NCBI GenBank assembly: GCA_009839975.1
Contig: VXOP01000337.1
Coordinates: forward strand, 1-35,443
Length of the DNA: 35,443 bases
Origin: Candidatus Poribacteria bacterium
Lineage (GTDB): Bacteria; Poribacteria; WGA-4E; WGA-3G
Direction of reading: 5' to 3'
The position numbers were made by a program, and so were the translations under genes. The notes beneath the pieces were generated by a model that ran no database searches, was not told the origin of the DNA, and saw only the letters and a list, made by a program, of their open reading frames with translations. Within the stretch, counting starts at the first letter, position 1. The number at the start of each line of letters is the position of its first letter. Of the stretch, positions 1 through 35,443 are shown piece after piece.

Positions 1-125
1 ACAGAAAACCTGTAGGAGCGATCTCCGAATCGCGACCTGTCGGGAATCGGAGTTCCCTCCTACAATGACTTTGGTAGTTAATCCCAAAAACTTTACGCCC
101 CCCTTGAAATATGAATGAAAATATT

Positions 126-1716
<1,591 letters not shown>

Positions 1717-1755
1717 GTTGTTGGGATGTAGCAAGTCAAGCAAAAGGAAAACACA

Positions 1756-3030
1756 ATGAAACTTCGTATTACAAACTTTACAACACTACTTTTAATAGCA
1801 GTAATTCTACTGGATGGGTGTTCTGGATGTGGAAAAAAAACTGCACTGAAGGGTATTGAACCACAGGAAGATTACAACAACCAATCAAAATATGGACCGG
1901 TCGCTGCAAACACACGCAAACCGGTAGAACTGCCCCCATTCCCCGAACCAAGTTTTGAACGACTTATTGAACAGTTCAAAGCCGATGTCGCAGCCAATCG
2001 GGGAAACCCTGAGGTGCTCAAACGAAAAAAAGAAGTTATTGCTGATCCTAATCAATTGTGGATAATTCAAGTGCCTATGTCTAAATCATCGGCCCCTGAA
2101 CTGAAAGCAGCTAACTATTATGACGACAGGATAAAAATCCTCCCTCACGATCAAAAAGGGGAACCTTATCTTATACGTCCTCACAATGGATCTGAGATTG
2201 AATTCACTGGCAAGATCTATTACACTACAAAGGAGCAGGAAGAGAGACAAATGGCGATTCCGCGCACCTTACCGTCAGATGAAAGGAACCGGCAATGGTA
2301 TGAGATTGAGTTTGAAGGTATTAATACATTCACTGCTGCAAAATATCTTTCACAGCAAGGTGCCCGGATTGCCCAATCTATCGGTCTTGAGTATGCTGAA
2401 CGTGCCATGCGCGAACATCCGGACTCTGTTGAGGCAATGTTCATCTGGACACAATGTCATCCCTCAGAACAACGAATTGCGGCATATCGGCAGTTGCTGT
2501 CTAAGTTTCCTAACGCAGCCTTTGCCCACGAAAATATTGCTTACTATTACTATTACGACGAGGACGATCCGGCTATAGCCCTTGCACATTTACGGAAAGC
2601 TTGCCAACTTGATAGTCGTATTGCCAAAAAGAACACCTTATTGGCACTGTGTTATAAGAAACTTGGTGAGTGGGAGAAATCAGTTGCAGCCTATCAGGGA
2701 TTGTCTCATATATCCTTTCGGGACGGACAAAACCTTAGAGGTGCTCAATATGAAATAGAGAAACAGTACTTTGAACAACTTACACGGCTTACGAAAATCG
2801 CTGATCCATATAGAGCATACCTTTCAAAAATTATCAATGAACATGCAGGTTCCATAGAACAACTGAATCAAGAAAATATAGATGAACTTTTGCAGTTAAA
2901 TCCAGACCTTACACCAACACAAGTGATACTCCTTAAAGGACAGGCAGGAAGTATCACATGGCAAGAAGCACTTAAAAAGATTGATGCTATAGAAAATAAA
3001 ACACGTATACCGGAAGAGGATAAACAATAG
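1756..3030 (+). CDS. TPR-containing lipoprotein
   Basis: N-terminal lipobox-like signal (LLLIAVILLDGCSGC) and TPR-like helical repeats (AIALAHLRKACQLDSRIAKKNTLLALCYKKLGEWEKSVAAYQ). Confidence 0.7.
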   Translation: MKLRITNFTTLLLIAVILLDGCSGCGKKTALKGIEPQEDYNNQSKYGPVAANTRKPVELPPFPEPSFERLIEQFKADVAANRGNPEVLKRKKEVIADPNQLWIIQVPMSKSSAPELKAANYYDDRIKILPHDQKGEPYLIRPHNGSEIEFTGKIYYTTKEQEERQMAIPRTLPSDERNRQWYEIEFEGINTFTAAKYLSQQGARIAQSIGLEYAERAMREHPDSVEAMFIWTQCHPSEQRIAAYRQLLSKFPNAAFAHENIAYYYYYDEDDPAIALAHLRKACQLDSRIAKKNTLLALCYKKLGEWEKSVAAYQGLSHISFRDGQNLRGAQYEIEKQYFEQLTRLTKIADPYRAYLSKIINEHAGSIEQLNQENIDELLQLNPDLTPTQVILLKGQAGSITWQEALKKIDAIENKTRIPEEDKQ

Positions 3031-6000
3031 TGAATAGATACTATATCACCGTTTTACTTCTGCTGTTTACTGCTGTGTCCGTTTTGCAAGCAACGAATGT
3101 CAAGATTGAACCTCTAAAAGAGTCAACGTATAATGATTGGGAACCTACTTATGATAACCCTCTTACTTTTCTCGTTTCTGTCACCGGTGTCCAATCATCA
3201 GGATCAATATCGTTTAGTTTCACGCAAGTATCATCTTGGCCTGGTGTCTACATGAACAAAGATTCAGATATAGAAATCGAGAATAGTCGACCGGACTTGC
3301 GTTTTTATACGTCAGATCAATCTAAGGATGCTTATGCGAATGTGGAGAAAGCAAGAGAAGACAAGAAACTGCCAGAAGGATTACCGACACTACCTCTCGG
3401 TTATACCCGTAATAACTATGATCCAGATGATGCGAAGTGGGTAGTAGCAGATGATGGATCAACAGCAACCTTCTCTTGGACATCTGATGCCTATCTTCCC
3501 CAGGAAGGATTCACGATAAAGATCACTGTCAAATCCAAAGATGGTGGTTCTTTCGGTATACTTCAAGCAACTTTCAATGGAAATGCTACGATCAACATTC
3601 CGAAAGATGACAACGGTAACTACATAGCAGATAAATGCGACACAGATTACGGTTATACGAAGCCACCACTTGACAATGAAAAGGGTCCCACAGGTCAGCC
3701 GAATACCGTAGAAAATAACACTCAGATCGGTGATGGACTCGTTGACTTTGAAGAATACCGCGGCTTTGAAGTTAACGGGATACATATACGTCTTAACCCG
3801 ACAAGGAAAGATATCTTCATCTATAGTCCTTCCCATCTTGGTATCGGTTATGCCAGTGATTTACGCAAAAAAATATTTGATATACATGAAATATTGGAAT
3901 CCGAGACAAAAAATAAGAAAAAAGATCGCACCGTTAACTTTAATTCCCTCGGCACGCCGATACAGTTTAGGGCAGGTGAGAACGAACCCTGGCGAGTTAT
4001 GGCAAAAAAGGCTATATGGATTGAGGATGATCTATCAGAAACCGTTGAAATTCCCGGGGAATCACATGGGGATGGAACTATTAGTATCTATACCAAGTAT
4101 ATTGAAAATGAGACATTGGGATTGATGACTAGTACAGATCGTCGTGGTTGTCCGTGGACCGATGCGGAGGATGCAGAAAATAAATATACCGCCAAAGCGT
4201 TAGGACATGAAATCGGACATGCCATCGGGCTCAAGCATCCATGGGAAAGCGGTGTAGGAGTAAATGTTAATGGAAACGTAGTCGGACGTGTGCCTCAGCC
4301 AAATCCAGTCATTCCGAATCTCGATCTTGCAACAAATGCAAAAGGATGGATCGGCTTATATGCCTTTGACAATCAAACCAGTCCTATTGACGAAATAAAG
4401 CGAAGGAGTAAAATATTTAAGGCATGGAGTGATCTTGAGAAAAACGCACAAACAGCAGGTTCCAATGCGGGGTTACTCGGGGGCATAGAAAAAAAGAAAG
4501 AAGCAATCGCAACATATAGAAAAAGACCGGACTATCAAGCTGCCTTGAAAAAACGTAATTATTATTGGCAAGCACCAGATGCTGATCCGTATGGAGAAAA
4601 TAATGATACCGTTTTTTCACTCAAACGCCATAATCATATAAGCGGAAAAGTTACGACAAGTGAAGGTCCGTTCACGTACACCTATGGTACTACCATTATG
4701 GACTATGATTTCTTTGCTCACGGTCCGGGTAACAAACTGCAAGGAATCTATACACCTTCTCCTTCCGACGACGATGCCGATGCCGTTTACCCGAGTTTCC
4801 ACAATTGGGAGTATGATTTAGGTGTTCCTGCACCGCGCGCTGGGATTGTTTGGACGCCACGTCCTAATCCCGTGCCTGTTCCCTGTGGAGGAACACCTGT
4901 AGAGCAACCCGAACAACCACCTACCACTCCAAGCAATAGTGGCAGTGAGGAATCCGGCAGCAACCAGAATACACAGCCACCCACACCAACAGATTTACTT
5001 CTAACTTCTGAAAATGGTCAAGTCCGTCTTTCTTGGACTCCTGTTAGTGGTACGGTTACCGATTACGAATATAGATATCGTGAAAGTGGTGGAAGTTGGG
5101 ATGATGATAATTGGATTTCAATGATTTTATCAGACCCAGACGTGTTAACGGACACAGAATTCCTCGTTCTTTCGTTAATAAACGGTACGACTTATGAGTT
5201 TGAGCTACGTGCAATGAATGGTGAAATTGCGAGTGCCGCCACGGAGTCTTCTGAATCAACACCAGCGACGGTGCCAGGGGAACCTACAAGTTTGGTTGGT
5301 GACAGATATAATCAAGGTGTGACGTTACGTTGGTATCCCCCAGATGATGATGGTGGAGCGGATGTCACTGAGTACCAATACCGATATAGCTACACTTATG
5401 GGACTTATCGTAGTTGGACAACAGTTCGCGGACAGAACAACGGACCGAACAGCGGTCCGAAAAGGAGTGTATCCATTGGCGGTCTAACGAACGGTAGACA
5501 ATACCAGTTCCAAGTGCGCGCTAAGAATAGCGCGGGATATGGTGCTGAATCACTAACTATTTATAAGACACCTGCCACTACACCGAGTGCACCGCAAAAT
5601 CTAACCGCACCTGTAGGTGATGGTGAAGTGTCGCTTGATTGGGAACCTCCCAATTCAAATGGTGGTTTAAAAATTACCGAATACAAATATAGTTATCGCG
5701 AAAGTAGCAGCGATAGTTGGGATACAGAGGGATCTGCTGGAACTGAGCAAGAGAAAACGATAACGGGTCTTACGAATGGCACTGAGTATGAGTTCCGTGT
5801 ACGTGCAAAGAATAGGATGGGTTTAGGTCCATGGAGTGATACACTTAGTGCGACACCACAACCTCCACCTGTTTGGAGCGATATTCCTGATCCGTATAAC
5901 CTTACCGTTGGTGATAGTTTTAGTTTAGACCTGAGTATTTATGTGACAGGGAGCCCGACTATAACAAGGACTTCGGGTAGGATACCTGCTGGATTATCCT

Positions 6001-6413
6001 TGAGTAATGGCGTTTTGAGTGGTACGGTGACAACCGTTGAAAGTCGTGGTCTCCAATTTACGGCAACCAATTCCGCAGGGTCTGCAAAAAGTGAATGGGT
6101 TCAGATCGATGTCACTGCTGCCTCTACGCCAACAGTGACAGCACCCGTATGGAGTGACATACCTGATCCGTATAACCTTACTGTTGGTGATAGTTTTTAT
6201 TTAGACCTTAATAGTTATGTGACAGGCAGTCCAACTTTCACGCGCAATGCGCGCACTGATGGCGGATACCCAATAGGAACGTCAGTTAGCAATGGTGTCA
6301 TCAGTGGCACGGTGACAAGAGTGCATAGCAGAGGTTTCAGATTTAAGGCGACAAACAGTGCTGGATCAGCATATAGCGAATGGATACAGGTCAATGTCAC
6401 AGCACGACCTTAA
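3030..6413 (+). CDS. Secreted metzincin-like zinc metalloprotease with about three fibronectin type III domains and two C-terminal Ig-like repeats
   Basis: GTG start overlapping the previous stop; signal peptide; HEIGHAIGLKH (HExxHxxGxxH) at 4206-4238 and a downstream Met-turn candidate TTIMDYD; FN3-type motifs (LSWTPVSGTVTDYEYRYRESG, FQVRAKNSAG); two near-identical WSDIPDPYNLTVGDSF repeats. Confidence 0.8.
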   Translation: MNRYYITVLLLLFTAVSVLQATNVKIEPLKESTYNDWEPTYDNPLTFLVSVTGVQSSGSISFSFTQVSSWPGVYMNKDSDIEIENSRPDLRFYTSDQSKDAYANVEKAREDKKLPEGLPTLPLGYTRNNYDPDDAKWVVADDGSTATFSWTSDAYLPQEGFTIKITVKSKDGGSFGILQATFNGNATINIPKDDNGNYIADKCDTDYGYTKPPLDNEKGPTGQPNTVENNTQIGDGLVDFEEYRGFEVNGIHIRLNPTRKDIFIYSPSHLGIGYASDLRKKIFDIHEILESETKNKKKDRTVNFNSLGTPIQFRAGENEPWRVMAKKAIWIEDDLSETVEIPGESHGDGTISIYTKYIENETLGLMTSTDRRGCPWTDAEDAENKYTAKALGHEIGHAIGLKHPWESGVGVNVNGNVVGRVPQPNPVIPNLDLATNAKGWIGLYAFDNQTSPIDEIKRRSKIFKAWSDLEKNAQTAGSNAGLLGGIEKKKEAIATYRKRPDYQAALKKRNYYWQAPDADPYGENNDTVFSLKRHNHISGKVTTSEGPFTYTYGTTIMDYDFFAHGPGNKLQGIYTPSPSDDDADAVYPSFHNWEYDLGVPAPRAGIVWTPRPNPVPVPCGGTPVEQPEQPPTTPSNSGSEESGSNQNTQPPTPTDLLLTSENGQVRLSWTPVSGTVTDYEYRYRESGGSWDDDNWISMILSDPDVLTDTEFLVLSLINGTTYEFELRAMNGEIASAATESSESTPATVPGEPTSLVGDRYNQGVTLRWYPPDDDGGADVTEYQYRYSYTYGTYRSWTTVRGQNNGPNSGPKRSVSIGGLTNGRQYQFQVRAKNSAGYGAESLTIYKTPATTPSAPQNLTAPVGDGEVSLDWEPPNSNGGLKITEYKYSYRESSSDSWDTEGSAGTEQEKTITGLTNGTEYEFRVRAKNRMGLGPWSDTLSATPQPPPVWSDIPDPYNLTVGDSFSLDLSIYVTGSPTITRTSGRIPAGLSLSNGVLSGTVTTVESRGLQFTATNSAGSAKSEWVQIDVTAASTPTVTAPVWSDIPDPYNLTVGDSFYLDLNSYVTGSPTFTRNARTDGGYPIGTSVSNGVISGTVTRVHSRGFRFKATNSAGSAYSEWIQVNVTARP
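4206..4238 (+). other. Zinc-binding motif HEIGHAIGLKH
   Basis: HExxHxxGxxH metzincin consensus read from the translation. Confidence 0.85.
5874..6391 (+). repeat. Tandem Ig-like domain repeat with about 276-bp period
   Basis: TGGAG..CCTGATCCGTATAACCTTAC.GTTGGTGATAGTTTT at 5874 and again at 6150. Confidence 0.85.
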
Positions 6414-6451
6414 ACACAAAGAGAAATAATCTCACAGATATTATACAGAAT

Positions 6452-6485
6452 AACAGGTAGGTATTGAGCAAGTATCTACCTGTTT
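6452..6485 (+). terminator. Hairpin terminator candidate downstream of the metalloprotease
   Basis: AACAGGTAG (6452-6460) pairs perfectly with CTACCTGTT (6476-6484), extendable by 3 pairs inside; only a short T tract follows. Confidence 0.55.
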
Positions 6486-6655
6486 CATTCACCACAACCG
6501 AAACGGGGGCATAAACCCCAATTTGAGGGTGAATCAGCCCAAAAGTATCACCTTGCATCTGTGTCCCCGCATCAAGTCATTATTTGCATGTTCTATACAC
6601 ATTCTGGGGATTTGGTGATTTCCTATTTTTGACATAGTTGAATTATCACTGATTT

Positions 6656-6786
6656 TTTTTTGACATATTAAGTGCAAACATGCTATAATTATTATAATTA
6701 GCAAGGTTTCTTTCCCACCTCAATCTGCAATGAAAGAGATGATTCCGATGGACACCAAACTTTCCGACGCTAAACTAAACACATAG
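6656..6786 (+). pseudogene. Duplicated guaB promoter, 5'UTR and first codons, ending in an 18-codon mini-ORF (guaB relic)
   Basis: About 105 bp from the TTGACA at 6660 match 126-230 with about 5 mismatches. Mini-ORF 6730-6786 reads [18 protein letters not shown]. Confidence 0.8.
6660..6689 (+). promoter_or_regulatory. Second copy of the guaB promoter, now upstream of nuoI
   Basis: TTGACA 6660-6665, 18-bp spacer, TATAAT 6684-6689. Confidence 0.75.
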
Positions 6787-6804
6787 ATTTAAAGGAATTT
6801 GTAT

Positions 6805-7353
6805 ATGAAGGTTAACGAAGAGATGTCATTTTGGGATAGACTTTATATCCCTGCGTTGATAAAGGGAATGTTGACAACGTTAAAACACATTCCAAGAAAG
6901 AAGTTGACAGTACAGTACCCCGAAGATCCGAGAAGCGTCAATGAACGTAACGACAGGTACCGCGGGGTGCATAAACTCACTGTAACGGAGAAAGATGAAA
7001 TCAAGTGTGTTGCATGTTTCTTGTGTGCCACCGCGTGTCCTGCGGATTGTATTACAATACAAGCTGCACCCGCTCCTGAAGGTTGGACCACCAAAGAGGG
7101 GTACCAACGTGAGAAGTTTCCAGATGTCTTTGAAATCAATATGCTGCGATGTATATTCTGCGGATACTGTGTGGAAGCATGCCCAGAAGATGCTATCCGC
7201 ATGACAGGACTCACATTACCGCAGTATTTTAGGGAACGGCAGACCGAAGGAGAAAACCTTGGCAGCTCTCGCAGTGATTTTATCTTTGACAGAGACATGT
7301 TAGTGGCGAACAATGACATCCCACAGGAAGGACTTAGCGTTGATGCACAATAA
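6805..7353 (+). CDS. nuoI: NADH-quinone oxidoreductase subunit I-like 2x[4Fe-4S] ferredoxin
   Basis: CVACFLCATACP and CIFCGYCVEACPEDAI motifs plus NuoI-like KLTVQYPEDP and INMLRCIFCGYC. AAAGGAA RBS at 6791 favours the ATG at 6805 over the TTG at 6799. Confidence 0.85.
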   Translation: MKVNEEMSFWDRLYIPALIKGMLTTLKHIPRKKLTVQYPEDPRSVNERNDRYRGVHKLTVTEKDEIKCVACFLCATACPADCITIQAAPAPEGWTTKEGYQREKFPDVFEINMLRCIFCGYCVEACPEDAIRMTGLTLPQYFRERQTEGENLGSSRSDFIFDRDMLVANNDIPQEGLSVDAQ

Positions 7354-7403
7354 GTAACTGTAGCGAAATACCTTCTCAGTCATGTTTATTGTGTATTTGT
7401 AAT

Positions 7404-7439
7404 ACAGACAATTCCTGAGTTTTTGGTTAAGTTGTCTGT
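7404..7439. repeat. Inverted repeat ACAGACAA...TTGTCTGT before the MT-A70 gene
   Basis: Perfect 8-bp arms at 7404-7411 and 7432-7439. Confidence 0.6.
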
Positions 7440-7448
7440 GAACTGACT

Positions 7449-8021
7449 ATGATATCACACCCACCATTTCCAGACAAACAGTATCAGATACTCTATGCAG
7501 ATCCGCCTTGGGACTATAAAGGGCAACTTCAATACACCGGGGTTGACGGGCAAGATAGCGGGGGTGCAATACGACATTATCCAACTATTTCTGTAAAGGA
7601 GATGTTGGACTGGAATATTGCGTCTATCTCATCTGAAAACTGCCTGCTGTTTATGTGGAGTTCATCACCTCACCTTGACCAAGCGATTATGTTAGGTAAA
7701 GCATGGGGATTTCGCTGGGCAACCGTTGCTTTTGTATGGGATAAGTGTCGCGTAAATCCTGGTTTTTATACCATGAGTCAATGTGAACTGTGTCTTGTTT
7801 TTAAACGAGGTTCAATTCCACAACCGAGAGGATTGCGAAACATCAAACAGTTTGTTCAAGCGAAACGAACACGGCATTCTGAAAAACCGGATGAAGTCAG
7901 ACAACGTATTGAAGAGATGTTTCCTGAACAGAGTAAGTTGGAACTCTTTGCCCGAAAGGAAGCAGCAGGTTGGGATGTGTGGGGACTGGAGATCAAATCT
8001 AACGGTTTTAAGGAAGTATAA
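7449..8021 (+). CDS. MT-A70 family N6-adenine methyltransferase
   Basis: YADPPWDYKG (DPPW catalytic motif), RHYPTISVKEM and HSEKPDEVRQRIEEMFP typical of MT-A70. Confidence 0.88.
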   Translation: MISHPPFPDKQYQILYADPPWDYKGQLQYTGVDGQDSGGAIRHYPTISVKEMLDWNIASISSENCLLFMWSSSPHLDQAIMLGKAWGFRWATVAFVWDKCRVNPGFYTMSQCELCLVFKRGSIPQPRGLRNIKQFVQAKRTRHSEKPDEVRQRIEEMFPEQSKLELFARKEAAGWDVWGLEIKSNGFKEV

Positions 8022-8142
8022 GCGGTTAAACCAAATTTTAAGTATCACTGTAAATATGTTGACGGTAAGAAGTGATAGATTATAAGGCAGTTTACCAAAC
8101 TTAATTGTACACTATATTGGAGGGCATATACTAATTGACCCA

Positions 8143-10899
8143 ATGCATGATATATCTCTTTATTTTGACTCCGACTCTCTCTTTGCTTTAACAGATAAAA
8201 TCAAAGCTGGCGTTGAAGGACGGATGAGTTGGGGTGACACTTATGGAATAGCACTCGGTAGTAAGAGTAATAAACATCTCATCATTTGGACACCTAAAGA
8301 GACGTCCGAGAGTCAGATCTTACCCGGTTTTGACTCTAAAGATGGGCAGTTAACATTAAAAATGAAGCATCGTCCGGGGGCCTGGGTATCTTGGATTGAT
8401 GAATCGAAGGTTCAGTCATCTTCAATTGATGATTATGATCGTGTACATAAAAGCATTCAAGAATTGGAACGCAATGCACGACAGATTACAGATTTTGCTG
8501 ATGGTATGATCGCGAATATTACGATTCAACAGTCGGGAAAACCTATTACACTGTCGGATCTGACAGAAGATGTTCTACAAGCACGACTGATTCTGCCAAA
8601 CACGATCAAAACTGGCGGTTTTGTTCTCACGAAAACACCGGAAACCGACAAAACCACAACCAAAGTCATTATACCGGAACAGACGCATATTCAACGGGTT
8701 AATCTCAACGAAGATTTAATGCTCAAAACAGTAGAGAAAGAAGGATATAATACGGTATGTGTTGTGTTACGTACACATGGGAAGAATTATCCTGATCTAC
8801 TTGATTTAGAATATGGTCTGACAGTCCTTAATCGCTTTGTTGATCAAAACGCGCTCTCTGTAAGAGTTTTGCCAACAGCAGCTGTATATAATCCTATTGA
8901 ACCGAAATCCCTTAAGTTCGTTCCCATTGAATTCACTGCAACGCCGAAAGAAATTGAAGATGCTATAGTTGAGAGTGCCAAAACCATACAAGCTTATACG
9001 GTTAAAGCGAATCAGCACGCGTATCAGTTAATGACACAGTTTCAGCAAGGTGTTGATAGTCGTCTAAATGCGTTAATGCTCAACCGATCACACCGAATAC
9101 ACAACAAAGTCTGGGACGATCTTGTCATTCGGGAACTACGAAATGTCATGTGCACATATTGTGATTTCTACGTTGAATATCTTGATGAACATTTTGAGGA
9201 GGACGTATCTAAAAAGGCGACCGAATCATTAAAGGCGTGTATTGACCCAATTATTGAGTTATGGCAACTTCAAGATAACCAACAAAATACACTCAACTAT
9301 ATGATTCAATCGAGTTACACTTTGACGAATCAACTATTAGATAAGGCATCGGCACTATTCCATGATCTTGTTTTTGAAAAGGATTTCATATCGCAGGGAC
9401 TGGTTAAACCGGTCAAGTTAAACATCTATCAGGATAACCTTCTATTGGATGATGTCTATCTACCAGAATGGACCTGTGGCACTGTTCGTGAAAAACTGAC
9501 ACGTATCGCGCTGCGTTCTACTTTGCATCCGACTCAGATTGAAAGAATGCGGGATGTTTGGTTGTCTTTTATTGAAATTGCAAACTTTTCAAGCAAGCAT
9601 AATCAGGATTTTGAGAAAGTAATACATCCACTGCAGAACTTGCTATTAGCAGCTAAATCTTCAACTGCACAACGGAATAGTCGGTCCACTCGCCAAACGC
9701 AAACGAGTTTTGTTGGATTTGAAGTGGGAGATAAAGAGTTCAAAGAACTTATAGCGGATATCAAAGAGCGTTTTACGATCATAAAACAGTGGATTGAAAA
9801 TGCGCCGCGAGAATCAGATACAGAAACAAAAGGGCAAACGTATTACGCAACATTGTGGACATTACTGCTAAATGGAAAATATCGCGAGCAACTTCTTGTC
9901 GATTTTCAACCAACATGCGACATCAATCTAAGCGTGCCTGACCAGACAAAAAGGCTCATGAATCTCACCTTAGAAAGCAAACTTGTCGTTGAAAACGATA
10001 AGGACAGGAAGACCTTGGAGCGTAATCTCAATAGGGCATTGTTGTCAAAGACGGGACATACGGTTCGAGATATGACTTCAACTGAAAAACTTGCCATTCA
10101 TGGAGACATTACACTTTCTCTACTCCGAGATGAGTTGCTTCGTTACAATGGGACATTGGCAAAACGAGTCGACCGTCTGTCTAACACAACAGGTAAAAAG
10201 AAAAGTCGGAACACCTCGCGTTCACATTACAATGGCGATTTGACTGTTGAAATGCTTCTTGCTGAGCAGTCGAAAGTGGGGGAGATGATAGCGTTTTTAA
10301 AACCTTATGCTGAATCCACAGTGATAGATACCCTCGTACACGCTGGATTAAATGGCAACAACACTTCACTTGAAGCAATTCGGAAACAACAGGTTCTGAG
10401 TTTTGAACTAAATGAACTGCCTTCAATTGACGAAACATGGCTGACTGAAACCAAATCTTTGGATGATTATCCAAACCTACGGATGTTTCTACTTCAGAAT
10501 AAATTGCCAATTTCTACAACAGGACGGCATATCATGGAATTGCGAAATATACTTCCCGATTCCTTATTCAATCAAGTCATTGGACTAATTCATGAAGTGA
10601 AAGAACTGCAAGAAAATAGTTATGAAGGTGAAGTATTAGAGCGTTTTATTACGTATATATCTGAAAAAGTGTGGCGATGGGAATTAACACAGATCACGTC
10701 TGATGAACTGCCGATCGTAGTGAAGGAAAAGGTGTTAACTACGGCAATTTGTTATGAAAAAGAGGTAGAGACCTTAATGGAATATGTTGAACGTTATAAT
10801 GAGTTGCTGGATACTAAACTCAAAGCGGATTCTGAAATGTATGTCCAGCGTGAAAAACTTGAAACAAGCTTCCAAGAAATCGTAGAAACGCTTATATAA
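8143..10899 (+). CDS. Large hypothetical protein, 918 aa, mostly helical-looking, no recognised motif
   Basis: Long uninterrupted ORF with tightly spaced downstream genes; no family I recognise. Confidence 0.75.
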   Translation: MHDISLYFDSDSLFALTDKIKAGVEGRMSWGDTYGIALGSKSNKHLIIWTPKETSESQILPGFDSKDGQLTLKMKHRPGAWVSWIDESKVQSSSIDDYDRVHKSIQELERNARQITDFADGMIANITIQQSGKPITLSDLTEDVLQARLILPNTIKTGGFVLTKTPETDKTTTKVIIPEQTHIQRVNLNEDLMLKTVEKEGYNTVCVVLRTHGKNYPDLLDLEYGLTVLNRFVDQNALSVRVLPTAAVYNPIEPKSLKFVPIEFTATPKEIEDAIVESAKTIQAYTVKANQHAYQLMTQFQQGVDSRLNALMLNRSHRIHNKVWDDLVIRELRNVMCTYCDFYVEYLDEHFEEDVSKKATESLKACIDPIIELWQLQDNQQNTLNYMIQSSYTLTNQLLDKASALFHDLVFEKDFISQGLVKPVKLNIYQDNLLLDDVYLPEWTCGTVREKLTRIALRSTLHPTQIERMRDVWLSFIEIANFSSKHNQDFEKVIHPLQNLLLAAKSSTAQRNSRSTRQTQTSFVGFEVGDKEFKELIADIKERFTIIKQWIENAPRESDTETKGQTYYATLWTLLLNGKYREQLLVDFQPTCDINLSVPDQTKRLMNLTLESKLVVENDKDRKTLERNLNRALLSKTGHTVRDMTSTEKLAIHGDITLSLLRDELLRYNGTLAKRVDRLSNTTGKKKSRNTSRSHYNGDLTVEMLLAEQSKVGEMIAFLKPYAESTVIDTLVHAGLNGNNTSLEAIRKQQVLSFELNELPSIDETWLTETKSLDDYPNLRMFLLQNKLPISTTGRHIMELRNILPDSLFNQVIGLIHEVKELQENSYEGEVLERFITYISEKVWRWELTQITSDELPIVVKEKVLTTAICYEKEVETLMEYVERYNELLDTKLKADSEMYVQREKLETSFQEIVETLI

Positions 10900-10909
10900 G
10901 GACAAACTT

Positions 10910-11827
10910 ATGAGAATTGCATTGATAGGAAACAGTCAGTTGACACTTACAGTGGGTTGGGGTATCTGTGAGTCTGAGTTGGCACAGAGCCTTGTAATCG
11001 TGTCTGGCACACAAGCCGGTAGTGTCCAGAGAAACCGGCACACAAAGTTCGTTGCAGATGCCGTAGAAGACCTTACGCTTGCAACTGCAATGTGTGCAAG
11101 TGATACACAGGTGACGTTTACGACAGTTTGCGAGGACATATCAGGATCTGATCTAGTGGTTCTGCTGCCAACGCAATTACCTTACGGATTTCATTCAGCA
11201 CAGGCATTAAAGACAGCGAATCTGTCTTCTGCTCGTGACACTGTGCCGAAGATTCTTGAACACGGGCAGAACGCAAAAGTCTTAGTCACCATGCCCTTCT
11301 CAAACTATATCTCTGCTTGGATACATCAGAGCCATGGTGTTGAAAACCTTATCGGTATTGCCAACGGTGTATCCACAGCACATCTCAAATCTGAAATTGC
11401 AACCCGCACAGGATATTCAGTGAAGGATGTCTCCGGTTTAGTTATCGGAGATGATGAGGAAACGTTTATGTTACCGCAATACTGTAGAGTTAATGGTATT
11501 CCTCTTACACAATTGTTGAATGAAGCAGATATACAAAGTATAGTTGATGCGGTTGCAAGCCGTTGTCCATATACCACGACGAGTGAATATACATTAGCGA
11601 GTCACATTCTACAGGTCATCTCCGCCATCAGTTTAGATAAGAAACGGGTGATGAGTGTTGGCACGTTAATCTCTACGGATACAACTTCTGTTTTCCTCAA
11701 TGTCCCCTCAAAAATCGGTAGTGAAGGCATAGAGAGCATTGTCCCATTGCAGCTAACGGAATCGCAGACAGAACAATTTACGAATCTGGTCTCCCAAAGT
11801 GCAAAAGCACAAAGTTTCGGCAAATGA
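10910..11827 (+). CDS. Lactate/malate dehydrogenase superfamily protein lacking canonical catalytic residues
   Basis: MDH-like C-terminal half: VNGIPLTQLL, LDKKRVMSVGTLIS, VFLNVPSKIGSEGIESIVPLQLTESQ. AAGGA RBS before the ATG. Confidence 0.8.
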   Translation: MRIALIGNSQLTLTVGWGICESELAQSLVIVSGTQAGSVQRNRHTKFVADAVEDLTLATAMCASDTQVTFTTVCEDISGSDLVVLLPTQLPYGFHSAQALKTANLSSARDTVPKILEHGQNAKVLVTMPFSNYISAWIHQSHGVENLIGIANGVSTAHLKSEIATRTGYSVKDVSGLVIGDDEETFMLPQYCRVNGIPLTQLLNEADIQSIVDAVASRCPYTTTSEYTLASHILQVISAISLDKKRVMSVGTLISTDTTSVFLNVPSKIGSEGIESIVPLQLTESQTEQFTNLVSQSAKAQSFGK

Positions 11828-12960
11828 GAGAAATATATCAACAAATCCCTGAATTAATTAAATCTGACCAAGTCGGTGCTTACTGTACTGTGGTTGAGAC
11901 AAAAGGTTCCACCCCACAGAAACCGGGGTCAAAACTGCTCATACTCCCCGATCTACGCAATATCGGCACACTGGGTGGTGGATGTGTGGAAGCAGAAGCC
12001 CGTCGACAGGCAATTGGACTGATGCAAGGCGGTATCCCGCGTCTGCTTGACTTCCAATTGGATAGCGATTACGGCTGGGATGATGGACTCATCTGCGGTG
12101 GCAATATGAAGATATTCATAGATTTACCAAAAACTCAGGCTGAAGCTGAAATGTTCACACGTATACAAGAACTCAATAGAGAAAAGGTGCCGTTAATGAG
12201 TGCGACAGTTGTAGAAAGTAAGCAACCGCACATTAGGGTCGGCATGAAGATGGTATTTGCTAAGAATGGTCAACGCATCGGCACATTGGGGGACCCGAAA
12301 TTAGAGACTGAAATAGAAACTGAAATTTCGGACATACTTGAGCGGAACAGACCAGGTTTATACAAAAAGGACAAAACCGTATCCATTTTTTTGGAACCTA
12401 TCCAACCGAGGCCGACGTTGCTAATTGCGGGAGCTGGACACGTTGGACAGGCTCTCTGCCATATTGGGAGTTGGTTAGATTTTGATATCGCCATCATTGA
12501 TGATCGCGCAGATTTTGCATCTAAGAGCCGCTTACCTGAAGCAGACGAAATCATTATTGGAGACATTGCTGAGGAGCTCCGACACTATCCAATCAACCAT
12601 CTAACTTATGTTGTGATTGTAACTCGCGGACACCAACATGATGAATCGGCACTGCATAGCGTTGTTGAATCAGATGCAAGATACATCGGATTGATCGGCA
12701 GCCGCAGAAAGATAAAACTCATTTTTGACGACCTATTAGACGTGGGAATTCCGATAGAGAAACTGCAACGCGTTTATGCACCTATCGGATTAGATATAAA
12801 TTCAAAGACTGTGCCGGAGATAGCGGTGAGCATCGCTTCACAATTGATTCAGGTTCGCAACGGCGCGAAAGTTCACATTGATGGGCCGAAGCCTTATGCG
12901 GCACAACCTGCCCGTATGCCATCCATCAAATTGACAGGAGATGAAAATGGACAAGATTAA
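11824..12960 (+). CDS. xdhC: XdhC/CoxI family protein (xanthine dehydrogenase accessory-type)
   Basis: CTVVETKGSTPQKPGSKLLI, GTLGGGCVEAEARRQA, LLIAGAGHVGQAL, VVIVTRGHQHDESAL, YIGLIGSRRK; overlaps the upstream stop as ATGA. Confidence 0.9.
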   Translation: MREIYQQIPELIKSDQVGAYCTVVETKGSTPQKPGSKLLILPDLRNIGTLGGGCVEAEARRQAIGLMQGGIPRLLDFQLDSDYGWDDGLICGGNMKIFIDLPKTQAEAEMFTRIQELNREKVPLMSATVVESKQPHIRVGMKMVFAKNGQRIGTLGDPKLETEIETEISDILERNRPGLYKKDKTVSIFLEPIQPRPTLLIAGAGHVGQALCHIGSWLDFDIAIIDDRADFASKSRLPEADEIIIGDIAEELRHYPINHLTYVVIVTRGHQHDESALHSVVESDARYIGLIGSRRKIKLIFDDLLDVGIPIEKLQRVYAPIGLDINSKTVPEIAVSIASQLIQVRNGAKVHIDGPKPYAAQPARMPSIKLTGDENGQD

Positions 12961-13288
12961 TTTAGAAGAAAACAAATCCTATACACTGGCAGAAGTTGTT
13001 ACTTATGTGCAGAAAACACTCGACGCAGTTAAGGCGGAATCTAAACACTGTCATTTACGATTCACCCCCACAGATGTTTATTGGTTGTTGCACGATATGT
13101 TAGTCTATGCGAACAGGAATGTTCCTGGTGAATTTGTATTACGAAGATTGGACAGAGGTAACTACAAAGTTCAGTATAGAACTGAAACAGCAGAGAGAAA
13201 GAAAGCAGACAAGAAACTCAAGGATAATCTTCGACAAACTGCTGAGTATTTAGAAAAGTTAACTGGCAATCGTCCATCGTGGGGTTAG
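12947..13288 (+). CDS. Small hypothetical protein, about 113 aa
   Basis: Overlaps the 3' end of xdhC; AGGAG 6 nt before the ATG at 12947 favours it over 12941. Confidence 0.65.
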   Translation: MDKINLEENKSYTLAEVVTYVQKTLDAVKAESKHCHLRFTPTDVYWLLHDMLVYANRNVPGEFVLRRLDRGNYKVQYRTETAERKKADKKLKDNLRQTAEYLEKLTGNRPSWG

Positions 13289-13331
13289 GAATGATGATGT
13301 ATTTTGAAGATGATCGATAAGGAGAAGATTT

Positions 13332-14228
13332 GTGGATCAGGAATTGAAAGCAACTATTAAAGATATTGAGATGTCAGTTGACGATTTGGATGCTGAGAAA
13401 GCGTCCAACATTTTTGACGAACACGGTTGTCTCGTCGTGCGTGGTCTGATGAAACCCTATATTGAAAGGATACATCAAGATATAGAGGCTGCCGCGACAG
13501 AGTCTTTAGCACTGCTTGATGAAGCACAGCAGATAGTTGAAGGATGGCGAACGCCTAACGGGACTTTGTTTATTCCAGCACCAACAGGCTATGATCGTGA
13601 TAAACAGATCATGGTGTTAGCAGTGAACTATCAGACAAGCGCGGCCTTTTTCCACTCCGCCTTTGATGAAAATGCTGTCAAGATCGTAACGGCTATTTTA
13701 GGTCCCAACGTTGAAATCTTTGGGAACGGACAATGTCTGTATAAGGAACCGGTCGGTGGACATCCAAAGCATCTACATCAAGATTCCGCTTACTTTGAGC
13801 ATCGTTATCAGGGACCTGTTGGTATTTTGAACTATGTTGTAGACACCGACCTTGTCAATGGTGCACTTTATGTTGTTCCTGGATCCCATAAACTGGGACA
13901 ACTCAAACACATTGATACCTTCTCGCATCTCGGTTTAGAAGAGGATGAATGGCCTTGGGAAAGTGCGCTCCCCGTTGAAGGAAAAGCGGGGGATTCTATC
14001 TTCTTTAATGTGAAGACTATCCACGGTTCCAAACAGAATATGTCCGATAAACCGCGTCCGGTGTTCATCAACCGATACCGTCGCACTGATGATTTCGTGA
14101 TAATTGGTGGCACAACAGCTGCCAATCGTGCAGAAGCAGAGAAACGCGCTGCGGCAGCAGAAGAAGCTAAGAAAGCCAACAGTGATCGCGGTTTGATGGT
14201 GCAAGGTTTCCGTCCATACAATGCGTAG
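13332..14228 (+). CDS. Phytanoyl-CoA dioxygenase (PhyH) family protein
   Basis: HLHQDSAYF (HxD), GALYVVPGSHKLG, GDSIFFNVKTIHGSKQN..RPVFINRYR; GTG start with GGAG upstream. Confidence 0.85.
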   Translation: MDQELKATIKDIEMSVDDLDAEKASNIFDEHGCLVVRGLMKPYIERIHQDIEAAATESLALLDEAQQIVEGWRTPNGTLFIPAPTGYDRDKQIMVLAVNYQTSAAFFHSAFDENAVKIVTAILGPNVEIFGNGQCLYKEPVGGHPKHLHQDSAYFEHRYQGPVGILNYVVDTDLVNGALYVVPGSHKLGQLKHIDTFSHLGLEEDEWPWESALPVEGKAGDSIFFNVKTIHGSKQNMSDKPRPVFINRYRRTDDFVIIGGTTAANRAEAEKRAAAAEEAKKANSDRGLMVQGFRPYNA

Positions 14229-14260
14229 GATATATTCCTTTGATAAATGTAGTAGGCACA
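14223..14260 (+). repeat. Direct repeat R1 (38 bp)
   Basis: gcgtaggatatattcctttgataaatgtagtaggcaca matches 16650-16687 at 34/38. Confidence 0.8.
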
Positions 14261-14380
14261 TGGATGAAGATTAAGAATTAAATTGGGTAATATGCGGTCT
14301 GGGAAACCCAGCCCCTACGATCATTTTGATGAATTGGATTACCTGAATATTTATTTAATCTTCATGAGTGTGCCTGCTAC
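14249..14380. mobile_element. MITE-like element A, 132 bp with 26-bp imperfect terminal inverted repeats
   Basis: 14249-14274 gtagtaggcacatggatgaagattaa versus the inverse of 14355-14380, 22/26 match; the core has a related copy at 22903-23027. Confidence 0.6.
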
Positions 14381-16653
14381 TTTAAAAGATCCCAAATAAG
14401 AATCGTCCCATCAGAACCTCCACTTGCCAACGTGCTGCCGTCGGGACTAATTGTGAGTGAGTTCAATCCACTTTGTCCTGAAAGTGTTGTTCTGATTTGC
14501 AATGAATTCATATCCCAAAAGTGGATAGTTCCATCACTATTTCCATTTACAAGCGTTTTTCCATCATGACTGAATAGAAGTGCCGAGACAGCACTTCTAT
14601 GCCGTGTCTTAACATCGGGAGGATCATCATCTTTGCGTGGGAGTGGTGGAGGCCGTGTAAATAGTCCATTGCCAATGACCGACCTACTGTGTTTACCAGT
14701 AAGAGGATCCCATAGGTGGATTGAGCCATCTCTACATCCACTTGCGAGTGTTAATCCATCAGGTGTAAAGGCAAGAGCCCATATCTCCTCTGTATGTCCA
14801 GTTAACGGGAACTTAATCTTTAGCGTGTTGGTATCCCATACACGGATTGTTTTGTCTGAACTTCCACTAACGACCGTATTACCATCAGGACTCAAGGCAA
14901 TCGTCAGAATCTGGTCTGTGTGTCCTTTAAGTATTGGTCGTTGTTTACCTAAAGGTCCGGTTTGAAACAGACCAACAAGTGATTTTTTTTCTTTTTCGTC
15001 AACGTTCAACAACCGAATTGTCCCATCCAAACTTCCACTTATAAGTTTCTTACCGTCAGGACTAAACAGGGCATTTCCACCATGTGAGATACGACGGGTA
15101 TTCCCAATTGCGTTCCCGTGAGCTTTGATAGTTTTTTGGAATGCACCTGTCATTGCATCCCAGAGCAGAATCTCTGCTTTCCCAAAAGAACTCTGTGAAT
15201 AGATATTTAGACTTGCAATCGTTTCCCCGTTAGGAGCAAAATCTAAAGATTGAACCCACAACTGATAAGGATATCCGATACAAGTCGTTTTGTGTTTTCC
15301 CTTTTCAACATCCCATAATTTTATTCTCTCCAGATGGTAACCACTTGCTAAAACATCTCCATCTGAGTTAAATGCCAATGAAGTTACTTCATCGAAATGA
15401 CCTGTGATGACATGTCGCAGTTTTGACTTTTTTATATCAGTCGTATCAATATTCCACAAAAGGAAACGGGTTTCATCAAGTGACGTGTGTTTTCGTGTTG
15501 CGAGCGTTCGTCCATCTGGACTAAACAACATGTAATAGAAATTACCTTCTTCTGTCATTATAAAGTCTTGTTCACCCGTTTTAGGATTCCAGAGTGCTAT
15601 CTCACCGTCACTTGCCACGGCGAGTGTTTGTCCATCTGGACTAAATGCCAGCGAGTCTACAGTTTTTGTAGGGTAGTTCACTAACTGTGGCACGCCGTTG
15701 GCAATCCCTGGTAAGTTTACATACTGAGGATCTCCAGTCAATTTACTTTTGAGTTGACCGGTCGTCGTGTCCCACAGTTGCACTGTATAATCTCCTCTGT
15801 TTGAGAAAGCAAAAGTATTCCCATCCGGTGATAACGCAAAAGGCGGTCTATATGACGATTCAATCTCTAATTTAAGTCTTATTTTTCCGGTATTCGTATC
15901 CCAGAACCGCGCATCTTCTTTGCTTAAACCGAATAGGACATCCCCGTTAGGACTGAAGATAATGTTGTTGACACCAGTTGTATCCTCTAAGGTGCCTTTG
16001 AACCTTTTCGTCTCAATATCCCACAATTCAACACCTTGTTTTGCACTACTCGCTAATGTTCTTCCATCTGGACTGAACATTACTCTACCAACAGATTCAT
16101 TTTGTGTGTGAATTTCGCTGTAATTCCCGCTATCAATATCCCACAATCGAATTATCCCGGAAAAACTAGTACTTGCAAGTGTTTGCCCATCTGGACTGAA
16201 TGCGACAGAATGGACCCTATTAAAAGTAGATTTATCATTAGGATTCTCTATTATGTTTTTGAGTTGATTTGTAAGTAAATTCCATACCTCAATCCTATTG
16301 TCTCGTGTAATTGCACACATTTGGGAATCGGGACTCATGACTACACCTGAGTCAGGATCTACTCTGTTCCATTTTAATCTTGATAACTTGATCTCTTTTC
16401 CCGTCATGACATCATATTCCCAAATCCCAATAGATGTCATGACACTAAACTGCGTGCTATCTGGTGAAAAATGATATGATCTTCCTTTACCTATAGTAGT
16501 CCTATATGCCTCAAGATTAGCAGTTTTTCCTTTTCCGAACCTGTACTTTGCTCCCTTAGGTAGTGCCCATTGTGTATAGTCTTGTGCGTAGGTGTTTGTG
16601 ATAGAGATTATAAGGAACAGCAGTGTAAAAGAAATCATCCGTGAACAACGCAT
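14377..16653 (-). CDS. Secreted WD40-repeat protein
   Basis: Many FSPDGxTLASGxxDGTIxLWD repeats; signal peptide MRCSRMISFTLLFLIISITNTYA. GGAGG upstream of the internal ATG at 16653 favours it over 16692. Confidence 0.88.
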   Translation of the reverse strand: MRCSRMISFTLLFLIISITNTYAQDYTQWALPKGAKYRFGKGKTANLEAYRTTIGKGRSYHFSPDSTQFSVMTSIGIWEYDVMTGKEIKLSRLKWNRVDPDSGVVMSPDSQMCAITRDNRIEVWNLLTNQLKNIIENPNDKSTFNRVHSVAFSPDGQTLASTSFSGIIRLWDIDSGNYSEIHTQNESVGRVMFSPDGRTLASSAKQGVELWDIETKRFKGTLEDTTGVNNIIFSPNGDVLFGLSKEDARFWDTNTGKIRLKLEIESSYRPPFALSPDGNTFAFSNRGDYTVQLWDTTTGQLKSKLTGDPQYVNLPGIANGVPQLVNYPTKTVDSLAFSPDGQTLAVASDGEIALWNPKTGEQDFIMTEEGNFYYMLFSPDGRTLATRKHTSLDETRFLLWNIDTTDIKKSKLRHVITGHFDEVTSLAFNSDGDVLASGYHLERIKLWDVEKGKHKTTCIGYPYQLWVQSLDFAPNGETIASLNIYSQSSFGKAEILLWDAMTGAFQKTIKAHGNAIGNTRRISHGGNALFSPDGKKLISGSLDGTIRLLNVDEKEKKSLVGLFQTGPLGKQRPILKGHTDQILTIALSPDGNTVVSGSSDKTIRVWDTNTLKIKFPLTGHTEEIWALAFTPDGLTLASGCRDGSIHLWDPLTGKHSRSVIGNGLFTRPPPLPRKDDDPPDVKTRHRSAVSALLFSHDGKTLVNGNSDGTIHFWDMNSLQIRTTLSGQSGLNSLTISPDGSTLASGGSDGTILIWDLLK

Positions 16654-16687
16654 AGGATATATTCCTCCGATAAAGGTAGTAGGCACA
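16650..16687 (+). repeat. Direct repeat R2 (38 bp), covering the RBS and start codon of the WD40 gene
   Basis: gcataggatatattcctccgataaaggtagtaggcaca matches R1 at 34/38. Confidence 0.8.
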
Positions 16688-16695
16688 CTCAACGT

Positions 16696-17115
16696 TTAAT
16701 TTATATGATATAGCATCAGATAGATAAGCACACCTGTCACGGATACATATAGCCAGATGGGTAAAGTGATCTTTGCAATACGGCGGTGTTGTTCAAACCT
16801 TTCACGCCAAGCTAAGTAGAGGGTTCGTATCGCCAAAGGCACTATTACGAAAGCAAGTATGATATGTGAAATCAATATCGTAAAATAGACAGGACGTATC
16901 CAGCCTTGACGTGTAAAAGGAGTTGATCCCGCGTTTGCATGGTAAATTACATAAGAGATGAGAAAAAGCACTGACACAGCAAAAGCTGCGAGCATACATC
17001 TCTTATGTGCTTCAATTCTCCGTTGTCTAATTAATACATATCCTATTGTAAGTAGGATAGCACTGATCGTATTTAAAGTGGCATTGACTGTGGGTAGGTC
17101 AGATATCTGAATCAT
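16696..17115 (-). CDS. DUF420-like integral membrane protein
   Basis: Four hydrophobic segments; LPTVNATLNTISAILLTIGYVLIRQRRIEAHKRCM and HIILAFVIVPLAIRTLYLAWR. GGAGAAAC RBS supports the ATG at 17115. Confidence 0.75.
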   Translation of the reverse strand: MIQISDLPTVNATLNTISAILLTIGYVLIRQRRIEAHKRCMLAAFAVSVLFLISYVIYHANAGSTPFTRQGWIRPVYFTILISHIILAFVIVPLAIRTLYLAWRERFEQHRRIAKITLPIWLYVSVTGVLIYLMLYHIN

Positions 17116-17129
17116 GTTTCTCCTATTTG

Positions 17130-18008
17130 CTACCGTGGCCACCGGTAAGCATTCACACCTTTGGAATTCTCCAAAGCAAATTCCCAACGTTTACACCACA
17201 TTTCATAGTCAGTTTGGCACGCTTCTGGACGTATACGACTCCGCATCAGAAATGCAGGATAATAGGGTCTGCCTGTTGGTTGATAAACATCATGATATCG
17301 CAGATCGAAACTCCAACGAACGGTATCGGATTCATTGGGTTTCGCACTGTGGAGTGTGTAATTGTGGAACAGAATAACACCCCCCGCTCGGATCGGTAAA
17401 ACTTTCGGTGAAAGACCTGGAGGTAGTAACTCAGGTGGAACTGTTAGTCCTGCCTCATTCCAAACGTGGGTAAATAATCCCATTTTATGACTTCTCGGAA
17501 GCACTTGCAGACATCCGTTTTCTAAGGTTGTGTCTACAATCGGTATCCAGATAGTTAGCATAAAATAAGGGTCGGTTTCTGGCCAACACACACCCGCGTC
17601 CTGATGCCACGGTGTCGTAAGACGTTGCGATTCTCGTTCGGGTAAAACGGCTCTGATGTGTTGAATAGGGTTGCATACGATCTCGGAACCTACGAAAGAT
17701 TCCGCAAGGTCAAGGATTTTAGGGTTTTTAAGAAAGTTAAATACGGCTTTACCTCTTGCGTGCATAATATCCAAATCTCCAGTAACCTCTGGTGCTTCAA
17801 TTGCGAGATGTAACAAGCGTTCAGTAAAAGGTTTATTGGAATATGTTGAGGTAGTCTTTCCTTCCTTGTATAATCGTTCAGCGCACCCTGTGATGATTTC
17901 TGTGTATTCATCAATAACAGGTGCTAAGTCGTTTTCATCCAACACGTTCTCAAGTAAAAGATATCCGTTTTCGTGAAAAAATGAAACTTCAGATTCGGTT
18001 AGGCGCAT
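17130..18008 (-). CDS. Phytanoyl-CoA dioxygenase (PhyH) family protein
   Basis: TPWHQDAGVCWPETDPYFMLTIWIPIVDTTLENGCLQVLPRSHK; GGVILFHNYTLHSAKPNESDTVRWSFDLRY. Confidence 0.88.
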   Translation of the reverse strand: MRLTESEVSFFHENGYLLLENVLDENDLAPVIDEYTEIITGCAERLYKEGKTTSTYSNKPFTERLLHLAIEAPEVTGDLDIMHARGKAVFNFLKNPKILDLAESFVGSEIVCNPIQHIRAVLPERESQRLTTPWHQDAGVCWPETDPYFMLTIWIPIVDTTLENGCLQVLPRSHKMGLFTHVWNEAGLTVPPELLPPGLSPKVLPIRAGGVILFHNYTLHSAKPNESDTVRWSFDLRYHDVYQPTGRPYYPAFLMRSRIRPEACQTDYEMWCKRWEFALENSKGVNAYRWPR

Positions 18009-18097
18009 AATCGCTCCTCCTTACGTGTTGATTATGTTATATCCGTAAGTATGCCATGTTTTTGCGTTTTTTTCAATGATTGTTTCATATTAATTTA

Positions 18098-18120
18098 TTG
18101 TCTGAATCAGGATTTACAGG
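18098..18120 (+). repeat. Copy of dispersed motif TTGTCTGAATCAGGATTTACAGG (family C)
   Basis: 20/23 match to 25325-25347. Confidence 0.6.
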
Positions 18121-18220
18121 TCTGCAAATACCATTTGACTTATGCAGTCTTCTCTGCTATTATGATTTCAGAATCTCCTGTTGTTTCTGTACTGAAACCG
18201 CATCTGTAAACGGAAAAACT

Positions 18221-19402
18221 ATGAAATTATCTGAAATTCAATCCGCGTTGACTTCGTTAGACCTTGAGGCTTGGTTGTTATACGATTTTCGGGGTATCAA
18301 CCCGATTTCGCAAAATGCCGCAGGTTTAACGGGACTTAACATTACGCGCCGATGGTTCTGCTTGATTCCCGCACAAGGTGAACCGCATTGGTTAATTCAT
18401 AAGATTGAAACGTCTAACTTCGTTGACGTTCCCGGACAGGTCTCTTTATATGCTGGTTGGCAGGAACTCAATGCGGAGATGAAATCCTTACTTGCCAATG
18501 TCAATACGGTTGCTATGGAGTATTCTCCTAATGCAGCTATTCCTTATGTTTCACGCGTTGATGCGGGAACATTAGAATGGATTCGTTCCTACGGTGTTGC
18601 GGTGACGTCTTCAGCGGAACTTGCACAGTATGTTGAAGCACCTCTATCCCAAGCACAATTCGAGGGACATCAGAAATCCGCTTACCAAGTGCTGCAAGCA
18701 AAAGATTACGCGTTCAACTGGATTGGAGATCAACTCAAGGCTGGTAATACGATTACTGAGTATGATGTGCAACAGGAGATTCTCAAGCAATTTGATGAGA
18801 TGCAACTTACGACTGAACATCCCCCTATTGTTGCAGTCAATGCGAATAGTGGTGACCCGCATTACGCGCCAAATGAAAGCCGCGCGGATCAGATCAAAGC
18901 AGGTGATTATATCCTAATTGATCTTTGGGCAAAGCAGAAGGACGCAGACGCAGTTTTTGCTGATACAACGTGGGTAGCTTATGCGGGAGCAATTGTCCCA
19001 GAAAAATATGAAGAGATATTTGAGATCGTAAAGGAAGCACGCAATAGAGCCGTAGCATTTATACGCGAAAAATGGGCTGCAAATGAACCGATCCCAGCAT
19101 ATACCGTTGATGACTGTGTGCGTGGATATATCACAGAAAAAGGATATGGCGATTACTTTATCCACAGGACAGGACACAACATTGGGACGGTTATTCATGG
19201 GAACGGTGCGAATTTAGACAATCTTGAAACGCATGATGCACGCATCCTTATTCCTGGTGTCTGTTTCTCTATTGAACCGGGAATTTACCTTAACGATTTC
19301 GGCGTGAGGACCGAAATTGACGTCTATTTATCCGAAGCAGCGAAAGATGGCGTAATATTGACAACCGCGCCCGTCCAAAATCAGGTATTGACTCTGCTGT
19401 AA
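18221..19402 (+). CDS. M24 family metallopeptidase (Xaa-Pro aminopeptidase-like)
   Basis: DYILIDLWAK, VFADTTW, HRTGHNIG, CFSIEPGIY and RTEIDV metal-ligand motifs. The track start at 18080 runs through a dispersed repeat, so the ATG at 18221 is preferred. Confidence 0.85.
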   Translation: MKLSEIQSALTSLDLEAWLLYDFRGINPISQNAAGLTGLNITRRWFCLIPAQGEPHWLIHKIETSNFVDVPGQVSLYAGWQELNAEMKSLLANVNTVAMEYSPNAAIPYVSRVDAGTLEWIRSYGVAVTSSAELAQYVEAPLSQAQFEGHQKSAYQVLQAKDYAFNWIGDQLKAGNTITEYDVQQEILKQFDEMQLTTEHPPIVAVNANSGDPHYAPNESRADQIKAGDYILIDLWAKQKDADAVFADTTWVAYAGAIVPEKYEEIFEIVKEARNRAVAFIREKWAANEPIPAYTVDDCVRGYITEKGYGDYFIHRTGHNIGTVIHGNGANLDNLETHDARILIPGVCFSIEPGIYLNDFGVRTEIDVYLSEAAKDGVILTTAPVQNQVLTLL

Positions 19403-20141
19403 CTTTGTAATTCCGCTTTTTTAGATCATTAAGTATATGTGCAAAATAGATCCGTGTGTTGAGTATCCACTGGTCCGCATACGCCGTAGCGAGTAATGGT
19501 AGTGCTAATGAAAGACGCGGTGTGTTCAGTAGCCACTGTTCCGCATAAGCTGCAAAATCTTCCTCCACAAGTCCTGTTCCACCCAAGGTATAGACCACAT
19601 AACGTTTGTCTTCGCGTTGTTCTTCCCGAACCTGAAGTTGTGTATTAAGGGACATTTTTCTGTTAGCATCAATTTCAAATACCCAGAAAAAGTAGTCCTC
19701 GTTGTGTCCGAGATAACCGACCTCTACTTCAAGTCGATGCGGCGTCTCAGAGGTAATTCCAATTGCCTCAAGATCCCGTTTTATCAGTATAGGATAGAGT
19801 GCAGCAAAGAATATCTGTTCATATCCCATCGGTTGTTCTACATGATTGAGTATATTCAATAGGATTTCTATGTCTTGCGGTTTTGGCAATTCCAGACAAC
19901 TCTTTGAGAAAACCTCCTCTCGTAGCGCGTGCATCTCGGGAGGTGCATTTTCTGCGAGCGGATTGAGTTCTTGCATGACTTTATGGATGCGTCTGCGTTT
20001 GGGTATAACCTTCCATAAGACCCAGCGTGCAAGTGCCTGCCACGTTTCCTTTTCAATCAGTAGTAGCAAGAACGCCGTGACAGCAGTATAAACTCTTTTG
20101 AAGATGCTTTCAGTGGCAAGTCCTCTTTGTTGGTTAGCCAT
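19290..20141 (-). CDS. Hypothetical protein, 283 aa, one N-terminal hydrophobic segment
   Basis: Long ORF; contains an internal 22-aa repeat; 3' end converges with and overlaps the M24 gene. Confidence 0.6.
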   Translation of the reverse strand: MANQQRGLATESIFKRVYTAVTAFLLLLIEKETWQALARWVLWKVIPKRRRIHKVMQELNPLAENAPPEMHALREEVFSKSCLELPKPQDIEILLNILNHVEQPMGYEQIFFAALYPILIKRDLEAIGITSETPHRLEVEVGYLGHNEDYFFWVFEIDANRKMSLNTQLQVREEQREDKRYVVYTLGGTGLVEEDFAAYAEQWLLNTPRLSLALPLLATAYADQWILNTRIYFAHILNDLKKRNYKVTAESIPDFGRARLSILRHLSLLRINRRQFRSSRRNR

Positions 20142-20214
20142 TTCTTATTGACTTTTCTCCAGGAATGTGTTACCATTTATAGTAAAATATGGAGTTATTT
20201 ATACAGACAATAAC

Positions 20215-20239
20215 GGTGCGATTAGGAAATCGCACCTAC
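20215..20239. repeat. GTAG-headed hairpin (9-bp stem GGTGCGATT/AATCGCACC)
   Basis: Perfect arms 20215-20223 and 20228-20236. Confidence 0.8.
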
Positions 20240-20302
20240 CGGGGATGAGAGTGTATAATAAACTTCAAAATTCACCATAAATATTTTGAACTTGTTTAAA
20301 AC

Positions 20303-20387
20303 GCCGGAGTGGTGAAATCGGTAGACGCACTGGACTCAAAATCCAGCGGGCCCTAGGTCCATGTCGGTTCGAGTCCGACCTCCGGCA
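20303..20387 (+). tRNA. tRNA-Leu (anticodon CAA)
   Basis: Acceptor GCCGGAG/CTCCGGC, anticodon arm CTGGA-CTCAAAA-TCCAG, TCGGTTCGAGTCCGA T-arm, long variable arm; CCA not encoded. Confidence 0.95.
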
Positions 20388-20390
20388 TGC

Positions 20391-20425
20391 GGCGATGGAT
20401 ATGTATTCCATCGCCATTTTTTTTT
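20391..20425 (+). terminator. Rho-independent terminator after tRNA-Leu
   Basis: GGCGATGGA...TCCATCGCC stem followed by a run of 9 T. Confidence 0.85.
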
Positions 20426-20427
20426 GC

Positions 20428-21219
20428 CTACATAGCGATAATTTTTCGCATCCTTTCTGCAAGGTCAATCTGTGCGTCTCTATCCCCGCCAACTTCGTGA
20501 ATAACATAACCGTCATATCCGACAGAACGGAACGCTGCCATCACGGCTGCCCAATCGGTATCCCCATCTAATAGATTGGTGAATCGGTGTGAACCGCGTG
20601 AGAAGTCTTTGAAGTGAACCCGTTTGATCCGATGTCCAAGCTCCCTGATCCAGTGTTCAGGATAGCCGTAAGCCATCATGTTTGCAGTGTCCAGGTAGGT
20701 ACCGACCCATTCACTGTCAATTTCATCAACAATCTCGCGCATCTCTTTTGGACTGAGTAGGAATTTGTTCCATACGTTTTCCAGTCCAATAGCGACCTTG
20801 TGTTCTTCAGCGGAAGGTGCCAGGTCTTTCAGAATTCCGACGAGGTTATCCCATACTTCTTGATATGTTCCTTCAACAGAAAGTTGACCTGGATGTAGTA
20901 GAATTCCACCAACACCGAGTGCACCTGCGACTTCTAATCCGCGTGCAAGTGATTTAGCACCGTTCTTTCGTTGTTCTTCGTCAAGACTGAGTAAATTCCC
21001 TCGGTTTGCATAGCCAGCGGTGATGCTGCTTATTTCCACACCCGCGGCGTCACATTTAGCAGCAATCCCTTTTAGTTCGGAATCACTCATGTTAATGTCG
21101 GTGTCTTTCCCTTCGCCAAAGGTGAGTTCGACGGCATCATATCCCGCGTCTTGACAGAGCGAGAGTGTATCTTCCAATGACATATTTCCAAGAATAATCT
21201 GTGTAACACCTATCTTCAT
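20428..21219 (-). CDS. Sugar phosphate isomerase/epimerase (xylose isomerase-like TIM barrel)
   Basis: MKIGVTQIILGNMSLEDTLSLCQDAGYDAVELTFGE; GLENVWNKFLLSPKEMREIVDEIDSEWVGTYLDTANMM; VHFKDFSRG; VIHEVGGDRD. Confidence 0.85.
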   Translation of the reverse strand: MKIGVTQIILGNMSLEDTLSLCQDAGYDAVELTFGEGKDTDINMSDSELKGIAAKCDAAGVEISSITAGYANRGNLLSLDEEQRKNGAKSLARGLEVAGALGVGGILLHPGQLSVEGTYQEVWDNLVGILKDLAPSAEEHKVAIGLENVWNKFLLSPKEMREIVDEIDSEWVGTYLDTANMMAYGYPEHWIRELGHRIKRVHFKDFSRGSHRFTNLLDGDTDWAAVMAAFRSVGYDGYVIHEVGGDRDAQIDLAERMRKIIAM

Positions 21220-21297
21220 TTTATTATTCCTTCTCCTTTTTGATATATGGTGCCAGTGTCATATTTGACTGGTAGAATTAATGAAACATTCCACAGC

Positions 21298-21320
21298 GGG
21301 CGGGGAGACCCCGCCCCTAC
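21298..21320. repeat. GTAG-headed hairpin GGGCGGGGAGACCCCGCCC
   Basis: 8-bp perfect stem followed by CCTAC; flanking sequence shared with 23909-23931. Confidence 0.85.
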
Positions 21321-21425
21321 GTTGCGTGGTCTTCGTAAACGTTGGAATGTCTTCTGATTTTTGCCTTCCTATTTTAAATTTACTATATGAAAACCAAGAA
21401 AATAGAAACTACGTGTGAAACTTCG

Positions 21426-22727
21426 CTAAACATTTTCCGGTGAAACCGAAAATTGTGAGACAGACTTCAGATACCGACTCGGCAATCGTGCCGCGACGTG
21501 AATCGCGGTATCTGCATAATCCGTATCTAACACTGTGCCGTGTTTATAGAGTATATCTAACGTCTTTCCCTCTGTATAAGGAATGCTCAGATAGACCGTT
21601 GCTCCCTGAGAGTCGAAACGTTCTGCCAACAGATCCATCAGGTTAGCAACACCATCCCCACGTTTTGCTGAAATGGATACTGCCTCTGGATAACGCGTCT
21701 TAAGCACATGTATCTGTTCTTCAGATTCAAGTTGATCTATTTTGTTGAAAGCCATGACCATGGGTATTGCATCGGCATCCAATTCTGTTAGGACTTTATC
21801 TACGGCATCAATTTGTGCTTCGGCTTCTGGATGGCTAATATCCACAACATGCAACAACAGATCCGCCTCTGTAATCTCCTCTAAAGTTGCTTTGAACGCT
21901 GCGACAAGTTGATGTGGTAACTTTTTGATAAAACCGACGGTATCGCTCAACAGGATGTTCTGATTTTTTGGTAAACTGACCTGACGTGTGGTTGAGTCTA
22001 AGGTGGCAAATAACGCATCCTCTGCCAAGACGTTTTCACCTGTGAGTATGTTAAAGAGCGTAGATTTTCCAGCATTGGTATAACCGACGAGAGAAATTTT
22101 TGTTTTGTCTGAACGGTTCTGCCTTTGAACCTTCCGTCTTTTTTCTACTTTCGCTAATTCTTTTTTCAGTTGAGAAATCTGTCTTCGTACCCATCTTCTA
22201 TCCATTTCAAGTTGTGTTTCACCAGGACCGCGTAATGCCCCACTTCCGCTGCCGGCTCTAGTTGCTATTCGTGAAAGGTGTGTCCACATCCGTGTAAGTC
22301 TTGGTAAAGCATATTCCAACTGTGCCAATGCCACCTGTAACCGTGCCTCACTTGTTAAAGCACGTTGTGCAAATACCTGCAGGATAAGACCTGTCCTGTC
22401 AACCGTGGCAATATCAAGCATACCTTCAATGTTCCGTGTCTGTGCGGGTGATAATTCCTCGTCAAAGACTATTGCATCGGCTTGAAGTTCTTCAACGATT
22501 TCTTTTAGTTCGTCAACCTTTCCTTCTCCGATAAAGTAGGTTGGGTTTGGCACATTTCTGGATTGGATTGTTTCACACACCACTTCAATTCCAGCAGTTT
22601 CGGTGAGTTGTCGGAGTTCCTGTAATGATTCCTCTGTTTCATGCATCGTAATATCCCGCAGTTTTACACCGACGAGGATTGCACGTGAAGGAGGATTTAC
22701 TGGTTGTGTGTCGTATAGTTCTTGCAT
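21426..22727 (-). CDS. hflX: GTPase HflX
   Basis: GALRGPGETQLEMDRRWVRRQI, SLVGYTNAGKSTLFN, LLSDTVGFIKKLPHQLVAAFKATLEE, NKIDQL. Confidence 0.96.
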   Translation of the reverse strand: MQELYDTQPVNPPSRAILVGVKLRDITMHETEESLQELRQLTETAGIEVVCETIQSRNVPNPTYFIGEGKVDELKEIVEELQADAIVFDEELSPAQTRNIEGMLDIATVDRTGLILQVFAQRALTSEARLQVALAQLEYALPRLTRMWTHLSRIATRAGSGSGALRGPGETQLEMDRRWVRRQISQLKKELAKVEKRRKVQRQNRSDKTKISLVGYTNAGKSTLFNILTGENVLAEDALFATLDSTTRQVSLPKNQNILLSDTVGFIKKLPHQLVAAFKATLEEITEADLLLHVVDISHPEAEAQIDAVDKVLTELDADAIPMVMAFNKIDQLESEEQIHVLKTRYPEAVSISAKRGDGVANLMDLLAERFDSQGATVYLSIPYTEGKTLDILYKHGTVLDTDYADTAIHVAARLPSRYLKSVSQFSVSPENV

Positions 22728-22902
22728 ATATTGCCTCTTTACTAAATGCTGTGCTTTGATGTTAGTATATACAGTTTATCAGATTATTACGGCATTTTCA
22801 AACGAAAGTTGCAAATAATAGCATTTCGCATATAAGTTATGTAAAATAGATATAGTTTGCAATCAACATTGCTATTTCCATGATTATATGATACTATAGT
22901 CT

Positions 22903-23027
22903 GATGAAGATTAAGATTTGAATCTGGTAATATGCGGATAATGAAAACGGTAATATGCGGTCTGGGAAACCCAGCCCCTACGATCGTTTTGATGGTTTGG
23001 ACTACCTGAATATTTATTTTTTTTCAT
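22903..23027. repeat. Second copy of the element A core
   Basis: gatgaagattaag...ggtaatatgcggtctgggaaacccagcccctacgatc.ttttgatg...tacctgaatatttatt shared with 14263-14365; carries an extra 23-bp duplication. Confidence 0.8.
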
Positions 23028-23066
23028 TAGACAATATTAGAGAATTCACTATATTGAAGATTATAG

Positions 23067-23858
23067 ATGACTAAGATCCCCAATTCATTTCCTGCCTATT
23101 TTGCCTTATTCAAACTGACACTTCGTCAACTATTCTGGAGTCGTCGTGTACTTCTGATTTTGTTAGGATGCGTGTTGATGCTCTCTATCACGGTGCTGTT
23201 TCGCTTCTATGTGCGCGGGAGCACTGCTGTGAATACCTTCATCCCTTACATAACGTTTATTGGTTACGGTTTTTTGACGAGTTTATGTGCAGTATTCTAC
23301 GGTTCAGCAATCGTATCGGATGAAATTGATGGTAGGGGTTTGACCTATCTACAGATGCGTCCGCTTCCAAAATCTATGATTCTGTTAACCAAATTTGCAG
23401 CTTATGTGGTGGGGACAGTTGTTATTTTTGGTTTATCACATCTTCTGCTGATGGGAATTATGCAAACACATCCAAAACTTAAAGAACGTTTACTCGTCAT
23501 CGGGATGAGTTTTCGGTATACGGGTTCTTTTGCGTTAGGTTTGTTTGTATATGGAACTTTCGCGATGCTTTTGTCGGTTCGGTTTAAGTTTCCAGTATTG
23601 TGGGGGTTGTTATTCGTCTTTGGTTGGGAGCGAATTACAGCGTTGCCTTTCATGTCTACAGGAATTAAGAGAATCTCTTTAAGTCATTACCTTATGACAC
23701 TATTTCCAGATTTCAAATTGAGGGGTGGCATGCTTGATGATCTCTTAGGAAACGAGCCTCCTGAATGGTGGATAGCGATTATAGTCATCAGCTTGCTAAC
23801 GGCAGGTGCAATGTGGCTTGCTATTCGGATATTTAAGGATCGTGAATATTTGATGTAG
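23067..23858 (+). CDS. ABC-2 type transporter permease
   Basis: Six-helix-type hydrophobicity; LTLRQLFWSRRVLLILLG, IVSDEIDGRGLTYLQMRPLPKSMILLTKFAAYV. Confidence 0.75.
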   Translation: MTKIPNSFPAYFALFKLTLRQLFWSRRVLLILLGCVLMLSITVLFRFYVRGSTAVNTFIPYITFIGYGFLTSLCAVFYGSAIVSDEIDGRGLTYLQMRPLPKSMILLTKFAAYVVGTVVIFGLSHLLLMGIMQTHPKLKERLLVIGMSFRYTGSFALGLFVYGTFAMLLSVRFKFPVLWGLLFVFGWERITALPFMSTGIKRISLSHYLMTLFPDFKLRGGMLDDLLGNEPPEWWIAIIVISLLTAGAMWLAIRIFKDREYLM

Positions 23859-23908
23859 GCAACGATAATCTTATAGTGAACTTCAGAATTACTGAAATGC
23901 TTTACAAC

Positions 23909-23931
23909 GGGCGAGGGGACCTCGCCCCTAC
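23909..23931. repeat. GTAG-headed hairpin GGGCGAGGGGACCTCGCCC
   Basis: 8-bp stem; differs from 21298 by a compensatory G:C to A:T pair. Confidence 0.85.
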
Positions 23932-23971
23932 ATTGGGTGGTCTTCGTCATCGGTGTATGGGGTGAAATGTC

Positions 23972-25189
23972 TCATTCATTATTAACTTTACTATAATTGG
24001 ACAATACACGTGCTGTTTCACGAGCTACAATAAGTTCTTCATTCGTAGAAACCACGAGTATCTTTGCACGGCTGTTATCTGCTGATATTTCACCTTCACC
24101 AGTTAATTTCTCATTTTTTTCAAGGTCTAAATGGATGCCGCACCACTGAAGTCCTTCACAGATTTGGGTGCGTGTTTTTGTTCCTTTCTCACCTATCCCA
24201 CCCGCGAAGGCGATAACATCAACGCCGCCGAGTGCAGCGATATAAGCACCGATATACTTTTTCACACCGTATACATAAGTTTCTAAGGCTAAGCGTGCGT
24301 TGTCGTTACCTGCTTCAATTGCTGCTTCCACGTCTCGCATATCTCCGCTGGTGCCAGAGATTCCTTTTACTCCCGATTCTTCAATGAGTTGTCTGCGTAT
24401 TTCGTCAGTTGAAAATCCCTCTTTATCCATCAGGTACATAACAGCGAAAACGTCCAGGTCTCCGCACCGGGTAGATTGTATCATGCCGTATTGTGTTGAT
24501 GCTCCCATAGATGTATCCATAGATTTCCCGTCTTTTATGGCACAAATTGAGGAGCTTCCACCGAGATGACAAGAGATGATTCTGAGTCCTTCACTGTTGT
24601 TGCGTCCCAGCATTTGCGGTACACGTTCAGAGATATATCGGTGTGATGCCCCGTGGAATCCGTATTTCCGAATTTCGTGTTGTTCTACCCAGAAACGTGG
24701 CACCCCGAATTCGTAGGCATAATCTGGTATCGTTTGATGGAACCATGTTTCAAATACAGCGACGAGTGGTGTATTCGGCAGGAGTTCCTGAAAGGCTCGG
24801 ATTGAGGCGATATAAGCGGGATTGTGCATCGGTGCAAGTGGTGTGGATTCCTCAAGTGCTGCGATAACGTCTTCGGTTATCCGTGCTGAACGCCAGTACC
24901 CTTTGGCGAGTATTGTTTTGAATCCGATACCGTCTAATTGGTTTAGGTCTGTAAGGCAACCGACTTCAGGATCGGTTATAAGCTGCATGGCGTGTGCGAT
25001 TGCGTCAATGTGTGATGGTGCGTCAATTTCACCTTCTCGGGTTGGTTTTCCGGGTACGGTGTGTGTGAAAGCGGATGGTGAATTGCCGATACGTTCCACG
25101 CCTCCTTTGACGAGAGAGGTGGATGTTTCCATGTTGATGATTTGGTATTTGAAGGATGTGCTTCCTACGTTTGCACAGAGTATATGCAT
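23972..25189 (-). CDS. Acetate kinase family protein (divergent)
   Basis: CANVGSTSFKYQI, APMHNPAYIASI, RKYGFHGASHRYI, STRCGDLDVF, FAGGIGEKG, STNEELIVARE. Confidence 0.85.
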   Translation of the reverse strand: MHILCANVGSTSFKYQIINMETSTSLVKGGVERIGNSPSAFTHTVPGKPTREGEIDAPSHIDAIAHAMQLITDPEVGCLTDLNQLDGIGFKTILAKGYWRSARITEDVIAALEESTPLAPMHNPAYIASIRAFQELLPNTPLVAVFETWFHQTIPDYAYEFGVPRFWVEQHEIRKYGFHGASHRYISERVPQMLGRNNSEGLRIISCHLGGSSSICAIKDGKSMDTSMGASTQYGMIQSTRCGDLDVFAVMYLMDKEGFSTDEIRRQLIEESGVKGISGTSGDMRDVEAAIEAGNDNARLALETYVYGVKKYIGAYIAALGGVDVIAFAGGIGEKGTKTRTQICEGLQWCGIHLDLEKNEKLTGEGEISADNSRAKILVVSTNEELIVARETARVLSNYSKVNNE

Positions 25190-25324
25190 GGGGGTTTTTT
25201 CTTCTTTTGTAGCAATAAGGGATAGATCACTTTGAAAATCACTATGCTTCTATAACAGGTAATTCTCTGATAATGCTGTCATAACATTTTAACGTATAAG
25301 ACAGTGGTTGTCAAAACGTTTTGT

Positions 25325-25370
25325 TTGTCTGAACCTGGATTTTCAGGATTATAGGATTTTCGGGATAAGA
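25325..25370 (+). repeat. Dispersed motif family C with two 17-bp GGATTTTC units
   Basis: ttgtctgaacctggattttcaggattataggattttcgggat. Confidence 0.6.
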
Positions 25371-25460
25371 GGTTTTCTGTAGCACAATTAAGGATGAATG
25401 TGCTTCGGCTATATCAAGATGAATGTTGGACGGAGAAGGGTAATGAAGGATAAAAGAATA

Positions 25461-25482
25461 GGCGCGCTTATTGAAGCGCGCC
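25461..25482 (-). terminator. Hairpin downstream of the tricorn gene
   Basis: Perfect GGCGCGCTT-ATTG-AAGCGCGCC just after the minus-strand stop at 25509, followed on the minus strand by TATTCTTTT. Confidence 0.65.
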
Positions 25483-25508
25483 TTATGAGAATTACCGTAG
25501 GATATGCC

Positions 25509-28500
25509 TTACTCTGCCTTCGGTAAGGTTGGAAGTGTGAGACGGGGTCGGTCGCCGAAGTCGGGGAGTTGGGGTGGGTTCTCTTCCATCTCTTGCAGGA
25601 GTATCTCTATGGCTTTGTCAAGTTGTGGATCACTGTCTGTCAGGTAGTCTTGCGGACGGTAGTCGACTTCTATGTCAGGGTCGGTGCCGTAGTTTTCAAC
25701 GGTCCAACCGACATCAGAGAACCAGAATGAGTATTCGGGTTGCGTTGTTGAACCGCCATCTACAAATCCTTGGTGGGGTGAGATGCCTATTACGCCTCCC
25801 CACGTGCGTTTACCGACGAGTTTTCCTAACTCCATCAACTTGAAGCAGTGTGAGAAGATGTCACCATCAGACCCGGCGTTTTCATTTGTGACGGTTATCA
25901 TCGGACCTAATACTGAGGAGGAAGGGTACGGGTTCGGTGTTCCCCATCGTGGTATGTTATATGCGATACGGCGGCGTGATAGTTTTTCTAATATCAACTG
26001 TGAGACATTTCCGCCACCGTTGTAGCGGACGTCAACGAGCAGTCCGGGATAACTGACTTCTGTGAGGAAACCACGGTGAAATTCAGAATATCCACGTCTT
26101 CCCATATCAGGAATGTGGACGTATCCGACTTTTCCATCAGTTTTTTCGTGAACATATTTACGGTTCTGTGCTACCCATTCGCGGTAACGCAACTCACCTT
26201 CGCTACTAAGAACTTTAATCGTTAAAACCCGTTTCTCACCATCACTGGCATTTTTGAACGTGGTTTGTACCTCGTGTCTTCCCAAATTGACTAATAATTC
26301 GCCTGGTGAGACGTTTTGGCTCAGCTGCTGTCCACCAATAGAGAGAAGGATGTCGCCTTCCTGAACATTGATTCCGGGTGCGTTAAGTGGTGAATCTCTG
26401 CGTTCATTCCATGTATCACCACGGACGATGTGCGTAATACGATAGCCGTTGTTCTCTGGATCGTAGACGAAATCAGCCCCAAGGAATCCTTGACCATAGT
26501 TGGGTGAGCTGCGGTAATCACCACCAGATTCATAGGCGTGTGAAGTCCCAAGTTCACCTTGCATTTCCCACATGAGATCGGAAAATTCAGCGCGTGTTGC
26601 AATCCGTTCAAGTAGTGGTAAATAACGGAGGTAGACGGTTTCCCAGTCAACACCTGACATATCTTCGGTCCAGAAATAATCACGTTGCAGTCTCCATGCT
26701 TCTCGATACATCTGTTTCCATTCGGCAGTTGGGATGACAGAAGGACGTATCCGGTTAAGATCTATCCATCCAGTGTGTCGGTTAGAACTCCCTTTATTAT
26801 CACCCTTTTGACCGTCATCAGCCTTCTTTCCAGCTTTTATGACCCGAATGCGATTTCCTCCAGTGCGGTATAGAAGGGATTTGTAATCTCCTGACAGTGA
26901 GAAAGTAATGGTATCTGAGACGAGTACCTCTTTTTTCTGATCTTTGAAATCGTAGGCGTGTAATTTGCCCTTTGCACTTGCATCATCTTCTCCGGGGGTG
27001 TTTGTTGCATGTTGAGCAGGATATGTTGTGAAGATTGCTTTCCCCTCAACGCCAGCAATCTGCCCGTAGCGTCCATGTGAATAAGGAAATGCGACAACGC
27101 GTTCTTCAATCCCATCCAGTTCAATATTGATGGGTTTTTTCTTTTTCTCGTCCTTCTTCTCTTTAGATTCACCATCCTTTTCATCGGTATCCTCGTCACC
27201 GTTTTCCTTCTTTTCTTTATCCTTATCTTCTTCAGGTGCTGGTGTTGCTGGTATAAACGGGTTTGGCAAATCCTTCTGCAATGTCACCAGCAGTAGACGT
27301 GTCGCGATAGGAAAACTCAGCTCAAATTGTACCGAATCACCGACTGGTTCAAATTCACGATGCGATAAAAAATAGAGGTATTTTCCATCTGGGTCCCATG
27401 CGGGTGCGTAATCATTGAATTCTGGCTTGGTTATGTATGTCGTATCGCCCGTTTCAACATTACAGATTTTGATTGACGATGTGGTTTCTGTTGCCGGAAA
27501 ACCGTAGGCGATCCATTTTCCATCCGGCGACCATGTTGCCCCTAATATTCGTGTGTATTTGCTTTTATCAAGCACACGTATTTCTTGTGTTTCGAGTTCT
27601 AAATGCAGTAGTTCAAAACGTTGGTTAACGATGAGGAGTTGGTCTTTTAGATCATCGCCTTTAGGACAGAGGGTGATTTGTCTGACATGTCCTATATCCA
27701 GTTCGTCAAGTCTGCGGACCTCCGCACTGCCATCGCATGTGTGGATTTCTATTGCTTCTTCTCCCCCTGCATCTGAAAGCACTAAGATGCGTTTTCCATC
27801 GTTTAACCATCGTGGAGCTCTGTATCGTGTTCCGTTGCGGTCTCCGTGCTGGAGAACTGGGCCATCCCAATTCGCCATTGAGAATAGTTTGCCCCGTGAA
27901 GTCAGGGTAACAGATCTGCCATCTTTTGATAGCAGACTATCTTGAAGGTATTGAGAAGCGTTGACGAATTTGCGTTGTCTTTGTATACGTGGACTGCGAA
28001 AATCTATTTCGACTTGGTGGTTCGTGTTGTTTTCAACATCATAGACCCACAAGTCTGCTCCCGCGTGATAGACGATACGTTTGCCATCAGTTTGTGCTGA
28101 TCGACTGTAGTATGTTTCTTGATGTGTGTGTCGTTTTATGTCTTCGGCTGAGGTAGTGCAGGAGTAGATATTTCCGACTCCTTCGTGGTCTGAGATGAAG
28201 TATATTCTGTCTTCAATCCACATCGGTGTAGTAAAGTTGCTTTCCTCAACAGGTATAAAAGGATTGAAGTTGCCATCTCCTTCAGCATCAATCCAGAGTT
28301 GACCTGCGGTGCCACCCCGGTATCGTTTCCATCGTGCGGGTTCTCGTGTGAGTCGTCCGAGTATGACGCCTCCATTTTTGCCGAAAGAGACATGGTTTGC
28401 GGGCCCGTAGGGTAGCCGTTTGGGTTCACCTCCATTAGGAGAGATACTCCATATCCATGCGCCGAAAGCTGAGTTTGCCCCACTGGAATATAGGATGTTT

Positions 28501-28790
28501 TGTCCATCTGCATCCCATCCGACAATACTTGCATTACTTCCCTGATATGTAAGTCGTTTTGCTTCTCCTCCGAGTGCTGGCATGAGATATACTTCTGCTG
28601 GACCTTCCTCGCGTCCAGCAAAAGCGAGGTGTTCACCGTTTGGGGATAACTGTGGCGTGCCCGTTGCACCGAGGTTGGATGTGAGTCTTCGTGCAACGCC
28701 ACCACTTATTGGGACTGTCCATAGATCATCTTCACACACAAATACAATGGTTTCTTGAGAAATAGTAGGGAATCGGTAGTATCCTGACAT
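25509..28790 (-). CDS. Tricorn-like protease (beta-propeller, PDZ and S41 peptidase domains)
   Basis: N-terminal TolB/tricorn-like propeller, PDZ-like GDILLSIGGQQLS, S41-type VDVRYNGGGNVSQLILEKL and NENAGSDGDIFSHCFK nucleophile region. Confidence 0.9.
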   Translation of the reverse strand: MSGYYRFPTISQETIVFVCEDDLWTVPISGGVARRLTSNLGATGTPQLSPNGEHLAFAGREEGPAEVYLMPALGGEAKRLTYQGSNASIVGWDADGQNILYSSGANSAFGAWIWSISPNGGEPKRLPYGPANHVSFGKNGGVILGRLTREPARWKRYRGGTAGQLWIDAEGDGNFNPFIPVEESNFTTPMWIEDRIYFISDHEGVGNIYSCTTSAEDIKRHTHQETYYSRSAQTDGKRIVYHAGADLWVYDVENNTNHQVEIDFRSPRIQRQRKFVNASQYLQDSLLSKDGRSVTLTSRGKLFSMANWDGPVLQHGDRNGTRYRAPRWLNDGKRILVLSDAGGEEAIEIHTCDGSAEVRRLDELDIGHVRQITLCPKGDDLKDQLLIVNQRFELLHLELETQEIRVLDKSKYTRILGATWSPDGKWIAYGFPATETTSSIKICNVETGDTTYITKPEFNDYAPAWDPDGKYLYFLSHREFEPVGDSVQFELSFPIATRLLLVTLQKDLPNPFIPATPAPEEDKDKEKKENGDEDTDEKDGESKEKKDEKKKKPINIELDGIEERVVAFPYSHGRYGQIAGVEGKAIFTTYPAQHATNTPGEDDASAKGKLHAYDFKDQKKEVLVSDTITFSLSGDYKSLLYRTGGNRIRVIKAGKKADDGQKGDNKGSSNRHTGWIDLNRIRPSVIPTAEWKQMYREAWRLQRDYFWTEDMSGVDWETVYLRYLPLLERIATRAEFSDLMWEMQGELGTSHAYESGGDYRSSPNYGQGFLGADFVYDPENNGYRITHIVRGDTWNERRDSPLNAPGINVQEGDILLSIGGQQLSQNVSPGELLVNLGRHEVQTTFKNASDGEKRVLTIKVLSSEGELRYREWVAQNRKYVHEKTDGKVGYVHIPDMGRRGYSEFHRGFLTEVSYPGLLVDVRYNGGGNVSQLILEKLSRRRIAYNIPRWGTPNPYPSSSVLGPMITVTNENAGSDGDIFSHCFKLMELGKLVGKRTWGGVIGISPHQGFVDGGSTTQPEYSFWFSDVGWTVENYGTDPDIEVDYRPQDYLTDSDPQLDKAIEILLQEMEENPPQLPDFGDRPRLTLPTLPKAE

Positions 28791-28870
28791 TCACACCTCC
28801 GGGTTGTATAATACCATTTTAAAGAACTGATGTCATATTCCTGATTTCTTGTGAGATGTAATCTCATACG

Positions 28871-28894
28871 GCACAAACTAAAAGTTTGTGCTAC
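28871..28894. repeat. GTAG-headed hairpin (GCACAAACT/AGTTTGTGC)
   Basis: 9-bp perfect stem with a 3-nt loop followed by CTAC. Confidence 0.75.
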
Positions 28895-29081
28895 AAAAGA
28901 GACATTTTGATTTTGAAATGGTATAAGGATTTAAGTAGCATAGGATTAAAGATAGAGGCGAGACACCGAATCATACCGAATTCAGTTGATTTCGGCTGGA
29001 CCTCGCCTATAGATTTGATGTTATTCCAAAGCATATCTTGAAATAACATTTTGATTCATTTGCCAAAAAATAGAAGTATGA

Positions 29082-32057
29082 TTACCGGGTTCCTTCTAAT
29101 TTTGCTTGTTCGTCAGCATCGGGTCGGTTTCCAAGCCATAGTTTTACGGCAGGACTGCTAGCTTTAAGTATATTCCCATGAAAGACGTTGATGATGAAAG
29201 AATGCGGTACGGTCTGTTGATCACCGATGAATGGGTTTCGTCTGATTTCGTTAGTACCACCGGAAATGATTTGAGGTACAAGGGTGATGGTTGCTTCTGA
29301 GGATTTTCTAGGAATCATGAGCCTTTGTTGTTGGGAGCTGATACCGTTGGGTAGTCCGACTATAGTTATTCTTAAGCTTGGGTCAAAACCGTTACGCTCA
29401 AGTTTTACCTTTATATCAACAGGGGCATCAGGTGTAACAACCACTTCGTCAGGTATAGTAGAAACGATGACAGGCCTACTATTTGTGATACTGACGACGA
29501 TGTTCTTGCGCTGCACAGTCTGGTCATCGTTCCGTATTTGGAATATTTCTATTGGACTTGCAGTACGTCTAATCTGTTGACCGTCAGCTGTCGTAACTGT
29601 GCCGACGACTTGGACGACGCTATGTGCTAAATCAGCATCTGTTGCGGCAGTTAGGGTTAGATACCCTCGATTATTTCCATTTTGAGAGAGTATAGCACTC
29701 TGACTTGCGGTAATACCGGGGGGTAGATTTTCAACAGTCAGAAGGATAGGTTCTGTAAAACCAACCCGTCGTTGTAAACTAACATCCAATAGCACTGTTC
29801 CCCCACGTCCGATGTTAGGGTTGTCAGGGGTTACCGATATGGCGAAGTTTGGCGTGGTCGGTCGTATGTCTAAATGATACACATAACCATCTCCCCCTTT
29901 ACCAGAGATGTCTTCAACACGGAGGGCATATACACCAGGTCTCGCGAAACTGTAGTCAATAATTGCGTTTCTTCTTCCACCTCTACCGGCATTGTTCCTC
30001 AACACTCTTCCTTGATCATTTAAGAGTGTAAGGGAGGGACTTAATGGTGAGTTCAGCTTTTCTGCGGATAGATCAATGGAATAGCCTCCGATGTCAGCAA
30101 AAAATCCCCATGGACCATAACCGTTGGTAACCTTGAGGAGTATCTTGTTCCTTCCCTTTTTGACAGGTAGTTCAATAACGTCGTTTCCTTGTCTTAGCGA
30201 ACGATGCACGTAGTTACTAAAGATGAGTTTATCGTTAACCCATACTTTAATTGTGTCGTCAGAACCAAGGGATAACAGGTATTTTTGATCGCGTTCAGAT
30301 TCAAAGTATGTTAATGCATAGCCGGTTACGTTATCTTCCGGTACATTTGAAAAAACGCCTGCACCTCTTCCATTGGTTTTGTACCATTGTATGATTCGTC
30401 CGTTCTTTCCTTCATATTCTTTGTCAAAGTCAATCTCGAATTCAGGAGGATAGACGGCATCAAATCCCTTTTCATCCGTGTTGTCAAATGGGTGTATAAC
30501 CCACCAAGGACCAAGTCCTGCGCCTTCATCAACGGTGAACCGGTAATAGTCTACCTCTCCCGGTTTAGATATACGTCCACTAATTGCCCCGGGGGTTGTA
30601 ATTTCTTGAGCGTTTTCGATCTGTTTTGCTATGAGTTGTCCCATTCGGATGACTTCTTCAGCGACGAATGCAATAATACGGTCGCGCTGCGTCGGTGTTA
30701 TGTCTGCGTTCTCTTTTCCTGCCATTCGGGTGATGGTGCTTTCCCACTGTTCCGCTGTGAGTGCGCGGTTGTCTGGTGAGCGCAGTTCATGGCAAACTGA
30801 GCATTTCTCCTGGAAAAGGATTTCAGACTCAGCACTTTTTGCTTGCCCTTCATCCTCTTCATCACTTTCTGCTGCATGCACAACGTTTTGGACGAGGCGT
30901 TCAGTGCCTTCAGGGAATTCATTTGCGAAGAATGGGAATATGCCGTAGGTTGTTCGTATGAGTTTCAATCCAGGTTGCTCGTTAGTCAAGTCAACTTTCC
31001 AGTCAGTTTCTGGTAGGTTTTCTCCACCGATCTTTGTCTGTATTTTTTTTCCTACCTCACCGCCTGGGGGGTAAATATAGGTGTCATACGGAACAACACC
31101 ACTCATCATTCGGTAAACAGAATTTGGGTTCCCCCGATAGAGTAGGTCGCGAATCCGTAAGAAGTATTTACCATCTTCAGGGATTGTGAAGTCTATAAGT
31201 GGGTCTAGGCTGTAGAATCCACTGCTTTTTGCAAGTTCTGTACCGTGTTCATCAAATAGAGATATAGTTGGATTGAAGAATTGTTGACTTTTTTTATTAT
31301 AGCGGAATGCTTTTACATTGAATACACACCGATCCCCTTTATATGCATTAAATGTGTAATAGTCTTTATCTCCGCCAGTGTTTATAACACCGTTTACGAT
31401 GATAGGTAGTTCTATGACCGTTGCGGAGTCAGGAGTGTTATTGGTTTCAATTTCGAATGTGTCGGGGACATTTGTGATTTCAAAGGGCCATGCGGTGGAT
31501 GCCCCATTTTTGCCAACGATTCGTAGCTCCCGGACACCTATTGGTGCGTCGGGGGCAATTACTAATTCAGCGGTCATACCACCACTTGCGCGTGCAGCAG
31601 ATTTTAAGTATTGTGTAATCTTTGTTTGGTCTTCTTCACTGATTTCAGCACCTTCGTTATTAACCATGCGTTTGACGACTCGTGCCCATTGTGTTGCTGT
31701 CATGGATCGGTTACTGGGTGAACGGAGTTCGTGGCACTGTCCACAGTTTGCTTCGAAGATGGGTTTGTTGGTTTCATCCACTTTCCCACCGCCAGGGTTG
31801 AGAGATCCCATGATACCCGGTGGACCCTCTACAATGAGTTTATATGCACTACCTAAATCTGATCCTTGTATTTTGACTTCAACGGTACTGCCGACTTGTG
31901 CACCAGCAGGAAAGAGAGAATTCAATCTAGGTGTTGCTTGTACCCATAAGTTTAGTGGTGCGGCAAAGAAGCATAGGAGCGTGAGATATATAAGGGCTTG
32001 CCAGCTCGGCATGAGTTTCTTGTTAGGGTAAATTAGATTGTTTTTACTTCCGGACAT
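29082..32057 (-). CDS. Large secreted protein with two c-type heme (CxxCH) modules and PPC/carbohydrate-binding-like beta domains
   Basis: EANCGQCHELRSPSNRSMTATQW and FQEKCSVCHELRSPDNRALTAEQW; PPC-like segments (GDKDYYTFNAYKGDRCVFNV). GGAGG favours the ATG at 32057 over 32072. Confidence 0.8.
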   Translation of the reverse strand: MSGSKNNLIYPNKKLMPSWQALIYLTLLCFFAAPLNLWVQATPRLNSLFPAGAQVGSTVEVKIQGSDLGSAYKLIVEGPPGIMGSLNPGGGKVDETNKPIFEANCGQCHELRSPSNRSMTATQWARVVKRMVNNEGAEISEEDQTKITQYLKSAARASGGMTAELVIAPDAPIGVRELRIVGKNGASTAWPFEITNVPDTFEIETNNTPDSATVIELPIIVNGVINTGGDKDYYTFNAYKGDRCVFNVKAFRYNKKSQQFFNPTISLFDEHGTELAKSSGFYSLDPLIDFTIPEDGKYFLRIRDLLYRGNPNSVYRMMSGVVPYDTYIYPPGGEVGKKIQTKIGGENLPETDWKVDLTNEQPGLKLIRTTYGIFPFFANEFPEGTERLVQNVVHAAESDEEDEGQAKSAESEILFQEKCSVCHELRSPDNRALTAEQWESTITRMAGKENADITPTQRDRIIAFVAEEVIRMGQLIAKQIENAQEITTPGAISGRISKPGEVDYYRFTVDEGAGLGPWWVIHPFDNTDEKGFDAVYPPEFEIDFDKEYEGKNGRIIQWYKTNGRGAGVFSNVPEDNVTGYALTYFESERDQKYLLSLGSDDTIKVWVNDKLIFSNYVHRSLRQGNDVIELPVKKGRNKILLKVTNGYGPWGFFADIGGYSIDLSAEKLNSPLSPSLTLLNDQGRVLRNNAGRGGRRNAIIDYSFARPGVYALRVEDISGKGGDGYVYHLDIRPTTPNFAISVTPDNPNIGRGGTVLLDVSLQRRVGFTEPILLTVENLPPGITASQSAILSQNGNNRGYLTLTAATDADLAHSVVQVVGTVTTADGQQIRRTASPIEIFQIRNDDQTVQRKNIVVSITNSRPVIVSTIPDEVVVTPDAPVDIKVKLERNGFDPSLRITIVGLPNGISSQQQRLMIPRKSSEATITLVPQIISGGTNEIRRNPFIGDQQTVPHSFIINVFHGNILKASSPAVKLWLGNRPDADEQAKLEGTR

Positions 32058-32158
32058 GATTATTACCTCCATGATTATTATCTTATATATTACCTACAAA
32101 GGCGGCACAATATGAACAGATATTCACCGAAAAACAGATAAGGGACTGCGATAAATTG

Positions 32159-33199
32159 TTAGAATTCATGTGTTAACCTATTTTTTCTGATATTCCAGAT
32201 TCGAACTTTTCCATCGCGCCCACCTGCAGCAACGTGGTTACCATCAGGACTGATCTTTACGGCATAGACAGCATCTGGTGCATCTTCAAATGTGCGGCGT
32301 TTGCTGCCGTTACGTATATTCCAAACAATCACTCTGGCGTCGGCTCCCCCCGAAACGATCACCTCATTTCCGTTCCAAAAGCCGGTATCTACGCTATAGA
32401 CAGGTCCTTGATGTCCGTTGAATTGTCTAACGGGTGCGCCGCGTGTAATCCCGTTTTCGTTCTGTGTGACTCTCCAAGTTCGGACGACATTATCAGCTGC
32501 ACCGGAAACAATGACGTTTTCTCCGGTTGCGTAAGCGAGTGAATATACTGCATCGTCGTTGCCGTCGAAACTGACAAGTACCGTATAAGTTTCAGGATCC
32601 CACACCTTTAGTGTTTTATCTTCACTGCCGGTGACAAAGTAGTTGCCGTTGGGATGGTACAACGTGGACAGCACCCTGCCGACGTGTTGTGTTAACCATT
32701 TTGCTTGTTCATCTATTGGCTGTGCTTCGTCAAGGTTTTTTAGGTCAATAACAGCACTAAATTCGTCCATACTTGCGGTAAGTAATTTTGCGTTATCTGG
32801 ACTTAGTGCAATAGATTCGATAGTGTCAGCGTGTATCTCATAAGTCATTATAAGTTCTTCTGCTTCAACATCCCACAAAAGGATTTCGCCACTTTGTGCT
32901 GCTTTTCCACCTCCTGCATACAACGTTTTTCCATCAGGTGTGAACTTTATACATTTGACTCTCCCCGCATGGGGTTCATAGGCACGTGTCATTCTCTGTG
33001 TCTCTAATTCCCAGAGTTCAACCCACTGATATTTTCCGACAGCGATTGTTTTTCCATCTGGACTAAATTCAAGTGCCCAGATAGGAGACAAGGTTAGGTG
33101 TTCTTCCTGTGATTGTTCATCTGCTTGTACGATATTTGTGAATAACGTGAAGAGAAAGATACTGCATAATGGGAGTAGTGCGAAAATGCGTTTTTTCAT
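32159..33199 (-). CDS. Secreted WD40-repeat protein
   Basis: Signal peptide; LSPIWALEFSPDGKTIAVG, FVTGSEDKTLKVWDPE, HVAAGGRDGKVRIWNI. Confidence 0.88.
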   Translation of the reverse strand: MKKRIFALLPLCSIFLFTLFTNIVQADEQSQEEHLTLSPIWALEFSPDGKTIAVGKYQWVELWELETQRMTRAYEPHAGRVKCIKFTPDGKTLYAGGGKAAQSGEILLWDVEAEELIMTYEIHADTIESIALSPDNAKLLTASMDEFSAVIDLKNLDEAQPIDEQAKWLTQHVGRVLSTLYHPNGNYFVTGSEDKTLKVWDPETYTVLVSFDGNDDAVYSLAYATGENVIVSGAADNVVRTWRVTQNENGITRGAPVRQFNGHQGPVYSVDTGFWNGNEVIVSGGADARVIVWNIRNGSKRRTFEDAPDAVYAVKISPDGNHVAAGGRDGKVRIWNIRKNRLTHEF

Positions 33200-33348
33200 G
33201 ATTTAGCCCCAAAGTAGTGGTATGAATTGCTGCCGGGAAGGAACCCAGCCCTTACAAACGGACAGACGCTATGCTGAGTTAGTAACATGCAATGCAAGAT
33301 CAGGTATTATTGGATCTTGCATTACATGTTAATGTAGGTTCTGTTCTA

Positions 33349-34662
33349 CTATGCCAAGACACCTCTAATGGGTCTTCCGCCGCGTGATAGTACGATGCGA
33401 ACACCGTCAGGAGATTCTATACTCTGATTGTAATCAATCCCGAGGCTCTGATAGATTGTTGCAGACAGGTCTTCAGGTTTGACAGGTGTTTCAGCGGGTT
33501 CTATTCCGAATGGGTCGGATGCCCCGACAACTTGTCCACCTTGAACACCGCCGCCTGCTAACATAATAGAGAAGACTCTTGGATGATGATCGCGTCCACC
33601 GCTTCCGTTAATGACAGGTGTTCTTCCGAATTCACCCATAGCGAGTACTAATGTGCTGTCAAGGAGTCCTCTTTGGTCAAGGTCGCCAATCAGTGTAGAC
33701 ATTGTATGGTCAAAAGTGCGGAGTTTACCTCGTAGAGATGAGAAGATGTTGTTATGGTTATCCCATCCGCCATTACTGACAGTGACAAAGTTAACGCCTG
33801 CTTCAACGAGTCTTCTTGCGAGGAGACAACTTTGTCCGAATGTATCTCTTCGGTATGCATCCCGCATCTGTTTAGGTTCTTTTGACAGGTCAAATGCACC
33901 GCGTGCGTCTTCTGAACTCATAAGGTTGTAAGCGGATTTGTAGAATTTATCCATTGCTTCAACTTTAGGGTTCCCTGCTTCATATTTTTTGAAGGCGTTG
34001 TCAACAGCATTTCTCAGATCTTTGCGTTCTTGAACCCGTTCATAGGTAACATCCTTGGGGGGGGCCAAATCGCGCACTTTGAAGTTATCGCTTGCTGGAT
34101 TTCCATCTGGCGAGAAGGGAGCCAGTGATGCGCCTAAGAATCCGCCACCTGCGTAAGCGACAGGTGATGGAACAGCAATATAAGGTGGCAATGCACTGCG
34201 CTGTTCTTTTAGTTTTGCTACGACAGCACCGTGTCCGGGAACCGCGAAACCGGGTAAAGGTTGATATCCTGTAATCATGTAGTGTGTTCCGCGTTCATGA
34301 GCGGCTTCTGGTGACGTCATGGAGCGGATGATACACAATTTATCTGCCTGTTTTGCCAATCTTGGCATGTGTTCACTAATTTGTATACCGGTAACATTTG
34401 TTGAAATTGGTTTGAATGATCCGCGTATTTCTTCAGGTGCGTTTGGTTTAAGGTCCCACATATCAAGGTGACTTGGACCGCCGCCTAACCATACAAGAAT
34501 AACGGATTTTGCTGTACCTTCTTTTGCTGTCGGCTCAGCGAATGCTTTTAATCGGAAAAAGTCAGTAAGTCCGAAGCCGAAGAATCCTAAGACACCAGCT
34601 TTAATCAGGTCTCTGCGATAAAACCCTTCGCAGTCTGTGTTTATGCAGTCTTTTCTAGGCAT
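33349..34662 (-). CDS. DUF1501 family protein with N-terminal RR signal
   Basis: YRRDLIKAGVLGFFGFGLTDFFRL, VILVWLGGGPSHLDMWDLKPNAPEEIRGSFKPI, LVLAMGEFGRTPVINGSGGRDHHPRVFSIMLAGGGVQGG. Confidence 0.92.
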   Translation of the reverse strand: MPRKDCINTDCEGFYRRDLIKAGVLGFFGFGLTDFFRLKAFAEPTAKEGTAKSVILVWLGGGPSHLDMWDLKPNAPEEIRGSFKPISTNVTGIQISEHMPRLAKQADKLCIIRSMTSPEAAHERGTHYMITGYQPLPGFAVPGHGAVVAKLKEQRSALPPYIAVPSPVAYAGGGFLGASLAPFSPDGNPASDNFKVRDLAPPKDVTYERVQERKDLRNAVDNAFKKYEAGNPKVEAMDKFYKSAYNLMSSEDARGAFDLSKEPKQMRDAYRRDTFGQSCLLARRLVEAGVNFVTVSNGGWDNHNNIFSSLRGKLRTFDHTMSTLIGDLDQRGLLDSTLVLAMGEFGRTPVINGSGGRDHHPRVFSIMLAGGGVQGGQVVGASDPFGIEPAETPVKPEDLSATIYQSLGIDYNQSIESPDGVRIVLSRGGRPIRGVLA

Positions 34663-34847
34663 AATTTTCTCCTGTGCTTGGTTTGCAGTTATCTGCAGGG
34701 ATAGTACGTGAATAAGTTAAACTTTCTTTTACACCAACCTGTTGCATATTTCGTGGGAGGGTTTTACTGTTAATCAACCTTAGAAAATGACGTTAGATTC
34801 GGAGCGGTAACCCTTTCTAACCGCACTTAACGTCTGATAATGCTTCA

Positions 34848-34876
34848 ATTATATCTTATTAAATTGGTGATGTCAA
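34848..34876 (-). promoter_or_regulatory. Perfect consensus sigma70-like promoter for the DUF1501 gene cluster
   Basis: Reverse strand TTGACA (34871-34876), 17-bp spacer, TATAAT (34848-34853). Confidence 0.75.
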
Positions 34877-35082
34877 GGGAAAACGTCTATAAATCCAGAT
34901 TCCTTCATTTTAGCGTATTTTGGCATATATTTTGGAACGGAAGGATTCTGAATACTTGTATTTTTGTCAACTTAACTTGACATTAAGTCCTCCACTTCGA
35001 AGTGAATTGTTTTTTGTGTTATAGTGTTCTGTCTAGTTCGTTCTGTAGATCGGGTAAAGCAAAGCGAAACCGGACAATGCAA

Positions 35083-35443
35083 TTAGTTAATAGGTGTTAA
35101 TCTATAATCCTCTAATTCAATAATTAAGTCTTCAGGTTTATCTGGGAGTTCAATATCATCATCATTATTTGTAGGCACTACATCTAAGAGTAGTCCAGAT
35201 CTTTGCTGATGAATTTTTACAATACCAATATTAGGTTCTAACCAAACAGTTGTAAATGTTTCTCCATGTGGATTTAAATTCTCATAAATATCCTCTGGCT
35301 CACATAAAACGGTTGTCTTGGTATGATATCTAATTTTCAAACAGTCGTTGAACGATAAATCACCAACTTTTATGGATTCTATACCTATTATGTTACCCAT
35401 TTGTTTAATGTTGAAATCGAATGTAACATTTTGTATCTCATCC
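35083..35443 (-). CDS. Hypothetical protein, 5' end truncated by the window edge
   Basis: The frame stays open upstream of the ATG at 35400 to the edge (…DEIQNVTFDFNIKQMGN…); ETFTTVWLEPNIGIVKIHQQ resembles secreted/lipoprotein beta domains. Confidence 0.6.
   Translation of the reverse strand, partial: DEIQNVTFDFNIKQMGNIIGIESIKVGDLSFNDCLKIRYHTKTTVLCEPEDIYENLNPHGETFTTVWLEPNIGIVKIHQQRSGLLLDVVPTNNDDDIELPDKPEDLIIELEDYRLTPIN

Follow-up and report, generated by a model that had tools for sequence, protein, structure and literature searches.

Redundant gene copies can decay into remnants by internal deletion, with both ends of the gene kept and the middle lost. Genomic islands integrated at guaA (e.g., GIsul2) replace the tail of a housekeeping gene, and the old tail remains beyond the insert. 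Internally deleted gene remnants and operons split by inserts are already known kinds of structure. Here we describe a locus in a sponge-dwelling Poribacteria genome in which nuoI is preceded by the promoter, head codons, and tail codons of guaB; the stretch analyzed (35,443 nucleotides of contig VXOP01000337.1, herein the window) also carries an intact guaB. Like the remnants of redundant copies, the guaB relic retains both ends without the middle; it differs in that the lost guaB held the promoter of its operon partner and in that the promoter and both junctions are nearly intact. The guaA islands and the window share a replaced gene tail and an old tail past the insert, but the insert in the window has no integrase, its far end carries the guaB promoter and head, and guaB is the gene concerned. 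A search of the open-licence literature found nothing specific on the guaB-nuoI locus or on such a scar.

The intact guaB (196 through 1716; IMP dehydrogenase, TIGR01302) lies near the start of the window, and all features described here are on the forward strand. Its promoter, leader, and first 13 codons (104 through 233) recur at 6638 through 6767 with 118 of 130 positions identical (91%); from the −35 box to codon 13 (126 through 233 against 6660 through 6767) the two copies differ at 5 of 108 bp, in agreement with the approximately 5 reported in a preliminary description of this DNA. Upstream of the relic is a native-type guaB flank without the repeat element found at the intact copy (empty site, 6624 through 6659). 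It is followed by a guaB-type promoter, TTGACA-18-TATAAT with an extended −10 (6660 through 6689), and by relic copies of the leader (6690 through 6729) and the first 13 codons (6730 through 6768; ribosome binding site [RBS] AAAGAG). From codon 13 the reading frame passes directly into the last five guaB codons and stop (AKLNT*, of the type found in genomes G006 and G015; 6769 through 6786), which yields an 18-codon mini-ORF (6730 through 6786). The stop is 18 nt ahead of nuoI (6805 through 7353; NADH-quinone oxidoreductase subunit I-like), and the intervening sequence is the native guaB-nuoI spacer including the nuoI RBS (AAAGGAA; 6787 through 6804). Compared with full-length guaB, 488 of 506 codons (1,464 nt) are missing internally and in frame; this fits, and makes exact, the deletion of about 480 codons proposed earlier.

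The 3′ part of the relic is short, and its identity was established through the nearest relatives, G006 and G015 (91 to 92% DNA identity at nuoI). There guaB ends GCTAAACTTAACACATAG, 17 to 18 bp ahead of nuoI, and after the guaB end GTTGCTAAACTTAACACATAG the spacer is nearly identical to that of the relic, which matches both genomes from the guaB tail through to the start of nuoI. The preliminary description had identified AKLNT* as a guaB end from a 16/21 match to the intact copy; this holds, the match to the G006/G015 tails being higher (18/21) and running on into the nuoI leader. With 15 of 18 positions before the stop, the relic tail is the top match among 3,351 stop-codon sites in the window, and BLAST aligns the tail, spacer, and nuoI start to the corresponding place in G015 (85% over 59 nt; E = 1e-11). 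Chance similarity is ruled out by this ranking and by the continuity with the nuoI leader match in the relatives. The AKLNT tail also differs from that of the window’s intact guaB (VANLNT) and belongs to the type seen in G006 and G015, where guaB and nuoI are directly adjacent. The locus thus shows guaB homology at its 5′ end, guaB homology at its 3′ end, and an intact counterpart at the same position in relatives; these alignments identify the relic as what is left of a guaB after internal deletion, with genuine guaB sequence at either end. As a separate observation, the last ∼27 guaB codons (480 through 506) are identical between G006 and G015 (L053/L052), which are about 90% alike elsewhere; this suggests a recent exchange over the final guaB codons between these two lineages.

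Gene order in relatives defines the position of the relic. Across 59 scanned Poribacteria nuoI loci, a full guaB lies within 0.5 kb upstream of nuoI on the same strand in 48, and at 1.1 to 1.3 kb upstream in 4 more; the 7 loci without a full upstream guaB include 2 with TPR/FN3 genes and 1 cut by a contig end. Within the genus, the guaB-nuoI gap is below 80 bp in many genomes. Judged from these comparisons, the ancestral arrangement in Poribacteria has guaB immediately ahead of nuoI, and the relic sits in this native position next to nuoI. Together with the 17 to 18 bp gap in the nearest relatives, ancestral adjacency places nuoI already within the guaB transcription unit, the spacing suggesting cotranscription of the two genes in relatives. 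Because the adjacency is ancestral, the old promoter in the scar was probably retained for nuoI rather than newly gained. The preliminary description had correctly noted an intact promoter upstream of nuoI (TTGACA-18-TATAAT) and had taken it for promoter capture, a reading that does not survive the comparison: capture by a nuoI formerly under another promoter is contradicted by the gene order of relatives. The fuller version of that proposal, in which a local guaB duplicate decayed and nuoI, once with a promoter of its own, took over that of the duplicate, would explain why the head and tail of the relic are guaB sequence; with nuoI ancestrally behind guaB and the relic no copy of the neighboring gene, we consider it highly improbable.

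Loss of guaB upstream of nuoI is also seen elsewhere. At L094 and L095 (9749 through 10001), from two genomes of another genus of the family (g2), the interval from the usual upstream oxidoreductase to nuoI contains no guaB, and ∼200 bp ahead of nuoI lies a conserved TTGATA-17-TATAAT stretch that belongs to the guaB upstream region. Genome-wide, G018 (the genome of L095), G041, G045, and G058 have only an IMPDH-related paralog of 35% identity. These loci resemble the window in that guaB was lost and nuoI kept the upstream region; they differ from it in having no head-tail fusion, the TTGATA-17-TATAAT stretch being the only part clearly kept.

The two guaB copies in the window are different alleles. 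The intact gene is 93.5% identical to that of G006 at the DNA level and alike along its length except for the last ∼6 to 10 codons: codons 502 through 505 all differ from G006/G015, as do 497, 500, and 501. This VANLNT end is of the TPR-linked type; in the last codons and in the guaB-TPR spacer the window is similar to G004 and G016. Ahead of its −35 box, the intact guaB shares with the G006 guaB a repeat element with an imperfect flanking duplication; the relic, like G015, reads straight across the site without the element and has two derived bases in common with the G015 guaB. The empty site and the G015-type bases rule out recent local duplication of the neighboring intact gene as the source of the relic. 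The second guaB of the preliminary description, taken as a local duplicate of the first, is thus not supported; the relic is a different allele in the native nuoI-side position. The suggestion that relatives might hold an intact second guaB was not borne out, as no pair of close intact copies was found across 73 genomes of the order; the second guaB match in many genomes of genus g2 is the IMPDH-related paralog (35% identity). An old duplication with differential loss, whereby a common ancestor had guaB-TPR-FN3-guaB-nuoI, G006/G015 collapsed between the copies, and in the window lineage the downstream copy lost its middle, accords with the combination in G006 of a window-type 5′ region and a relic-type tail, as a collapse would yield. 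It requires several losses, and lacks any genome with two intact copies among the 73. The closest match to the window TPR gene (84%) is moreover a G007 copy not at guaB, so that a late arrival of the gene is simpler; we regard this scenario as quite unlikely.

Both outer flanks of the locus can be traced to relatives. Window positions 1 through 240 are 98% identical to the region upstream of the G006 guaB. The contig starts inside the repeat element, and contig C374 of the same genome, which carries the oxidoreductase flanking guaB in G006/G015, ends with a 40-bp exact overlap to the window start. From this overlap and the upstream match to G006, both outer flanks are native, with foreign material between them. 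The region downstream is mosaic (51 informative sites group the window with G006 and 46 with G015), so recombination between G006-like and G015-like lineages is likely. The window comes from a 454-contig draft of a metagenome-assembled genome, and an assembly chimera could be suspected; however, the longest exact run between the two guaB copies is 33 nt, both outer junctions are independently matched in relatives, and no repeat coincides with the head-tail join, leaving very little probability for an artifact. The repeat element (window 1 through 125; L053 8245 through 8363) is inserted upstream of guaB and has an inner palindrome between 12-bp terminal inverted repeats; dozens of copies of its core are present in the genome, and the element probably broke the contig. 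Other dispersed repeats (GCGGTCTGGGAAACCCAGCCCCTACGATC) are intergenic (14218 through 14383 and 22903 through 23019).

Between the intact guaB and the relic are a TPR lipoprotein gene (1756 through 3030) and a gene for an FN3-repeat secreted protein (3030 through 6413) with a HEIGHAIGLKH metalloprotease-like motif (HEIGHAIGLKHPW, zinc-protease-like). A strong hairpin follows the FN3 gene (6448 through 6490; −20.5 kcal/mol, z = −5.85); it is likely a terminator by its predicted folding, although its U-tail is weak and a simple terminator scan did not list it. Since this hairpin could stop read-through, the retained promoter probably keeps nuoI expressed. TPR and FN3 genes are found between guaB and nuoI in the window, G004, and G016 (where the stretch is split over two contigs). 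The FN3 protein has many partial relatives in G007, a few in G004/G016, and none in most other members of the genus. No integrase or recombinase gene was found in the insert, which holds only the TPR and FN3 genes, and integrase-driven integration at the 3′ end was rejected for this reason. The two guaB tails at the ends of the insert are 16/21 alike, a likeness that guaB homology itself accounts for. In G004, guaB 3′ ends of about 59 and 75 codons survive as truncated pieces (L041 8239 through 9764 and L025/L063, contigs C68 and C114). A TPR lipoprotein gene follows each piece directly, and an FN3 fragment and a promoter-like stretch common to both come before it; C68 is not the guaB-nuoI locus, and a gene downstream has a weak match to an IS1595 transposase zinc ribbon. 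The locus in the window also points to a fast-moving TPR-FN3 family that makes its way between guaB and nuoI in Poribacteria. More speculatively, the pair may spread among sponge Poribacteria with the help of guaB sequence that it carries, namely the 3′ end and in some cases a deleted head and promoter. Such sequence would serve as a homology arm for re-entry into the guaB-nuoI operon, each time restoring guaB and leaving a scar before nuoI, with the truncated tails in G004 as further stages; we think this rather unlikely.

The history that we favor, if by no great degree of confidence, is that a guaB-TPR-FN3 block recombined in, the nuoI-side guaB then lost its middle, and the scar promoter transcribes nuoI. 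It is the simplest history built from known steps. The aligned sequences directly show both ends of guaB, the ancestral gene order, the block that was inserted, and the distinct allele. In the ancestor, guaB would have been followed directly by nuoI, with the guaB promoter serving both. A related lineage would then have contributed, by recombination, guaB and the TPR-FN3 block upstream of, or into, the guaB-nuoI unit; homology-facilitated illegitimate recombination (PMC3240628), with one homologous and one nonhomologous end, would yield such a guaB-TPR-FN3-guaB arrangement, which we infer here. In the resulting temporary state one of two guaB genes would have been redundant, and the nuoI-proximal copy would have lost 488 codons in frame; the promoter, leader, 13 head codons, 5 tail codons, and native nuoI leader would have stayed. 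The scar promoter would now transcribe nuoI, which would otherwise be cut off by the TPR-FN3 block and the hairpin. This two-guaB intermediate, the order of events, and the driving of nuoI by the scar promoter would be the reconstructed part of the history.

Two observations speak against it. No genome with two intact guaB copies was found among the relatives. In addition, the foreign tail of the intact guaB begins at about codons 497 to 502, nearly coincident with the end of the relic deletion (codon 501/502), and a later, independent deletion accounts for such near-coincidence only by chance. The same near-coincidence is expected if the deletion came first, i.e., if a TPR-FN3 unit elsewhere already had a guaB head-tail fusion (promoter, 13 codons, and last codons) and a single exchange with the native guaB tail swapped the tails, the one from the native gene ending up with the fusion in front of nuoI. 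The truncated guaB 3′ ends that precede TPR genes in G004, including the one at an unrelated locus, also fit. Such a fusion, however, would not contain codons 497 and 500 of the intact guaB, which look foreign as well; recombination would be needed over only ∼20 bp; and the fusion, with a head of local-clade type and a foreign tail, implies that the unit itself was already a chimera. We take this order of events as the main rival, but as a doubtful one. It and the history favored above agree on the anatomy of the locus and on retention of the promoter.

Both guaB copies have TTGACA-18-TATAAT with an extended −10 TG, and they are the sole 12/12 promoter matches in window positions 1 through 7500. 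The change of the RBS from AAGGAG in the intact copy to AAAGAG in the relic, noted in the preliminary description, is real and is seen in 0 of 15 other guaB leaders aligned. Unchanged hexamers and an altered RBS would fit selection on transcription rather than on translation of the peptide, one base being thin evidence. The guaB start codon is probably at MDTK (or MIPMDTK), because two relatives carry an in-frame TAG shortly upstream. Within the leader, a stretch around CCCACCTCAATCTGCA (e.g., window 158 through 195 and 6692 through 6729) is kept genus-wide and the remainder is variable; an Rfam search of the leader matched no known RNA element.

Gene remnants and operon splits are common, and the broader interest of the locus is modest. 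It would nonetheless be an unusually clear fossil of an operon that was split yet kept working: the promoter, leader, and both junctions of the deleted gene remain legible, and the unsplit state is known from relatives.
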